From Porphyromonas vaginalis (GTDB taxonomy: Bacteria > Bacteroidota > Bacteroidia > Bacteroidales > Porphyromonadaceae), in the NCBI RefSeq assembly GCF_958301595.1, contig NZ_CATQJU010000001.1, positions 1,736,001-1,800,000 on the forward strand: a stretch of 64,000 nt of DNA, given 5' to 3'. This document shows positions 1 through 64,000 of this stretch, one piece after another. The notes beneath the pieces were generated by a model. The model searched no databases, was not told where the DNA came from, and saw nothing but the letters and a program-made list of their open reading frames with translations. The position numbers and the translations under genes are program-made. Numbering within the stretch: the first letter of the stretch is position 1; each line of letters starts with the position of its first letter.

Positions 1-2138
1 AGGAAGCTCCCGATGGGTCGCTTGTCACTACCCAAGCCGAGGCGGTTACGCTGTATCGCTTTGACCACCTTGTCGATTGCATCGTCCTGACCGATCACTA
101 TATCCTTGAGCGTTTGGCGCATCTGGCGTAGCTTAGCGTGCTCCTCCTGACTGATGTTGGAGATAGGCACCCCGCTCATCATAGAGACCGTCTTGGCGAC
201 CGCCTCCTCATCTACAGGTAGATAGATGGCAGCCTCCTGGGCATGAGCTTTCTCGAGCTCCTCGTCCACCTCTTTCTGGACTAAGTCTTCCTGCACTTTG
301 AGGGTCATAGCGGTGTCGTAGTTGCTCTCACGCACTGCCTTGTCACGAGACGCACGGTAGGTACGCAGCTGCTGTCGGAGCGAAGCGACCTTGTCGCTCT
401 CACCCACTTTGCCCTTGAGGTGCATACTCGCTCCCACCTCGTCTAGGACGTCAATAGCCTTGTCGGGGAAGTAGCGGTCGTAGATATATCTATTGGTCAG
501 GCGCACCATAGCGACCAAAGCTTCGTCGCTGTAGCGTACATGGTGAAACTCTTCATATCGTCCTCGTAGCTGGCGCAATATCTCTAGCGTCTCCTCGGGT
601 GTGTTTGGCTCGATCATCACCTTCTGGAAGCGACGCGCCAAGGCTCCATTCTTCTCAATGGTCCTGCGATACTCATCCAGTGTGGTGGCTCCGATCACCT
701 GTATCGTGCCACGCGCCAGAGCAGGCTTGAGCATGTTGGAGGCATCCATACTGCCCTCTGTCGAGCCCGCACCCATCAGCGTGTGGATCTCGTCAAAGAG
801 TAGGATCGTATTGCCCAGCATCTCAGCCTCCTTGAGTAGCGCCTTAAATCGCTCCTCAAAGTCTCCTCTGTAGCGTGTGCCGGCTAGCATCTGTGCCAAG
901 TCTACGCTGTAAAGCACTTTGCCACGAAGCTTGTAGCTCACCTCGTCGCGCGCTAAGAGCTGTGCCAAGCCCTCGGCGACGGCTGTCTTACCGACACCCG
1001 CCTCGCCGATCAACACGGGATTGTTCTTCTGTCGGCGACAGAGTATATGTGTGATACGCTCTAGCTCCTTAGCACGACCAATCATCGGGTCTAGCTTGCC
1101 ATCCTTAGCGAGCTGGTTAAGGTTGGTCGCAAAGGCATCTAGCGCAGGAGTCTTAGAGCGCTTGCTAGACTTGTTAGAAGCTTTCTCCTCCTTGTCTCCC
1201 TCATCATCGGCGTTTAGGTCGAAGGGATTACTTCCCGAGTTTTGCGTCACCTTGCGCTGCTCGTGACGTATGATTGCCTTGATATGCTCTTGGATCTCTT
1301 CGGGCAGCTCCTCTAGTGGCACAGCGCGCATAGAGTTTTTGTCCGTCTCTCCGTCGGGATTGTTTTGAGAGACGAAGACCTCTACCTGCTTGACAATAGT
1401 GTTAGGATCCAGGTCGCTAGTAGGCTTCTTCGTCTGAGGGGTGTCTGAACCTGTTATGGCTGAGTAAAGCCTCTCAAGGGGGGCCTCCCATGCGGCGACA
1501 TCGAGCTCATCTCGCATCTCCTCTGTCAACGCGTCAGGCATCCCCGCCATAGCGGTGGAGAGGATCGTCTGAAGCATCTGCTCCTCCGCCTCGACACTGG
1601 CTATCGCCTGCACCTCGACAGAGGTCGCTTTAGTACTATGCTCTAGGCTGTTCTGTACGTAGCTAGCGAGGATATCCTCCTTAGCAGGACGAGAGGTGAT
1701 GAATGGCCATGGGTAGATGTCTGGCCGCCCCTCGTGTAGCATATAAGCGATAATACGCGGTGCGTCAATCACTGGGAAGTCATCATGATTGGGGAAGATC
1801 TCCCACGCTCCCTCCAGAATGGCCTTGACCTGATCGTGGTAGTAGCTTATGAGCTCCGCACTAGGCATCGTGTACTGACTCTGCTCGATGGTGTCATGGA
1901 TCTGCTTGTAGTAGCCATTCTTCGCAGGCTCCTCAAAGAGCGTATATTGCAGTTGAGTGAGCGGTATATGCAGAGTGCGCAAGATGAAGGCACTAGGGAA
2001 GGTATCTTTACTGCGAGCTAAGTCGATAAAGAGCGATCTAGAAATGTCTAGTTGCTTCCCCGAGCGTAGTCCGATAGCGCAAGCTCTAGAAAAGGCTCTG
2101 ACCACTAGGTCACTTATTTGGTATGGCGTGAAATTCAT
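1..2138 (-). CDS. clpC: ClpC-like ATP-dependent unfoldase subunit, partial (C-terminus lies beyond base 1)
   Basis: AAA+ unfoldase of the Hsp100/Clp family; these hexamers unfold proteins and usually feed them to ClpP. About 712 residues are visible, starting at the ATG at 2136-2138. Roughly the first 330 residues form an unusual N-terminal region without clear paired Clp_N repeats. The first ATPase domain follows: Walker [14 protein letters not shown], Walker [16 protein letters not shown], and the GATTLDEYR and ARRFQ motifs. A linker or middle region comes next, and the window ends at [10 protein letters not shown], where the second ATPase domain begins. ClpC is preferred to ClpA or ClpB because the middle domain is short, but the missing C-terminus (ClpP loop) leaves this open. 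A promoter-like TACCCTTG lies at 2190-2197. Family sure, subtype moderate. Confidence 0.85.
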
Positions 2139-2189
2139 GCGTTTGTAGTTATCTCTTGAGAGTGAATTATGTAGTGCTTCGTACCGCTG

Positions 2190-2197
2190 CAAGGGTA
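2190..2197 (-). promoter_or_regulatory. Candidate -7 promoter box for the clpC-like gene
   Basis: Read on the minus strand the bases are TACCCTTG, close to the Bacteroidetes -7 consensus TAnnTTTG. It would start a transcript near 2183, giving a leader of about 45 nt before the ATG at 2138. No clear -33 TTTG was found at the usual distance. Confidence 0.4.
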
Positions 2198-2434
2198 CTG
2201 GCACTAGGTGATATATGCGGGTGCAAAGCACAGCTAGGCACCCTCGTGCAATAGTCTCGCTGTGTAAAGGTACTCAAAAACTGTACCACGGCAAGGGCTG
2301 TGACGATCATCAGCCGTCTCCACGTCCTATATAGACGAAATAGACAGACCAGATAGCCGACAGGACAAATTGACCCAACGGAGACTATTGCAAAAGTCTC
2401 CAATGGTGTAGGTAGAGATAGGGTAGGGCAAAAA

Positions 2435-2488
2435 GAGAGAGACCTACTGAAGCCTCATCTGCATAAGGTCATCCAATAGGTCTCTCTC
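2435..2488 (-). terminator. Rho-independent terminator of the tRNA unit
   Basis: A 12-bp perfect inverted repeat (TAGGTCTCTCTC at 2477-2488 pairing with GAGAGAGACCTA at 2435-2446) lies just downstream of tRNA-Leu(GAG). On the minus strand the second arm is followed by TTTTT, as expected of an intrinsic terminator. Confidence 0.75.
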
Positions 2489-2492
2489 GTAG

Positions 2493-2576
2493 TACGCAGG
2501 ATGAGAGTCGAACTCACACACCATTGCTGGCACTACCCCCTCAAAGTAGCGTGTCTACCAATTCCACCACCTGCGC
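2493..2576 (-). tRNA. tRNA-Leu (anticodon GAG)
   Basis: The minus strand folds as a class II tRNA of 84 nt. The 7-bp acceptor stem is GCGCAGG/CCTGCGT with one G-U pair, the discriminator is A, and there is a long variable arm. The anticodon stem CTACT/GGTAG encloses loop TTGAGGG, giving anticodon GAG (reads CUC). The T arm has GTTCGAC. CCA is not encoded. Last member of a three-tRNA unit. Confidence 0.95.
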
Positions 2577-2632
2577 ATACATTATATTATATAGTCTCTT
2601 ACAGCAACTACTACGCCTAAAGTAATCTTAGG

Positions 2633-2716
2633 TGCCCAAGACAGGAATCGAACCTGCACAAACTTGCGTTTACTAGTACCTGAAACTAGCGCGTCTACCA
2701 GTTCCGCCACTTGGGC
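2633..2716 (-). tRNA. tRNA-Leu (anticodon CAG)
   Basis: Class II tRNA on the minus strand: acceptor stem GCCCAAG/CTTGGGC, discriminator A, long variable arm, T loop GTTCGATTC. The anticodon stem CTAGT/ACTAG encloses loop TTCAGGT, giving anticodon CAG (reads CUG). The 3' end reads ACCT, so CCA is added after transcription. Confidence 0.95.
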
Positions 2717-2892
2717 TTGTAGCAGTGACTACCTGTGTACATATAACAAACTCTCCATAGTAGCCATGGGGAGTCTATAAAAAGTGCTGTAACCAGGAGA
2801 TCGCTACCTCCTTAAGACTAAGAATCCTCTTACTCCGTCACACTTGCCGACCATCTTGTCAGGAAGCTGTGACCTCGTATGAGGAATCAGAG

Positions 2893-2966
2893 CGGTGCGG
2901 ACGGGACTCGAACCCGTGACCCCCTGCGTGACAGGCAGGTATTCTAACCAGCTGAACTACCGCACC
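2893..2966 (-). tRNA. tRNA-Asp (anticodon GTC)
   Basis: 74-nt class I tRNA on the minus strand: acceptor stem GGTGCGG/CCGCACC, discriminator G, anticodon loop CTGTCAC (anticodon GTC), T arm with GGTTCGAGTCC. First gene of the unit, 11 to 18 bp downstream of a consensus -7 box. CCA is not encoded. Confidence 0.97.
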
Positions 2967-2983
2967 TCGGTTGTTTTGCTCTG

Positions 2984-2991
2984 CAAAGGTA
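2984..2991 (-). promoter_or_regulatory. Promoter of the tRNA-Asp/Leu/Leu unit (-7 box)
   Basis: The minus strand reads TACCTTTG, an exact Bacteroidetes -7 box. Transcription would begin about 10 nt before tRNA-Asp. A second exact TACCTTTG on the same strand lies upstream at 3124-3131. Confidence 0.7.
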
Positions 2992-3623
2992 CAAAAAATA
3001 ATCAACACTGCAATAGCTACAGGCGATTTTTTTTTTGCGAAGCTCCAAATGAATCCCTTCTGATAGGCTCACTAGCCTATGTCTCGAAGGGGAGAGCGAC
3101 GCTCCTCTGCTCCTTAGCGGTGACAAAGGTACGACAATTTTTGAAACTAACAACTGCCTCCTCGTCAATTTCTGCGCCACAAGTCGCGATCGTGACAAGA
3201 GCGCACCTCAGATCCGCGACTTAGACCTCTGTTAAATAGGATCTTATCGATTGATCCTATGGTGATGACGCATCTGTTCTCGTGATAGAAATATTTTATT
3301 GGCAGTGATCTTGTCACCTTGAGTAGACCAGGGCTGACGCATTATAATCGCTCTTTCAGGAGCTACACATGAGCGACAACCGAGGCTTGGATGAGCTCAT
3401 TATATATTATGGCCGTCCGACTACTCGAATTCGACCAACCTACAGTTTCCTTCGTATGAAACTCCAGTTTCTCACCTAGGAAACTCTAGCTTCTCATCCA
3501 AGTGGCGCTGATAGTTAGCTCATTTCTGCAGGACGATCTACTCGATGCTCCCTCAACAAGCTTTTACCGGGGAGCAATATTGTATAATGCGTCAGCACAG
3601 GCTGGGTAAATTTGACGCTAGGT
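2992..3623. other. Gene-free stretch with hairpins and a 22-bp palindromic array
   Basis: No convincing gene on either strand. Contents: a hairpin at about 3055-3093 (ATAGGC/GCCTAT inside CCCTTC/GAAGGG); a minus-strand TACCTTTG box at 3124-3131; a stem ATAGGATC/GATCCTAT at 3236-3260; an inverted arm of the AGGGCTGACGC repeat family at about 3329-3408; an array of AGTTTC...GAAACT units spaced 22 bp (3444-3487, with a decayed third unit); and a short fragment ending TAATGCGTCAGC near 3595. Confidence 0.6.
3444..3499. repeat. 22-bp palindromic array, AGTTTC...GAAACT type
   Basis: Two complete 22-bp units start at 3444 and 3466, each with AGTTTC at the left and GAAACT at the right. A decayed third unit begins AGCTTC at 3488. 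Period and architecture match the larger GGAAC arrays at 24844 and 44096, although the bases differ. Confidence 0.7.
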
Positions 3624-4033
3624 CGTTACAATAATTTATAGTATACTACATGTCGAAACGGCATAGTGTCGGTGAAAACTGATTTCCACGTGGATATTTT
3701 GAAATCCCCACGTGGAGAATAAAAAATTCTTCGGAGGAATGAAATGAAACTTCGGAGGAATGAAATGAAACTTCGGAAGAAATGAATCGCCCCCACGTGG
3801 AAAAGAAAAAATATCCACGTGGAGATTTGAGATTCCCCACGTGGATATTCGAGAAAGGAGAGAATCGGACGAATTTCCCTGTAAAGAGATGTAAATAGAG
3901 ATTAGAGGTTAGAAGTTAGAGGTTAGAGATTAGAGAGCAGGGGTGACACATTATATATATAGTGACCTCATCTATGCCTTGCTTGTCGCTCATGTGTAGC
4001 CCCTGACAGAGCGATTATAATACGTCAGCTCTG
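3624..4033. repeat. Composite palindromic intergenic element, copy 1
   Basis: About 410 bp, shared with 14807-15128 and 62912-63332. In order: a conserved lead beginning CGTTACAATAATTTA; CCACGTGG boxes at 3686 and 3708; a core of 21-bp units CTTCGGAGGAATGAAATGAAA; CCACGTGG boxes at 3793, 3815 and 3837; conserved GAGAAAGGAGAGAATCGGAC; short GAGATTAGAGGTTAGA repeats; and an end module finishing TATAATACGTCAGC. Boxes within each group are exactly 22 bp apart. Small open frames on the minus strand here consist only of repeat sequence and are not called. Confidence 0.85.
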
Positions 4034-4074
4034 ATTTATATATGAATAGTGCGGTCGTAGTGGTCACTATTTAG

Positions 4075-5736
<1,662 letters not shown>

Positions 5737-5788
5737 GGGCGCACATCTCGAGCAGTTTCTTTTACACACGACATACTCTATACTTTAG

Positions 5789-7669
5789 ATGAATAAATCA
5801 AACCTCATAGGTATCGTTCTGATCGGCGTGGTCATCGTCGTCTACTCGGTCTTTCTACTTCCTAAGCAGACGCCTGCATCTACTCCTACATCGGCAACTG
5901 ATACCACTCAGGTCGATACAAATACAGCTGTAGCCACCGCAGAGGAGAGTCAAACGACTCCAGATGTGGCAAAGCCTACCCCTGTTGACTCGCTCTACGC
6001 TTTCAGTCAGCTGATGAGTCAGCCGGCTAAGGAGTACACGCTACAAAACGAAAAGCTGTGCGTCACCTTTACCACACAGGGTGCTATGCCTGTCTCCGCT
6101 GAGCTGGCAGACTATCAGAGCTACGATAGCACACAGGTGCGACTCTTTGCTCCTGGTGACTTTATGCTCAATCTACCTCTACGGACGAGCCAAAACCAAA
6201 TCTTAGACACGAAAGATCTGATCTGGCAGGCCAGTCAGCCCAACGACTCAACGCTCTTGATGACGCTGCCGATAGACTCGTCGAGCTATCTGCGCATCAT
6301 CTACACGATGCCGCATGAGGGCTATATGCTCGGCATGGCTATCGAGGCGCAAGGCTTAGGGTCGCTCTTACATAGCAACAATGCGATGCAAGACCTAGAG
6401 ATGAGCCTGCGCATACCGCGACAGGAGCGCTCCTGGAAGTTTGAAAATCAGTACTCCACTATATATTATAAGTATCCGGGAGATGATGTAGAGAAGCTCA
6501 AGGAGACCAAAAATGAGCCGGAGAAGGATGTCCGCGAGAAGATCCAGTGGGTAGCGATGAAGGACAAGTTCTTTAGCACCGTGCTCATAGGTCTTGGAGA
6601 TACGCGCCTAGAGGAGAATAAGATGTCCTTCAAGACGGAGCCTAAGGAGACAAACTACATTAAGAACTGCCACTATAAAGGGGCTTTTGCTATGGACATA
6701 CGTGATGGACGCAAGGCGGACTTTGCGCTCTTCATGGGGCCTCTAGACTACAACATGCTCAAGGCGATGGACGCTGGCGTGGACAAGGCGCAGCGACTAG
6801 ACCTCAAGCGGATGATCTATGTGGGTGGCTCGCTCTTTAGATGGATCAATGTCACCCTGATTCGTCCGCTGATAGACTTCCTCCAGAGCTTTATCTCCAA
6901 CTGGGGTATCATCATCCTCTTGCTGACACTCATCATCAAGCTGGTCCTCTCGCCACTCACCTTCAAGAGCTATATGTCGCAAGCTAAGATGCGCGTCTTG
7001 AAGCCACAGGTAGAGGCGATCAATGCTAAGTATGCGGGCGATGATCAGCAGATGATGATGAAGCGCAGTCAGGCGACGATGCAGCTCTACCGCAATGCGG
7101 GAGCTAGCCCGATGAGTGGCTGCTTGCCGATGTTGCTGCAGATGCCTTTCTTGATAGCACTCTACATGTTCTTCCCGACGGCGATAGACCTTCGTGGGGA
7201 GAGCTTCCTCTGGGTCAAGGATCTCTCGACCTATGACCCGATCATCTCGTGGGGCACAGACATACCCTTTATCACGGGTCTGCTCGGTGGTAACCATATC
7301 AGTCTCTTCTGCTTGCTATGGGCTGTCACCAATATCATTTACTCCCGCTACACGATGAGCATGTCGGGCGGAGCTAGTGGTTCACAAATGAAGATGATGC
7401 GCTTTATGCCTTACATGATGACGATCATGTTCTTCATCTTCTTCAATAGCAATGCCGCTGGTCTGACCTACTACTACTTTATCTCTACGCTGATCACGAT
7501 CCTGCAGTTTGTTGCTAGCCGACTCCTGATCAATGAGGATAAGGTGCTGGCACGTCTCGAGGAGAACCAAAGGAAGCCCAAGAAGAAGAAAGGCTTTATG
7601 GCGCGTCTCGAGCAGATGCAGAAGGAGCAAGAGAAGCTCATGCGTGAGCAAAACAAGAAGCGTCGCTAA
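5789..7669 (+). CDS. yidC: Membrane protein insertase YidC
   Basis: Inserts and folds inner-membrane proteins, with or without SecYEG. 626 residues, typical of the Gram-negative form. An N-terminal membrane anchor (IGIVLIGVVIVVYSVFLL) is followed by a large periplasmic beta domain (about 80-350). The conserved Oxa1-type core has WGIIILLLTLIIKLVLSPL, a cytoplasmic loop, GCLPMLLQMPFLIALYMFF and later hydrophobic segments. The C-terminus is highly basic (KKKKGF...NKKRR), as expected for ribosome contact. It lies between pyrG and purF, 25 bp before the latter. All expected parts are present. Confidence 0.97.
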   Translation: MNKSNLIGIVLIGVVIVVYSVFLLPKQTPASTPTSATDTTQVDTNTAVATAEESQTTPDVAKPTPVDSLYAFSQLMSQPAKEYTLQNEKLCVTFTTQGAMPVSAELADYQSYDSTQVRLFAPGDFMLNLPLRTSQNQILDTKDLIWQASQPNDSTLLMTLPIDSSSYLRIIYTMPHEGYMLGMAIEAQGLGSLLHSNNAMQDLEMSLRIPRQERSWKFENQYSTIYYKYPGDDVEKLKETKNEPEKDVREKIQWVAMKDKFFSTVLIGLGDTRLEENKMSFKTEPKETNYIKNCHYKGAFAMDIRDGRKADFALFMGPLDYNMLKAMDAGVDKAQRLDLKRMIYVGGSLFRWINVTLIRPLIDFLQSFISNWGIIILLLTLIIKLVLSPLTFKSYMSQAKMRVLKPQVEAINAKYAGDDQQMMMKRSQATMQLYRNAGASPMSGCLPMLLQMPFLIALYMFFPTAIDLRGESFLWVKDLSTYDPIISWGTDIPFITGLLGGNHISLFCLLWAVTNIIYSRYTMSMSGGASGSQMKMMRFMPYMMTIMFFIFFNSNAAGLTYYYFISTLITILQFVASRLLINEDKVLARLEENQRKPKKKKGFMARLEQMQKEQEKLMREQNKKRR

Positions 7670-7694
7670 CTAAGATATAACCCTCGGCGGATCT

Positions 7695-9599
7695 ATGGAA
7701 CCTCTCAAGCACGAGTGCGGGATAGCACTCATACGACTACGCAAACCACTAGAGTACTACGCAGAGCACTACGGTACGACCCTCTATGGGCTGAACAAGC
7801 TCTACCTCCTGATGGAGAAGCAGCACAACCGTGGGCAAGATGGCGCTGGACTGGCTGTGGTCAAGACACAGGCACCTCCAGGTGACGAGTATATCTATCG
7901 AGAGAGAGCTCTCGGCAGTAACGCTATTACGGAGATCTTCAAGACGGTACATGAGACTATAGCCATGGCTCACGATGGTACGACGCCTACCGTAGAGGAA
8001 GCGACGCAAGCTGAGCGTTATACGCCTTTCCTGGGCGATTGCTATATGGGGCATCTACGTTATAGCACGACAGATTTGGCGGGCTTGACCTTCGTACACC
8101 CGATGATACGCCGTAGCAACTGGAGAGCGAAGTCTCTGGCGGTGTGTGGTAACTTCAACCTGACTAATGTGTCGGGTATCTTTGACGAGATCACAGCCAT
8201 CGGTCAGCACCCTCGTACCTCTAGTGACACACATATTATATTAGACCAAGTAGGTCACCGCCTAGATCGTGAGGTGGAGCGTCTCTACAAGATCGCTCAC
8301 GAGGAGCAGGGGCTAGAGGGGATGGATATAACGCACTTCATCGAGGACAATCTTGATCTGACCAACGTGCTGCATCGTACCAGTCCTATTTGGGACGGGG
8401 GCTTTGTGATGTGCGGTATGACGGGGTCGGGAGATTCCTTCGTCTTGAGAGATCGCAACGGCATCCGCCCCGCATTCTACTACATCGATGACGAGATCAT
8501 CGTCGTAGCTAGCGAGCGTCCTGTGATCCAGACGGTGATGAATGTGACCTACGACAAGGTCCTCGAGCTAAACCCTGGCGAGGCACTCACCATAGATAAC
8601 AAAGCTAATCCGAGTATCACGCAGATCCTGGAGCCTGGCGAACTGAAAGCTTGCTCCTTCGAGCGTATCTACTTCTCTCGTGGTAGTGATCGAGACATCT
8701 ATCGTGAGCGTAAGATGCTAGGGCAACTCCTCACGCCAGCTATCCTCAGAGAGATAGACGGCGACTTGACCCACTCGGTCTTCTCCTTTATTCCAAACAC
8801 CGCCGAGGTCGCTTACTTCGGTATGCTGGAGGGACTAAACCTAGAGCTTAACAAGCGCAAGGCGGAGCAGATCGAGCAAGCGTTGGGAGCTCCCGACTTT
8901 GACGAGCAACTAAAGCATATCCTTTCGCAGCGCATACGTAGTGAGAAGGTCGCCATCAAGGATATCAAGCTACGCACCTTTATCTCCGAAGGCAATACGC
9001 GTAACGACCTAGCGACGCACGTCTACGACGTCACCTACGGCTCCATCGAGCGTGGCGTGGACAACCTCGTGGTCATCGACGATAGTATCGTACGAGGCAC
9101 CACGATACGCCAGAGCATCCTCACGATCCTAGATCGCTTAGGACCGCGCAAGATAGTCTTCGTCTCCAGTGCTCCTCAGATCCGCTATCCCGACTACTAC
9201 GGCATCGATATGCGTCACGTGGACGAGTTCATAGCCTTTAGAGCTATGATCGCACTTCTTCAGGAGCGAGGCCAGCAGCGTATGCTTGACGAGGCATACC
9301 GTGAGGCGATCGCGCTCAGAGAGCGTCCGCTCACGGAGTACGTACCCAACGTGATTAAGACCCTCTACGCACCCTTTACGGAGGAAGAGATCTCTGCCAA
9401 GATCGCTGAGCTTGTTAAGTCTGACGGCATCAAGGCTGAGGTTAGCATTGTCTACCAGACAGTAGAGGCTCTACACGAGGCTATCCCACATCATCCAGGC
9501 GACTGGTACTTTACGGGCGACTATCCTACGCCTGGCGGGTCCCATCTCGTCAACGATGCTTTCATCGCTTACTACGAGCAGCAGTACAATCGCAAATAG
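7695..9599 (+). CDS. purF: Amidophosphoribosyltransferase (glutamine PRPP amidotransferase)
   Basis: First committed enzyme of purine synthesis: glutamine plus PRPP gives phosphoribosylamine. The start MEPLKHECGIALIR places the N-terminal nucleophile Cys at residue 8, so a 7-residue propeptide is probably removed. The glutaminase domain has HNRGQDGAGL and GHLRYSTTD; the phosphoribosyltransferase domain has the PRPP-binding motif VIDDSIVRGTTIRQS. At 634 residues it is clearly longer than the roughly 505-residue E. coli PurF; the length agrees, to my knowledge, with the long Bacteroidetes form. It sits between yidC and carA with short gaps, suggesting co-transcription with the pyrimidine genes. 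Confidence 0.93.
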   Translation: MEPLKHECGIALIRLRKPLEYYAEHYGTTLYGLNKLYLLMEKQHNRGQDGAGLAVVKTQAPPGDEYIYRERALGSNAITEIFKTVHETIAMAHDGTTPTVEEATQAERYTPFLGDCYMGHLRYSTTDLAGLTFVHPMIRRSNWRAKSLAVCGNFNLTNVSGIFDEITAIGQHPRTSSDTHIILDQVGHRLDREVERLYKIAHEEQGLEGMDITHFIEDNLDLTNVLHRTSPIWDGGFVMCGMTGSGDSFVLRDRNGIRPAFYYIDDEIIVVASERPVIQTVMNVTYDKVLELNPGEALTIDNKANPSITQILEPGELKACSFERIYFSRGSDRDIYRERKMLGQLLTPAILREIDGDLTHSVFSFIPNTAEVAYFGMLEGLNLELNKRKAEQIEQALGAPDFDEQLKHILSQRIRSEKVAIKDIKLRTFISEGNTRNDLATHVYDVTYGSIERGVDNLVVIDDSIVRGTTIRQSILTILDRLGPRKIVFVSSAPQIRYPDYYGIDMRHVDEFIAFRAMIALLQERGQQRMLDEAYREAIALRERPLTEYVPNVIKTLYAPFTEEEISAKIAELVKSDGIKAEVSIVYQTVEALHEAIPHHPGDWYFTGDYPTPGGSHLVNDAFIAYYEQQYNRK

Positions 9600-9627
9600 A
9601 CATAGACGCTCTTTTCAACTAATAATC

Positions 9628-10734
9628 ATGCAAACATCCACACAGCGCAAAGCTACGCTCACGCTACAAGACGGATCTACCTACACAGGCTGGCACTTCG
9701 GTGCGACCAGACAGTTGGCCGGGGAGGTAGTCTTTAATACAGCCATGAATGGTTACACCGAGTCGCTCACCGACCCCAGCTATATGGGTCAGATCTTGGT
9801 GATGACCTATCCGATGGTGGGCAATTACGGTGTCCCCGCTGCCACTCGAGATGAGTACGACATCCCCAGATACTACGAGAGTGACGGCTGTCTCATGCGT
9901 GCCCTGATAGTCAATAGCTACTCGCCTGAGTACTCACACTGGAATGCGGAGCAGTCCTTAGGAGACTTTATGGCAGAGCAAGGCGTCGTGGGGATTACGG
10001 GCATCGATACACGAGCTCTGACCAAGCACCTGCGTGACCACGGCATTCAGGTCGGCACGATAACCATCGAGGGCGAAACCTCTCCCATAGAGCCCTCCAT
10101 CGGAGACCAAAACTTAGTTGCTCAAGCCTCTTGCCCCGAGCCGCGCATCTACGGATCGGGCGATTGTCATATAGCTTTGATCGACTGTGGACTCAAGGAC
10201 AACATCCTGCGCTCGCTCATCGATGAGCGCTTCACCCTCCACCGCGTCCCCTGGGACTATCCTTTGGAGCAGATCGAGGGGCTGCGTGGCGTCTTCATCA
10301 GCAATGGTCCTGGTTCGCCGACTTGCTGCAAGGAGACGATAAGACAGATACAGTATGCTTTCGAGCGTCAGCTCCCCACTTACGGCATCTGCATGGGCAA
10401 TCAGCTTATGGCGCTCGCCTCTGGTGCTAAGATCTATAAGATGAAGTACGGCAATCACGGACACAACCAACCTGTCCAGTTGGTCGGCTCGACTCAGTGC
10501 CTTATCACCAGTCAGAACCATAGCTACGCTGTCAACTCAGCGACACTCCCTCAGGGATGGGAAGAGTGGTACACCAACCTCAACGATGGCACCAACGAGG
10601 GGCTCATGCACACCGACCTGCCATTTCGCTCGGTACAGTTCCACCCAGAGGCAAAGGGCGGTCCACTAGATGCGCTCAGCTTCTTCACTGACTTTCAGGA
10701 CACCGTCCTGAACTACCCACAATTGTCGAAATAA
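9628..10734 (+). CDS. carA: Carbamoyl-phosphate synthase, small (glutaminase) subunit
   Basis: Releases ammonia from glutamine for CarB. The start is the ATG at 9628 (MQTSTQRKATLTLQDGS), 28 bp after purF ends; the open frame extends upstream into purF but that part has no family character. 368 residues. The N-terminal domain carries VVFNTAMNGYTESLTDPSY and the GITGIDTRALTKHLR stretch. The C-terminal amidotransferase domain has ISNGPGSP, YGICMGNQLMALASGAK (catalytic Cys, although GICLGHQ is more usual) and VQFHPEA. carB follows after 21 bp. Confidence 0.96.
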   Translation: MQTSTQRKATLTLQDGSTYTGWHFGATRQLAGEVVFNTAMNGYTESLTDPSYMGQILVMTYPMVGNYGVPAATRDEYDIPRYYESDGCLMRALIVNSYSPEYSHWNAEQSLGDFMAEQGVVGITGIDTRALTKHLRDHGIQVGTITIEGETSPIEPSIGDQNLVAQASCPEPRIYGSGDCHIALIDCGLKDNILRSLIDERFTLHRVPWDYPLEQIEGLRGVFISNGPGSPTCCKETIRQIQYAFERQLPTYGICMGNQLMALASGAKIYKMKYGNHGHNQPVQLVGSTQCLITSQNHSYAVNSATLPQGWEEWYTNLNDGTNEGLMHTDLPFRSVQFHPEAKGGPLDALSFFTDFQDTVLNYPQLSK

Positions 10735-10755
10735 CCCATCAAGCTCGACCAAACC

Positions 10756-13700
10756 ATGACTCAGCGTAAGCAATACAATAAGATACTCCTACTCGGATCT
10801 GGCGCACTCAAGATCGGAGAGGCAGGCGAATTTGACTATTCAGGCTCACAAGCTCTCAAAGCTGTCAAAGCGGAGGGTATCAAGACCGTTCTCATCAATC
10901 CCAATATCGCTACGGTACAGACCAGCGAAGGCGTTGCTGATGCGGTCTATTTCTTACCCGTCACGCCTTACTTCGTAGAGCGTGTCATAGAGCGTGAGCG
11001 TCCCGACGGCATTATGCTAGCCTTCGGTGGGCAGACCGCGCTCAACTGTGGTGTCCAGCTCTTTCAGTCGGGCGTCCTGGAGCGTTACGGCATCGATGTC
11101 CTCGGCACACCCGTCGAGACCATTATGGCGACCGAAGACCGCGAGCTCTTTGTCGAGAAGCTTGACGAGATAGAGGTCAAGACTATCCAGAGCCACGCCG
11201 TCACCACGATGGAGGACGCTCTCGTCGCTGCCAACCAACTAGGCTATCCCGTCATCGTACGAGCTGCCTATGCGCTGGGTGGCTTGGGTAGTGGCTTCTG
11301 CGACAATGATGAGGAGCTCCGAGTCCTTGCTGAGAAAGCCTTCGCCTTCTCCCCACAGCTACTGATCGAGAAGAGCTTGCGCGGCTGGAAAGAGATTGAG
11401 TACGAGGTGGTGCGAGACGCCTACGACAACTGCATCACCGTCTGTAATATGGAGAACTTTGACCCGCTCGGCATCCACACCGGCGAGAGTATCGTCATCG
11501 CTCCCTCACAGACCCTCTCTAACGATGAGTATCACAAGCTCCGCACGATCGCTATCAAGATCATCCGTCACCTCGGTGTCGTAGGCGAGTGCAATGTGCA
11601 GTACGCCCTCGACCCCTACAGTGAGGACTACCGCGTCATCGAGGTCAATGCGCGTCTCTCGCGCTCCTCAGCTCTAGCCAGCAAAGCTACCGGCTATCCC
11701 CTCGCACACGTTGCTGCGAAGCTCGGACTAGGCTATGGACTCTTTGAGGTGCAGAATGCGGTGACAGGCTCTACGCCAGCCTTCTTCGAGCCAGCACTAG
11801 ACTACTGCGTCTGCAAGATACCACGCTGGGACTTAGGTAAGTTCCACGGCGTGTCTCGTCAACTCGGTAGTAGCATGAAGTCTGTCGGCGAGGTGATGGC
11901 GATCGGTCGCACCTTTGAGGAGGCAATCCAAAAGGGACTTCGTATGATAGGGCAGGGCATGCACGGCTTCTGCGAAAACAAAGAGCTCGTCATCCCCGAC
12001 ATCGACACAGCCCTTAGAGAGCCAACCGACACACGTATTTTTGTCATCAGCAAAGCGTTTCGTCAGGGATACAGCGTGGAGCAGATCCACGAGCTTACGA
12101 AGATCGACCGCTGGTTCCTCTATCGCCTCCAAGGCATCCTAGAGACCGCCGAGACACTGGGCACTTGTGACTCCATCGAGAGTCTCCCCGCTGAGCTACT
12201 ACGACAAGCTAAGGAGCAAGGCTTCACCGACTTCCAGATCGCCCGTGCCGTCACCAAGGAGTACAAGAAGCCCCTCCACAAAGAGGCTGACCAGGTACGC
12301 CAGCACCGCAAGAGCCTCGGCATACTACCTTATGTCAAGCAGATCGACACGCTAGCCGCCGAGGTACCAGCCGAGAGCAACTACCTCTACCTCACTTATC
12401 ATGGTGAGGAGCACGACATAGCCACAGAGCAAGACGGCAAGTCGGTCATCGTACTAGGCTCGGGAGCTTATCGTATCGGTAGCTCCGTCGAGTTTGACTG
12501 GTGCGGTGTCAATGCACTACACACCATTCGCAAGGCGGGTCTGCGCTCTATCATGATCAACTACAATCCAGAGACCGTCAGTACAGACTTCGATATGTCA
12601 GACCGTCTCTACTTTGACGAGCTCACCTTCGAGCGCGTCATGGATATCATAGACCTAGAGGCACCCAAGGGTGTCATCCTAGCTACGGGTGGTCAGATCC
12701 CGAACAACCTGGCACTACGTCTTGCCACCAATGGGGTCACCATCCTAGGCACGCAAGCCGAAGATATAGACCATGCGGAGGATCGACATAAGTTCTCCGC
12801 CATGCTAGACGAGTTAGGCATCGACCAGCCTGAGTGGAGCGAGCTCACCACTATTGAGGACATCGACCGCTTCGTAGAGCGTGTTGGCTATCCCGTCTTG
12901 GTGCGTCCTAGTTACGTCCTCTCAGGAGCTGCGATGAATGTCTGCTCCAATCAGGAGGAGCTACTTCGCTTCTTGCAGCTCGCAGCCAATGTATCTCAAG
13001 ACCACCCCGTGGTCGTGTCGCAGTTTGTCGAGCATGCCAAGGAGATCGAGATGGATGCCGTCGCCGATCATGGCGAGATCGTCGCCTATGCGATCAGCGA
13101 GCATATCGAGTTCGCCGGCGTCCACAGTGGCGATGCAACCATTCAGTTCCCCGCACAGAAGCTTTACGTCGAGACCGTCCGACGCATCAAACGCATCTCG
13201 CGTCAGATAGCCGAGGCGCTACACATCTCAGGTCCGTTCAACATCCAGTTCCTCGCACGAGGCAACGAGATCAAAGTGATCGAGTGCAACCTTCGCGCCT
13301 CGCGCAGCTTCCCCTTCGTGAGCAAGGTGTTGCGACTCAACTTCATCGACCTAGCCACCAAGATCATGCTAGGACTGCCCTATGAGCACCCGACGAAGGA
13401 TGCCTTCTCGCTAGACTATGTGGGGATCAAAGCTTCGCAGTTCTCCTTCTCCCGCTTGCAAAAGGCTGATCCCGTGCTAGGCGTCGATATGGTTTCCACG
13501 GGCGAAGTGGGTTGTATCGGCGAAGACACTGAGGAGGCTATCCTCAAGGCGATGCTCTCCGTGGGGCATCACATCCCAGAGCGTGGCGTCCTCCTCTCGA
13601 CAGGTGGCGCTAAGCAAAAGGCCGACCTCCTCGAGGCGTCACAGCTCCTCCACAAGAAAGGCTACAAGCTCTACGCTACGGCTGGCACGCAGCACTTCCT

Positions 13701-13980
13701 AGAGGAGAATGGGGTCCCCGCCACACTCGTTCACTGGCCCGACAGCCCCGAGCAGCCGCAAGCACTCGATCTGCTGCACCAGCATGAGGTAGACCTTGTG
13801 GTCAACATCAATAAGAACCTCTCTACGGGTGAGCTGACCAATGGCTACAAGCTACGCCGTGCAGCGATCGATCTCAATATCCCGCTGATCACCAATGCGC
13901 GCCTCGCAGCCACCTATATCAAGGCATTCTGCACGCTCTCGCTAGGAGAGCTCGAGATCAAGAGCTGGCAAGAGTACTAA
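10756..13980 (+). CDS. carB: Carbamoyl-phosphate synthase, large subunit
   Basis: Makes carbamoyl phosphate from bicarbonate, ammonia and two ATP for pyrimidine and arginine synthesis. 1074 residues, normal. Two homologous ATP-grasp halves are present: the first starts NKILLLGSGALKIGEAGEFDYSG and the second, near residue 565, KSVIVLGSGAYRIGSSVEFDW. Nucleotide-binding stretches include YALGGLGSG, RPSYVLSGAAM and IEVNARLSRSSALASKATGYP. An MGS-like regulatory domain occupies about the last 140 residues (LLSTGGAKQKADLLEA...YATAGTQHFLEENG). It is coupled to carA upstream. Confidence 0.98.
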   Translation: MTQRKQYNKILLLGSGALKIGEAGEFDYSGSQALKAVKAEGIKTVLINPNIATVQTSEGVADAVYFLPVTPYFVERVIERERPDGIMLAFGGQTALNCGVQLFQSGVLERYGIDVLGTPVETIMATEDRELFVEKLDEIEVKTIQSHAVTTMEDALVAANQLGYPVIVRAAYALGGLGSGFCDNDEELRVLAEKAFAFSPQLLIEKSLRGWKEIEYEVVRDAYDNCITVCNMENFDPLGIHTGESIVIAPSQTLSNDEYHKLRTIAIKIIRHLGVVGECNVQYALDPYSEDYRVIEVNARLSRSSALASKATGYPLAHVAAKLGLGYGLFEVQNAVTGSTPAFFEPALDYCVCKIPRWDLGKFHGVSRQLGSSMKSVGEVMAIGRTFEEAIQKGLRMIGQGMHGFCENKELVIPDIDTALREPTDTRIFVISKAFRQGYSVEQIHELTKIDRWFLYRLQGILETAETLGTCDSIESLPAELLRQAKEQGFTDFQIARAVTKEYKKPLHKEADQVRQHRKSLGILPYVKQIDTLAAEVPAESNYLYLTYHGEEHDIATEQDGKSVIVLGSGAYRIGSSVEFDWCGVNALHTIRKAGLRSIMINYNPETVSTDFDMSDRLYFDELTFERVMDIIDLEAPKGVILATGGQIPNNLALRLATNGVTILGTQAEDIDHAEDRHKFSAMLDELGIDQPEWSELTTIEDIDRFVERVGYPVLVRPSYVLSGAAMNVCSNQEELLRFLQLAANVSQDHPVVVSQFVEHAKEIEMDAVADHGEIVAYAISEHIEFAGVHSGDATIQFPAQKLYVETVRRIKRISRQIAEALHISGPFNIQFLARGNEIKVIECNLRASRSFPFVSKVLRLNFIDLATKIMLGLPYEHPTKDAFSLDYVGIKASQFSFSRLQKADPVLGVDMVSTGEVGCIGEDTEEAILKAMLSVGHHIPERGVLLSTGGAKQKADLLEASQLLHKKGYKLYATAGTQHFLEENGVPATLVHWPDSPEQPQALDLLHQHEVDLVVNINKNLSTGELTNGYKLRRAAIDLNIPLITNARLAATYIKAFCTLSLGELEIKSWQEY

Positions 13981-14022
13981 CAGCCAACGGCTAACAGCCA
14001 ACAGCCAATAGCCAACAGCCAA
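13981..14022. repeat. Short tandem repeat between carB and trmN6
   Basis: About five imperfect copies of an octamer like ACAGCCAA (CAGCCAACGGCTAACAGCCA...) fill the gap from the carB stop to just before the trmN6 start. It probably arose by slippage. Confidence 0.6.
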
Positions 14023-14030
14023 ATAAAACT

Positions 14031-14765
14031 ATGGACAAGCCCTTCTGCATGCGACACTACGCTCTCATGCAGGGGGCTTGTGCTATGCGTATCTCTACCG
14101 ATGCGCTCTTCCTCGGAGCCTGGGCGAGGACGGCTCACACAGCCAGTCAAGTCTTAGATGTGGGAGCAGGCACCGGCATCCTGTCGCTGATGCTCGCGCA
14201 GACCTATCCCAATGCCATGGTTACCGCCATTGACATCGATGACGAAGCGGTCCGTACCGCCCAGGACAACTTCTCCCGCTCTCCCTATAGCGATCGGCTC
14301 ACGGCACTGGCCTGTGACATCACCGCGCCTGGGTTTGCTTTGCCATCCCGTACCTACGACCTCATCATCTCCAATCCTCCTTACTACGACGGACTCCAGC
14401 CCGCTACGGCATCGCTCCGTCAGGCGCGCCACACGGGAGAGGGCTTTGCGCCACATCTACTCTTTCGTTACCTGGAGCCACTTGTCGCTCCCGAGCCAAC
14501 GCTCTGTCTCGTCACGCCCGTCGAGGCACTGCCCCTCCTGCGTCGGGAGGCCGTGCTGCACCGCTACAACCTCACACGTCTCTGCCGGCTGCACCACCAA
14601 GTAGGGCAGCCCGCCATACGACTTCTGACGCAGTGGCACCGCTCTGCGACACCGCCAGACTCCTGTCGCTCCGAGAGCTTAGCCATACGCACCGCGCAGC
14701 AGCACTACACAGCCGAGGCGCGCGACCTCCTGCGCCCATACTTACTCGACCAGTACCTCACGTAA
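14031..14765 (+). CDS. trmN6: tRNA1(Val) adenine-37 N6-methyltransferase
   Basis: SAM-dependent methyltransferase of the YfiC/TrmN6 group, which modifies A37 of tRNA-Val. 244 residues. Motifs: FCMRHYALMQGACAMRISTDALFLGAW at the start, the SAM-binding VLDVGAGTGILSLMLAQ near 38-54, and the N6-adenine catalytic NPPYYDG near 117. It follows carB by 50 bp on the same strand, so may share its transcript, though the function is unrelated. The RNA substrate is inferred from family likeness; the methyltransferase class is certain. Confidence 0.88.
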   Translation: MDKPFCMRHYALMQGACAMRISTDALFLGAWARTAHTASQVLDVGAGTGILSLMLAQTYPNAMVTAIDIDDEAVRTAQDNFSRSPYSDRLTALACDITAPGFALPSRTYDLIISNPPYYDGLQPATASLRQARHTGEGFAPHLLFRYLEPLVAPEPTLCLVTPVEALPLLRREAVLHRYNLTRLCRLHHQVGQPAIRLLTQWHRSATPPDSCRSESLAIRTAQQHYTAEARDLLRPYLLDQYLT

Positions 14766-14806
14766 CATGATGCCTCAGCTTTAGCTAGGAAAACCCAACG
14801 CCCGTC

Positions 14807-15128
14807 CGTTACAATAATTTAGAGCCGACTACATATCGAAACGGCATCGTGTCGGGGAAAACTGATTTCCACCTGGATATTTTGAAATATCCACGTGGGA
14901 AAGAAAAAATTCCTCCGAAGTTTCATTCGTTTCTTCCGAAGTTTCATTTGATTCCTCCGAAGTTTTATTTCACGCCCACGTGGAAAATAAAAAATATCCA
15001 CGTGGAGATTTGAGATTTTCCACGTCGATATTCGAGAAAGGCGGGAATCGGACAAATTTCCCCGTAAAGATATGTTATTAGAGATTAGAGGTTAGAAGTT
15101 AGAGGGCAGAGCTGACACATTATATATA
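14807..15128. repeat. Composite palindromic intergenic element, copy 2 (core inverted, 3' end replaced)
   Basis: Begins CGTTACAATAATTTAGAGCC, like copy 3. It keeps the CCACGTGG-type boxes (14867 as CCACCTGG, 14889 exact, spacing 22 bp) and the tail with GAGAAAGGCGGGAATCGGAC and TTAGAGGTTAGAAGTTAGAG. Unlike copies 1 and 3, the core between the box groups reads TCCTCCGAAGTTTCATT units, the reverse complement of the others. The end module stops after GACACATTATATATA, where a 91-bp tandem array begins. Confidence 0.8.
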
Positions 15129-15490
15129 GACTCGCCGAAACGATTACTGTAGGGACGCACGATCTGTGCGTCCGTTGTAGAACGACAAGACATATAATTC
15201 AGTAACCTTTGACACAACAGACTCGCCGAAACGACTACTGTAGGGACGCACGATCTGTGCGTCCGTTGTAGAGCGACAAGATATATAATTCAGTAACCTT
15301 TGACACAACAGACTCGCTGAAACGACTACTGTAGGGACGCACGATCTGTGCGTCCGTTGTAGAGCGACAAGACATATAATTCAGTAACCTTTGACACAAC
15401 AGACTCGCCGAAACGACTACTGTAGGGACGCACGATCTGTGCGTCCGTTGTAGAGCGACAAGACATATAATTCAGTAACCTTTGACGACA
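15129..15490. repeat. Four-copy 91-bp tandem repeat with an internal palindrome
   Basis: Near-identical units begin at 15129, 15220, 15311 and 15402 with GACTCGC(C/T)GAAACGA. Each contains the hairpin GGACGCAC-gatct-GTGCGTCC and the common tail CATATAATTCAGTAACCTTTGAC. Units differ by only a few bases, suggesting recent expansion. No open frame. Two related but different palindromes (GGACGCTC-gac-cGAGCGTCC and a partner) follow at about 15492-15572. Confidence 0.95.
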
Positions 15491-15491
15491 A

Positions 15492-15633
15492 CGGACGCTC
15501 GACCGAGCGTCCCTACAAAGGGTTACTCGTCTCGCTTTAACGGGGACGGACTCTCAGACCGAGCGTCCCTACTTTAAGTTTGCAGAGTGAAAAGAAATCG
15601 ACCCGAGAATAGGTCAGTTGAACGGGTTGTTTT
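15492..15633. repeat. Extragenic palindromes before the insertion sequence
   Basis: A hairpin GGACGCTC...GAGCGTCC at about 15495-15514 and a related GGACGGACTCTCAGACCGAGCGTCC segment near 15545-15571 resemble the hairpins of the 91-bp repeats. They run up to the presumed left end of the IS110 element; the exact border cannot be placed. Confidence 0.55.
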
Positions 15634-15641
15634 TACCTTTG
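15634..15641 (+). promoter_or_regulatory. Promoter box in the IS110 leader
   Basis: Exact TACCTTTG, with a predicted start near 15648. The transcript would contain the structured leader and then the transposase. Confidence 0.55.
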
Positions 15642-15647
15642 TTGTAG

Positions 15648-15829
15648 TAAGGTAAGGACAGCAACCAGAGGGTAATCTATCGTCCCTACGAGGCCTTGAG
15701 CCTAAGCTCTGTTAGAGACCCTCTGGAGTTCAGCTACTCGAGACTTATTAGAAAGAGAGGCCCAGAGCCTAATTAAAGTAATAGCCTAATGTAGCCTAGC
15801 TGCCTTATCAAATATTCAAGTACAAAGTT
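15648..15829 (+). ncRNA. Putative IS110 bridge RNA in the leader
   Basis: IS110-group elements carry a non-coding bridge RNA upstream of the transposase that pairs with target and donor DNA. Here about 180 nt between a promoter box and the ATG hold an 8-bp perfect outer stem CCAGAGGG (15665-15672)/CCCTCTGG (15719-15726). It encloses 46 nt with smaller pairings such as GAGC/GCTC, and is followed by a possible hairpin AGGC/GCCT near 15750-15762. Loop-to-target pairing could not be tested, so this rests on position, structure and family knowledge. Confidence 0.5.
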
Positions 15830-16867
15830 ATGAAATACTTTTTCATCGGCATCGATGTATCCAAAGAGAAACTAGACGCCACAATGATTCACTACGAATC
15901 TGAATCAGACAGCGAGCAGCAGCTCGCCTACACTACAGTAGAAAACAACCCTAAGGGGTTCCGGAGCCTCGTCTCTTGGAGTAAGAAGAACGCTGGTCGA
16001 AGAGTCAAGACCGACACCATGCTCTTCTGCTGTGAGACTACAGGAGGATACGATCGCGCACTCTGCGACTGGCTCTACGGCAACGGCCTAAACATCTGGC
16101 GCGAAAGTGCTCTGCAGATCAAGCGCAGCATGGGTCTGCGCAAAGGCAAGGACGACAAAGCCGACTCAGAGATGATCGCTTACTACGCCCTACGCTTCCG
16201 CTCCCAAGCCACTCTCTATAAACCTCTGGACGGGAACATGCGTAGCCTACGTGACCTCTTTCTCTATAGGCAGTCTCTAGTTGCCGAGAGACAGGCTAAG
16301 ATGGTTAGTTCCAAGGAAAAACAGCACATCTCTAGCAAGTCTAAAGTCGACAACTTCATCTACCGAGATGCTCAGAAGGGCATCGACATCCTGACCAAAA
16401 GCATCAAAAAGTGCGAGTGCCGAATGCTTGAAATCATCAAGGAAGACGAGGAGATGTACCGCAACTACCTGCACCTCATTTCCTGCAAAGGAGTGGGCCT
16501 CATCACCTCTGTCATGCTGATCATCTACACCGACAACTTCAAGAGCTGGAATGCCAAGAAGATGGCTAGCTACTGCGGTATAGCACCCTTCTACGAGAGC
16601 TCTGGGAGCTCAGTCTTTCACAAAGCCAACACAAGTGGCTACAGTAACCGACGGCTAAAAGGAATCTTGACCCAAGCAGCCCGAAGTGCCATAACGTATA
16701 ACCCAACATTAAGACAATACTACCTACGCATGAAAGCCCAAGGCAAGCCCTACGGGGTCATCCTCAACAATGTCAACAATAAGCTCGTACACATTCTCTT
16801 CTCTTTAGTTCTGCACGACTGCGACTTCGAGCTGGACCACGAAGCGAAGAGAGCTCTTCGAGCCTAG
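15830..16867 (+). CDS. IS110-family transposase (DEDD recombinase)
   Basis: 345 residues, full length. The N-terminal RuvC-like DEDD domain shows GIDVSKEKLDA (D9), CCETTGGYDRALCDWL (E69) and KGKDDKADSEM (D108/D109, D112). A coiled-coil-like middle (about 145-210) leads to the C-terminal Tnp domain with ISCKGVGLITSVML (helix-hairpin-helix) and YCGIAPFYESSGSS, whose serine is the recombination nucleophile in this family. No frameshift, so it could be active. The start is the ATG at 15830, at the end of the structured leader. Confidence 0.93.
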   Translation: MKYFFIGIDVSKEKLDATMIHYESESDSEQQLAYTTVENNPKGFRSLVSWSKKNAGRRVKTDTMLFCCETTGGYDRALCDWLYGNGLNIWRESALQIKRSMGLRKGKDDKADSEMIAYYALRFRSQATLYKPLDGNMRSLRDLFLYRQSLVAERQAKMVSSKEKQHISSKSKVDNFIYRDAQKGIDILTKSIKKCECRMLEIIKEDEEMYRNYLHLISCKGVGLITSVMLIIYTDNFKSWNAKKMASYCGIAPFYESSGSSVFHKANTSGYSNRRLKGILTQAARSAITYNPTLRQYYLRMKAQGKPYGVILNNVNNKLVHILFSLVLHDCDFELDHEAKRALRA

Positions 16868-16872
16868 TCCAA

Positions 16873-17363
16873 GGAAGGAAAGTCTCCGCTCGGGGAGCGC
16901 CCCCGCGGCAAGGGGTGGGAGCCCCCACCCCGCCGAGCGGTTCACCCGAAGAGAAGCGAGTCCTCCGAGTCAAGTTCAGAAAGGAAAGTCTCCGCTCCGG
17001 GAGCGCCCCGCGGCAAGGGGTGGGAGCCCCCACCCCGACGAGCGGTCCCCCGAAGAGAAGTAGACCGAGCTTGCGAAACGAGAAAAAACTTCGCTTTTTA
17101 CTTGCACATGAACTTAGAAAGCGGAGATCGGGGTTACAGCGTTTGATGCGTGGAATTGTCGTGCTGACGTAGCTTGTGTAGGGGCGGACCTGCGTGTCCG
17201 CCCGCAGAATAGACTGCGCTCAGGTGAGGACGGGCGGACACATAGGTCCGCCCCTACGGTGGAAGCTTCCATCCCGCCGAGCGGTTCACCCGAAGAGAAG
17301 TCGACCGAGCTTGCGAAACGAGAAAAAACTTCGCATTTTACTTGCATATGAACTTAGAAAGCA
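16873..17363. repeat. GC-rich direct repeats and hairpins after the IS110 element
   Basis: A block starting GGAAAGTCTCCGCTC occurs at about 16876 and 16981. Each copy holds the palindromes GGGGTGGG/CCCCACCC and CCGCTCGG/CCGAGCGG. The second block's tail (CCGAAGAGAAGTAGACCGAG through ACTTAGAAAGCG, about 17050-17124) recurs near 17290-17363. Between them lies a long inverted repeat at 17179-17256. Open frames through this stretch are repeat-derived and not called. Confidence 0.85.
17179..17256. repeat. Long inverted repeat TAGGGGCGGACCT...AGGTCCGCCCCTA
   Basis: Arms at 17179-17204 and 17231-17256 pair over about 25 bp with two or three mismatches. Each arm also has its own small palindrome (GGGCGGAC/GTCCGCCC), so two alternative foldings are possible. 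It lies between the two copies of the ACTTAGAAAGC-ending repeat. Confidence 0.85.
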
Positions 17364-17508
17364 AGTCGCTACACATCAGTATGTTGAGTCGTGTTTCATG
17401 AGATTTGCGAAATTGAACCGCAGGGATACGTTTTGTCAGTTCGTTTTTTATTTGTAACATTGCGTCTAGAAAGAAAAGAACCAACCGGTACGTGTTTATT
17501 CGATCGCC
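17364..17508. other. Leader region of the TetR/ABC operon
   Basis: About 145 bp between the repeat block and the TetR start. It includes an AT-rich run (TTCGTTTTTTATTTGTAAC at about 17439). No clean TAnnTTTG box and no obvious palindromic TetR operator were found by eye, so the promoter is unassigned. Confidence 0.35.
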
Positions 17509-18126
17509 ATGGAAGGAAAAGAGACTAAAAAGAAAGCGGCAATACTCCGAGAGAGCTTTAAGCTCTTTCTCGCACAGGGATATGATGCTGTCAGCTTTAC
17601 AGATATTGAGCGCGCTGCTCAGGTCACTCGAGGTGCTATATTTCATCATTTCAGAGGCAAAGAGGATCTGTTCAAGCATGTCGCTGACCAAATCATCGAC
17701 ATTTTCCTTGAGGATGTGGACTATGGTGCGGAGTACTTGACTAGTCAGACGCCTCTCAAGGATTTTATGGACACCTGCTTGGCTCTCATAGAGCGACGGA
17801 TGACCTATTTCTTCAAGGATGTCGATGTGCGTGTTACGTCTGCCAGCTTTATGAGCTTCATCTTGTACCTAAAAGATCATCACGAAACCTGGAGCGAGCA
17901 GCTCCAGGAGTACGAAGCGAAAAAGATAGAGGCTTGGAGTGAGGCGATCAACCTTGCGAAGGAGCGTGGCGAGATACGTCCCGACACAGATACGACAATG
18001 CTCGCAGAGACCTTTCACCATCTCTACCTAGGGCTCTCTTTTGAAGGAGCGATGATTGACAGGCTCTCTATCCCAGCACTGCGCAAGCAATGGGAGTACC
18101 TATACACCCTACACCATATAAACTGA
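17509..18126 (+). CDS. TetR/AcrR-family transcriptional regulator
   Basis: 205 residues. The N-terminal helix-turn-helix (about 8-55) reads KKAAILRESFKLFLAQGYDAV...DIERAAQVTRGAIFHHFRGKEDLF, the classic TetR pattern with the FHHFRGKEDLF recognition region. The C-terminal ligand domain is diverged, as usual. First gene of a co-directional set with an ABC ATPase (33 bp later), a permease and two outer-membrane proteins; it probably represses this set and responds to a transported compound. The ligand cannot be told. The start ATG follows the repeat-rich stretch after the IS110 element. Confidence 0.92.
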   Translation: MEGKETKKKAAILRESFKLFLAQGYDAVSFTDIERAAQVTRGAIFHHFRGKEDLFKHVADQIIDIFLEDVDYGAEYLTSQTPLKDFMDTCLALIERRMTYFFKDVDVRVTSASFMSFILYLKDHHETWSEQLQEYEAKKIEAWSEAINLAKERGEIRPDTDTTMLAETFHHLYLGLSFEGAMIDRLSIPALRKQWEYLYTLHHIN

Positions 18127-18159
18127 AAGAGCTAGGAGCTACAATAACCAAAACAGATA

Positions 18160-19062
18160 ATGGACAGTATACTCTCTATAAGAGGCTTGCGCTTTGGTTA
18201 CCAAGGCAATCCAATACTCCGAGGGGTGGATCTAGAGATCCCTGCGGGTTCTATATTCGGCTACTTGGGTAAGAATGGAGCGGGCAAGTCTACGACGATT
18301 AAACTACTCTTGGGACTGCTCCCATTGGATGAGGGGGAGATACTTTTTAAGGGTGTAAACCTTAAGAACTCCCCCTTACTGCTACGCTCCAGTGCTAGTG
18401 GCATGATTGAGCACCCCTCTTACTATCCTTTTCTCACCGTCTCTGAGAACCTGGACTATCTAGACAAAATCTTTCGAATGGGACGGGAGCGAAAGCACGA
18501 AGTCCTATCTCTCCTTAGTCTCAGCGAGCATGCCGACAAGAAAGCACAAGCACTCTCGTCGGGTCTGAAGCAACGTCTAGGCCTGGCTATGTGTCTCTTC
18601 AAGCGTCCTGAGATGCTGATCCTCGATGAGCCTCTTAATGCACTCGATCCTCAGGGGATCTATGAGCTTAGGAATATCTTGGCCAGACTTAATCAAGAGG
18701 AGGGGGTGACCATCTTTCTCTCTAGTCATATCCTAGAGGAGCTGGAGAAGTTGGCTGATCAAGTCGCAATCATTAAGGAGGGGAAGATACTCTATCAAGG
18801 AGGCATCGAAGCGCTTACCAAAAAGCAACCCGATATCGTATGTATCAAGCTGAGTGATAGCGCACTGATGACGCAACTAGGGTACGACTCTAGATTCACA
18901 CTGCTGCGGGTATGTGATACGCATCATGTCGAGTTTGAGATAAAGGACGAAGAGGAGTTTGCTCGCCTACTCGCCACACTCAGTCAAGACGGCATCTCTA
19001 TCTACAACGTAACGCATAGGGGTTCGGCTCTTGAAAATGCTTTTATCCACCTTACCGAATAG
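18160..19062 (+). CDS. ABC transporter ATP-binding protein (antibiotic/peptide export type)
   Basis: 300 residues. Walker A GKNGAGKSTTIK near 39, signature LSSGLKQRLGLAM near 132, Walker B EMLILDEPLNALDPQG near 153, then the H-loop SSHILEELEKLADQ. The subgroup resembles BcrA or lantibiotic-immunity ATPases (GMIEHPSYYPFLTVSENLDYLDKIF), which pair with ABC-2 permeases of the kind encoded next. The C-terminal 80 residues form the usual accessory domain. The permease start lies 7 bp after its stop, indicating tight coupling. The substrate is unknown. Confidence 0.93.
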   Translation: MDSILSIRGLRFGYQGNPILRGVDLEIPAGSIFGYLGKNGAGKSTTIKLLLGLLPLDEGEILFKGVNLKNSPLLLRSSASGMIEHPSYYPFLTVSENLDYLDKIFRMGRERKHEVLSLLSLSEHADKKAQALSSGLKQRLGLAMCLFKRPEMLILDEPLNALDPQGIYELRNILARLNQEEGVTIFLSSHILEELEKLADQVAIIKEGKILYQGGIEALTKKQPDIVCIKLSDSALMTQLGYDSRFTLLRVCDTHHVEFEIKDEEEFARLLATLSQDGISIYNVTHRGSALENAFIHLTE

Positions 19063-19069
19063 CGCCACT

Positions 19070-19876
19070 ATGAAGTCTCTCATATCACTATCCAACATAC
19101 TACAAGCAGAGGTTTATAAGACTCTGCGCAATAGACGCATTGTGACGCTTTTGCTATCGCCACTAGTTCTCTATCTACTGATACTCCTCTATGCTATTTA
19201 CAAGGGACGGACGGGGCTTTTAGATGCTACGGCGATTGTCTATGATGGTAATCCGTGGCTGATGATTTGGTCTCGCTATACACTTCCTCTACTATCCTTC
19301 GTGCTACCACCAGCCATCGTGATCCTATCTTATATGGTATGCGAGTTGGAGTTTCAAAACGATAATATCAGAACCTTCTTTGCACTCCCTATTGTTAAGT
19401 GGAAACTCTATCTATCCAAAGTCCTTTCGCTCTCGCTACTCACGGTAATCTTGTGTCTAGTTACTTGGCTTGGCTTCATCTTGGGAGGATACTTACTTGG
19501 GCTTTTGATACCTGCCTACAAGTTTACAGACTACTCCATTTGGATTGGCTCGATACAGCTATTGGGACGCATTCTACTCGCATCATTCAGCATTGGAGCA
19601 TTGGGACTTATTGTCAGCTTGCTAGCGCGTAGTTTTACGCTACCTATCCTGCTGGGATTTTTCTTGACCGCCTTTGCTGTTTTTATGACCAACGAACCTT
19701 CGGGAGCCTATCTTCCCTTTGCTACCTTTACATACTTAGCTTCGATACGACCTGTGGAGGAGCTTACAAGCTTCGCTCTGAGAGATGTGGTAAACCTCCT
19801 CTCTTGGGGGATTGCCTTGGTGATAGGTTATCTCTGCTTTACTCCTGAGAAGAAACAACTATGGGGCAAACATTAA
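19070..19876 (+). CDS. ABC-2 type transporter permease
   Basis: 268 residues with six predicted membrane segments (for example VTLLLSPLVLYLLILLYAI, LPLLSFVLPPAIVILSYMV, LSLLTVILCLVTWLGFILGG). The ATG at 19070 is chosen over the in-frame start at 19031, which would overlap the ATPase gene by 32 bp and add a polar stretch (MKMLLSTLPNSAT). It forms the membrane half of the exporter with the preceding ATPase. Its end overlaps a possible but rejected upstream start of the next gene. Confidence 0.9.
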   Translation: MKSLISLSNILQAEVYKTLRNRRIVTLLLSPLVLYLLILLYAIYKGRTGLLDATAIVYDGNPWLMIWSRYTLPLLSFVLPPAIVILSYMVCELEFQNDNIRTFFALPIVKWKLYLSKVLSLSLLTVILCLVTWLGFILGGYLLGLLIPAYKFTDYSIWIGSIQLLGRILLASFSIGALGLIVSLLARSFTLPILLGFFLTAFAVFMTNEPSGAYLPFATFTYLASIRPVEELTSFALRDVVNLLSWGIALVIGYLCFTPEKKQLWGKH

Positions 19877-19887
19877 ACTCTCACGAT

Positions 19888-22380
19888 ATGATGAAATCAA
19901 CCCTTATCCGCAAAGTCCTCCTAGTGACGGGGCTATTACTTGTCGCACTATCCGTCTCGGCGCAGACATCTCCTTGTCAGATCAGTGGCGTCGTCGTGGA
20001 CTCCGTACGTCACGAGGCGATAGCCTATGCTACGATTGAGTACAAACTATTAGACGAGCAGTTGACAGGCGGTGCGGTGAGCAATGAGCAGGGACACTTC
20101 GAGATGACATTGCCCCGTACGGGTAGCTACCAGTTGACGATTAGGTCGGTTGGCTTTCAGACTAAAGAGATGCGGGTGACGGCACAGGCGGGACAGAACA
20201 GTCTAGACACAATCTACCTAGCACCCGATGCTCAGGCTCTAGACGAGGTGCAGGTGGTGGCGCGTCGCAAGCTCATCAAGCTCTCTCCCAAAGGCTTGAC
20301 CTATGATATGAAAAACGACGTCTTGGCTCAGACCGACAATCTCCTCTTTGCCCTGCGCAAGGTGCCCCTCGTCACTGTAGATGGAGAGGGAAATATACGT
20401 GTCAAGGGCTCGTCAAACTTCTCCGTCTACATCAACGGATCGCCCTCTCGTGTTGCCTCGATGAACCCCACGGAGGTCTTGCGAGGCATCCCCGCCAGTA
20501 GCGTCAAGGGTATAGAGGTGATCACACAGGTAGATGCTCGCTACGACGCCTCTGCTGGAGATGCTATCATCAATATCATCACTGAGAGCAAGAGCCTAGA
20601 TGGGTACAGCGGCCTAGTCTCTCTGATGGGCTCTACAATCCCCAATATCAATGGCACCTCAAGTCTGACTCTCACCAAGGGTAAGCTCAGCGTAGCGCTC
20701 AACTACAACTATGACTATACGCGTCATAAGGATCAGCCTGTGGATATATCTAGACGCACATTCCAAGGGGATAAGACGACCAGCCTCTTCAAGTCCAAAG
20801 AGGTAACTGGAAACAACGATGGTATCTTCCAAAACCATGTCGGTAGCTTGATGGGAGAGTACGCCATAGATAGCCTGAATAGTCTCTATGCTGATGGGCA
20901 CCTCTTCGTCTCATCGGTCTACACCACAGGGCTGTCTCAGCAGACTTTCGATCGTCCTAATGAGCCTACACGATATGCCACGTCGCTCAATCAGATGCGC
21001 TTGACCTCTGGCTCTGTAGAGGGTAACCTTATCTACCGCAATCTCTATGCAGCGGATAAGCAACCCCGCTTCTCGATAGGTTATCGCTACGCTTACAACC
21101 CAGACCAGAGGTACAAGGAGTGGACTGAGCGTCAGTACCGAGATGGCTTCACCAGCTGGGAGAGCTCTCCCTATGATGAGATACGACGTATGGAGCGTTC
21201 GCGCGGAGGTCTGAGCGAGCATGCCCTACAGAGCGACTATCAGTTCATCTGGAGCCGAGGACACGCTCTGCAGGTAGGTGTCAAGGAGGTGCTACGACTG
21301 GGTAGCTCTCGCCCTGAGTACCATCTCTGGAACGAAGGCAAGGGCGACTGGCAAGAGGTGAATGACCCGCTCTACCGTCAGGGAGACATGAGTCAGCTGC
21401 AGAGCCTTGCGTCAGCTTATGCCAACTACGCTTGGCAGGGTGAACGCTTCGCTCTCTCCGCTGGGGCACGAGGCACGCTGGTCTATGACAAGATAACTTT
21501 CTCGCAAAACAGTGAGGGAGACTTTCACAAGACGGGCGTAGACCTGATCCCTACGGCTACGCTCTCCTATATGCTGACTGACCGCCAGCAGCTCTTCCTC
21601 TCTTACAAGATGAGTCCTATCCGTCCCTCCATCTGGCGTCTCAATCCATATCGAAGTCAGATGACAACATACGACATCTCTTTTGGCAATCCTTACTTGC
21701 AGTCGGAGCTACATCACAATGTAGACCTCTCCTATACAATCTTTTCGAACCAATTCTACCTCAGTCTAACGACGGGCTATGAGCAAACCAACAATGCGAT
21801 TATGCCCGTAAGGTATAGAGACCCCAAGAGTCCAGAGATACTGTATCACACCTTTGCTAATGCTGGCTTGCACCGTGTGCCGAACGCTTCGCTTTGGATG
21901 AACTGGCGTCCTATCATGCCCCTCTCGCTTACGTTCTTTTGGAGTTGTAGGTATCACCTCTTCGACTATCCTAGTGAAGGTCTCTCTCAGCGGAACTGGG
22001 AGAACATGCTGTCCGCCAATGTGGATGTCACGCTCCCCAAGTCGTGGTACCTAGGAGCTTCGTGGTACTACTATGCCAATCCGCCGACACTCCGCACGAC
22101 CTACTCATACAGCCATGGGTATAGCTTCTACCTGAAGAAGAGCTTCTGGGACGACAAGCTGGATCTAACCTTGACGGCTCAGCACCCCTTCTCGAAATAC
22201 ATACGCTTCGAGACGAAGCAGTGGGGCGATGACTTCGAGTATAACCAAAGGAATATGATCCAAGCGCGTGCTATCGCTCTAAAGATCACGTACAACTTCA
22301 ACTCGGGCAAGAGCCGTAAGGTGACGCGCAACGAGTCTCTCGCCACCTCCGACCTAGACCAGAGAACAGGTGTGCAGTAG
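19888..22380 (+). CDS. Outer-membrane beta-barrel protein with N-terminal carboxypeptidase-regulatory-like domain (first of two)
   Basis: 830 residues from the ATG at 19888 (MMKSTLIRKVLLVTGLLLVALSVSAQ, a clear signal peptide). Order: a CarboxypepD-reg-like domain (about 30-110: ISGVVVDSVRHEAIAYATIEY...LTIRSVGFQT), a plug-like segment (LDEVQVVARRKLIKLSPKGLTYDM... with GIEVITQVDARYDASAGDAIINI), then a long beta barrel ending ALKITYNFNSGKSRKVTR and a polar tail. This is the TonB-receptor-like OMP_b-brl family common in Porphyromonas and Bacteroides. No TonB box was recognised. It follows the ABC exporter directly, so may form the outer-membrane part or be a co-regulated receptor. Confidence 0.87.
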   Translation: MMKSTLIRKVLLVTGLLLVALSVSAQTSPCQISGVVVDSVRHEAIAYATIEYKLLDEQLTGGAVSNEQGHFEMTLPRTGSYQLTIRSVGFQTKEMRVTAQAGQNSLDTIYLAPDAQALDEVQVVARRKLIKLSPKGLTYDMKNDVLAQTDNLLFALRKVPLVTVDGEGNIRVKGSSNFSVYINGSPSRVASMNPTEVLRGIPASSVKGIEVITQVDARYDASAGDAIINIITESKSLDGYSGLVSLMGSTIPNINGTSSLTLTKGKLSVALNYNYDYTRHKDQPVDISRRTFQGDKTTSLFKSKEVTGNNDGIFQNHVGSLMGEYAIDSLNSLYADGHLFVSSVYTTGLSQQTFDRPNEPTRYATSLNQMRLTSGSVEGNLIYRNLYAADKQPRFSIGYRYAYNPDQRYKEWTERQYRDGFTSWESSPYDEIRRMERSRGGLSEHALQSDYQFIWSRGHALQVGVKEVLRLGSSRPEYHLWNEGKGDWQEVNDPLYRQGDMSQLQSLASAYANYAWQGERFALSAGARGTLVYDKITFSQNSEGDFHKTGVDLIPTATLSYMLTDRQQLFLSYKMSPIRPSIWRLNPYRSQMTTYDISFGNPYLQSELHHNVDLSYTIFSNQFYLSLTTGYEQTNNAIMPVRYRDPKSPEILYHTFANAGLHRVPNASLWMNWRPIMPLSLTFFWSCRYHLFDYPSEGLSQRNWENMLSANVDVTLPKSWYLGASWYYYANPPTLRTTYSYSHGYSFYLKKSFWDDKLDLTLTAQHPFSKYIRFETKQWGDDFEYNQRNMIQARAIALKITYNFNSGKSRKVTRNESLATSDLDQRTGVQ

Positions 22381-22429
22381 TATTTCAGCAAAGCATTTCG
22401 CAGATAATAATAACAAGTCAAGTTTTCGA

Positions 22430-24754
22430 ATGAAGAAGGTAGTTTTCGTCCTCCTGCTCGTTATGGCGGGACAATGGCTTAGCGCACAGGAAGGCGCTTA
22501 CGAAGTTAAGGGAAGCATCTCCGACAGTAGCGGAGAGTCGATCATCGGTGCTACGATCACGCTACAGAGAGACACGACAGCGACGACGCTGACGGGTGCG
22601 GTGAGCAATGCGCAGGGAGCTTATGTACTACGCTTGCCCGCTCGTGGTGCCTATCTGCTAGAGGTGCGCTGTATCGGCTACAAGACGCAGCAGCAGAGGG
22701 TGACGATCACTCAGCCTACCATGCAGTTGGACTTCACACTAGAGGAAAACAGCATCGAGCTCTCTGAGGTTGAGGTGGTCGCCAAGCATACGAAGCTGCA
22801 GTCGAATGGCAATATCCGTGTACAGTTTAAGGGCAACCCCGTAACTAAGGGGAAGTCTATGTCGGAGGCCTTGCGCTTCATTCCCTCCGTCGAGGTGAGT
22901 GGTAATCAACTCCTACTTAACGGCAAGGAGGACAACCTTATTTACATCGGAGACCAGCAGATTACGTTGCAACAGCTGAACTCGATACCGACCTCTATGA
23001 TAGACCACATTGAGGTGGTGCCTAATCCAGGTGTCTCGCTCGGACAGCAGATCAAGGGCGGAATCATCTACATCACGCTAAGGACGGAGGCGGGACTCCT
23101 AGGGTCGGTGAGCTTGCCGACTCAGTTTGACCAGAGAGGCTTTGTAGATGTGATGCCCTCGCTCTTCCTGCAGTACACCAAGGCTGGTGTCTCGCTATAC
23201 AACACGCTACGTGGTGGCGGGGGACGCTACACTACGCTGTATGAACGACAAAACAAGTACCAGGGCAAAGCCTCTAGTCTCGTCACCACGATGAGTGACA
23301 GCAAGAGGAGAGAGTATGCCGTGCAGGATAACTTCGGCGTTAAGTATCAGATCAATAAGCAGCACACGCTGGGTGTCTTTGGCGGTGTGATGTACGATCG
23401 TCCCAAAGAGGAGACGCTCCTAAAGGATGGCGCAGGGCAAACGCTCCTGACACAAGGGTATGACCAGCGCCTCCTGAACCTCAATGGCGGTGTGAGCTAT
23501 GCCGCACGGCTGGCCGTATGTGAGGGACTGGGCATAGCCTCTACAGTGAGCTATAGCCACTCGCAGAGCGACGGCTCGGCTTACTACTCGACCAATGAGG
23601 GGGAGCTGGCAGAGAGCAAGAGCAGGACGCACTACCTGACCTTTCACCCAAGAGCTACACTGGTCTTTGCAGGAGGCAATCAGCTCACAGGTGGGCTCTC
23701 TTATAACTATGGGCTGGACGACAACGATGCGGGCGGGGTGAGTAGTGGCACGTTGCCTCAGATCATTCATCGGCAGTTCGCTATCTCAGGCTTTGACCTA
23801 TCGCCTTATCTAGAGTACAGCAAGATGCTGACTAAGCGTCTCTATCTACAGGCGGGCTTGCGCTATCAGACGACGGTGGTGCACTACCGAGACTTACTCA
23901 ATGCGCAGAACGATTACACTGTGCCAAATCGGGGGCTTTATCCTAACCTGCTCCTGCAGTACATGCTTAACCCCGCGAAGGCTTCGGGGATAGGCGTGGC
24001 ATACCGCCATTTCTTCTCGCTACCCAACTACGGTTACTATTCGCCCGTGGCGACTTACCTGACGAAGAATCTCTACAGCATCGGTAATCAGCGACTTAAG
24101 CAGGAAACCTTTGACGAGGCGGAGGTCAACTACTTCCTCAACCGTGACTGGCAGTTCACCTATCGGGTGCGCTACGGTCGCAACATCATTCAGATCATGA
24201 CGTATAAGGATGAGACAGCTCCCGACCTTTACTATACGCAGCCGAACAATGTGGGGAGTCGCTGGAGCCACTACGCATCGGGGACGTTCAATAAGAGTCT
24301 CTTCCCCTTCTGGCGAACGAATAATATCCTCTACCTGCGCTATGATCAAGAGCAAATGCCTGGGCGGTCGGTACAAAGCTTCTCGGTGGGTGGCACCTCA
24401 ACGCATCAGTTTACTATCACCAAGATGGTTGGTCTGAGCGTAGCCTTCAGCGGTGAGACAGCTCGCCAGCAACTCGGCTACACGCTCGGCGGTCGCTATG
24501 GGCTGGACTTAGGTTGCTATGCCTCACTGCTACACGATCAGCTGCAGCTCAGTCTCTCGCTGAGCAATCTCCTCCACAGTCGGGATCGGCTCACGATGAG
24601 GATGGGTGATACGACCGAGCAGCTTCGTCTCGACCTCTCGCCACGTCGGCGACTGGCACTGACTATCTCGTATGCCTTCTCGGCTGGTGATCGGGTTAAG
24701 CCCGTACGCACCGAAAGCGCAGCGACGCTCTCACTCGAGCGACCCGTCTTGTAG
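22430..24754 (+). CDS. Outer-membrane beta-barrel protein with N-terminal carboxypeptidase-regulatory-like domain (second of two)
   Basis: 774 residues from the ATG at 22430 (MKKVVFVLLLVMAGQWLSAQ, signal peptide). Architecture matches the preceding gene: a CarboxypepD-reg-like domain (YEVKGSISDSSGESIIGATITL), a plug segment (LSEVEVVAKHTKLQSNGNIRVQF...DHIEVVPNPGVSLGQQIKGGIIYI) and a barrel ending RRLALTISYAFSAGD with the tail VKPVRTESAAT. The two are diverged paralogues, 49 bp apart. Possibly a pair with different ligands or partners. The operon ends here, before a 22-bp repeat array. Confidence 0.87.
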   Translation: MKKVVFVLLLVMAGQWLSAQEGAYEVKGSISDSSGESIIGATITLQRDTTATTLTGAVSNAQGAYVLRLPARGAYLLEVRCIGYKTQQQRVTITQPTMQLDFTLEENSIELSEVEVVAKHTKLQSNGNIRVQFKGNPVTKGKSMSEALRFIPSVEVSGNQLLLNGKEDNLIYIGDQQITLQQLNSIPTSMIDHIEVVPNPGVSLGQQIKGGIIYITLRTEAGLLGSVSLPTQFDQRGFVDVMPSLFLQYTKAGVSLYNTLRGGGGRYTTLYERQNKYQGKASSLVTTMSDSKRREYAVQDNFGVKYQINKQHTLGVFGGVMYDRPKEETLLKDGAGQTLLTQGYDQRLLNLNGGVSYAARLAVCEGLGIASTVSYSHSQSDGSAYYSTNEGELAESKSRTHYLTFHPRATLVFAGGNQLTGGLSYNYGLDDNDAGGVSSGTLPQIIHRQFAISGFDLSPYLEYSKMLTKRLYLQAGLRYQTTVVHYRDLLNAQNDYTVPNRGLYPNLLLQYMLNPAKASGIGVAYRHFFSLPNYGYYSPVATYLTKNLYSIGNQRLKQETFDEAEVNYFLNRDWQFTYRVRYGRNIIQIMTYKDETAPDLYYTQPNNVGSRWSHYASGTFNKSLFPFWRTNNILYLRYDQEQMPGRSVQSFSVGGTSTHQFTITKMVGLSVAFSGETARQQLGYTLGGRYGLDLGCYASLLHDQLQLSLSLSNLLHSRDRLTMRMGDTTEQLRLDLSPRRRLALTISYAFSAGDRVKPVRTESAATLSLERPVL

Positions 24755-24796
24755 CGGCGCAGTTTGTCGGGTCTTCCGTACAAACTTCGTTTTAGT

Positions 24797-24960
24797 GGGC
24801 TGATTTTGTTATACATACGAGTTCCAAAAACAGTTCCCCTCTTGGAACTTTTTAGTTCCAAGGGGGGAACTCTTTAGTTCCAAGGGAGGAACTTTTTAGT
24901 TCCAAGGCAGGAACTTTTCGGTTCCAAGGGAGGAACTTTTTAGTTCCAAGGGAGGAACTA
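24797..24960. repeat. 22-bp palindromic array, GGAAC-tttta-GTTCC type (six units)
   Basis: GGAAC boxes start at 24844, 24866, 24888, 24910, 24932 and 24954, exactly 22 bp apart. Each unit reads GGAACTTTTTAGTTCCAAGG with small variations, so it can form a hairpin GGAAC/GTTCC. The lead TGTTATACATACGAGTTCCAAAAAC is shared with the array at 44060 and, decayed, with 49848. The sixth unit is cut short where the mobilizable element begins. Confidence 0.95.
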
Positions 24961-24973
24961 TTAGGGGGAAGGG

Positions 24974-24983
24974 AATTAGGGAG
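24974..24983. other. Candidate left attachment site (AATTAGGGAG)
   Basis: Ten bases identical to 30906-30915. It lies just after the last GGAAC unit and about 285 bp before the first recombinase gene. It may instead be a chance match, since the bases are low in complexity. Confidence 0.4.
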
Positions 24984-25087
24984 AGAATTGCGGGTAAGTA
25001 AATGGAAATGAGAGGGGTTCGCACGATATCTCTGTGGTTTGCACTGCGAGGTAAAGTGCAGAAAGCGTGGATTTGTGCAGGAGTTCC

Positions 25088-25245
25088 GTTACCAAATCGT
25101 TAGCCCATTCTCGGAATGGTAACGAAGAGGTAGGAGCAGGTAACTGACGGAAGAGTATTCGGTAAGTGAACTCTCTGCAACTGTGGTACTGTTGCTCTGA
25201 TATACAACGCTTTGCGTAGCTGAGAACGCTTCGGTAACGGGTAAC
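25088..25245. promoter_or_regulatory. Cluster of GGTAAC/GTTACC hexamers before the integrase (possible arm-type binding sites)
   Basis: GTTACC at 25088 and GGTAAC at 25118, 25139, 25233 and 25240. The same pair recurs near the other end of the element (GTTACC at 30840, GGTAAC at 30865). Recurrence at both ends fits recombinase arm sites, but no binding data exist. Confidence 0.4.
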
Positions 25246-25268
25246 TTTGCCCATAAAAACAGAAGCGT

Positions 25269-26498
25269 ATGCAAACAGACAAAATGAAGGTGTTGCTCTA
25301 CCTCAAAAAGAGCGGATTGGACAGGTCGGGGCAAGCTCCGATTATGGGGCGGATAACCTATGGGCGAACGATAGCTCAATTCAGTTGCAAGCTGTCGTGC
25401 GCCCCCAAGCTGTGGAATGCTCGTGAGAGCAGACTGAACGGCAAGAGCCGTGAAGCTGTGGCAACGAATGGCAAGTTGGAGCGCTTGCTGCTCTCGGCGC
25501 AGTCGGCTTATCAAACCCTTTGTGAGCGAGGGGTTGTCTTTACAGCGACTGACATCAAGGAGTTGCTGCAAGGTAGTATGCAAAGTCAAATCACCTTTTT
25601 GGAGCGGTACGATCAAATGCTCGAAGAGATGAAGCAAAAGGTGGGTGTTGAGATAAAGGCAACAGCTCTGAATAGTTACTTTACTATTCGAAAGCATCTG
25701 AGAGCCTTTATTGAGGAGAAGTTCCACACTTCAGATATTGCTTTCGGACTGATAGAAGAAGACTTCTTGGATTGCCTACAACGCTACTCTGTCGGAGAGC
25801 TGGGGCATTCGCAAGGTCATTATCGTAAGATGGCTTTAGCGGTGAAGAAGGTCTGCCGTCTGGCATATCGTGAAGGGTTGATAACACGACAACTGTTTGC
25901 TCACGTAACGATCGAACGAGGAGAGAACAAACGACCTCGTGCATTGGATAGGGCATCATTGGATAAGTTGCAGAGCCTCACCTTTGAGCCGTATGAAGTG
26001 GAGCTGGAGACTGCTCGTGACCTTTTTCTCTTCGCTTGCTATACGGGTGTTGCCTACTGCGATATGGTTGCCCTTAGTCGGGAGCATCTCTTTACGGACG
26101 ATGAGGGGGCTTTATGGCTGAAGTTCCGCAGACAAAAGACCAATACCCTTTGCCGTGTGAAGCTCCTATCTGAAGCGGTGCGTCTGATAGAGCGATATCA
26201 ATCGGAAGAACGAACTACGCTCTTTGCTCCTATTCCTTATTCGGTTTACCTCGCCCACCTCAAAGCTCTACAACTTCGAGCTGGTATCTCTATTCCCCTT
26301 TCGGCACACGTTGGTCGCCATACCTTTGCTACCTTGATTACTTTGGAGCGAGGCGTTCCCATTGAAACGGTGTGCCGCATGTTGGGGCATAGCAATATCC
26401 AAACGACCGAGCGATATGCTCATGTGACTCCGAAGAAGCTTTTCGATGAGTTTGAGCAATTCCTCTCTTTCACTGAAGACTTAACCTTAACCTTGTAA
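25269..26498 (+). CDS. Tyrosine recombinase (first of tandem pair)
   Basis: 409 residues, starting MQTDKMKVLLYLKKSGLDRSG. N-terminal arm-binding domain of the Bacteroidetes type (to about 95), SAM-like core-binding domain (about 105-210), catalytic domain from about 220. Visible catalytic residues: HVGRHTFATL (His and Arg II), LGHSNIQTTERYAHV (His and the nucleophile Tyr). The usual first arginine motif TGxR reads CYTGVAYCDM, so Arg I is replaced by Ala, as several Bacteroidetes recombinases lack this Arg. The next recombinase starts 5 bp after the stop. It probably integrates and excises the element. Confidence 0.93.
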   Translation: MQTDKMKVLLYLKKSGLDRSGQAPIMGRITYGRTIAQFSCKLSCAPKLWNARESRLNGKSREAVATNGKLERLLLSAQSAYQTLCERGVVFTATDIKELLQGSMQSQITFLERYDQMLEEMKQKVGVEIKATALNSYFTIRKHLRAFIEEKFHTSDIAFGLIEEDFLDCLQRYSVGELGHSQGHYRKMALAVKKVCRLAYREGLITRQLFAHVTIERGENKRPRALDRASLDKLQSLTFEPYEVELETARDLFLFACYTGVAYCDMVALSREHLFTDDEGALWLKFRRQKTNTLCRVKLLSEAVRLIERYQSEERTTLFAPIPYSVYLAHLKALQLRAGISIPLSAHVGRHTFATLITLERGVPIETVCRMLGHSNIQTTERYAHVTPKKLFDEFEQFLSFTEDLTLTL

Positions 26499-26503
26499 GA
26501 GCT

Positions 26504-27673
26504 ATGCGCAGTACATTCAGAATACTATTCTACATCAATAAGAGCAAGACCAAAGCAGACGGCACAACGGCAATCCTTTGCCGTATTACCATAGACGGAG
26601 AGAGTGTGGTGATAACCACAGGCGAAAGCACTCCCCCCTACGATTGGAGCGTGAAGCGAGGGGCGACAAAGGAGAAGAAGACCAACCAACGCTTGCAAAC
26701 CTTTCGGGAGAATGTCGAACAAGCCTATAATACCTTGCTTTACAAATATGGAGCAGTAAGTGCCGAGTTGCTGAAGAACTACTTGCAGGGTGTCGGGAAA
26801 ACTCCAACGACCCTGCTTGCTCTTAGTGCGGAAGAGCTCAAAGCCCAACGAGAATGCAGTAGTGCAGGGACATATAGAAACAATCGGTACGCCGATAGGC
26901 TGCTTAACTCTTTTGTGCGCAGTCGCAGTGAGACGGATGTTCCCTTGTCGGCTCTTACGGTTGAGTTCTTTGAGGATTATCGCTTCTATCTGAAGATGGA
27001 GGGCTATGCGCCCGCAACGATAAATAGCCATCTCTGTTGGTTGAGTCGATTGATGTATCGAGCCGTCAGTCAGGGGACAATACGCTTCAATCCGTTTGAA
27101 GAGGTGAAGTATGAAGTCGTGGAGCGCAAACCTCGTTTTCTGAGTAAGGGCGATGTGTCAAAGCTCTTGGCATTTCCATTGCAGGATGAAGGGGCAGAAC
27201 TAAGCCGAAGAATGTTCCTTTTTTCGGTCTTTACAGGCTTGGCATTTGTTGATTTACGAGGGCTACGAGCTTCGCAAATCGAGACAAACAGCGAGGGGAA
27301 GCGGTATATCCGCAAGGCAAGACAGAAAACGAAGGTAGAAAGCTTGATCCCCTTGCATCCGATAGCGGAGCAGATACTCGCCCTTTACACGAAGGCGAAG
27401 AGCAGAGGAGATTACAAGATATTCCCCGATACAATGAGCGACTGGAAGCTACTCCGTCATCTCAAAGCCGTGGGGTTGGCATGTGGCATCCGTACTCCGT
27501 TGACTTGGCACTGTGCAAGACATACGTTTGGGACGCTAACGCTAGAGGCTGGTGTGCCTATTGAGAGCATCGCTAAGATGATGGGGCATTCGTCTATTGC
27601 CAGCACGCAAATCTACGCCCAAGTCACTGACCAAAAGATTGCAAGGGATATGGAGAGGCTGATGCAACAATGA
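26504..27673 (+). CDS. Tyrosine recombinase (second of tandem pair)
   Basis: 389 residues with the same layout: arm-binding domain (MRSTFRILFYINKSKTKADG...), SAM-like domain (about 110-200), catalytic domain. Catalytic signs: HCARHTFGTL, MMGHSSIASTQIYAQV. The Arg I position again reads TGLAFVDLRG with Ala. It is clearly diverged from its neighbour, so not a recent duplication. Translation is likely coupled (5-bp gap). Tandem recombinases may act together or one may aid direction of recombination; which cannot be told. A bidirectional terminator follows. Confidence 0.93.
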   Translation: MRSTFRILFYINKSKTKADGTTAILCRITIDGESVVITTGESTPPYDWSVKRGATKEKKTNQRLQTFRENVEQAYNTLLYKYGAVSAELLKNYLQGVGKTPTTLLALSAEELKAQRECSSAGTYRNNRYADRLLNSFVRSRSETDVPLSALTVEFFEDYRFYLKMEGYAPATINSHLCWLSRLMYRAVSQGTIRFNPFEEVKYEVVERKPRFLSKGDVSKLLAFPLQDEGAELSRRMFLFSVFTGLAFVDLRGLRASQIETNSEGKRYIRKARQKTKVESLIPLHPIAEQILALYTKAKSRGDYKIFPDTMSDWKLLRHLKAVGLACGIRTPLTWHCARHTFGTLTLEAGVPIESIAKMMGHSSIASTQIYAQVTDQKIARDMERLMQQ

Positions 27674-27693
27674 GAGCAGATAACCTAAGCATA

Positions 27694-27730
27694 AAAAGAG
27701 CTTGCTCCATTAACTGGAACAAGCTCTTTT
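27694..27730. terminator. Bidirectional intrinsic terminator between recombinase and clbS-like gene
   Basis: Arms AAAAGAGCTTG (27694-27704) and CAAGCTCTTTT (27720-27730) form an 11-bp perfect stem, with Ts after the stem on the plus strand and As before it, so it can serve both converging genes. Confidence 0.85.
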
Positions 27731-27762
27731 AATAGCAAGTATCTATTATGATTTCTTTTGCA

Positions 27763-28302
27763 TTATCCCTTAGATGTTTTGATATGCAATTTTATTTTCT
27801 TCATCGCCCAGTCGTAATGGCTGGCAGTTGCCGAAACGCAGTAAGATCCGAGTGGGGAAGTTCCTGTCCAAGCTAGTGTTCCTTTGGCAAAGAGTTCATC
27901 GTTGGAGAATTGATCTATCAGTGCCATTACATCTTTGTGGCTCTCTCTTAACTTTGCTTTGGCTTCCTCCAATGGCGTATTTTGGTGCTTCTTCCAGAAC
28001 TCAACATTCATTGTCGGATAGGTTTTCCAATTATACGGTTCAGGTAAAAATGGCTTACGTTCATCGTTGCTGTTAGCTTTTATCCAATTTAGCAATAACT
28101 GATGCCATTCATATAGATGAACAAGAACATCACGCAGGTTTTTATCCCGACTCCAATGTGCTTCTTTATCAGCCGATGCCATTTCCTCCGCAAATGTTCT
28201 CACCTGTTGTTCCTCGCTCATATTATCAATGAGTTTCCACATTTTCTCGAATTGCCCATTGGCGGATGCAAGTAAATCAACTTTTGTTGTTGCTCGTGCC
28301 AT
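27763..28302 (-). CDS. ClbS/DfsB-family four-helix-bundle protein (DUF1706)
   Basis: 179 residues. Conserved features: an early helix KVDLLASANGQFEKMWKLIDNM, ADKEAHWSRDKNLRDVLVHLYEWHQLLLNWI, the proline-rich stretch FLPEPYNWKTYPTMNVEFW and a final GSYCVSATASHYDWAMKKIKLHIK. ClbS from colibactin producers disarms the genotoxin by opening its cyclopropane ring; most relatives are untested. Here it is the only recognisable cargo, transcribed alone against the recombinases, with an array of five 22-bp repeats just upstream of its promoter. It may protect against a DNA-damaging compound; the substrate is unproven. Confidence 0.88.
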   Translation of the reverse strand: MARATTKVDLLASANGQFEKMWKLIDNMSEEQQVRTFAEEMASADKEAHWSRDKNLRDVLVHLYEWHQLLLNWIKANSNDERKPFLPEPYNWKTYPTMNVEFWKKHQNTPLEEAKAKLRESHKDVMALIDQFSNDELFAKGTLAWTGTSPLGSYCVSATASHYDWAMKKIKLHIKTSKG

Positions 28303-28360
28303 ATCTTCTTATTTTAGTTGTTATTCGATTGTCGGTTGGTATGTTTTTTAGTTCTTACGA

Positions 28361-28372
28361 GTGAAGGTACAA
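28361..28372 (-). promoter_or_regulatory. Candidate promoter of the clbS-like gene
   Basis: On the minus strand the sequence reads TTTTGTACCTTCACTC, close to the TAnnTTTG -7 form. It directly abuts the first 22-bp repeat and lies about 60 nt before the ATG at 28302. Confidence 0.45.
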
Positions 28373-28482
28373 AATATGACGACATATCGAGTGAAATATG
28401 ACGACATATCGAGTGAAATATGACGTCTCATTTGACGGAATATGACGTCTCATTTGGCAGAATATGACGTCTCATTTTTCAG
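28373..28482. repeat. Five 22-bp direct repeats (iteron-like), AATATGACG core
   Basis: AATATGACG starts at 28373, 28395, 28417, 28439 and 28461, each exactly 22 bp apart. The first two units continue ACATATCGAGTGA, the last three TCTCATTT. Each unit has a small dyad (ATATG-acga-CATAT or ATGA...TCAT). The array is immediately upstream of the clbS-like promoter. It could be an activator array or replication iterons, but no rep gene is present. Confidence 0.93.
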
Positions 28483-29144
28483 TCTTTCCAAAACGACCTT
28501 TCTAGACCTGCTCTGCCCACTAGCTTTATCCGACTACCGCTATACAGGAAAGATTTTACCCCGAGCAACCACCATAGCACTCTGTTGTTGCACGCCCTTT
28601 GTAATACCCCTTTCTCTTTTCTTTCCTATTCTCCTTACTACGTTACTACAACTAAGGATAATACAGTGAAAGAGAAAGGATTACAGAAGACATTCATCTT
28701 ACGACAGATGCTACTACAATCTTTCTACGCTTCTACAGCTTAATAGAGGACAAGTGGTGTAGACAGATGGTGTAGTAGGATAAACCCCGACGAAGTGTTA
28801 CACTTTTCTCTTTCACTGTCAATCACTTATCCTAGTGTAGAAAGGTAGTAAGATAAAAAGGGGAAAACTCCAAAAAGAGAAAATAGAACATACAATGAGA
28901 CTGCAAACAAAGAATACGAAGAACACGTGAACAATGAATACGAACAATCCAAATCCAAAGACGAAACTGTAGATTGACCGAAATTGAAAAATCGGGCAGT
29001 ATTGCTGTTCGATAAAAGGTTCAGCGGAAGAAGAGGCTTTTGCTCAAAAGGGGGCTTAGACGATAACGCAAAAGAGAGAAATTTCAACAACGGAACCATC
29101 GGGTCTTCTAAGAGACTAGAGCTGTAAATCGTACAGATGTGAGC
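28483..29144. other. Gene-free structured stretch of the mobilizable element
   Basis: No convincing gene; open frames here lack family character and overlap inverted repeats. It contains nested inverted repeats: CTTACTAC/GTAGTAAG (28634-28641, 28845-28852), AGGATA/TATCCT (28655-28660, 28828-28833), ACAGTGAAAGAGAAA/TTTCTCTTTCACTGT (28663-28677, 28805-28819) and CTACTACA/TGTAGTAG (28711-28718, 28771-28778). Together they form a dyad about 220 bp long. Confidence 0.6.
28634..28852. repeat. Nested inverted repeats (large dyad)
   Basis: Four pairs of perfect arms (8, 6, 15 and 8 bp) are arranged concentrically around about 28745. Such a dyad could be an origin, a regulatory RNA or a cruciform. 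It sits midway between the 22-bp array and the candidate oriT. Confidence 0.8.
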
Positions 29145-29211
29145 CTTTGTTTCAAGAGTTATGGCACTCCCTTGGAGTTGCAAGTTTGCAGGGGCAAACT
29201 TAGAAACAAAG
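29145..29211. other. Candidate origin of transfer (oriT)
   Basis: An inner hairpin AAGTTTGC-aggg-GCAAACTT (29182-29201) lies within an outer perfect inverted repeat CTTTGTTTC (29145-29153)/GAAACAAAG (29203-29211). It is about 190 bp upstream of the relaxase gene on the same strand, where MobV-type elements usually keep oriT. No nick-site consensus was verified. Confidence 0.5.
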
Positions 29212-29400
29212 ACCCAGTGCATCCAGAGAATGCAAGCACTTCAAAGGCAGGCTGCGGGACAGGGCGGAGCGGGCATTTGGAGAAATGCCATAGCTCATTA
29301 GGGCATTTTCTTCACGCTCCACTTCGTTACCGCTAAAAAAGCCCTCCTGAGCCAAGGGGAAGCAGCCCCTTTGGATACCCCCTAAAACTATATTCAACTT

Positions 29401-30657
29401 ATGGGCTACGCAGTATTACACATAGACAAGGCTCGGGGCAACGACTCGGCAATGAGTGCCCACATCGAGCGAACATTCGTGCCGAACAATGTCGATGCCT
29501 CTCGCACGCACCTCAATCGAGACTTGGTGCAATTCCCCGCAAATGTCACCAACCGTACAGAAGCTATTGCACATCGCATAGCAACGGCTGGTATCTACCG
29601 AAAGGTTGCGGACAATCAAGTTAAAGCACTTCGTTTCATCCTATCTGGATCACACGAAGATATGCTCCAACTAGAAAGCGATGGACGCTTAGAGGAGTGG
29701 TGCCATAGTACGATGCAGTGGCTTTATACCACCTTTGGTAAGGCAAACGTGGTGGCAGCCACACTTCATGCCGATGAAGAAACCCCGCACATACATGCGA
29801 CAGTTGTCCCAATTGTCACGGGAGAAAGGAGAAAAGCCAAACAGGAAGCTGAGAATGGCAAGCGAAAGTACAAGACAAAGAAAAACAAGATACGGCTCTG
29901 TGCTGATGATCTGCTTACACCCAAGAAGCTCGAGGAGTATCAAACCTCCTACGCAGAGCAAATGCGACCATTTGGGCTGAGTAGAGGGGTACAAGGATCT
30001 GAAGCCAAGCATCGTACTAATATGGAGTATTACAAAGAGCTTCTCAAAGAGACGAAGCAGAAACAACTTGAGGAGGAAGAACTAATTCAAAAGGTCAGAG
30101 AGTTGGAAAAGCAGGCGGGCAAGCTCCGAGTAAAGGGTACGCTCTACTCTTTATTTGGCAACTCCGAACTTGACAAGGCGGAACAGCGCATCGAAGAGTT
30201 GGAGCAAGAAGTCGAACGGCAACAACATCTTTCGGAAAAGGAGAAAGCCGAAATCCGCAAGGAGGTCATACTTCTTCAGGACACCATTAGAGATAAGGAC
30301 AAGACTATATCTGAACAACAGCGAGAAATCAAGGTGTACGAGGAGGAACGGAGTTTTATCAAACGCTTCTTCCACAGCTTCTACCTCTTACTCAATATCC
30401 GTCTGATGCTCCGCAAAATGGGTTTTGATGATGATACGGTGGTCAAGATGCACAAAGATCAAGAGATAGTCCGTGGTACGGCTGCGGCATATTCAGGAAT
30501 GTACAAACGAAACTTCACGGAGGAAAATGCGGAGCTACGCATTACAACCAACGAGAAGCGTCAGCCTATTCTTACCATCAATGGACTATCTGTTCCAGAT
30601 TGGTGCGAACAGAAGTGGAAAGAGCTTCTCAATCGTAATCGCTCGCAACGACTGTAG
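29401..30657 (+). CDS. MobV-family relaxase (mobilization protein)
   Basis: 418 residues. The N-terminal relaxase domain (about 1-210) starts MGYAVLHIDKARGNDSAMSAHIER and carries the metal-binding histidine motif HADEETPHIHATVVPI near 122, followed by LTPKKLEEYQTSYAEQMRPFGLSRG. Residues about 215-320 form a long coiled coil rich in Glu, Lys and Gln. Such enzymes nick oriT and lead the strand into a recipient using another element's transfer apparatus. No accessory mobilization gene is next to it. An inverted-repeat terminator follows. Confidence 0.93.
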   Translation: MGYAVLHIDKARGNDSAMSAHIERTFVPNNVDASRTHLNRDLVQFPANVTNRTEAIAHRIATAGIYRKVADNQVKALRFILSGSHEDMLQLESDGRLEEWCHSTMQWLYTTFGKANVVAATLHADEETPHIHATVVPIVTGERRKAKQEAENGKRKYKTKKNKIRLCADDLLTPKKLEEYQTSYAEQMRPFGLSRGVQGSEAKHRTNMEYYKELLKETKQKQLEEEELIQKVRELEKQAGKLRVKGTLYSLFGNSELDKAEQRIEELEQEVERQQHLSEKEKAEIRKEVILLQDTIRDKDKTISEQQREIKVYEEERSFIKRFFHSFYLLLNIRLMLRKMGFDDDTVVKMHKDQEIVRGTAAAYSGMYKRNFTEENAELRITTNEKRQPILTINGLSVPDWCEQKWKELLNRNRSQRL

Positions 30658-30729
30658 AGATAAGACATCTCCTTCCCCTTTCATTGTAATGTTTGAGTCC
30701 CGACTAAACTTTTAAGAAGAAAATCACGC

Positions 30730-30790
30730 AAGAACGCTCACTTTCTCCCACGAATCACTATCTTTGCAAGTGATAATAGTGAGCGTTCTT
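30730..30790. terminator. Inverted repeat after the relaxase gene
   Basis: AAGAACGCTCACT (30730-30742) and AGTGAGCGTTCTT (30778-30790) form a 13-bp perfect stem. The 35-nt loop has a second stem ATCACT/AGTGAT. The plus strand has only a short T run after it, so it may be a terminator or an end structure of the element. Confidence 0.6.
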
Positions 30791-30839
30791 TGGCTATCCA
30801 AAACGATGTATTTCAAAGCACTCCGCTCATTTCTAAATC

Positions 30840-30870
30840 GTTACCTATCCGCATCGCTCCAAACGGTAAC
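30840..30870. promoter_or_regulatory. GTTACC/GGTAAC pair near the right end of the element
   Basis: Same hexamers as the cluster at 25088-25245, here as an inverted pair 36 bp from the candidate right attachment site. Possible recombinase binding sites. Confidence 0.35.
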
Positions 30871-30905
30871 CTCTTACTTCTCAGTTAGATAGTCCAAAAC
30901 CAAAA

Positions 30906-30954
30906 AATTAGGGAGGAACTCTTCGGTTCCAACGTAGGAAAACTATCGTTCCCC
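30906..30954. other. Candidate right attachment site and GGAAC array remnant
   Basis: AATTAGGGAG at 30906-30915 matches 24974-24983. It runs straight into GGAACTCTTCGGTTCC, a unit of the same GGAAC palindrome family as the array left of the element. This suggests that the element cut an existing array in two. Confidence 0.45.
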
Positions 30955-31089
30955 TAGAGGACGGTGTGGCTGGTCGGACAGCGATAGATCTCCAGAGGTG
31001 ACAGCTCGTTCTTTCCCCACCAATCCTTACTCGGGAGGTTTGCAGAGTTGTGGATGGGGGAGTGGGGTAGAGCTTTGGGGGCTATTTTG

Positions 31090-31097
31090 TATCTTTG
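31090..31097 (+). promoter_or_regulatory. Promoter of the psd-pssA genes (-7 box)
   Basis: TATCTTTG fits TAnnTTTG exactly. The predicted start near 31104 gives a leader of about 36 nt. Confidence 0.65.
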
Positions 31098-31139
31098 CCT
31101 ATCATAATTACTGCCGATTCCTATTCTACTTAATCCATA

Positions 31140-31814
31140 ATGAAAAAGGTACGACTACATCGCGAGGGGGTGGGACTTCTCGTCTCTTTCTTCCTCATAC
31201 TGACGTTGGCTTGCTGGGCAACCTTTGTCTTTGTGCCCTTTAAGGGGGTATTTATCTTGACCCTACTGGTGTCGCTCGTGGTGATGGGGCTGGCGCTAAA
31301 CTTCTTTCGCTTCCCTCGGCGTAGCAACAGCGAGGTGGCCAATAGACGTCTCATCGTAGCACCAGCCGATGGCAAGGTGGTGGTCATGGAGGAGGTTGAG
31401 GAGCCTGAGCTGCTGGGATGCCGCTGTCTCAAGCTCTCGATCTTTATGTCGCTCTACAATGTGCATGCTAACTGGGTCGCCTGCAATGGCACGATCACCC
31501 ATGTGGAGCATCAGAGCGGTGCTTACTACAAGGCTTTTCTCCCTAAGAGTAGCGTGCTCAATGAGCGGTCGGCGGTAATAATCCGTACCGATGGTGGTCA
31601 TGAAGTGCTAGAGCGTCAGATCGCTGGTGCTGTGGCACGTCGTATCGTCACTTACCCGAAGGTGGGCGACGAGGTGACGGTCGAGGACTTCCTTGGCTTC
31701 ATCAAGTTTGGCTCACGCATCGACCTTTACCTGCCATTGGGTACGGAGATAGCGATCAAGATAGGCGACGAAGTGGTGGGCGGTGAGACAACGCTGGGCT
31801 ATCTGCCCCAGTAG
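31140..31814 (+). CDS. psd: Phosphatidylserine decarboxylase
   Basis: Converts phosphatidylserine to phosphatidylethanolamine at the inner membrane. 224 residues, the short form. Two N-terminal membrane segments (VGLLVSFFLILTLACWATFVFV and VFILTLLVSLVVMGLAL), then the catalytic domain with APADGKVV, SIFMSLYNVHANW and GFIKFGSRIDLYLP. The GS pair in FGSR is the self-cleavage site that yields the pyruvoyl group. pssA, the preceding pathway step, lies 39 bp downstream. Confidence 0.95.
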   Translation: MKKVRLHREGVGLLVSFFLILTLACWATFVFVPFKGVFILTLLVSLVVMGLALNFFRFPRRSNSEVANRRLIVAPADGKVVVMEEVEEPELLGCRCLKLSIFMSLYNVHANWVACNGTITHVEHQSGAYYKAFLPKSSVLNERSAVIIRTDGGHEVLERQIAGAVARRIVTYPKVGDEVTVEDFLGFIKFGSRIDLYLPLGTEIAIKIGDEVVGGETTLGYLPQ

Positions 31815-31853
31815 GCACGCTTCTTGCTGTATGATGATCAAAACAACGCTGTG

Positions 31854-32621
31854 ATGAAGATAAGACAATTTATCCCCAATCTCCTAACGCTGTGCAATAT
31901 CCTCTCGGGGGCGGCAGCTATCATCTCAATCCTATACTATAAGGAGTACCAGATGGGTGCTATCTGGATTGCTGTGGGTGCTTTCTTTGACCTGCTCGAT
32001 GGTATGGTGGCGCGTCTCCTGCGTGCGACCTCATCGATAGGTGCTGACCTGGACTCGCTCTCAGATGTGGTGACCTTTGGCTTAGCACCGGCACTATTAG
32101 CTCTTTGCACGATGGAGGGGAGACTCTTGGCGAGTGGCTATGCAGCGTCTACGGCTCTGATGATGTCGCTACCTTTTCTCCTGATCTTACCTTTTGCAGC
32201 CTACCGCTTGGCACTCTTTAATAATGATACGGGGTCGAGCAACTACTTCCGTGGGCTACCAGTGCCCGCCTCTGCGCTCTTGTGGATCGGCATCTCGCTC
32301 TCCACTTGCGCCTGTGCGGTGGATACCCTTTCGCTAGTGACTAGCTACGGATTGCTCCTTCTCTCCTGTATCCTGATGGTGAGCCGTATGCCGATGCTCT
32401 CGCTGAAGCACCTAAGCGCACAGATGAAAGCGCCTCACGGTACGATCATCCTCATCGCATGGGGCGTGATCCTAGTTCCTGCGGGCTGTCTCTATATGTG
32501 GCTAGGCTCCGTGGCGAGTACGCTACGCCTAGTGATGTTGCTCTATATCATCGTCTCGCTGGTCATCGGTCGGCAGATCAAGAGCAATTCGGACGCTATC
32601 GATGCCGCGGCTCAACAGTAA
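31854..32621 (+). CDS. pssA: CDP-diacylglycerol-serine O-phosphatidyltransferase
   Basis: Makes phosphatidylserine from CDP-diacylglycerol and serine, supplying Psd. 255 residues from the ATG at 31854 (MKIRQFIPNLLTLCNILSG); an in-frame ATG at 31824 would add ten polar residues not expected in the family. The CDP-alcohol phosphotransferase signature is complete: DLLDGMVARLLRATSSIGADLDSLSD. Several membrane segments follow. It forms a lipid operon with psd and is followed 23 bp later by a small membrane protein. Confidence 0.95.
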   Translation: MKIRQFIPNLLTLCNILSGAAAIISILYYKEYQMGAIWIAVGAFFDLLDGMVARLLRATSSIGADLDSLSDVVTFGLAPALLALCTMEGRLLASGYAASTALMMSLPFLLILPFAAYRLALFNNDTGSSNYFRGLPVPASALLWIGISLSTCACAVDTLSLVTSYGLLLLSCILMVSRMPMLSLKHLSAQMKAPHGTIILIAWGVILVPAGCLYMWLGSVASTLRLVMLLYIIVSLVIGRQIKSNSDAIDAAAQQ

Positions 32622-32644
32622 CACCTTAATCTACCCCGACACAC

Positions 32645-32926
32645 ATGGAATTCATATTTGGTCTGATCCTCGTCTTAGGACTTGCATACCTGCTCATTAG
32701 ACACTTTGCGCCTCGCATCTTGTACTGGATGGTGAGACGCTATATACAGCAGGCTGATCCACACACTAAGTCACGAAAAGCACCACGCAAAGGGTGGCAC
32801 TCGGCCGCCTCACAGCAAAGCCCAGAAGACGCGCAGTCACAGCAGGGCAAGCTCGATATGAAGGATATAGCGAAGAAGAAGTTTGAGAAGGACCAAGGGG
32901 AGTACGTCGACTTTGAGGAGGAGTAA
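32645..32926 (+). CDS. Small DUF4834-like membrane protein
   Basis: 93 residues. One N-terminal membrane segment (FIFGLILVLGLAYLLI) and a charged cytoplasmic tail with low-complexity KAPRKGWHSAASQQSPEDAQSQQ, ending MKDIAKKKFEKDQGEYVDFEEE, the conserved ending I associate with DUF4834. Function unknown. Probably co-transcribed with pssA. The family name is from memory of likeness. Confidence 0.75.
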   Translation: MEFIFGLILVLGLAYLLIRHFAPRILYWMVRRYIQQADPHTKSRKAPRKGWHSAASQQSPEDAQSQQGKLDMKDIAKKKFEKDQGEYVDFEEE

Positions 32927-32931
32927 GAGGA

Positions 32932-32993
32932 GACTGTTGACTTTTGCAACAGTCTCAAGAGGGCGCGCAAACAAAAAGAGACTGCCATGGTAA
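32932..32993. terminator. Hairpins after the lipid operon
   Basis: GAGACTGTTG-acttttG-CAACAGTCTC forms a 10-bp stem right after the DUF4834-like stop, and a second GAGACTG/CAGTCTC pair follows (about 32971-32995). No long T run on the plus strand. The arms equal the ends of the inverted-repeat element at 33048. Confidence 0.55.
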
Positions 32994-33047
32994 GGTGACA
33001 GTCTCGTCAATGGATTGCTTTAGTAGCGGACTAAATGTCTTAGTAGG

Positions 33048-33223
33048 GAGACTGTTGCATAAAGGCGAATCGCTGTGTTGCTTTCGGGGATTCGGCTTCG
33101 GTCACATACGGATGTATGCTCCCTTCAGACCTCACCCTCAGTGCCTTGCGCTTCATTCTTTCTGCAAAGTCTAGACAATCTTGCAGTCAAGATTGTGAGC
33201 CTGTTGACTTTTGCAACAGTCTC
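33048..33223. mobile_element. MITE-like element with 12-bp perfect terminal inverted repeats
   Basis: 176 bp bounded by GAGACTGTTGCA (33048-33059) and TGCAACAGTCTC (33212-33223). The inside has no gene. The right end overlaps the TGA stop of dnaB by two bases. Related arms occur at 32932 and, decayed, at 2380-2401. No clear target duplication. Confidence 0.6.
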
Positions 33224-34814
33224 AGAAGGGGAAGTCTCTCTCCTCGTCGTCTGTGGCCATCGGGTTGAAGTCTGAGGCTCCTGCGCTAAACGACTGATCG
33301 AATGGGTGGGGTGTACTGCCCATAGAAGAGCTGCTAGGCGCCGATGTCGCAGCAGAGCGAGCTTTACCGCCATTGATCTGAGAGGTGTAGTGCATGTTCG
33401 CCTCCTCAAGTGGATAGAACTTAGCAAACTCGCCACGGAAGCCGATACGCACATCGCCGATCGGTCCGTTACGGTGCTTGGCAATGATGAAGTAACCGAT
33501 ACCCTTTGTATCTCCATAGTCATCCTGCATAATGCCATAGACCTCGGGTCTGTGTAGGAAGCAAACCATATCGGCGTCCTGCTCGATAGCTCCTGACTCA
33601 CGCAGGTCGGAGAGCTGAGGCACCTTGCTATTCGTGCCACTATCGTTCTTGCGCAGCTCGACAGCTCGGTTGAGCTGTGAGAGGGCGATGATGGGGATGT
33701 CTAGCTCCTTGGCAAGCATCTTGAGCGAGCGGGAGATGGTGCTGACCTCTTGCTCGCGGTTGCCAAAGTTCATACCACTAGCGTTCATGAGCTGGAGGTA
33801 GTCGATGATGATGATCTTGATGTCGTGCTCTCGCACGAGACGGCGCACCTTAGTCCGTAGCTCGAAGACGGAGAGACTGGGCGTATCGTCAATGTAGAGG
33901 GGCGTATTCTCCAAGACGCTGATACGCTCGTCAAGCTGTGTCCACTCAAAGTTCTCGAGCTGACCGCTCTTGAGCTTTTCGCCCGGGAGCTCACAGACGT
34001 TACTGATAAGACGCTTGACCAGCTGTACGCTACTCATCTCAAGGTTAAAGAGGGCAACGGGAATCTTATTGTCTACCGCTATGTACTTAGCCATCGATAG
34101 GACGAAGGCTGTCTTACCAATAGCGGGTCGCGCTGCGATGATGATGAGGTCTGACTTCTGCCACCCTGCAGTCATCGCATCGATACCGTCAAAGCCTGAG
34201 GAGATACCACTGATACCCTCTGCACTATTAGCCGCAGCCCTGATGTCGTCGATAGCAATCTTGAGAACGGAGTCAATAGGCTGTACATCCTTGCGAAGAT
34301 GCTTTTGCGAGAGCGCAAAGAGAGCACCCTCAGCAGTCTCCATCTGATCCTCTATGTCGATGGTATCTTCGTACGCAGAGGTGAGTACCTCCGTAGAGAA
34401 CTTGATTAGATTGCGACTCAGTGCTTTCTGCGCCACAATCATGGCGTGGTACTCTAGGTTGCCCGCACTGATGACACGGTTGCTTAGGTCGACGAGAAAA
34501 GGCATCCCCCCGACCTGATCCAGCTTGCCATCACGCTGTAGTCTCTGACTGACCGTGTGCAGGTCTATGGGCTGCTCCTCCAGACTGAGGTCGCGCATGA
34601 CCTCGAAGATAGTCTGATGCGCATTGACGTAGAAGCTCTCGGGCTCCAGGATCGTGCTGATCTCGGAGAAAGCCTCTTTCTCCAGTAGTATGGCGCCTAG
34701 TACAGCCTCCTCAATGTCTGTCGCTTGAGGTGGTACACGTCCCTCGGTCGTGCGATCGAGCGAGGCTTGTGGCTTGCGGAGCTGCTTCTGCTGTGTAGGC
34801 TTTAGGGATGGCAT
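33222..34814 (-). CDS. dnaB: Replicative DNA helicase DnaB
   Basis: Hexameric helicase that unwinds DNA ahead of the replisome. 530 residues. The N-terminal domain (about 25-130) starts PPQATDIEEAVLGAILLEKEAF. The RecA-like domain has Walker A AARPAIGKTAFVLSMA near 230, Walker B IIIIDYLQLM, and ELDIPIIALSQLNRAVE and LRESGAIEQDADMV, all typical. The C-terminal tail (about 485-530) is low complexity, rich in Ser, Ala and Gly. It converges with the lipid operon; the stop codon touches an inverted-repeat element. Confidence 0.97.
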   Translation of the reverse strand: MPSLKPTQQKQLRKPQASLDRTTEGRVPPQATDIEEAVLGAILLEKEAFSEISTILEPESFYVNAHQTIFEVMRDLSLEEQPIDLHTVSQRLQRDGKLDQVGGMPFLVDLSNRVISAGNLEYHAMIVAQKALSRNLIKFSTEVLTSAYEDTIDIEDQMETAEGALFALSQKHLRKDVQPIDSVLKIAIDDIRAAANSAEGISGISSGFDGIDAMTAGWQKSDLIIIAARPAIGKTAFVLSMAKYIAVDNKIPVALFNLEMSSVQLVKRLISNVCELPGEKLKSGQLENFEWTQLDERISVLENTPLYIDDTPSLSVFELRTKVRRLVREHDIKIIIIDYLQLMNASGMNFGNREQEVSTISRSLKMLAKELDIPIIALSQLNRAVELRKNDSGTNSKVPQLSDLRESGAIEQDADMVCFLHRPEVYGIMQDDYGDTKGIGYFIIAKHRNGPIGDVRIGFRGEFAKFYPLEEANMHYTSQINGGKARSAATSAPSSSSMGSTPHPFDQSFSAGASDFNPMATDDEERDFPF

Positions 34815-34918
34815 GGGTTAGTTCGTTTGGTTAGGTGAATTGTTACGTATGGGGGACAGCTAGGGAGCCTAGACGCGAGCCTAGGCTGTAGAAGGTCAAA
34901 GGAGCTGTAGCGGTGGCT

Positions 34919-36706
34919 TTAGTCGAGCTTGAGGACAGCGAGGAAGGCTTTCTGCGGGATCTCTACGTTGCCGATCTGCTTCATGCGCTTCTTACCCTCT
35001 TTTTGCTTCTCTAGTAGCTTACGCTTACGGCTGATATCACCGCCGTAGCACTTGGCTGTCACATCTTTGCGCACCGCCTTGACCGTCTCACGGGCAATGA
35101 TCTTAGCACCGATGGCGGCTTGGATAGCTATGTCAAACTGCTGGCGCGGGATGAGCTCCTTGAGCTTCTCGCACATGCGGCGACCGAAGGGGACGCTATT
35201 GTCAAAGTGCGTCAGCGTCGAGAGCGCATCGACGGGCTCACCATTGAGGAGGATGTCTAGCTTGACCAACTTAGAGGGACGGAAGTCACTCAGATGATAG
35301 TCAAAGGAAGCGTAGCCACGTGAGATGCTCTTGAGCTTGTCATAGAAGTCGATGACGATCTCCCCGAGAGGCAGATCGAAGTAGATCTCGACACGATTGC
35401 CACTGATGTACTCCTGCTTGATGAGGATGCCACGCTTGTCGAGGCAGAGCGTCATGATAGGACCGATATAGGCGGTGTCAGTGATGATCGTAGCGCGTAT
35501 GTACGGCTCCTCGATATGATCGATCTGCATCAGGTCGGGCAGGCCAGACGGGTTGTGTACCTCGGTCACGCCACCCTTCTTGTCGTAAACGAGGTAGGAG
35601 ACGTTGGGGACGGTCGTGATGACGTTCATATTGAACTCACGGTCGAGACGCTCCTGAATGATCTCCATGTGGAGCAAACCAAGGAATCCACAGCGGAAGC
35701 CAAAGCCTAGTGCTGCCGAGCTCTCAGGCGTAAAGGTAAGCGAAGCATCGTTGAGCTGTAGCTTCTCGAGCGAAGCGCGCAGGTCCTCAAAGTCTTCAGT
35801 GTCGATGGGGTAGACACCGGCGAAGACCATCGGCTTGACCTCCTCAAAGCCTGCGATAGCCTCTGAGGCGGGTCGCTGTATGTGGGTGATCGTATCACCT
35901 ACCTTGACCTCTTTGCTGGTCTTGATACCAGAGATGATGTAGCCCACGTCGCCCGTGTTGACCCGATCTCTCGGCACCATGTCGAGCTTGAGTACGCCTA
36001 CCTCATCGGCGTCGTACTCCATGCCCGTATTGATGAACTTGACCTTGTCGCCCTTGGCTATGGAGCCGTTGACAATCTTATAGTAGGCGATGATGCCACG
36101 GAAGGGGTTGAAGACGGAGTCAAAGATAAGCGCTTGTAGCGGAGCTTCTGGATCGCCCACAGGGGCTGGCACACGCTCTACGATGGCATCGAGGATCTCG
36201 TTGACACCCTGTCCCGTCTTACCACTGGCAAAGAGCACTTCGTCTGGATCTACTCCCAGCAAGCTGACGATCTGGTCCTGCACCTCTTCGGGAGAAGCAC
36301 CGGGCAGGTCGATCTTGTTGACCACTGGTATGATCGTCAGGTCATGATCGATCGCCATGTAGAGGTTGCTGATGGTCTGCGCCTGTATTCCCTGCGAAGC
36401 GTCTACGATGAGTAGCGCACCCTCACATGCAGCTATGGAGCGAGACACCTCGTAGCTGAAGTCCACGTGTCCCGGCGTGTCGATCAGGTTGAGCGTGTAC
36501 TCTACGTCATCCTTAGTATAGGACATCTGTATAGCGTGGCTCTTGATCGTGATGCCACGCTCACGCTCTAGATCCATATTGTCTAGGACTTGATCCTGCA
36601 GATCTTTCTTTTGGACGGTACCTGTGTACTCCAGGAGGCGATCGGCGAGGGTACTCTTGCCGTGATCAATGTGGGCTATGATACAAAAGTTACGTATGTG
36701 CTGCAT
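34919..36706 (-). CDS. lepA: Elongation factor 4 (LepA), ribosome-associated GTPase
   Basis: 595 residues, standard length. G1 [16 protein letters not shown]2/G3 [12 protein letters not shown] and [16 protein letters not shown]4 NKIDLPGA. The C-terminal LepA-specific region has [11 protein letters not shown] and [27 protein letters not shown]. It back-translocates or helps assemble ribosomes. 104 bp upstream of dnaB and downstream of yebC on the same strand. Confidence 0.98.
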
Positions 36707-36816
36707 GTGCTAAAGGGGTTCGTGCGCTAAGTAAAGGGCAACAGTGCTACAGTCTATCTGCTGTAAGTAAGGAAATAAAAGGCGATGCGACGCTACGGGG
36801 AGGGTCGAGGAGTCGA

Positions 36817-37542
36817 TTACTCCTCCTCGTCCTCCATATTGGTGAAGACGTTCTGCACATCTTCATCCTCTTCGAGTCTCTCGATGAGCTTGTTGAGCTC
36901 TTCGCGCTCCTCAGCTGTGACAGGACGTGTATCCTTAGGTACGCGGATGAACTCGACAGAGCTAATCTCAAATCCTAGCTCCTCGAGCTTGGCCTGGAGA
37001 GCACCATTCTGAGAGAAGTCGCCCTCGATGACCCACTCCTCCTCGTCTTGCTCTATATCCTCCACGCCATAGTCGATCAAGTCTAGGATTAGCTCCTCCT
37101 GGTCTATCTCAGTCTTAGGCTGGACGTGGAAGACGCATCGGTGGTCAAAGAGAAATTCCAAGCTACCAGTCGTACCGAGGTTGCCTCCGAACTTATTGAA
37201 ATAGCTACGTACGTTGGCGACCGTGCGGGTCGTATTGTCTGTTGCTGTCTCTACAAAGATAGCGATGCCATGCGGACCGTAGCCCTCATAGTTCATCTCC
37301 TTATAGTCGGTGTTGCTGTCCTTGTCGGTAGCTTTTTTGATAGCACGCTCCACGTTCTCCTTAGGCATGTTCTCCTTCTTTGCCGTCTGGACGAGGACGC
37401 GTAGTCGTGGGTTGGTGTCAGGATCAGGTCCGCCAGCCTTAACGGCAATAGTGATCTCCTTGCCTAGCTTCGTGAATACACGAGCCATGTTGCCCCAACG
37501 CTTTAGTTTGCGTGCTTTACGATATTCAAATGCTCTTCCCAT
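36817..37542 (-). CDS. yebC: YebC/PmpR-family regulator or translation factor
   Basis: 241 residues. Start MGRAFEYRKARKLKRWGNMARVF and the conserved NTDYKEMNYEGYGPHGIAIFVE and NVRSYFNKFGGNLGTTGS are diagnostic. YebC proteins were described as DNA-binding regulators, and more recently as factors easing ribosome stalling at proline stretches. The acidic C-terminal end (ERLEEDEDVQNVFTNMEDEEE) is usual. It lies 67 bp after pheT on the same strand. Confidence 0.95.
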   Translation of the reverse strand: MGRAFEYRKARKLKRWGNMARVFTKLGKEITIAVKAGGPDPDTNPRLRVLVQTAKKENMPKENVERAIKKATDKDSNTDYKEMNYEGYGPHGIAIFVETATDNTTRTVANVRSYFNKFGGNLGTTGSLEFLFDHRCVFHVQPKTEIDQEELILDLIDYGVEDIEQDEEEWVIEGDFSQNGALQAKLEELGFEISSVEFIRVPKDTRPVTAEEREELNKLIERLEEDEDVQNVFTNMEDEEE

Positions 37543-37609
37543 GATTGGATTGGATACTTAACTATGTTAGTTGATTTATATGTCTGATGATTGGATTGTC
37601 TAGCCTAGT

Positions 37610-40099
37610 CTAGCGAAGCGTGGCGTGGTACTCCTGCTCGATGGCTTGCCAGATGCGCTTCATAGCAGCATCGATCTGTGCGTCTCGTAGGGTGCCCTTG
37701 TCATCACGTAGGTAGAAGCTCAAGGCGTAGCTCTTCTTGCCCGAAGGTAGCTCCTTGCCTGTGTAAACGTCAAAGAGCTCAACCCGCTGAAGTAGCTTAC
37801 GCTCAGCCTTTCGAGCGGTACTAGCCAATGCTTCGTAGGTGATGTTGTTGTCGATGAGTAGCGCTAGGTCACGCTTCACCGTTGGGTACTTGCTCAGCTC
37901 CGTGCTGACCACCTTGTGCTGTAGCAGATGCGCCATCAAGGTGTCGCTGTATAGCTCGGCGTAGTAGACCGGTTGCTTGATGTCGCACTTGGTGAGCCAG
38001 TAGTTACTGATGACTCCTACGTAGGCGAGGCTCTTGCCCTCTCGATCGGTGTAGCAGACTACGTCACTCCATAGGTCGTGGCACTCGGCTGGTGTAGTCA
38101 CCGAGTAGTCTTCTGTCGTAAAGCCCATGTGCGCTAGGAGCTTCTCGACCACCCCTCGTATCATATAGGGAGAGGTCGCTTCGCCTGGGGTCGTCCAGCT
38201 GTTGGGCATGAGCGTACCCGAGAGCCACAAGCCTAGTCTGTGAGCCTGGGTGTACTGGTCTAGGGGAGTAGTCGCCTGGTCGTTTTGCTTGTAGCGGTAG
38301 ACGTTGCCCCACTCATAGAGTGCGCAGTAGGGTTGCTTGCGGTGCACATTGTCAGAGATCGTCTCTAGACCGCCCACGAGGAGGGTAGGGCGTAGCACGT
38401 TGAGCTCTTGGCTCAGAGGGTTCTCTATCGGTACGAGTTGGTTAGGGTCAAAAGCCTTTTGCCCCTCAAAGTATTGACGAGAGGTGAGCGAATTGTTCAA
38501 TATCTCCCGATAGCCAAAGCCTGTGAGTAGCTCCGAAAGCTTGAGCTGAGCGTGATAGATATGGTCTTGGTCGCTCTGCTTAGAGAGACTCGCATGCACA
38601 TAGCCCGACAGCGGGACGGCATTGTAGCCGTAGATGCGCAGTACCTCCTCGACGACATCCACTGGACGTGTCACATCGTAGCGATAGCGAGGCACTGAGA
38701 TCGCAAAAGCATCACCCGCCACAGCCTTAGGCGACATCTCTAGAGCCTCCAAGATGAGTTGTAGCTGGTCAGCCGTCAGGTCGCGCCCGATAGCCCGAGA
38801 GACATAGTCGGTAGAGATCGTCAACTCTACGGGATCCAGGTGCTTACGATAGTGATCCACCGTCTCACCTGCTAATGTGCCTCCGCAGATCTCCATAATG
38901 AGGGATACCGCGCGCTGGAGTGCCCAGTCGGTCGCCTCGGGATCTAGTCCACGCTCGAAGCGGAAGGAGGAGTCGGTGCTCAGCCCGTGGCTTCGAGCAG
39001 CTCGACGTGTGATCGTCGGATTAAAGTTGGCAGCCTCTATAAATATGTCTGTCGTCTCCATCGTCACGCCCGAGTCTAGTCCACCCATCACGCCTCCGAT
39101 GCAGAGCGGTGTGAGCTGGCTGTCACAGATCATATTCTCCATCCCTGTGAGCTTATGCTCTACGCCATCTAGCGTGGTAAAGGGCGTGCCTGCTGGTAGA
39201 TGAGCTATGCGCAGCTGACCGCCAGCGATCTTCTGAGCGTCAAAAGCGTGTAGTGGCTGTCCGATCTCGTGTAAGACGAAGTTGGTCACATCTACTACCG
39301 CATTGATCGGACGCTGCCCGATGCTTTGGAGTCGCTCCTTGAGCCAGTCGGGACTCTCGACGCACTTCAGACCACGTATCGTCACCCCCTGGTAGCGGGG
39401 ACAGTCCTCAGCGGAGACCTCCATCTCGACCTGTATGGCAGGTGCCTTTGCATCGACAGCCTGAGGCTTTGCGAGGGTCGGACGCTCTGCGCGGATTACC
39501 TTACCCTCACGATAGGAATAGTAAGCCGCTAGGTCGCGCGCTACGCCATAGTGCGAGGTCGCATCGACACGGTTAGGCGTTATGTCTATCTCTATGACGG
39601 TATCACTGGCTAGGTCAAAGTAGTCAGCCGCAGGTGTCCCAGGCTTCACCGTCTCATCGTCTAGTACCCAGATGCCAGAGCTGTCGGTGCCCATACCTAT
39701 CTCGACTTGCGAGCAGATCATGCCCATACTAGACTCGCCACGTAGCTTAGACTTCTTGATCTTAAAAGCTTCACCATCGGGTCCATATAGAGTCGTGCCG
39801 ACGGTTGCGACGACGACCGTCTGACCAGCAGCCACATTGGGTGCTCCACAGACGATCTGCACAGGCTCCTCCTCGCCGAGATCGACCGTGCAGATGTGCA
39901 GGTGGTCGGAGTTAGGGTGGGGGATGCAAGTGAGGGTGCGTCCTATGACGACACCACGCAGACCGCCTCGTACCGACTCGGTCTCCTCGACACCAGCCAC
40001 CTCGAGACCGATGGCCGTGAGCGTCTCCGCTACTTCATTTGGATTATAACCCTCTAGACGAGGTAGGTATTGCTGTAACCAGTTGAAAGATATATTCAT
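37610..40099 (-). CDS. pheT: Phenylalanyl-tRNA synthetase, beta subunit
   Basis: 829 residues. Domains in order: N-terminal region MNISFNWLQQYLP, tRNA-binding (OB) domain (about 40-150: GVVIGRTLTCIPHPNSDHLHICTVDLG), B3/B4 editing domain (FVLHEIGQPLHAFDAQKI...), B5 domain, core domain (SLTSRQYFEG...) and C-terminal anticodon-binding domain (LSKYPTVKRDLALLID...). Pairs with PheS, which is not encoded here; in many bacteria pheS is adjacent, so it must lie elsewhere. Charges tRNA-Phe. Confidence 0.98.
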   Translation of the reverse strand: MNISFNWLQQYLPRLEGYNPNEVAETLTAIGLEVAGVEETESVRGGLRGVVIGRTLTCIPHPNSDHLHICTVDLGEEEPVQIVCGAPNVAAGQTVVVATVGTTLYGPDGEAFKIKKSKLRGESSMGMICSQVEIGMGTDSSGIWVLDDETVKPGTPAADYFDLASDTVIEIDITPNRVDATSHYGVARDLAAYYSYREGKVIRAERPTLAKPQAVDAKAPAIQVEMEVSAEDCPRYQGVTIRGLKCVESPDWLKERLQSIGQRPINAVVDVTNFVLHEIGQPLHAFDAQKIAGGQLRIAHLPAGTPFTTLDGVEHKLTGMENMICDSQLTPLCIGGVMGGLDSGVTMETTDIFIEAANFNPTITRRAARSHGLSTDSSFRFERGLDPEATDWALQRAVSLIMEICGGTLAGETVDHYRKHLDPVELTISTDYVSRAIGRDLTADQLQLILEALEMSPKAVAGDAFAISVPRYRYDVTRPVDVVEEVLRIYGYNAVPLSGYVHASLSKQSDQDHIYHAQLKLSELLTGFGYREILNNSLTSRQYFEGQKAFDPNQLVPIENPLSQELNVLRPTLLVGGLETISDNVHRKQPYCALYEWGNVYRYKQNDQATTPLDQYTQAHRLGLWLSGTLMPNSWTTPGEATSPYMIRGVVEKLLAHMGFTTEDYSVTTPAECHDLWSDVVCYTDREGKSLAYVGVISNYWLTKCDIKQPVYYAELYSDTLMAHLLQHKVVSTELSKYPTVKRDLALLIDNNITYEALASTARKAERKLLQRVELFDVYTGKELPSGKKSYALSFYLRDDKGTLRDAQIDAAMKRIWQAIEQEYHATLR

Positions 40100-40161
40100 A
40101 CGAATCAGACATAGGCTCTCTAGGAGCCGATGAATAGAGTTATAAAGCGAGACAGAAGAGA

Positions 40162-41094
40162 CTAGTCGTGAGACTCAGTCTCTTTCTCTTTATTATTATA
40201 TGGAGTGCTGTTACGCAGCTCGACCTTGGAGTATGGCCGTGGGAAGCCTTCGCCAGCAAAGAGCTCGGTAGCTCTACCGTTGAAGTCCCAGAAGAGATCC
40301 CACATATCCGCATTAGCGCACCATACACGGATCATGATCGTGTAGTTGCTCTCCGTCATATCCGAGATTACGGCTAGCACGCCTTGATCCTGTAGGATGC
40401 GTGGATCCTTGAGTAGCTCCGCCAGGAGGATGCTCTTAGCACGCTCGAATGGCACGTCGTAGTCCACGAGAAACTTCCACTGACACCGTCTAGTGGACAT
40501 CTCGGAGGTGTTTTTGATCACGTTAGTGCTCAGATTACCATTGGGGAGGTAGATCTTCGTATTGTCCGTAGTCGTGATAGAGGTGTGGAAGATACCGATA
40601 TCCTGTACCGTACCCTCGACATCTTGATAGACGATGTAGTCGCCAATGCGGAAGGGGTGCGTGATCAAGATGATAGCTCCACCGGCAAAGTTCTGCAACT
40701 GCCCTGAAAGAGCCATACCAATGGCAACACCGAGAGAGGCGAGCAAGGCGGCAAAGGAGACCGCTGCAAAGCCAAGGATATTGATCACCACGATAATCAG
40801 TACGATCCAAAGACCAGCACGTGCTACCGATCGGATAAAGTGTCGCAAGCCAAGTGCCTCGACACGCCTGTCCAGGAGTCGGGTGATCCCCTTCATGATA
40901 AGACCTATCAGCCAGCGACCTACATAGAATATGATAAGTGCTAGCAGTACGCGGATACCTATGTCAAGTGCTTTATCGACCCATGATCCGAGCGTGTCGG
41001 CTAGGTTAAAGTTGACGATACTATCGACGATCTCCTCCTTCGTCAGAGCCGTTGAGTCGGGGAGGATAATGTTTTCTGGATTTATTTCAGGCAT
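40162..41094 (-). CDS. Small-conductance mechanosensitive channel (MscS family)
   Basis: 310 residues from the ATG at 41094 (MPEINPENIILPDST). The longer open frame upstream is rejected because it would include the promoter box at 41154-41161. Membrane segments about 45-65, 85-110 and 115-140; the pore helix has AAVSFAALLASLGVAIGMALSGQLQNFAGG, then the beta domain with HPFRIGDYIVYQDVEGTVQDIGIFHT and NGNLSTNVIKN. Releases solutes on hypo-osmotic shock. Transcribed on its own. Confidence 0.94.
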   Translation of the reverse strand: MPEINPENIILPDSTALTKEEIVDSIVNFNLADTLGSWVDKALDIGIRVLLALIIFYVGRWLIGLIMKGITRLLDRRVEALGLRHFIRSVARAGLWIVLIIVVINILGFAAVSFAALLASLGVAIGMALSGQLQNFAGGAIILITHPFRIGDYIVYQDVEGTVQDIGIFHTSITTTDNTKIYLPNGNLSTNVIKNTSEMSTRRCQWKFLVDYDVPFERAKSILLAELLKDPRILQDQGVLAVISDMTESNYTIMIRVWCANADMWDLFWDFNGRATELFAGEGFPRPYSKVELRNSTPYNNKEKETESHD

Positions 41095-41153
41095 ACGTTT
41101 CTGTTTCGTTGGCGCTACCGCTCTTATTTGCGATAGCACCCAGTTAGCAGAGC

Positions 41154-41161
41154 CAAAGGTA
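41154..41161 (-). promoter_or_regulatory. Promoter of the mscS-type gene (-7 box)
   Basis: The minus strand reads TACCTTTG, preceded by TTTTTTG. The predicted start near 41147 leaves a 53-nt leader to the ATG at 41094 and excludes upstream starts. Confidence 0.7.
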
Positions 41162-41244
41162 CAAAAAAGCGACAACCTAACCTCATCGCAAAGCATAGCG
41201 TAGATGCTTTCGTAAGGTGCAACACACTCAGTGCGTGTAGGTAA

Positions 41245-41279
41245 AAGCCCCATACTCACAGGGTCGGAGTATGGGGCTT
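41245..41279 (-). terminator. Intrinsic terminator of the leucine-rich-repeat gene
   Basis: AAGCCCCATACTC/GAGTATGGGGCTT, a 13-bp perfect stem. On the minus strand it is followed by TTTTACC. It lies 27 bp after the stop of the secreted LRR gene. Confidence 0.85.
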
Positions 41280-41305
41280 CGCTTGCTTTGGAGCTATTTA
41301 GATGC

Positions 41306-43867
41306 TTAGCGTATCAGCTTGATCGTTGCTCCTGAGATAGAGAGTAGATAGCTTCCTGCGGGGAGCTCGCAAGAGAGACGTCCAGTCTGGTCCGTTACGC
41401 CATGTACTCGGAGTTGTCCTGCTAGGTCGTACAGCTCATAGCTCGTCTGGCTGTAGGGCGTCTCTATATCCCAGCCCGTAGCTGTCGGAGTAATCACCCA
41501 AACATTAGGACGATCGGTCACGGGAGCGACGCCTGTATCTTTCTTAAAGGCGTAAGAGACGAAGACGTTGTTGGACAGGACGAAGAAGTATATAGTCCCA
41601 GCCTCATCTTGTGCGGTGAGCTTGCTTGTACCCCACTTGCAGTAATCGGGTATATAGCCTTCGTCTGGAACCAGTACGATAGAGCCTCCTATTGACCTCC
41701 TGATAGGATCTGCAAAGTTGAACTTCTTGTCACCGGCTGCTATGTAAGCATGTCCATGAGGCTTCGTCGAGGCGTCAAAAATCTTGGCTGTCTCACACCC
41801 TTCGCTAGTGCTCTCGCTATCAGCGATCCAACCTTTGAGCAGAGCTTTGTCGTAGGTCGTAGCTCCTGGCGTGCCTTTGAGCTGCACTCGATAGCCTCCC
41901 TCGCTGGTGTCACCTGCGGGGGGTAGCTGTATGAGCAGGTCGTTGAGATCACAAGCGGTGAAGCTGTTGTCTCGTACGTCTAGGCTATGCAGATTGAGCG
42001 CCAGCCCTGCGTAGGGGATGAGCTGTAGTGCAGTGAGCTTATTGCCATTGGCCTTGATACGCTCTAGGTACTCGCTCTCGAGCTTTACCTTAGTAAGCTG
42101 ACAATTCTCGATGTCTAGTACACGTAGCTTCTTATTGGCCGAGAGATCTAGACTCTCGCCGAAGGCATTGCCACTCAGTACGGCTATCTCCAGCTTAGGC
42201 AGAGATGCTAGAGCTAGAGCGGAGATCTGATTGTCGTTGCAGTTTAGGACGCTAAGGAGTGGTGTACGCTCTACTGCGAGTTGCGTGAGCTTGTTGTATC
42301 CGCAGTACAGCTCCTCTAGCTTAGGTGTAGCTGACAGTGATAGCTCGGAGAGCTTATTGTCCGTGATTTGTAGCTCCTTGAGGTTGGGCAGACGAGAGAG
42401 GTCTATCTGCTCGATCTTGTTGCGAGTGAGACGAAGAGCCTCAATTGTTGCAGCATCCTCAAAGGCTACTGCGACGATCTTGCTAGCCGTAGCGTCTACG
42501 AGAGTTACGGGACCATAGAGCTTGATCTTAGCCCCTAGGTCTACCTTCTTGGATACGGTAAAAGGCTCATTAGCCTTGGGGATCGTATAGTCGCTAAGCT
42601 GGCCACTGCCCCAGTCGATCTGCACCTTGGTCTCGGCCTTAGCTGCAGCTATCTGGAGAGATAGATCTATCTCATCAATGTCATAGCCATCCTCGTCTTG
42701 CCCCGGTGACTCCGTAGTCACAGATAGAGACATCGTCGTGGGCTTGTAGGGCAGTGTGATGTTATAAGTGTGCAGTCCGTTCTTGTAAAAGGCTAGCTCA
42801 GGATAGCCTGCGTTGAAGAGCTTGGCACGTACCGTAATCTGGTGCGTGGTAGGGTCTAGGAGAGACTCATCAAAAGTATAGACCCCAGGCTTGTCGCCAG
42901 CTACCACCTTGTCGGTAGGTATGGGCTGCCACTTATTGGCTGCATCCTTATAGTACCATGTGAAGGTCGTGGGTGTCGCTGCCTGCGCGATACCTTTGGC
43001 AGAGGCCATGTTGGAGAGATCGACCGTCATGTCTCGATACTGCGAGCGATCGACATGAGCGAAGTACATCTTCGAGACCTTAAAGTTGTCTAGTGGCGTC
43101 TCGTTGAGGTCTGGAAGCATATCGTAGGTAAAGGCGCAGAACTGCAGAGTCACCATCTCTAGATGAATCAAAGCCTTGCCCCCGATCAATTGACGAGGAT
43201 ATGCCTTGCTGCTGAGACCTGTGATGACAAGCTGCTTGAGAAGTGGCGTGTCGGTCAGATCGATGGTACGCAGCGTGGTACCTTGTAGTGATAGACTCTC
43301 CAGAGCTGTGCAGCCCGATAGGTCTAGTTCCTTTAGCTGTCTGCTATCGGGGCCAGGTAGTAACGGGGTAGCCCACTGGAAGGTCTTGAGCAAGCTTCTA
43401 TTGGAAGGTAAGATGACTCGAGACACCTCAGCACCATTGAGCGTGATCTCCTCAAGCTTAGGACAAGCGGAGAAGTCTAGCTCTTCGCTCTCCATCAGGG
43501 GTGTGTAGTCACAGTTAAAGTGCTCTAGGAGGGGCGCAGCAATCTGTGTGACACCGTAGATAGCTTTGCTACTTGTAAAGCGTAGCGTGACTAGCTGATC
43601 TGCCGAGATGGCAATAGTGCGCTGTGTGTTACTAGGCTTTGCAAATGTGTGCTTAAAGGTTTGTAGCTTCTCAGCTTCGGGTTGCTCTAGTGTAGCGGTC
43701 TCACCGCCACCTAGGTCTATCTGAGCGGTCGCTCCTTGCTGAGCGAGGCGATAGACAAACGTGACCTCCGTGGCATCGGGCTTGACAAGCAGACGGACTG
43801 TCGCCTCTTGCGCCATAGAGGTTAGGATACTCAAGCAGAGTACGGGAAGGAGTAGAAGTCGCTTCAT
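41306..43867 (-). CDS. Secreted leucine-rich-repeat protein with type IX secretion sorting domain
   Basis: 853 residues from the ATG at 43867 (MKRLLLLPVLCLSILTSMAQ, signal peptide). Two LRR blocks are visible, about 95-260 and 460-640 (NLKELQITDNKLSELSLSA, PKLEELYCGYNKLTQLAVE). The C-terminus (about 785-853) reads YELYDLAGQLRVHGV...GRLSCELPAGSYLLSISG...IKLIR, a type A sorting domain that directs export through the type IX system and anchoring to the surface. It probably acts in adhesion or host contact. Flanked by a 22-bp repeat array upstream and a strong terminator. Confidence 0.87.
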   Translation of the reverse strand: MKRLLLLPVLCLSILTSMAQEATVRLLVKPDATEVTFVYRLAQQGATAQIDLGGGETATLEQPEAEKLQTFKHTFAKPSNTQRTIAISADQLVTLRFTSSKAIYGVTQIAAPLLEHFNCDYTPLMESEELDFSACPKLEEITLNGAEVSRVILPSNRSLLKTFQWATPLLPGPDSRQLKELDLSGCTALESLSLQGTTLRTIDLTDTPLLKQLVITGLSSKAYPRQLIGGKALIHLEMVTLQFCAFTYDMLPDLNETPLDNFKVSKMYFAHVDRSQYRDMTVDLSNMASAKGIAQAATPTTFTWYYKDAANKWQPIPTDKVVAGDKPGVYTFDESLLDPTTHQITVRAKLFNAGYPELAFYKNGLHTYNITLPYKPTTMSLSVTTESPGQDEDGYDIDEIDLSLQIAAAKAETKVQIDWGSGQLSDYTIPKANEPFTVSKKVDLGAKIKLYGPVTLVDATASKIVAVAFEDAATIEALRLTRNKIEQIDLSRLPNLKELQITDNKLSELSLSATPKLEELYCGYNKLTQLAVERTPLLSVLNCNDNQISALALASLPKLEIAVLSGNAFGESLDLSANKKLRVLDIENCQLTKVKLESEYLERIKANGNKLTALQLIPYAGLALNLHSLDVRDNSFTACDLNDLLIQLPPAGDTSEGGYRVQLKGTPGATTYDKALLKGWIADSESTSEGCETAKIFDASTKPHGHAYIAAGDKKFNFADPIRRSIGGSIVLVPDEGYIPDYCKWGTSKLTAQDEAGTIYFFVLSNNVFVSYAFKKDTGVAPVTDRPNVWVITPTATGWDIETPYSQTSYELYDLAGQLRVHGVTDQTGRLSCELPAGSYLLSISGATIKLIR

Positions 43868-44059
43868 AAAATGTAATATAAAGGTTTGACAGTGCCAAGA
43901 TACAAATTTTACTCCTCCCATACGACAATGCGATAGTATCCCTCCAACTCCTCAAACCTTACGAGCCACGATTGATAGGGAAGCCCTCCCGCTAACCATT
44001 ATCTGTGGGGCATCATCGAGCGGGTAGGTTGTCCGCACTGTCTGTATCGTGCTGAATAT

Positions 44060-44271
44060 GTTATATGTACGAGTTCCAAAAACAATTCCTCTCTTGGAAC
44101 TTTTTAGTTCCAAGGGAGGAACTTTTTAGTTCCAAGGGAGGAACTCTTTAGTTCCAGCGAAGGAACTCTTTAGTTCCAGCGGAGGAACTTTTTAGTTCCA
44201 AGGGAGGAACTTGGAATTTCCAACGGTGGAAAAGAAAGTTTCCAAGGCTGGAAAGTTTTTGGAAACCTGTA
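44060..44271. repeat. 22-bp palindromic array, GGAAC/GGAAA type (eight units)
   Basis: Boxes start at 44096, 44118, 44140, 44162, 44184, 44206 (GGAAC), then 44228 and 44250 (GGAAA), all 22 bp apart. Early units read GGAACTTTTTAGTTCCAAGG; the last ones change to GGAAA...TTTCC, keeping the dyad. The same lead (ACGAGTTCCAAAAAC) as the array at 24797. It fills the gap between thiL and the LRR gene. Confidence 0.95.
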
Positions 44272-44363
44272 GAGGAGATTCCTTATTGACAAAGTAGGAT
44301 AAACACCCCCCTGTGTGAGCTTTAGAACAAGCTTATGACTTGAGATGTGGATAGGGGGGGGGA

Positions 44364-45398
44364 CTAGTCGAAGGCGTTCCAGCCCTGAGCTTTGAGTTCG
44401 TGCTCGGCACGATCGGTCGATACCCAGCGGCACCCCTCGGAGGCCTCCGTAGCGTGTCCTATGATAGAGACACCCTCGATGGCCGATATTTGCCCGACCT
44501 GTGCCAGTGGCACGGTGAAGAGGAGCTCGTAGTCCTCCCCACCATTGAAGGCTGCCGTGATGGGCGACATATTCATCTCTTCGCAGAGAGCTATCGTCTC
44601 ACGATCGAGAGGAAGTCGATCCTCAAAGACTCGCACACCTACCTGTGATCGCTCTGCTATGTGGAGCAGCTCGGAGCTCAGGCCGTCGCTGATGTCTATC
44701 ATCGCTGTCGGCGTGACTCCCTGCTCGGCTAGCTTGCCACGCAACCAGCGCTGTGCTGACGGCATGAGCTGACGCTCGATCAGGTATTCGTATCCCTCGA
44801 AGTGTGGCTCAAACTCTTCTGTCGGTGCACTGAGGAAGGTGCGGTGCTCTCGCTCTAGTAGTTGGAAGCCCATGTAGGCTGCACCTAGATTGCCCGTGAC
44901 GCAGATGAGGTCGTTGGGCTGAGCGCCAGAGCGCAGGACAGCCTCTCCCTTGGGGACAGATCCTAGGCATGTGATGCTGATGGCAAGCCCATTTTGCGAG
45001 GCGCAGGTATCTCCACCGACTAGGTCGACGTGGTAGTGCTGGCACGCTAGCTCGATACCTTTGTAGAGCTCTTCGATCATCTCGGTGGTGTACTTAGCTG
45101 AGATGCCTAGAGAGACGGTGATCTGCTGGGGGATGCCGTTCATGGCGCAAATGTCGGAGACGTTGACCACGACCGCTTTGTAGCCTAGGTGCTTGAGTGG
45201 CATATAGGTCATGTCGAAGTGTACCCCCTCGAGGAGCATATCGGTCGTGACCAAGAGCTCTTCGTCAGGCTGCATCTGTAGGATAGCTGCATCGTCTCCC
45301 ACAGCCATGCGAACACGGTCGGGAGATGTAATGGTAAACTGCTCGGTGAGCTTTCGGATTAGTCCAAACTCTCCCAAGTCAGAGATCGGTGTATTCAT
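44364..45398 (-). CDS. thiL: Thiamine-monophosphate kinase
   Basis: Phosphorylates thiamine phosphate to the active diphosphate. 344 residues. AIR-synthase/ThiL fold: start ISDLGEFGLIRKLTEQF, MAVGDDAAILQM, TTDMLLEGVHFDMTYMP, ISLGISAKYT and VGGDTCASQNGLAISITCLG. The C-terminal half has DISDGLSSELLHIAERS and FNGGEDYELLFTVP. It starts 3 bp after the lpxK stop, so the two are translationally linked. Confidence 0.96.
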   Translation of the reverse strand: MNTPISDLGEFGLIRKLTEQFTITSPDRVRMAVGDDAAILQMQPDEELLVTTDMLLEGVHFDMTYMPLKHLGYKAVVVNVSDICAMNGIPQQITVSLGISAKYTTEMIEELYKGIELACQHYHVDLVGGDTCASQNGLAISITCLGSVPKGEAVLRSGAQPNDLICVTGNLGAAYMGFQLLEREHRTFLSAPTEEFEPHFEGYEYLIERQLMPSAQRWLRGKLAEQGVTPTAMIDISDGLSSELLHIAERSQVGVRVFEDRLPLDRETIALCEEMNMSPITAAFNGGEDYELLFTVPLAQVGQISAIEGVSIIGHATEASEGCRWVSTDRAEHELKAQGWNAFD

Positions 45399-45401
45399 AG
45401 A

Positions 45402-46535
45402 TTATTCCTTTTCCTCGTTCCCCTCTTGCTCCTCTTTTTGAGCTTGCTCTGATGTGAACTGAGCTATATGGCTCATGACTAACTCGCGCAGATCCTCCTC
45501 TCCGTGAGACCTGAAGCGTACCTGTATAGGTAGTCGTAGGAATCGCTCACGTAGCTCAGGACTCATATAGGACTCTAGCTCGAAGATCTTGACGGCGTCC
45601 TTGTCGGTACAGAGGAAGACGACCTCAGAGCCACGCACTAGGTAGTCTGTCAAGATGTTTTCCCACGTGGTGACATTGCGCCTCGAGTAGTGATGATGAT
45701 CTCCGTAGGGGAGTGTCACCACACGTGAGAAGCCTCGCTCTACATAAGCAAAGAACTCCTTAGGATGAGAGATCCCAGATATGGCGATGACAACCGCATT
45801 GGTGTCTATCTTGGTGGGCTCTGCATCTCTCTGGAAGATGGGCACGGGATCTTCATACTTTACCTCGCTAAAGAGGAGCTTCTGATGTGGGTAGAGATCT
45901 AACCGGCGCTCCGTAAAGGTGCAGTCTATCGGCTTGAGTAGGGTAGGACACTTGGTCACTACCACTACATTGGCACGATAGCGTGCACGTGCAGGCTCTC
46001 GCAGGCGTCCGGCGGGGAGCAGCACGTCATCTGTCATGAGCCTATTGTAGCTAGACAGAAGTATCGAGAGCGAGGGCTGCACAGAGCGGTGCTGGAAGCC
46101 ATCGTCCATCAGGATCACATCGGGGCGCTGCGAGTAGGGCTGATTGACTAGGTAATTGATCGCTCGCACACGGTTGCCATCCACAACGATCTGAATCTTG
46201 TCGCCAAACTTACGTAGGAGTTGCGCAGGCTCGTCACCTATACGGCTGGCACTATCGCCCAGCTCGGCTACCTTAAGCCCAAAAGACTTGCGCCTGTAGC
46301 CACGCGAGACGATAGCTATACGCAGATCGCCCATAAGCATCCGTATGAGATGCTCTATCATCGGGGTCTTGCCCGTACCTCCTACGGCTAGATTGCCTAC
46401 ACAGATGATGGGTATGGGGAAGGTGTGACTCTTCAGACGCCCCATATTGTAAAGGCTATTGCGTAGCGACACGCCCGCTCCATAAATACCTGAGAGCGGT
46501 AATAGCCATCTATTGATCTTGGGTGTCTGATCCAT
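45402..46535 (-). CDS. lpxK: Tetraacyldisaccharide 4'-kinase
   Basis: Adds the 4'-phosphate in lipid A synthesis at the inner membrane. 377 residues. P-loop CVGNLAVGGTGKTPMIEHLI near 42-61, VSRGYRRKS, the DDGFQHRSV motif with catalytic Asp, and LLPAGRLREPARAR. The C-terminus ends in a charged run (KEEQEGNEEKE). Upstream sppA ends 43 bp away on the same strand, so sppA, lpxK and thiL may form an operon. Confidence 0.96.
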   Translation of the reverse strand: MDQTPKINRWLLPLSGIYGAGVSLRNSLYNMGRLKSHTFPIPIICVGNLAVGGTGKTPMIEHLIRMLMGDLRIAIVSRGYRRKSFGLKVAELGDSASRIGDEPAQLLRKFGDKIQIVVDGNRVRAINYLVNQPYSQRPDVILMDDGFQHRSVQPSLSILLSSYNRLMTDDVLLPAGRLREPARARYRANVVVVTKCPTLLKPIDCTFTERRLDLYPHQKLLFSEVKYEDPVPIFQRDAEPTKIDTNAVVIAISGISHPKEFFAYVERGFSRVVTLPYGDHHHYSRRNVTTWENILTDYLVRGSEVVFLCTDKDAVKIFELESYMSPELRERFLRLPIQVRFRSHGEEDLRELVMSHIAQFTSEQAQKEEQEGNEEKE

Positions 46536-46578
46536 ACTATGCAGGAGTCGAGAGGGTAGTCCGTATTGCTCTGAGAGA

Positions 46579-48363
46579 CTAGAGATCTACTACTAGCGGT
46601 AGACGAGCTTGAAGACCTGACATAGCGCGTAGCTCACGCAGCTGATCGATGTAGCGGATCTCGTCTTCGGTAAACCATGAGGTCATCAGCTTCATACGTA
46701 CAGCTTGTGTCGATGTGCTAAAGAGCTCTTGGAGTACATTGATCGCACGTCTTGAGTAAGTGATATGGTAAGTGTCATATCCAGCTTGCGATGCTGCATA
46801 AGCGACAGCATCTTGCAGGCCTCCTAGCTCATCGACGAGGCCTAGCTCCAATGCCTGAGCACCGGTCCATACGCGTCCCTGAGCGATGGAGTCGACCTGA
46901 TCTCTGGTCATGCCACGTCCCTCGGAGACACGCTTGAGGAAGAGCTCGTAGCCACGATTGACATACTGCTGGAAGAGCGCACGCTCCTCCTCTGTCCATG
47001 GACGATCGAGAGCACCTAGGTCAGCGTGCTGAGCCGTCTTGACCACATCTTGGTGTACACCGACCTTGTTAGCGAGCTTGGTCGCATTAGGCACAACGCC
47101 AAAGATACCGATAGAGCCCGTTATCGTCGAGGGCTCGGCAAAGATGTAGCTAGCACCCGAAGACATATAGTAACCACCCGAAGCGGCGTAGTCTCCCATT
47201 GAGATGACGACAGGCTTGTTTTCGCTAGCCTTATGGACTGCGTACCAGAGCTGCTCGGAGATGAAGCTACTACCACCAGGCGAGTTGACACGTACTACGA
47301 GTGCATCGTAGTCGTCGTCTTCGCCCATCTCAAGGATACGCTCAGCAAGTTCGTCGGAGACCACTTTCTTGGTGTTAAAGGGAGAGTCAGCGACCTCGAC
47401 ATTGATCTCGCCCTCAGCAAAGAGGACGCCCACATTAGCTCCTGCCTTACGGTCAGAGCCACGCGTAGCATACACATCGCGTAGAGATACGAAGTGTAGG
47501 TCATCTATCTCATCAACCCCTACGAGCGAGCAGAGCGTCTCTAGAGCTTGATCCTGATAAAGTGCTCCATCGATGAGTCCATTAGCTAGGTAAGCGTCTG
47601 TAGACTGCACAGACTGCATACTGTCTGCTAGAGCTTGCAGGCGTACACTGTCTAAGCTGCGGCTGGTACCAACCTCGCCCAGGATGCGCCCCCAGATGTC
47701 GCCAAGATAAGAGGTGATCTGGGTGCGATTTGCCTCGCTCATACTATTGAGTATGTAGGGCTCGACGGCACTCTTGAAGGTGCCGACCTTAAAGACCATC
47801 ATCTCCACACCGATCTTGTCTAGCAAGTCCTTGAAGAAGACAGCTCCACCAGCCAATCCATCGAAAGCGATAGAGCCCTCCTTATTAACATAGAGCTGGT
47901 CAGCGACAGAGGCGAGGTAGTACCCCTTGAGCGAGTAGAAGTCTGAGTAAGATACGATGAACTTACCCTCCTCTTTGAAGTCCTCTAGAGCACCTCTGAG
48001 TGCCTCAGCTGAAGCAAAGCCACAGCCAGGATCTGTCATGTTAAGATAGATCCCCTTGATGCGATCATCATTCTTAGCCTCGTCGATAGCCTCAAGGACG
48101 TAAGAGAGAGGCAGATCGCTACTCCCATCGCTCTTGTCCAATCCAAGATCAGACCAGGGGCTTGACACATAAGTGTCTGATATGTGTGCCAGTTCGATCT
48201 TGAGTATGCTACCATCCTTGATCTGTCTGGTCTCGCTATTTGCTCCGACGCTCAGAGCCGCTATAAAGCTGATCATAACGATGACCGCTAGAGAAGCAAA
48301 GATGACACAACTGACGACGATAGCTAGTAGTGTTGCAAAGAAAGTCTTCCAGAATGAATTCAT
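46579..48363 (-). CDS. sppA: Signal peptide peptidase SppA, 67K type
   Basis: Membrane-bound serine protease that degrades cleaved signal peptides. 594 residues from the ATG at 48363 (MNSFWKTFFATLLAIVVSCVIFASLAVIVM, anchor segment). The longer frame from 48408 is rejected since a -7 box lies at 48408-48415. Tandem S49 domains: the first carries the Lys-side motif SYSDFYSLKGYYLASVAD, the second the Ser-side motif SMGDYAASGGYYMSSGA. Expected length for the double-domain form. Leads a probable operon with lpxK and thiL. Confidence 0.95.
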   Translation of the reverse strand: MNSFWKTFFATLLAIVVSCVIFASLAVIVMISFIAALSVGANSETRQIKDGSILKIELAHISDTYVSSPWSDLGLDKSDGSSDLPLSYVLEAIDEAKNDDRIKGIYLNMTDPGCGFASAEALRGALEDFKEEGKFIVSYSDFYSLKGYYLASVADQLYVNKEGSIAFDGLAGGAVFFKDLLDKIGVEMMVFKVGTFKSAVEPYILNSMSEANRTQITSYLGDIWGRILGEVGTSRSLDSVRLQALADSMQSVQSTDAYLANGLIDGALYQDQALETLCSLVGVDEIDDLHFVSLRDVYATRGSDRKAGANVGVLFAEGEINVEVADSPFNTKKVVSDELAERILEMGEDDDYDALVVRVNSPGGSSFISEQLWYAVHKASENKPVVISMGDYAASGGYYMSSGASYIFAEPSTITGSIGIFGVVPNATKLANKVGVHQDVVKTAQHADLGALDRPWTEEERALFQQYVNRGYELFLKRVSEGRGMTRDQVDSIAQGRVWTGAQALELGLVDELGGLQDAVAYAASQAGYDTYHITYSRRAINVLQELFSTSTQAVRMKLMTSWFTEDEIRYIDQLRELRAMSGLQARLPLVVDL

Positions 48364-48407
48364 ATAGAGTCTATGTGTAATATATCCATTAGCAAGTGTT
48401 AGTGCCA

Positions 48408-48415
48408 CAAAGGTA
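48408..48415 (-). promoter_or_regulatory. Promoter of sppA (-7 box)
   Basis: The minus strand reads TACCTTTG. The predicted start near 48401 gives a 38-nt leader to the ATG at 48363. Confidence 0.7.
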
Positions 48416-48460
48416 ACAAATAGATATTGAATAAGCTACATTTGCTCCTCCTTTTATAGT

Positions 48461-48496
48461 AGCAAAGGCACCCTTCTGACGAGGAGTGCCTTTGCT
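48461..48496 (-). terminator. Terminator of the lrgAB operon
   Basis: AGCAAAGGCAC/GTGCCTTTGCT, an 11-bp stem lying between the lrgB stop and the sppA promoter. Weak T content on the minus strand, stronger (CTTTT) on the plus strand. Confidence 0.65.
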
Positions 48497-48614
48497 CTTT
48501 TAGATGACGGATCTGTGGAAACTTTCGCTTGACGATGCGGTGCGATCCGCTAGCAAATGCGGTAGGTAGAGCTTCGACAGTAGAGGTCTGACCCTTTTTT
48601 CAAGAACATATACC

Positions 48615-49328
48615 TCAGACGAATAGCTGAGCCACGTAGTGGACGATCGGTATCAGTATAGAGGTAAAGACCCCCATGATACCAATAGCCAAGCCTCCGA
48701 TAGCTCCCTCTAGGGCTCCCATCTGAATGGCGACCGAGGTGCCCACGCCATGCGCTGCAGCACCCAGAGCCAGCCCCTTAGCGATGCGACTCTCTATGCG
48801 TAGCCACTTGAATAGAGGAGGTCCTATCACGCCCCCGATGATGCCTGAGATGACCACCACCACAGCAGTCAAGGCGGGTATACCACCCGACTGCTCAGAG
48901 AGCGCGATAGCGATAGGGGTCGTGACTGAGCGAGACTCCATCGAGTGTGCTATGGGGGCCCCAGCACCCAGCGCATAAGCTAGACCGACAGCGCTGAGGA
49001 TGCCAATCAGTGAGCCTACAAAGAGCGAAAACATGATCGAGACAACGCGCCCACGGAGGTACTTAGACTGCTCGTATAGGATGTAGCCCAGTGAGACTAC
49101 AGAGGGGCCTAGGAGGAAGTCGATCAGCTGGCTTCCCTCCTTATACTCCTCGTACGATGTGTCCGAGAGGTACAGCATTAAGATGAGCAAGCCTATGGTT
49201 ACGATCAGAGGATGAAAGAGCCCGATCCGCACCTTGCGGTATAGGAGTAAGCTGAGGAAGTAGATCCCTATGGTGAGTGGCAAGCAGTAGATAGGCTTGC
49301 TCAGGAGTAGTGTGACGATATCCATCAT
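48615..49328 (-). CDS. lrgB: LrgB/CidB-family membrane protein
   Basis: 237 residues with about seven membrane segments. Family signs: VSLGYILYEQSKYLRG, the conserved SMESRSVTTPIAIALSEQSGG and GIIGGVIGPPLFKWLRI, and GAAAHGVGTSVAIQMG. LrgAB/CidAB proteins are holin/antiholin-like or pyruvate transporters in other bacteria; which applies here is unknown. Overlaps lrgA by 4 bp (ATGA type), a standard two-gene operon. Confidence 0.94.
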   Translation of the reverse strand: MMDIVTLLLSKPIYCLPLTIGIYFLSLLLYRKVRIGLFHPLIVTIGLLILMLYLSDTSYEEYKEGSQLIDFLLGPSVVSLGYILYEQSKYLRGRVVSIMFSLFVGSLIGILSAVGLAYALGAGAPIAHSMESRSVTTPIAIALSEQSGGIPALTAVVVVISGIIGGVIGPPLFKWLRIESRIAKGLALGAAAHGVGTSVAIQMGALEGAIGGLAIGIMGVFTSILIPIVHYVAQLFV

Positions 49329-49696
49329 GCGTTGTCGTTAGGTATTTCCTCTTTATGATGCCGCTCGAAGCGGTGCTGCATACGTCCCACGACCACCAAG
49401 ACCAGTGCCGTGCTGACTACCATAGAGATCACAATAGCAGCCCAATACTGCTTGATTAGATCCACTTGGGTGATCAGCCCCACACCAGCTGGTACGAAGA
49501 AGAGACCCATATTGAGGGTGAGAAACTTAGCGACGCTGTCCACCTTGTCAGGCTTGATCAGCTTCGTCTCTAAGGCTAGAAAGAGGAGTATTAGACCGAT
49601 CACACTCCCTGGTAGAAAGTGCCCGATCATCATGCCGATCAGTTCACCCACGGCAAAGAAAAAGAGCACCCAAAAGCATTGTACGAGAGACTTCAT
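49325..49696 (-). CDS. lrgA: LrgA/CidA-family membrane protein
   Basis: 123 residues with four membrane segments. Holin-like family: FAVGELIGMMIGHFLPGSVIGLILLFLALETKLI and NMGLFFVPAGVGLITQ. Translationally coupled to lrgB. The start at 49696 lies about 31 nt after the start predicted from the -7 box at 49734-49741. Confidence 0.93.
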   Translation of the reverse strand: MKSLVQCFWVLFFFAVGELIGMMIGHFLPGSVIGLILLFLALETKLIKPDKVDSVAKFLTLNMGLFFVPAGVGLITQVDLIKQYWAAIVISMVVSTALVLVVVGRMQHRFERHHKEEIPNDNA

Positions 49697-49733
49697 CTCT
49701 ATAAAATCATCATTAACTCAAAGATTGGACTGC

Positions 49734-49741
49734 AAAGGTAG
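49734..49741 (-). promoter_or_regulatory. Promoter of lrgAB (-7 box)
   Basis: The minus strand reads TACCTTTG, 38 bp upstream of the lrgA start and directly next to the TTAGA repeat tract. Confidence 0.7.
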
Positions 49742-49742
49742 T

Positions 49743-49940
49743 GAATTAGATGTTAGAGATTAGATGTCAGAGGTTAGAGATTAGATGTCAGAAGTTAGAG
49801 ATGTGCGTTCCTACAGGACTCGTCACACTATCGTGATGATTTTGTTATGCTTGCGAGTTTCAAGGAGGGAGCTCTGCAATTCCAACGAGGGCAGTCGAAA
49901 ACATCCACGTGGGGAGTTCAAATTCTCCACGTGGCTACTC
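49743..49940. repeat. Repeat-rich intergenic stretch
   Basis: A tract of TTAGAGATTAGATGTCAGA units (about 49743-49801, 21-bp period) resembles the short repeats inside the composite elements. Then comes a decayed lead of the GGAAC arrays (GATTTTGTTATGCTTGCGAG at 49838-49857). Two CCACGTGG boxes at 49905 and 49927 are 22 bp apart. The rest to 50069 holds nothing recognisable. Confidence 0.75.
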
Positions 49941-50069
49941 TGTTATTGCTAGAATCTAATTCCCTGAGACTACTGAGTTATTCGATAGTCTCTGGTGAGC
50001 TGTTATGGGATTAGTACCCGTATCACCTCAGTCTTACCAGTTCCAACAGCTTGTGCGGTGAAGAGTTAG

Positions 50070-51512
50070 CTACTTTGGCTTGCCACTGTAGTAGTCGTGG
50101 ATGAGGCGCTTTGCCTCGGCGAGGTCGGCCTCTTCGTTGCCTGTGATGCCTACGCTCTGGGGCGAGGGGATCTGGATCTCGGTGCCGAGGGGGATGTTGT
50201 CAGGGTCCTCGATCTGCTCCTTATTGGCTAGGTAGATGTAGATCCAGTACTCACTACGACCTAGATAGCGACGGGCATAACGCGCCAGATAGTCACCATT
50301 GCCGAGGGTCACGGTGGTGAGGATCTCCTGCTGAGCAGTGGTGTCGGCTGGTGGTGTGACGCTATCGATGGGTGCGATGGTGTCTATCGTCGGAGTCTCC
50401 TCGATGGGTGCTGTGGTGCTGGCTGGTGGCGTGGCGACTGGGCCTTGCGTCCTCTCTTCTCTGCCGAAGACGAAGAACCATAGCAACAGCGCCATCAGTA
50501 GGACAGCGACTAGCGGGATGACGATCCAAAGCCACCACCTGCGGGTCGTTCGCTCTACAGGTGCGGACGTGCTCTCTTGTGGCTCCTCTCTTCGATAAGG
50601 CGGTGGCGTAGAGACGATGGCTTCAGGCTCGATGCTTTCGCTAGTTGGAGGAGGCGGTGGCGTAGCGACGACGGCTTCAGGCTCGGTACTTTCGCTAGTT
50701 GGAGGAGGCGGCGTAGAGACGACGGCTTCAGGCTCGGTGCTTTCGCTAGTGGGAGGAGGCGGTGGCGTAGAGACGACGGCTTCAGGCTCGGTGCTTTCGC
50801 TAGTGGGGAAGGGTGGCGGCGTAGTGGGAGTTTCGGCTTGGGGCTGAGGTGTCCAAGCGGGCGGGGTGCTTGTGGATTGAGGTAGGTCTGCGCTCTCGGC
50901 GATACGGCTGGAGATGATGGACGGGTAAGCCTGCTCTAGGCTCTCGGCTGGCTGCTCCTTGACATCGGACCAGTGGACGCCCTCCTTGAGCAGCGTGGGG
51001 GCAAACATCTCAAAGGGCTTGTTGACCTGCCGGAGCAATTCGTCGCAGGGGGTGAAGGCGTAGCTGCTCTCGCAGCCCTCCTCTTCACCCGCTATGGGCT
51101 GTGGGGCGAAGGTGCCTAGTGAAGCCCACTCGAGGGTATGACCTAGTCGCTCGTGCATCTCAAAGAGCTTTGTGACATTGTCGTAGAAGCTTTGGATGGT
51201 CTGCGGTATCTGGGTCGCTCCTTTTGCTAGGAGTTCGCCGATCTCCTCGGCAGAGAGCGGTTGCTCTTGGTTGGTGATGCGTGGCGTCACGCGCGGTGGC
51301 ATCAAGTAGCGCTCGCCACTAGGCAGTAGAGCGATGAAGGCATTGTGGCTCTCGGCGGACCATAAGCCGACGCTGCGCATATAGGTGCTGCTCCCCTGAG
51401 TGAGCCGCCCGATAAGTAGCGATGTGAGGTCGCTCCATAGTTGCTGGCAGGTGGTTTGTGCGAGCTGGCTCTGCTCGGCGACCTCGAGGAGCCACTGTTC
51501 GGTCGTAATCAT
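50070..51512 (-). CDS. Membrane protein with HU-like domains, proline-rich repeats and LysM-like C-terminus
   Basis: 480 residues. Residues about 1-80 (TEQWLLEVAEQSQLAQTTCQ...VGLWSAESHNAFIALLPSGERYLMPPRV) and 120-190 (SLGTFAP...YAFTPCDELLRQVNKPFEMFAPTLL) look like two HU/IHF-related (HU-CCDC81-type) domains. Residues about 231-305 hold four PTSESTEPEAVV repeats, encoded by 51- to 54-bp tandem DNA repeats (about 50600-50815). One membrane segment at 326-349 and a LysM-like domain at 398-450 (LARYARRYLGRSEYWIYIYLANKEQI...IPLGTEIQIP). It overlaps rimO by 4 bp. Function unknown; it may link envelope and cytoplasm. Confidence 0.8.
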   Translation of the reverse strand: MITTEQWLLEVAEQSQLAQTTCQQLWSDLTSLLIGRLTQGSSTYMRSVGLWSAESHNAFIALLPSGERYLMPPRVTPRITNQEQPLSAEEIGELLAKGATQIPQTIQSFYDNVTKLFEMHERLGHTLEWASLGTFAPQPIAGEEEGCESSYAFTPCDELLRQVNKPFEMFAPTLLKEGVHWSDVKEQPAESLEQAYPSIISSRIAESADLPQSTSTPPAWTPQPQAETPTTPPPFPTSESTEPEAVVSTPPPPPTSESTEPEAVVSTPPPPTSESTEPEAVVATPPPPPTSESIEPEAIVSTPPPYRREEPQESTSAPVERTTRRWWLWIVIPLVAVLLMALLLWFFVFGREERTQGPVATPPASTTAPIEETPTIDTIAPIDSVTPPADTTAQQEILTTVTLGNGDYLARYARRYLGRSEYWIYIYLANKEQIEDPDNIPLGTEIQIPSPQSVGITGNEEADLAEAKRLIHDYYSGKPK

Positions 51513-52840
51513 AGGATGAGATGCTCTGGGGATGTGGTTGCGATGAGGTCGTACTCCTCAACGCCTGTGATCTCAGCTCGATAAAAGGAGCCGACACGGA
51601 GCGGACGGTCCCTGCTGAGTATCACTTCGCCGTCTACCTCGGGAGAGTCGTACTGGGTGCGGCCAACGTAGTAGTCCTCTTCCTCTCGGTCAACGACAAC
51701 TTCGAGCGTGGTGCCTATCCTACGACTATTGACGCTGGCAGAGATGTTTGCTTGGAGAGACATTAGGGCGTCGTAGCGCTCCTGCTTGACCTCTGGCGGG
51801 ACATCGTCTTGGTAGTGCTTGTAGGCATAGGTGCCCTCCTCGTGTGAGTATTGGAAAGCTCCGAGTCGCTCGAAGCGCATCTGGCTAACGAAGTCAAGGA
51901 GGTCGGCAAAGTCTTCGTCTGTCTCTCCTGGATGACCAACCATCATCGTGGTACGCAGGGCGATGCCGGGCACTTGCTCACGGATACGCTCTAGCAGAGC
52001 GACGGTCTCCTCACGGGTTATCTGCCGACGCATCAGCTGAAGCATGTGATTGCTGCTGTGCTGGAGCGCAAGGTCGAGATACTTGCAGATGTTGTCATGC
52101 TGTGCCATCACATCTAGCAACGCAAGGGGGAAGTGGTTTGGATAGGCGTAGTGTAGTCTGAGCCAGTGAACGCCTTTTACCTGAGCTAGGCGGTCCAGTA
52201 GGGGAGCTATGGCTTGCTTTTGGTAAAGGTCTACACCATAGTAAGTACTATCCTGAGCGATGATCTGAAACTCCCGACATCCGGTGGCGACGCGCCCCTC
52301 GACCTCTCGGACTATCTCCTCCATGGGACGGGAGTGATGAGGGCCGGTGATGAGCGGGATGGCGCAGTAAGAGCAGGTGCGGTCACACCCCTCGGAGATC
52401 TTGATGTAGCTGTAGTGTCGAGGCGTGACGCTAGGCGGAGGCGTTCGGTAGGATAGTGTCGTGGCACCGTCTGCGCTGAGTGCCGGCCCTAGGTCGGTGA
52501 TGAGTTGCTTCCAGTCATACTTGCCATAGATCTTGTCCACCTCGGGGAGCTCAGCGGTTAGTTCCTCACGAAAGCGCTCGCCCAGGCAACCCATCACATA
52601 AACAGCTCGGATGCGTCCCTCTTTCTTCGCTTCAATGAGGGAGAGGATGAGGTTGATCGACTCCTCCTGAGCTGCCTGTATGAAACCACAGGTGTTGACA
52701 ACGGCTATCTCACCGGTCAGCTCCTCGGGGTCGTGACGTAGCGTGTAGCCGTACTGAGCGAGCCGATGCATGAGTGCATCGGAGTCGACGAGGTTCTTAG
52801 AGCAACCTAGACTGATGACATCTATTTGGTTGGCAATCAT
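51509..52840 (-). CDS. rimO: Ribosomal protein S12 methylthiotransferase RimO
   Basis: Radical-SAM enzyme adding a methylthio group to an Asp of ribosomal protein S12. 443 residues. The N-terminal UPF0004 domain starts IDVISLGCSKNLVDSDALMHR (first cluster Cys). The radical-SAM motif is EGCDRTCSYCAIP (CxxxCxxC) near 150. The C-terminal TRAM domain is RIGTTLEVVVDREEEDYYVGRTQYDSPEVDGEV. ISLGCSKNLVDS separates RimO from MiaB. Upstream ftsY ends 18 bp away on the same strand. Confidence 0.97.
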   Translation of the reverse strand: MIANQIDVISLGCSKNLVDSDALMHRLAQYGYTLRHDPEELTGEIAVVNTCGFIQAAQEESINLILSLIEAKKEGRIRAVYVMGCLGERFREELTAELPEVDKIYGKYDWKQLITDLGPALSADGATTLSYRTPPPSVTPRHYSYIKISEGCDRTCSYCAIPLITGPHHSRPMEEIVREVEGRVATGCREFQIIAQDSTYYGVDLYQKQAIAPLLDRLAQVKGVHWLRLHYAYPNHFPLALLDVMAQHDNICKYLDLALQHSSNHMLQLMRRQITREETVALLERIREQVPGIALRTTMMVGHPGETDEDFADLLDFVSQMRFERLGAFQYSHEEGTYAYKHYQDDVPPEVKQERYDALMSLQANISASVNSRRIGTTLEVVVDREEEDYYVGRTQYDSPEVDGEVILSRDRPLRVGSFYRAEITGVEEYDLIATTSPEHLIL

Positions 52841-52858
52841 CGCAGAGCTGCTACTGGG

Positions 52859-53818
52859 CTAAAGCTCATCTCCAAAGATGGAGTCGACGAACTCACGCTT
52901 GCGAAAGACCTGCAGGTCCTCAATCTTTTCGCCGAGTCCGATATACTTGACAGGTACCTTAAACTGGTCGGAGATACCGATGACGACACCGCCCTTTGCC
53001 GTGCCATCGAGCTTCGTGATGGCTAGGGCAGAGACATCGGTTGCTGCGGTAAACTGCTTCGCCTGCTCGAAGGCATTCTGACCCGTAGAGCCATCGAGGA
53101 CGAGGAGTACTTCGTGAGGCGCATCGGGGACTACCTTCGCCATGACACGCTTGATCTTAGAGAGCTCGTTCATCAGGCTCACCTGGTTGTGTAGACGACC
53201 AGCCGTGTCGATGATGACTACGTCAGCGTCCTGCGCCACAGCTGACTGTAGCGTGTCGAAGGCTACCGAAGCGGGATCCGAGCCCATCTGCTGCTTGATG
53301 ACAGGCACGCCGACACGCTCTCCCCATATCTCTAGCTGCTCGATGGCGGCCGCACGGAAGGTGTCTGCAGCGCCTAGTACGATGCGCTTGCCCTGCTGCT
53401 TGAACTGATAGGCGAGCTTGCCGATGGTGGTTGTCTTGCCCACACCGTTGACACCAACGACCATGATGACGTAGGGATGCGCATCTGCGGGGAGTGTGAA
53501 GCTCTCCCCATCGGTCGTGCCATTCTCCGCAAGGAGCGCAGCTACTTCGTCACGCAGGATGCTTTTGAGCTCGCTCGTGCCGACATATTTGTCTCGAGCC
53601 ACACGCTCTTCGATGCGCTTGATGATCTTGAGCGTCGTGTCCACGCCCACATCACTCGTCACGAGGATGTCCTCTAGGTCGTCGAGGATCTCATCATCGA
53701 CCTTGCTCTTGCCAGCTACGGCACGAGTCAGCTTGTCTACCATTGAGGTCTTGCTCTTTTCCAGACCTGTGTCGAGTGTCTCTTTTTTCTTCTTTGAGAA
53801 TAGTCCGAATAGTCCCAT
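52859..53818 (-). CDS. ftsY: Signal recognition particle receptor FtsY
   Basis: GTPase that docks SRP-ribosome complexes at the membrane. 319 residues, a short form without the long acidic A domain. Start MGLFGLFSKKKKETLDTGLEKSK; N domain about 20-95; G domain with GVNGVGKTTTIGKLA, DTFRAAAIEQL, DTAGRLHNQ, TKLDGTAKGG. The last residues (GLGEKIEDLQVFRKREFVDSIFG) are typical. Probably one transcript with rimO and the HU/LysM gene. Confidence 0.98.
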   Translation of the reverse strand: MGLFGLFSKKKKETLDTGLEKSKTSMVDKLTRAVAGKSKVDDEILDDLEDILVTSDVGVDTTLKIIKRIEERVARDKYVGTSELKSILRDEVAALLAENGTTDGESFTLPADAHPYVIMVVGVNGVGKTTTIGKLAYQFKQQGKRIVLGAADTFRAAAIEQLEIWGERVGVPVIKQQMGSDPASVAFDTLQSAVAQDADVVIIDTAGRLHNQVSLMNELSKIKRVMAKVVPDAPHEVLLVLDGSTGQNAFEQAKQFTAATDVSALAITKLDGTAKGGVVIGISDQFKVPVKYIGLGEKIEDLQVFRKREFVDSIFGDEL

Positions 53819-53847
53819 AGTTGGTCTCTTTCTTCTAAGTTAAATGA

Positions 53848-54990
53848 TTAGTCCATGCGAGACTTGTAGTCCGAATAGTCAAAGCTACGGAGCGTCTCCA
53901 CGGAGCCGTCGAGATGACGCAGCGCAATGGCGGGATGCTGTACCCCGTTGAACATGTTCGTCTTGACCGTCGTGTAGTGTAGCATATCCTTGAGGACGAG
54001 CGTCTCGCCAATCTCCAGCGGATGGTCGAAGGTCCAGTAGCCCATATAGTCGCCGCTCAGACAGCTATTGCCTCCTAGGCGGTAGCTGTGCGTGCCAGGC
54101 TCGGGTGTGTCGCACTGTGTCGCCCCCTCCACGACTGGGTGATAAGGCATCTCAAGACAGTCAGGCATGTGGCAGGCGAAGGAGACGTTCATAATAGCCG
54201 TCTTGATGCCATCGTTGGTGACAATGTCCACCACCTGAGCGTAGAGGTCGCCCGTCTGCCAAGCGAAAGCACTGCCAGGCTCCATAATAATTCTCAGGTT
54301 CGGGTGCCGCTCTCGGAAAGCTCGTAGCAGCGCCACCAGATGCTCCGTATCGTACTCCCGATGCGTCATCAAGTGTCCGCCCCCGAGGTTGAGCCACTGC
54401 ACCTTGTCTAGGATAAAGCCAAAGCGCTCCTCGAGACGCTCCAGAACTAACTCCAGCTGCTTGTCATCACCTTCGCAAAGGACATGTAGATGCACCCCCT
54501 CTAGTCCTGTCAAAGCACCCTCTTGCTCCATCTGTCGAAGCGTCTCGGCACTCACGCCGAAGCGTGTCCCTGGCATGGCGGGGTTGTAGATCTCCGTCTT
54601 GACAGGCGAGTAGGCTAAGTTTAGCCGCAGACCGTAAGAGATATGCTCGGCTGCGTAAGGCGATGCGGGCCCGAAGCGCTGCCACTGGGTGGGCGAATTG
54701 AGCGTGATATGGCTACTGTAGCGTACGAAGTCCGCTATGTTGTCCTCGCTGTAAGCTGGAGTGTAGGCATGCACGGGTGCTCCCATCTCCTCGTAGCCTA
54801 GGCGAGCCTCCCACGGCGAGCTAGCCGTGCTAGCGTGAATGTACTCCTTAAATATAGGGAAGGTACGCCAGAGGGCGTACGCCTTGAAGGCTAAGATAAT
54901 CTCCACGCCCGACCGCTCTGCTACGGATCGTATCAGCTCGAGGTTACGTCTCAGGAGAGACTCCTCTAGGAGGTAGTAGGGTGTGGTCAT
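53848..54990 (-). CDS. nspC: Carboxynorspermidine decarboxylase
   Basis: PLP enzyme that makes norspermidine or spermidine from the carboxy precursor. 380 residues from the ATG at 54990 (MTTPYYLLEESLLRRNLEL), the usual family start; in-frame ATGs at 55005 and 55014 are possible, but 55014 would leave a leader of only about 10 nt from the box at 55031. Alanine-racemase-like fold: PLP-lysine in IILAFKAYALWRTFP, LRLNLAYSPVKTEIYNPAMPGTRFGV, VHLHVLCEG, WLNLGGGHLMT and IMEPGSAF. Its carboxynorspermidine dehydrogenase partner is not in the window. Confidence 0.92.
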   Translation of the reverse strand: MTTPYYLLEESLLRRNLELIRSVAERSGVEIILAFKAYALWRTFPIFKEYIHASTASSPWEARLGYEEMGAPVHAYTPAYSEDNIADFVRYSSHITLNSPTQWQRFGPASPYAAEHISYGLRLNLAYSPVKTEIYNPAMPGTRFGVSAETLRQMEQEGALTGLEGVHLHVLCEGDDKQLELVLERLEERFGFILDKVQWLNLGGGHLMTHREYDTEHLVALLRAFRERHPNLRIIMEPGSAFAWQTGDLYAQVVDIVTNDGIKTAIMNVSFACHMPDCLEMPYHPVVEGATQCDTPEPGTHSYRLGGNSCLSGDYMGYWTFDHPLEIGETLVLKDMLHYTTVKTNMFNGVQHPAIALRHLDGSVETLRSFDYSDYKSRMD

Positions 54991-55030
54991 CTTGTGGGGT
55001 TGCATACGGAGCATAGTACTTAATCTCCTG

Positions 55031-55038
55031 CAAAGGTA
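55031..55038 (-). promoter_or_regulatory. Promoter of nspC (-7 box)
   Basis: The minus strand reads TACCTTTG. Transcription would start near 55024. It faces away from the HTH gene promoter at 55110. Confidence 0.65.
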
Positions 55039-55085
55039 CTAAATAGGAAGTGTAGCACCAAAAATCGCAGATTTAACGTATTAAG

Positions 55086-55117
55086 TTTGTGATATAGCAT
55101 AAAGTTCGCTACATTTG
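55086..55117 (+). promoter_or_regulatory. Promoter of the defence-like operon (-33 TTTG and -7 box)
   Basis: TTTG at 55086-55089 and TACATTTG at 55110-55117, separated by 20 bp, both elements of the Bacteroidetes promoter. The predicted start near 55124 excludes the ATG at 55115 and supports the one at 55142. Confidence 0.7.
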
Positions 55118-55141
55118 CATGCCATCAATATAGATTTTTAT

Positions 55142-55360
55142 ATGGAAAAGCTGAATCGTATAAAAGAAGTGCTTGATAGTCGGGGCACAACTCAAACTTG
55201 GTTAGCCAATCAGTTGGGCTGTCATTTTAGTACTGTAAATGCCTATTGTAGTCAAAGGCTACAGCCGAGTTTGAATACACTCGCTGAAATAGGTAAGATA
55301 CTGAATGTCGATTTGAAAGACCTGATTACTGACAAAGAAGAACGAGAGACGAACAATTAA
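55142..55360 (+). CDS. Small XRE-type helix-turn-helix regulator
   Basis: 72 residues from the ATG at 55142 (MEKLNRIKEVLDSRGTTQTWLANQ). A single HTH-XRE domain: KEVLDSRGTTQTWLANQLGCHFSTVNAYCSQRLQPSLNTLAEIGKILNV. The gene overlaps the start of the next by one base (TAATG). Size and place resemble control proteins of restriction-modification systems, which time expression of the methylase and nuclease. Probably autoregulatory; no operator could be fixed by eye. Confidence 0.9.
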   Translation: MEKLNRIKEVLDSRGTTQTWLANQLGCHFSTVNAYCSQRLQPSLNTLAEIGKILNVDLKDLITDKEERETNN

Positions 55361-58300
55361 TGTGTATGGCTAGAACTCATTTTTTCAATAATACAGATGG
55401 CAACTCCCTCTTTGCAAAATTGAGGGGCATTGCACAGAATATGCCTAACTTCGACCGATTCCTGGCTGTAGTAGGCTTCTTCCGCTCGTCTGGCTACTTC
55501 AAGCTCCGCAAGGAATTAGAAGGTGGCGATGGTAAGGATGTGGAAGAAATCAAGATATTAGTGGGTATCAACATCGATGATATATTCCGCAGGCACAACA
55601 AGGCTCTGCTCTTCCTCTCCGACGAGGAGAAAGCCAAGAGTATCTATGAGCAAGACTTTGTGGAGGATATTAAGAATGCTCGTTACACCCCCGAAGTGGA
55701 AGAAGGTATCATGACCATGATTCAAGACATAGCTGATGGTCGCCTGCAAATGCGCATTCATGCTTCAAAGAATTTACATGCCAAGTTCTATCTATGCCTA
55801 CCCAATAACCATAATGAGAATACGGATGGTTGGGTTATCATGGGTTCGTCAAATATCTCTGATTCAGGTCTGGGCTTGACACAACCGCCAAGATATGAGC
55901 TGAACGTATCCATGAAGGACTTTGAAGATGTTGACTTTTGCCATGAGGAGTTCAAAAGATTATGGGAAGAAGGTGTGCCATTGACGCTTGATGATATTGA
56001 TGCCTTCAAAAAGAAAACCTATTTGGGCTATCAGCCAACTCCCTACGAACTGTTCATCAAAGTACTCATCGATGCCTTTGGCGATCAGGTCGAAGATGAT
56101 TTCACGATTCAACTCCCTGATGGTGTCAAAGATTTGAAGTACCAAAAGGACGCTGTAATACAGGGGTATCAGATGCTTCTCGACCACAACGGATGCTTCC
56201 TTGCCGACGTCGTTGGTCTTGGTAAGACAATGATTGCTACTATGATAGCTAAGCGCTACATAGAAGCCAATGGTCGTAATACCAGCATTTTGGTTGTATA
56301 TCCTCCTGCTCTGGAAGATAACTGGAAGAGCACGTTTAAGTTGTTTGGTATCAAGAAGCACGCCCAATTCATCACCAATGGTAGCTTAAATAAAATCCTT
56401 GAGGGGAAAGACCAGTATAAGGATAAGGAAGAATTTGACCTTATTATCGTGGACGAAGCGCACGGCTTCCGTAGCGATAGCGCCAACAAATATGACGAAC
56501 TACAGAAAATCTGCAAGTCGCCTTGCTGTAACCCAGGCTTGCTGCGCAGCACTCAGAAACGAGTGATGCTGCTTTCTGCTACCCCTTTGAACAATCGTCC
56601 TGAGGACTTGCTCAATCAGCTCCTGCTGTTTCAGAATAGCCAAACTTGCACGATTGATGGTGTGCCCAACTTGAAGGCATTCTTCACTCCCATTATCACG
56701 GACTACAAGAAGCTGATGAAGGAGCGTGAGACACGCAATGTGACGGATGATGTGGATAAACTCTATGACAATATTCGTAAGAAGGTGATTGATAAGGTAA
56801 CTGTACGTCGTACACGTAACAACATCCTGAACGACCCTGATTATTGCAACGATATTCAGGAACAGGGCATTGTATTCCCTAACATTTTTCCTCCCGTACC
56901 TTTGGAATACAAGATGGATGAAGACACCAGCAAACGTTTCTTTGAAACACTGGCTACGCTTTCGGACGAAGAAAACCCTGAGCACCTTGAATACGCTCGT
57001 TATCGTGCCATTGAGTTCTTGAAGCCCGAACTTCGAGGCCAATTTGGTAATGCGGTTCATGTAGCCCAGACATTGGCAGCCATCTATCGTGTTCACATGG
57101 TGAAACGACTGGAAAGCTCTTTCTATGCCTTCAAGAAATCATTGGCCACACTGCTGCGCATCACGCAGGATATGATCAAGATGTTCGAGGAAGACAAGGT
57201 CGTCATTGCCCCTAAACTCAACGTCAAAGACTTGATGATGAAGGATGTGGAACTGGACGAAATTATTGAATTTGCTATTAGTAAGGGATATAATGAAAGT
57301 GAGTTCCTCTTCAAAGCAGATGATTTCGACCCCTCATTCCGAGAAATGCTTGAGAATGATGTCAAACTCCTGAAGGTGTTGAATGAAGACTGGGCAAAAG
57401 AAAACGAAGACCCTAAGTTCGACGAGTTTAAAGCACATCTGATGCCAGACTTTTTGGATAAAGATAAAAACCCTGAAGAGAAACTGGTCATCTTCTCTGA
57501 AAGTGTAGATACCCTGACCTATCTTTACGGTCGATTGACCGAAGAGCTGGGGCGCAATGACGTACTGATGGTAACGGCTAAGAACCGTAACGACATGAAG
57601 GAGCGCATCAAACATAACTTTGATGCCAACGACAGCACAGATAGTCGTGAATACAATATCATCATCACGTCGGATGTATTGGCCGAAGGAGTCAACTTGC
57701 ACCGTTCCAATGTTATCATCAACTACGATTCACCTTGGAATGCCACCAGACTGATGCAGCGTATTGGCCGTGTGAACCGTATCGGATCGAAAGCAGAGAA
57801 CATCTACAACTACATGTTCTACCCGTCAAAACAGGGTGACCATGAGATTCAGCTATATGCCAATGCTTTGGTGAAGCTGCAAGGTTTCCATTCTGCCTTT
57901 GGCGAAGATGCTCAGATTTATTCTAAGGAAGAAATCGTTAGGCAGTTTGAAATCTTTGACAGCAAGGTAAAAGACTCAGTAGATAAGAAGATTGCCCTGC
58001 TGCGTGAGGTGCGTGAACTGTATAATAGCGACCGAAAACTCTACCACAAGATTAAGGCACTTCCCATGAAGAGCCGTGTACTTCGAGACAACAAGAAACG
58101 TGCAGGCCAGACCATTGTCTTTGTGTCATCCAACGTCAAGACTGAGTTCTATCTTGCAGAAGAAAACGACGTGCATATCATCGACTTCTTGGATGCCGTG
58201 GATTATCTCAGGGCCAAACCCGAAGAGAAGGCATTGCCCTTCACGAACGAAGAAGCACATTATAAGAATGTCAATAAGGCTTTGGAGAAGTATGTGCGCG

Positions 58301-58662
58301 ATTTTGTGGAGGTGGCAGACACCAATACAGTTGTTCGCACCGACCTTGACAAGGTCTCGTTGGAAGCCAATAACTTCCTGCGCACTGTGAAGCAGATTTC
58401 TCAGGATGCTACTCTCAAGAAGCATTGCGATACACTCATGGCTTTTGTAACAGCCGGTGTCTATCAGAAGTTACCGAGATACATCCGTGAATTGGCACGT
58501 GAGTATAAAAACGATAGGGCGAAAATGAAGCAAGACGAATTTGTTTTGCAATCAAAACTCGATACTTTGGTGTCTGAGTATAACACGCAAGACAAGTACA
58601 AAGAAGGCAACCAAGTGGCCATCGGTGACCCTCAAATTATTATTTCTGAATCTTTTATCTGA
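55360..58662 (+). CDS. PLD-nuclease / SNF2-type helicase fusion
   Basis: 1100 residues. A phospholipase-D-type domain (about 5-200) has HAKFYL (H140, K142) and GSSNISDSGL, the HxK...GSxN motif of PLD nucleases. The helicase follows: Walker A ADVVGLGKT (282-290), DEAH (365-368), LLSATPLNN (405-412), then the C-terminal domain with IFSESVDTLTYLYGRL, TSDVLAEGVNL and QRIGRVNRIG (800-809). A single PLD domain suggests a dimer. The order HTH, PLD-helicase, methylase fits a restriction-type anti-phage system. Translationally coupled upstream and 7 bp before the methylase. Start at 55360 or 55366. Confidence 0.92.
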   Translation: MCMARTHFFNNTDGNSLFAKLRGIAQNMPNFDRFLAVVGFFRSSGYFKLRKELEGGDGKDVEEIKILVGINIDDIFRRHNKALLFLSDEEKAKSIYEQDFVEDIKNARYTPEVEEGIMTMIQDIADGRLQMRIHASKNLHAKFYLCLPNNHNENTDGWVIMGSSNISDSGLGLTQPPRYELNVSMKDFEDVDFCHEEFKRLWEEGVPLTLDDIDAFKKKTYLGYQPTPYELFIKVLIDAFGDQVEDDFTIQLPDGVKDLKYQKDAVIQGYQMLLDHNGCFLADVVGLGKTMIATMIAKRYIEANGRNTSILVVYPPALEDNWKSTFKLFGIKKHAQFITNGSLNKILEGKDQYKDKEEFDLIIVDEAHGFRSDSANKYDELQKICKSPCCNPGLLRSTQKRVMLLSATPLNNRPEDLLNQLLLFQNSQTCTIDGVPNLKAFFTPIITDYKKLMKERETRNVTDDVDKLYDNIRKKVIDKVTVRRTRNNILNDPDYCNDIQEQGIVFPNIFPPVPLEYKMDEDTSKRFFETLATLSDEENPEHLEYARYRAIEFLKPELRGQFGNAVHVAQTLAAIYRVHMVKRLESSFYAFKKSLATLLRITQDMIKMFEEDKVVIAPKLNVKDLMMKDVELDEIIEFAISKGYNESEFLFKADDFDPSFREMLENDVKLLKVLNEDWAKENEDPKFDEFKAHLMPDFLDKDKNPEEKLVIFSESVDTLTYLYGRLTEELGRNDVLMVTAKNRNDMKERIKHNFDANDSTDSREYNIIITSDVLAEGVNLHRSNVIINYDSPWNATRLMQRIGRVNRIGSKAENIYNYMFYPSKQGDHEIQLYANALVKLQGFHSAFGEDAQIYSKEEIVRQFEIFDSKVKDSVDKKIALLREVRELYNSDRKLYHKIKALPMKSRVLRDNKKRAGQTIVFVSSNVKTEFYLAEENDVHIIDFLDAVDYLRAKPEEKALPFTNEEAHYKNVNKALEKYVRDFVEVADTNTVVRTDLDKVSLEANNFLRTVKQISQDATLKKHCDTLMAFVTAGVYQKLPRYIRELAREYKNDRAKMKQDEFVLQSKLDTLVSEYNTQDKYKEGNQVAIGDPQIIISESFI

Positions 58663-58669
58663 TTGAAAT

Positions 58670-61600
58670 ATGAACTATTCAAAAGAAGATTTCAGAGCTT
58701 TATTTCAGGCAAAGTTCGACTATAACAAGTGGTTTGCTATGCTGAGGGATTTCTTCAAGGCTGACGAACTGCGTACTACGGCAGAGCCTATTTCCGACCC
58801 TGCCGACTGTGATAAGGGTTGCTACATTGGTGCCATCAATACCAGTGATAGCTATCGGATTGGTCTGTTCTATTACGAAATAGGTCATAGCAATGTGGCT
58901 CGTAAAAAGGTAGGCCTGCGCAATCTTGTGCGTACTTTCATCAATTCCAAGTGGGGGCAATTTGATGCCGCCCTTGCTGTCTTCTCCGATGGCAAGCACT
59001 GGCGCTTGTCTTTAATCAGCGATATTAAAGGCGAAGCTACAGCAGTCAAGCGCTATACCTTTGTCTTCGGTGAGAAGGACAACCTGTACCGTACTGCTAT
59101 CGAGCGATTTGCACTCATCCGTTCAGAAGGACCATCTTTTGAGGTATTGAAAAAAGCATTCTCTGTTGAAGCACTCACCGAGGAGTTCTTTGGCTTGTAC
59201 AAAGAGCACTATGAGCGTTTTTGTGACTTCATTTATCAGAATGCAGATGATAGACGTTATTTCGGTCCTGAGTTTGCTCAGTGGAATAGCAATGAGGACA
59301 GCCAAAAGTACATCCGCGACTACGTAAAGAATTTGATGGGACGCATTGTGTTCCTACAGTTCCTTCAAAAGAAGGGCTGGATGGGTGTGCCTACCGATAG
59401 AAATGATTGGGCAGGCGGTGACCCTTACTTCATGCAGCATCTTTACGACTATGCCACCGAAGCGCAGAAGGAAGACTTCTTGGATCAAGTACTCGAACCC
59501 TTGTTCTTTAATTGCCTCAATGTGCTCCGCCCTAATGATGTATTCGACACCAACGTCAATGGTATCGGCACTGTCAAGGTACCCTATCTAAATGGTGAAC
59601 TCTTTGAACAAAAGGAGGAGGATAAGGCGCAGTCAAAGTTCCCCAAAAAGTACTTCCACGACCTGCTGAACCTCTTCTTGCAGTACAACTTCACCATCGA
59701 CGAAAACGACCCCAATGATGCGGAAATCGGCGTTGACCCTGAAATGTTGGGCAAGATTTTCGAGAACCTTTTGGAGGACAACAAAGATAAGGGCGCATTC
59801 TATACGCCCAAGGAGATTGTGCGCTATATGTGCAAGGAGAGCTTGATCTCTTATCTTTGCTCGAATAATGGCGTGGAGCATGCCGACTCCATTAAGACGT
59901 TGGTCAACAACCACCAGCTGACGGACAAACTTCAAGAGGATGTCCAGACCTGCGAGTGCCTGAACAAGCATTTGCGCAACGTGAAGGTGTGTGACCCTGC
60001 CATCGGTTCGGGCGCCTTCCCTATGGGCTTGATGAATGAAATATTTGCTTGTCGCAGTGTGCTGCATGAGAATATTGAGGAAACCGACGAAGAAACGAGT
60101 GGTCAAATCAAGCGTGAGATTATTCAGAATAATATCTACGGTGTGGATATTGAGCAAGGTGCTGTAGATATTGCTCGCCTGCGCTTCTGGTTGGCACTTG
60201 TGGTGGACTCTGTAAAGCCGGAACCGCTGCCTAACTTGGACTATAAGATTATGCAGGGTAACTCGTTGGTTGAGAGCTACAAGGGGTTAGACCTTTCCAA
60301 TCTACTTCATAACAATTCTTTATTTGTTGCACCCAAAGCGGAAGAGCTTGGCAAGTATATGAAGAGGTATTTCCGAGCCACTGACAACGAGGAAAAACGT
60401 CAACTTCGTGAAAATATAGACTTTGCCGTAAAGCAGTGCATTGATGCGGCTGGTATTAAGGATACTGTAGAGCTTCCTAATACTGATTTCTTCTTGTGGC
60501 ATACCTATTTTCATGATGTGTTTAAGGAGGGAGGCTTTGATATAGTTATCGGGAATCCGCCGTATCTACGCATACAGGGTATCCGAAAGAGTGATTCTGC
60601 TTTTGCTGACCTTCTAGGTCAAACCTTTACGTCTGCAACTGGTTCCTTTGATCTTTATGTTTGTTTTGCAGAACAGGCTCTTAATATGATTCAACAAAAA
60701 GGAGTGGTCAATTTCATTATGCCTGTAAAATGGACCAATGCAGCCTTTGGCAAAGGCTTGCGTAAAGTGGTTGCATCACGCAAGGCTATGTCGCGCATTA
60801 TTAACTTCTCTGAATATCAAGTATTCAATGCTTCCACCTATACAGGATTACAATGGTTTATTCCCGAGAGTGAGCACTTGGATTACAACGAGCTGAAATC
60901 AGACCTCAAGACTAATGATGAACTGAACACGTATCTGCAAGGGTTAAATGATTTCGGACAAATAGACGCATCAAGTCTAACATCCGATGCATGGGTGCTT
61001 ACACAAGGTGCTATAACGGCTGTACTTCAAAAGCTAAATGAACAACCAAGGCGAGTGAGCGATGTGTTTTCAAAGATATTCCAAGGTCTTGCAACTAGCA
61101 AGGATCCCGTCTATTTCCTTAATCATTGTCGAGAAGAGAATGATATCGTTTATGGATGGTCTGCTGAACTAGACAAGGAGGTAGCTGTGGAGAAAGGCAT
61201 AGTACGTCCTTTGCTAAAAGGCGATGATGTACATCGCTATGATGATATTAAGACGGAGAGAGTGGTGATTTTTCCGTATGAAAGGAAGCCAGATTCTAAG
61301 GTCGTTTTAATGAAAGAAGACTATTTATCTCAAGACTTCCCTAAGGCATACTCTTACTTAAAAGAATGCGAAGATGTTCTTAAAGCTAGAGAGCACGGTA
61401 GATTCGATATCAAAGGAGAATGGTTCCAATTTGGAAGGAAACAAGGTATGGATGCAGCAGATAATGAGAAGTTAGTAGCACCTGATATATCAATGGGTGG
61501 TAATTTTGCATATGATGTAAATGGACAATTCTATCAAACAACCACCATTTATGGATACCTCAGAAAAGAAGGTGTCAAAGATAGCTACAAATTTTTGTTG

Positions 61601-61927
61601 GCTTTGCTCAATTCAACACTCTGTTGGCGTTTTTTGGTAAACACTGGTACGGTATTGGCTAATGGATATTTCAGATATAAACCTGACTATATCAAGCCTT
61701 TCCCTATTCCTGCTTACGAGGCAGTGCAAAATATTGAGAGTAGAATCACAACGCTCGTAGACAACATCCTATACTCCAAGCGTCTCGACCCCTCTGCCGA
61801 CACTACTGCCGACGAGCAAGAAATCGACCGCTTGGTATATCATCTTTACGGTCTCACCTACGATGAAGTGAAGATAGTAGATCCCGAAACTCCGATAACA
61901 GAAGAAGAATACACTAAGGAGGCCTAA
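58670..61927 (+). CDS. Eco57I-like N6-adenine DNA methyltransferase with C-terminal specificity domain
   Basis: 1085 residues. The N-terminal region (about 1-170) has LAVFSDGKHWRLSL, reminiscent of the nuclease-like N-terminus of type IIG and HsdR-type enzymes, though no complete PD-ExK was confirmed. Helical region to 370; methylase core with DKGAFYTPKEIVRYM (375), motif I VCDPAIGSGAFPMG (440-452), NIYGVDIEQGAVDIARLR (488-505) and motif IV FDIVIGNPPYLRIQG (623-637). From about 790 a TaqI-like target-recognition part (GIVRPLLKGDDVHRY, LLALLNSTLCWRFL). It would mark host DNA; whether it also cuts is unknown. Confidence 0.93.
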   Translation: MNYSKEDFRALFQAKFDYNKWFAMLRDFFKADELRTTAEPISDPADCDKGCYIGAINTSDSYRIGLFYYEIGHSNVARKKVGLRNLVRTFINSKWGQFDAALAVFSDGKHWRLSLISDIKGEATAVKRYTFVFGEKDNLYRTAIERFALIRSEGPSFEVLKKAFSVEALTEEFFGLYKEHYERFCDFIYQNADDRRYFGPEFAQWNSNEDSQKYIRDYVKNLMGRIVFLQFLQKKGWMGVPTDRNDWAGGDPYFMQHLYDYATEAQKEDFLDQVLEPLFFNCLNVLRPNDVFDTNVNGIGTVKVPYLNGELFEQKEEDKAQSKFPKKYFHDLLNLFLQYNFTIDENDPNDAEIGVDPEMLGKIFENLLEDNKDKGAFYTPKEIVRYMCKESLISYLCSNNGVEHADSIKTLVNNHQLTDKLQEDVQTCECLNKHLRNVKVCDPAIGSGAFPMGLMNEIFACRSVLHENIEETDEETSGQIKREIIQNNIYGVDIEQGAVDIARLRFWLALVVDSVKPEPLPNLDYKIMQGNSLVESYKGLDLSNLLHNNSLFVAPKAEELGKYMKRYFRATDNEEKRQLRENIDFAVKQCIDAAGIKDTVELPNTDFFLWHTYFHDVFKEGGFDIVIGNPPYLRIQGIRKSDSAFADLLGQTFTSATGSFDLYVCFAEQALNMIQQKGVVNFIMPVKWTNAAFGKGLRKVVASRKAMSRIINFSEYQVFNASTYTGLQWFIPESEHLDYNELKSDLKTNDELNTYLQGLNDFGQIDASSLTSDAWVLTQGAITAVLQKLNEQPRRVSDVFSKIFQGLATSKDPVYFLNHCREENDIVYGWSAELDKEVAVEKGIVRPLLKGDDVHRYDDIKTERVVIFPYERKPDSKVVLMKEDYLSQDFPKAYSYLKECEDVLKAREHGRFDIKGEWFQFGRKQGMDAADNEKLVAPDISMGGNFAYDVNGQFYQTTTIYGYLRKEGVKDSYKFLLALLNSTLCWRFLVNTGTVLANGYFRYKPDYIKPFPIPAYEAVQNIESRITTLVDNILYSKRLDPSADTTADEQEIDRLVYHLYGLTYDEVKIVDPETPITEEEYTKEA

Positions 61928-62082
61928 TCTATCGACTTTATCCAATTGCGTCCACACTGCGGACGCAATTCATCCTATCTTCGAAATATCAACTCTATCT
62001 TCCCTCTTCGGAGGAATTAATCCGAGAGATTGACGAGGTGAGAAAACTATCTAATTCCCGCATTGAAGAAGACAAACTTTAG
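61918..62082 (+). pseudogene. Open frame without a start, possible gene remnant, with a hairpin
   Basis: Between the methylase and the next gene one frame stays open without an ATG and ends SSEELIREIDEVRKLSNSRIEEDKL before TAG at 62080. The composition looks coding. No family was recognised. The stretch holds a perfect hairpin AATTGCGTCC-acactgc-GGACGCAATT (61944-61970). It may be a decayed gene end or chance. Confidence 0.3.
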
Positions 62083-62087
62083 AAATT

Positions 62088-62759
62088 ATGAGCCGATTAG
62101 ACGACCTATATAAAGCCATGGAGACCCTTCGCAAAGAAGGGCTTCCTGTACACGATGACCTTGAACAAAAGGCCAGCGAACTTGAAGAAGAAATCATCAA
62201 GAAAGAGATTCTTCCCGTATTGACCAAGACCATTGAACCAGCACTGCAACCAGTGCAGCGTGAATTGGTGTTGGTGGTAGATTATGTGCCCGGGCAGCCA
62301 CTCAGTGTTCACCTTAGTCGTAAGCGTAACTTCACAGCAGAGCTGGATGATGCCAAAGAAATTGTACTCGACCCTGAGGTTTCACACTCCAGTCATGAGC
62401 AAAAAGCTACAGATGATAAGATAGAGCGTGGCCCGACTCGCGACCTTTCTGTCATCTTCCCCGATGGCACCGAAATAGCAGAAAAGACCGCTGTGGAAAC
62501 GCTCGTGAAAGTAGTCAAGAAAATTGGTGTAGCCGAAGTTCGTAAAGTGGTGGAGGATTATAACTTGAAATTCTGCAAGGTTCCTGTCATCTCTAACAGA
62601 AGGGATGAAAAGTATGGCAAAAGCCAAAAGGACTTGGGTGGTGGTTGGCTACTTATTACGCATAGCAACAACCCAATGAAGAAAGCGTTTCTTGATAAGG
62701 TTTCTCAAGTTCTACATTTGGGACTTATAGTAAAGTTAGCCGAGAATAGAGTATCATGA
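62088..62759 (+). CDS. Uncharacterised protein, last gene of the defence-like operon
   Basis: 223 residues, family not recognised. Start MSRLDDLYKAMETLRKEGLPVHDDLEQKASELEEE, an acidic helical region likely to form a coiled coil (1-60). Then a beta-rich middle (about 64-85: LVLVVDYVPGQPLSVHLSRKR) and a conserved-looking C-terminal half (FPDGTEIAEKTAVETLVKVVKKIG...GGGWLLITHSNNPMKKAFLDKVSQVL). No membrane segment, signal peptide or nuclease motif. Same strand and low GC as the methylase, 160 bp later, and followed by the composite repeat, so it belongs to the island. It may be an effector, sensor or specificity partner. Confidence 0.75.
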   Translation: MSRLDDLYKAMETLRKEGLPVHDDLEQKASELEEEIIKKEILPVLTKTIEPALQPVQRELVLVVDYVPGQPLSVHLSRKRNFTAELDDAKEIVLDPEVSHSSHEQKATDDKIERGPTRDLSVIFPDGTEIAEKTAVETLVKVVKKIGVAEVRKVVEDYNLKFCKVPVISNRRDEKYGKSQKDLGGGWLLITHSNNPMKKAFLDKVSQVLHLGLIVKLAENRVS

Positions 62760-62789
62760 ATGAATATACGAAACACCCCGACCTCGCTC

Positions 62790-62888
62790 AGGGCTGACGC
62801 ATTATATAGAATGAGCCCATCGACTTCTCTATTCTTCAATTGTCGTGACGTGTAGCTCCTGACAGAGTGATTATAAGGCGCAGCCCTG
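62790..62888. repeat. Palindrome-ended module AGGGCTGACGC...GCGCAGCCCT
   Basis: About 97 bp bounded by AGGGCTGACGCATTATA and TATAAGGCGCAGCCCT. The same kind of module forms the right end of the composite copies at 3942-4033 and 63235-63332, and an inverted arm occurs at 3329-3408. Inside is a recognisable TGTAGCTCCTGACAGAGTGA. Confidence 0.8.
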
Positions 62889-62911
62889 GCGGTGAAAACT
62901 CAACTTCACCT

Positions 62912-63332
62912 CGTTACAATAATTTAGAGCCGACTACATATCGAAACGGCACCGTGTCGGTGAAAAGTGATTTCCACGTGGATATTTCAAAATCTCCACG
63001 TGGAGAATGAAAAATTCCTCGGAGGAATGAAATGAAACTTCGGAGGAATGAAATGAAACTTCGGAAGAAATGAATCACGCCCACGTGGAAAATAAAAAAC
63101 ATCCACGTGGAGATTTGAGATTCCCCACGTGGATATTCGAGAAAGGAGGGGATCGGACGAATTTCCCCGTAAAGATATGTAAATAGAGATTAGAGGTTAG
63201 AAGTTAGAGATTAGAGATCGGAGAGATTAGAGGGCAGGGGGGGACACATTATTATATATAGAGAGATCATCTATCCCTCGCTTGTCGCTCATGTGTAGCT
63301 ACTAAAAGAGTGATTATAACGCGTCAGCCCTG
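62912..63332. repeat. Composite palindromic intergenic element, copy 3
   Basis: About 420 bp, closest to copy 1. CCACGTGG boxes at 62974 and 62996 (22 bp apart) and a second group near 63080-63135. The core has two CTTCGGAGGAATGAAATGAAA-type units in the same direction as copy 1. A TTAGAGGTTAGAAG tract and the palindrome-ended module finish at GCGTCAGCCCTG (63332). No gene. Confidence 0.85.
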
Positions 63333-63374
63333 CGACCTCGCTCCTGATGACTATGACGATAGGTGGCTTTTTTG

Positions 63375-63382
63375 TACCTTTG
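63375..63382 (+). promoter_or_regulatory. Promoter of the riboswitch-ribB transcript (-7 box)
   Basis: Exact TACCTTTG. The predicted start near 63388 falls at the first base of the FMN riboswitch fold. Confidence 0.75.
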
Positions 63383-63386
63383 CGAC

Positions 63387-63503
63387 TGATTCAAGAGGAG
63401 AGGTGCAATTCCTTACCGGTGGTATAGTCCACAACTCCCATAGCGGGACTGATATGGTGTAACTCCATAACCGACGGTGATAGTCCGGATGGTATTCGAA
63501 TCA
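63387..63503 (+). promoter_or_regulatory. FMN riboswitch (RFN element)
   Basis: P1 pairs TGATTC (63387-63392) with GAATCA (63498-63503). Hallmark stretches: AGAGGTGCAATTCCTTACCGG, GGTATAGTCCAC, GATATGGTGTAACTCC, AACCGACGGTGATAGTCCGG. These match the conserved core of the RFN element. It binds FMN and lowers expression of riboflavin genes, here ribB 107 bp downstream. Confidence 0.93.
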
Positions 63504-63557
63504 AGATGCCACTGACCCTATCGGGGCTTCGGCTCTACAGGTCGACGCATCTACTTT
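63504..63557 (+). terminator. Expression-platform hairpin downstream of the riboswitch
   Basis: AGATGC (63504-63509) and GACC (63514-63517) pair with GGTC (63540-63543) and GCATCT (63547-63552), followed by ACTTTTG. An inner GGGGC-ttcg-GCTCT stem adds stability. It fits a terminator controlled by FMN binding, though the T run is short. Confidence 0.5.
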
Positions 63558-63609
63558 TGTGTACCACAGATCCTCGTGCTTTTTTATATAATCTCAAAGT
63601 AACAAGGAA

Positions 63610-64000
63610 ATGGGACAGACCAAAACAATTTCCCCAGCCGTAGAGGCTCGCATCCAAGCTGCCGTCCAAGCCCTCAGAGATGGGCGCGGCATTCTACTCG
63701 TAGATGATGAAAACCGTGAGAACGAGGGCGACATCATCTTCTCCACAGAGAGACTTACTCCACAAAACATCGCACTGATGATCCGTGAGTGCAGTGGCAT
63801 CATTTGCCTTTGCCTCAAGCCGAAGAAGTGCCAGGAGCTCAACCTCCCTCAGATGGTACAGCACAACACTTGTGTCAACAACACCGCCTTCACGATCTCG
63901 ATAGAGGCCAAGGAAGGGGTCACGACAGGTGTCTCAGCACATGATCGCTACGTGACCATCACGACGGCTGCACGAGCTAACGCCAAGCCTGAGGACTTAG
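63610..64000 (+). CDS. ribB: 3,4-dihydroxy-2-butanone 4-phosphate synthase, partial
   Basis: Makes the four-carbon unit of riboflavin from ribulose 5-phosphate. 130 residues are visible from the ATG at 63610 ([20 protein letters not shown]); the frame runs off the window. Motifs: [16 protein letters not shown] (acidic active site), [13 protein letters not shown], and [12 protein letters not shown] with the conserved HD. It may end after the RibB domain or continue into a RibA (GTP cyclohydrolase II) domain, as bifunctional RibBA; the missing part decides. Controlled by the FMN riboswitch upstream. Confidence 0.95.

What the first reader, a model, noticed from the sequence alone, without database searches (positions are those of the whole stretch)
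55086..62759. Defence-like operon: HTH regulator, PLD-SNF2 helicase fusion, Eco57I-like methylase and an unknown 223-residue protein
Seen: four co-directional genes under one promoter, the first three overlapping or a few bases apart, lower GC than the surrounding core genes, bounded downstream by a composite repeat. The first large protein carries both a PLD nuclease motif and a complete SNF2 helicase; the second is an adenine methylase with a target-recognition end. Known: helicase, PLD and methylase sets occur in DISARM and related anti-phage systems, and a helicase-methylase-ATPase type has been described. Inference: the fusion layout, the lack of DrmB- or PglZ-like partners and the extra unknown gene do not fit a named system I know, so it may be a new or little-studied variant.
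Basis: partly seen in the sequence, partly recalled or inferred. Interest (0 to 1): 0.78.

Follow-up and report, generated by a model that had tools for sequence, protein, structure and literature searches.

The report
Restriction operon with SeqA-like methyl reader
A mobile 8 kb bacterial island carries a DNA-marking enzyme, a helicase fused to a DNA-cutting domain, and a small protein whose tail appears to fold like SeqA, the E. coli protein that reads half-methylated DNA, which suggests a restriction system with its own methylation reader.

The parts
55069..63332 (.). Island: inserted segment between a PLP-dependent decarboxylase gene (nspC-like) and the FMN-riboswitch/ribB gene
   Evidence: G013, G020 and G002 carry the two flanks next to each other, 2 bp between the matched ends
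55086..55117 (+). Promoter-like site TTTG-N20-TAnnTTTG
   Evidence: 2 in window, 0.21 expected; consensus recalled
55142..55360 (+). A: Cro/C1-type HTH regulator, 72 aa
   Evidence: Pfam HTH_26 3.3e-8
55366..58662 (+). B: HKD/PLD nuclease fused to SNF2 helicase (ORF opens at 55360; residue numbers count from there)
55708..55965 (+). B: PLD-like domain, single HxK...GSSN...E motif (H140, K142, G162-N165, E180)
   Evidence: PLDc_2 27.3 bits, cut-off 27; invariant in the 35 rows that cover it
56140..57786 (+). B: SNF2/ResIII helicase core
   Evidence: motifs invariant
58670..61927 (+). C: Eco57I/IIG-type N6-adenine methyltransferase, 1085 aa
   Evidence: Pfam Eco57I 2.3e-39, TaqI_C 5.5e-8; PADLOC REase_MTase_IIG 1.4e-92
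58670..59149 (+). C: N-terminal alpha/beta domain, possibly a decayed nuclease fold
59177..59806 (+). C: helical part like the spacer of type IIL MmeI
60554..60565 (+). C: catalytic NPPY; sequence diverges from L013 just after it
   Evidence: NPP[YFW] in 30 of 30 rows; identity profile
60566..61804 (+). C: exchangeable target-recognition cassette (aa 633-1045)
   Evidence: DNA identity to L013 mostly 0.8-1.0 before, 0.17-0.52 inside, 0.68-0.85 after; 52-55% protein identity to the recognition halves of L066/L069
61930..62070 (+). Scar of an internally deleted YhcG/DUF1016 nuclease gene
   Evidence: two abutting in-frame pieces match aa 86-99 (E 0.009) and 304-323 (E 3e-4) of the L057 protein; second piece matches L069, E 6e-7, small custom database; L069 protein is DUF1016_N + YhcG_C
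62088..62759 (+). D: 223-aa protein, N-terminal helical part, linker, SeqA-like C-terminal domain
62439..62741 (+). D: SeqA-like domain (aa 118-218)
62760..63332 (.). Repeat-rich tail of the island (CCACGTGG palindromes, 31-nt and 21-nt direct repeats)
   Evidence: inside the island

Best explanation
The island encodes an ATP-dependent restriction-modification system built from split parts. C, a methylase of type IIG/IIL descent whose own nuclease domain has probably decayed, marks an adenine motif set by its exchangeable recognition cassette. B moves on DNA with its SNF2 motor and cuts unmarked DNA with its HKD/PLD domain, probably as a dimer because it has one HKD motif. D is an accessory that reads methylation state through a SeqA-like domain; most likely it binds hemimethylated or methylated C sites and adjusts restriction or re-methylation after replication. 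A probably regulates the operon. Shown here: gene content, conserved B-C linkage, intact catalytic motifs, cassette exchange, island insertion, SeqA-like modelled fold and profile of D. Inferred: restriction of phage or plasmid DNA, B-C cooperation, what D binds, what A regulates.
Confidence: 0.6

Rival explanations
1. B-C is a restriction-modification system as above, but D is not a methyl reader: its SeqA-like fold binds DNA or protein for another purpose, such as operon regulation or complex assembly.
For: SeqA reader positions vary in D; the domain also occurs fused to an HSDR_N nuclease domain (L022) and, by eye, behind an AIPR-like gene and in cytosine-methylase operons, where general DNA binding would also serve.
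Against: Most of its contexts look like restriction or defence operons; T191 and K198 are invariant in 6 of 6 full-length D proteins and align with T149 and K156 of SeqA, K156 being invariant in six SeqA rows; the profile match covers the whole domain.
Confidence: 0.3
2. The locus is mainly an epigenetic switch (phasevarion) that changes gene expression; defence is secondary.
For: Opposite-strand recognition cassettes with an Mpi-like invertase in four relatives.
Against: No cassette or invertase match elsewhere in the window's genome (one search has no positive control); a nuclease-helicase with invariant catalytic sites is kept; patchy distribution.
Confidence: 0.12
3. A DISARM relative that lost DrmA and DrmB and works like DISARM on unmethylated DNA.
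For: B scores 149 bits with NCBIfam DrmD and 122 with PADLOC DrmD; C scores 99 bits with PADLOC DrmMI.
Against: The NCBIfam DrmD cut-off is 610 bits; the MZB/DUF1998 family is absent from the whole genome while the control rings in 8 of 14 genomes; better matches are HKD+Snf2 C3a139 and IIG methylases.
Confidence: 0.1
4. A decaying island whose restriction function is lost.
For: YhcG scar, no invertase found, repeat-rich tail.
Against: All four ORFs open and catalytic motifs of B and C intact.
Confidence: 0.1

Closest known systems
Type IIG/IIL restriction-modification enzymes (MmeI kind)
   Same: Eco57I/MmeI-type methylase core, helical part, TaqI_C-like recognition end
   Different: Nuclease motif of the N-terminal domain not kept in the window; a separate PLD-SNF2 protein sits next door
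BREX-related (BR) type 2 systems, PMC12839542 (outline, passages, sections 29 and 30 read)
   Same: HKD endonuclease fused to a Swi2/Snf2 helicase plus an N6-methylase
   Different: BR has a DUF499 ATPase (absent from this genome), DUF3780 and a methylase with a nested recognition domain; C has a C-terminal recognition domain
DISARM with DrmD/DrmMI
   Same: SNF2 helicase, adenine methylase and PLD nuclease activities in one operon (DISARM content recalled)
   Different: No DrmB-type family in the genome; PLD fused to the helicase; score far below the DrmD cut-off
Hma (PMC8565338, passages read)
   Same: Helicase and methylase in one operon
   Different: HmaB is an m5C methylase and HmaC an ATPase; C is an N6-adenine type and the operon has no separate ATPase gene
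Phase-variable restriction systems with inverting recognition genes (type I hsdS; PMC5903667 passages read)
   Same: Opposite-strand recognition cassettes and an invertase in relatives L017, L054, L066, L069
   Different: Here the cassette belongs to a IIG-type methylase paired with a PLD-SNF2 protein; the window copy has no cassette or invertase
SeqA (PDB 1lrr, 3fmt, 1iu3, 3sk7)
   Same: C-terminal fold in the model and binding-loop profile; helical N-terminus, linker, C-terminal domain
   Different: D lies in restriction operons of Bacteroidia, has no Pfam hit, and varies at positions recalled as base readers

Membership tests
DISARM | DrmB (MZB/DUF1998 family, link recalled) present | tested here: not met
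   PF09369 absent from own genome; control rings in 8 of 14
DISARM | Helicase scores as DrmD | tested here: not met
   149.2 bits against cut-off 610
BREX | PglZ in the operon | tested here: not met
   The only PglZ match in the genome is about 1 Mb away, in a 577-aa frame
BREX-related type 2 | HKD nuclease fused to Swi2/Snf2 helicase | tested here: met
BREX-related type 2 | DUF499 ATPase | tested here: not met
   PF04465 absent from own genome; control rings in 1 of 14
BREX-related type 2 | DUF3780 gene in the locus | tested here: inconclusive
   No Pfam match of that name in the four proteins at E up to 1; I did not check that the model is in the library
Hma | m5C methylase HmaB | tested here: not met
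   C is Eco57I type with NPPY; definition from PMC8565338
Type IIG R-M enzyme | Methylase with helical spacer and recognition domain in one chain | tested here: met
Type IIG R-M enzyme | Active N-terminal PD-(D/E)XK nuclease in the same chain | tested here: inconclusive
Restriction-modification system (general) | Methylation protects, nuclease cuts unmarked DNA | not testable with these tools
   needs bench work
SeqA | SeqA C-terminal fold | tested here: met
SeqA | Pfam SeqA score over cut-off | tested here: not met
   D has no Pfam hit at E up to 1; in the own genome the one sub-threshold SeqA match is elsewhere
SeqA | Binding of hemimethylated GATC | not testable with these tools
   needs a binding assay

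The most novel reading that the evidence does not exclude
D belongs to a family of SeqA-fold methyl-adenine readers that serve restriction and defence systems in Bacteroidia. Here it senses half-methylated C sites behind the replication fork and holds back B until C has restored the mark; where the same domain is fused to an HSDR_N nuclease domain it would instead aim the nuclease at methylated DNA (a type IV-like use).
Probability: 0.4. Interest if true: 0.8.

Novelty: new variant of a known kind. Interest (0 to 1): 0.62.

Why it matters
How restriction systems avoid cutting their own freshly copied, half-methylated DNA is a long-standing question; a SeqA-like reader inside restriction operons would make it directly testable. 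It would also extend the SeqA fold from replication control in gammaproteobacteria to defence in Bacteroidia, suggest a function for an unnamed domain, and draw attention to a common pairing of a PLD-SNF2 protein with a cassette-switching methylase (44 of 395 sampled class genomes carry a B homologue at the threshold used).

Tried and rejected
Rejected: DISARM, BREX, BR and Hma (membership table). I first took the low-scoring loci L092-L095 for BR type 2; Pfam showed type III restriction genes with DUF4391 in L095 and an AAA_13 gene in L094 (L092 and L093 not scanned), so that was dropped. I thought relative G018 might carry its related operon at the same site; the ORF beside its decarboxylase gene reads by eye as RelA/SpoT-type, so no.

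Led nowhere: other copies of the recognition cassette in the own genome (only the window itself) or of the L054 invertase (nothing; no positive control); PDB sequence search with the D profile (four rows, best a 61-aa chain named DBL6, E 0.0048, on the N-terminal helices; no SeqA); SeqA in phage records (none); D in phage records (none); sigma-70 and terminator scans (counts near the shuffles); Foldseek with the C N-terminus (best E 0.16).

Searches (SeqA with restriction and anti-phage terms; 15 of 88 papers listed; SeqA-like, domain, fold, family, superfamily, homolog; 5 papers, listing only) showed no report of a SeqA-like domain in restriction systems. Searches showed none on inverting recognition cassettes in a PLD-SNF2 plus IIG-methylase pair; two listed only part of their hits (20 of 47, 15 of 48). 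The library lacks most subscription papers, so this is no proof. Papers read in part: PMC12839542 (outline, 12 of 36 passages, sections 29 and 30); PMC12458937, PMC10853773, PMC5903667, PMC8565338, PMC12715929, PMC12707154 (passages); PMC13337833 (a find that returned nothing).

Limits of the counts: profiles match their seeds by construction. Seeds were L054, L066, L069 (invertase); L057, L059, L060, L069 (YhcG); window, L015, L016, L017 (HTH); window, L009, L011, L013, L014, L015, L017 (C). Of the 8 rows of alignment A2 that seeds the B survey, all but L016 were already known or annotated to have a methylase nearby; the 26 survey-only loci are free of this. L013 (442 aa) and L091 (284 aa) were dropped from the B tree as too short. 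The tree is a quick one with long-branch warnings and no DrmD row.
Full report
WHAT IS THERE. The four co-directional genes are confirmed: A (HTH, ATG 55142), B (PLD-SNF2, 55360/55366-58662), C (methylase, 58670-61927) and D (223 aa, 62088-62759). A promoter-like site of the Bacteroidetes type (consensus recalled) stands at 55086-55117, with a divergent one at 55031-55062; 2 in the window, 0.21 expected, 2 of 100 shuffles reach 2. GC is 0.41-0.47 in the operon and 0.55-0.61 in the 5 kb to its left. The left neighbours are a PLP-dependent decarboxylase, an SRP54-type GTPase and a radical SAM/TRAM protein; to the right lie an FMN riboswitch (63385-63505) and a DHBP synthase gene.

ISLAND. All 26 genomes of the genus searched have the decarboxylase gene. 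Of the four with 97-98% identical copies I fetched the neighbouring stretch: in three (G013, G020, G002) window base 55068 is followed, after 2 bp, by window base 63333; the fourth (G018) diverges beyond 55064, where another gene follows. The inserted segment is therefore 55069-63332 and includes the repeat-rich tail. I noticed no target duplication at its ends.

B AND C ARE A CONSERVED PAIR. A profile of B found 44 of 395 sampled genomes of the class at E <= 1e-80. I asked for the surroundings of all 44 places outside the window (some contigs end early). In a quick tree of 55 B proteins a clade of 37 holds the window, SH-aLRT 100. In that clade a C homologue lies on the same strand near B in 34 of 37 loci: 32 downstream, at times with one to three ORFs between, and 2 upstream (L018, L076). 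Of the three misses, L045 and L077 end at a contig edge and L075 lacks it in the 15 kb seen. Counting only loci found by the survey, it is 23 of 26. In the sister group of 18 rows, 11 have a C-profile match near B, L019 included; I confirmed Pfam Eco57I only for L082.

THE RECOGNITION HALF OF C MOVES. Against L013 (B fragment 94% identical in protein) DNA identity is mostly 0.8-1.0 through B and C up to the NPPY codons, 0.17-0.52 from residue ~647 to ~1046, and 0.68-0.85 at the end. The window cassette is instead 52-55% identical to the recognition halves of L066 and L069, although the N-terminal part of C is only 38-40% identical to theirs. Six of 37 clade loci (L009, L014, L017, L054, L066, L069) carry a piece of the recognition half on the opposite strand behind C, L017 two. 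Four of them (L017, L054, L066, L069) also carry an Mpi-like serine invertase (Pfam Resolvase checked for L054; annotated as master DNA invertase in L017; L066 and L069 by profile and eye). Inverted repeats are 314 nt at 95% in L054, 47 nt at 96% over the NPPY codons in L017, and 126-128 nt at 73-74% in L066 and L069; L009 and L014 show none of 20 nt or more. Many contigs end just behind C, so six may be a low count. The window's genome shows no second cassette and no match to the L054 invertase (without a positive control), so this copy is probably fixed.

SCAR. The 160 bp between C and D encode, in one frame, two abutting pieces that match residues 86-99 (E 0.009) and 304-323 (E 3e-4) of a 329-aa protein of L057; the second piece also matches L069 with E 6e-7 (small custom database). 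The L069 protein is DUF1016_N plus YhcG_C. YhcG genes lie between B and C in L057, L059, L060, L069 and, in two pieces, L072. I conclude that the window lost a YhcG gene by an internal deletion. Other accessory genes around B and C in the loci scanned are AlbA-type (L055), KilA-N (L067), AAA/SMC-type (L016), TIR (L015) and, in the sister group, DarT (L085).

WHERE D OCCURS. Searches with D gave eight full-length proteins: the window; a Parabacteroides distasonis plasmid (80% identical; HTH - RNA-binding-domain protein - B - C - hypothetical - TIR - D - AAA); L019, L082 and L097 behind helicase-methylase pairs (L019 with a 104-aa ORF between and its helicase cut by the contig end); L098 in what reads by eye as a type I operon; L020 without restriction genes by eye within about 9 kb; and L099, split in two frames beside an ATPase-like gene. 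So 5 of 8 share an operon-like run with a PLD-SNF2 plus methylase pair. At E <= 1e-5 the D profile matches 4 of 395 class genomes and 15 of 392 order genomes, partial matches included. The domain alone is fused to HSDR_N (L022, Pfam; L101 and L104 by eye), follows an AIPR-like gene (L021, by eye) and ends large proteins of cytosine-methylase/HATPase operons (L100, L102, by eye).

HOW IT MOST LIKELY WORKS. C methylates its motif; B, an ATP-driven helicase-nuclease, attacks DNA without the mark; D binds methylated or hemimethylated sites and tunes the two, for example by sparing newly copied DNA. This is the logic of established restriction-modification systems; the roles of B, C and D here are inferred.

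COMPARED WITH WHAT IS KNOWN. The best database matches are PADLOC C3a139 HKD+Snf2 (E 7.5e-46) for B and REase_MTase_IIG (E 1.4e-92) for C; no NCBIfam model passes its cut-off in any of the four proteins. DUF499 and MZB are absent from the genome, and the one PglZ match lies about 1 Mb away. HKD-helicase fusions with methylases are in print for BR type 2 (PMC12839542 section 30) and for CxC-ABC/Pbe systems (PMC10853773 passages). What I did not find described is the two-gene pairing with a IIG-type methylase, its cassette switching, and the SeqA-like reader (searches named in Tried and rejected).

VERDICT. A real, mobile, intact-looking restriction-type operon; new variant of a known kind, with one part, the SeqA-like domain, for which I found no published precedent in the searches named.

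Noticed in passing
L022:8771-9877, L101:8379-9446, L104:9243-10313: SeqA-like domain fused to an HSDR_N-type nuclease domain in single proteins (Pfam for L022; by eye for the others); candidates for methylation-directed nucleases.
   Followed up: partly
L100:1221-9605 and L102:2793-10605: Operons that by eye hold a cytosine methylase, an HATPase-like protein and further genes, ending in a large protein with SeqA-like domains; families not scanned.
   Followed up: no
L017:12272-20402: Prevotella nigrescens plasmid record: methylase, two opposite-strand recognition cassettes, an ATP-binding gene and an Mpi-type invertase, with a 47-nt inverted repeat at the NPPY codons: a good model for methylase switching.
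   Followed up: partly
L085:15067-16736: A DarT-type gene (Pfam) follows the methylase and is followed by a macrodomain-like gene (by eye), suggesting a DarTG-like module inside the operon.
   Followed up: no
window 62970-63137: Clustered CCACGTGG palindromes with start spacing 22, 85, 22; similar stretches (80-83%) occur at two further places near the site in G020 (L134).
   Followed up: no
window 63385-63505: FMN riboswitch in front of the DHBP synthase gene, just right of the island.
   Followed up: yes
G000:C1:783243-783824: A PglZ-domain frame of 577 aa elsewhere in the genome; recalled as typical of the response regulator PorX in this group rather than BREX.
   Followed up: no
L092-L095: A more distant PLD-SNF2 branch; in L095 it lies beside type III restriction genes with a DUF4391 gene.
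   Followed up: partly
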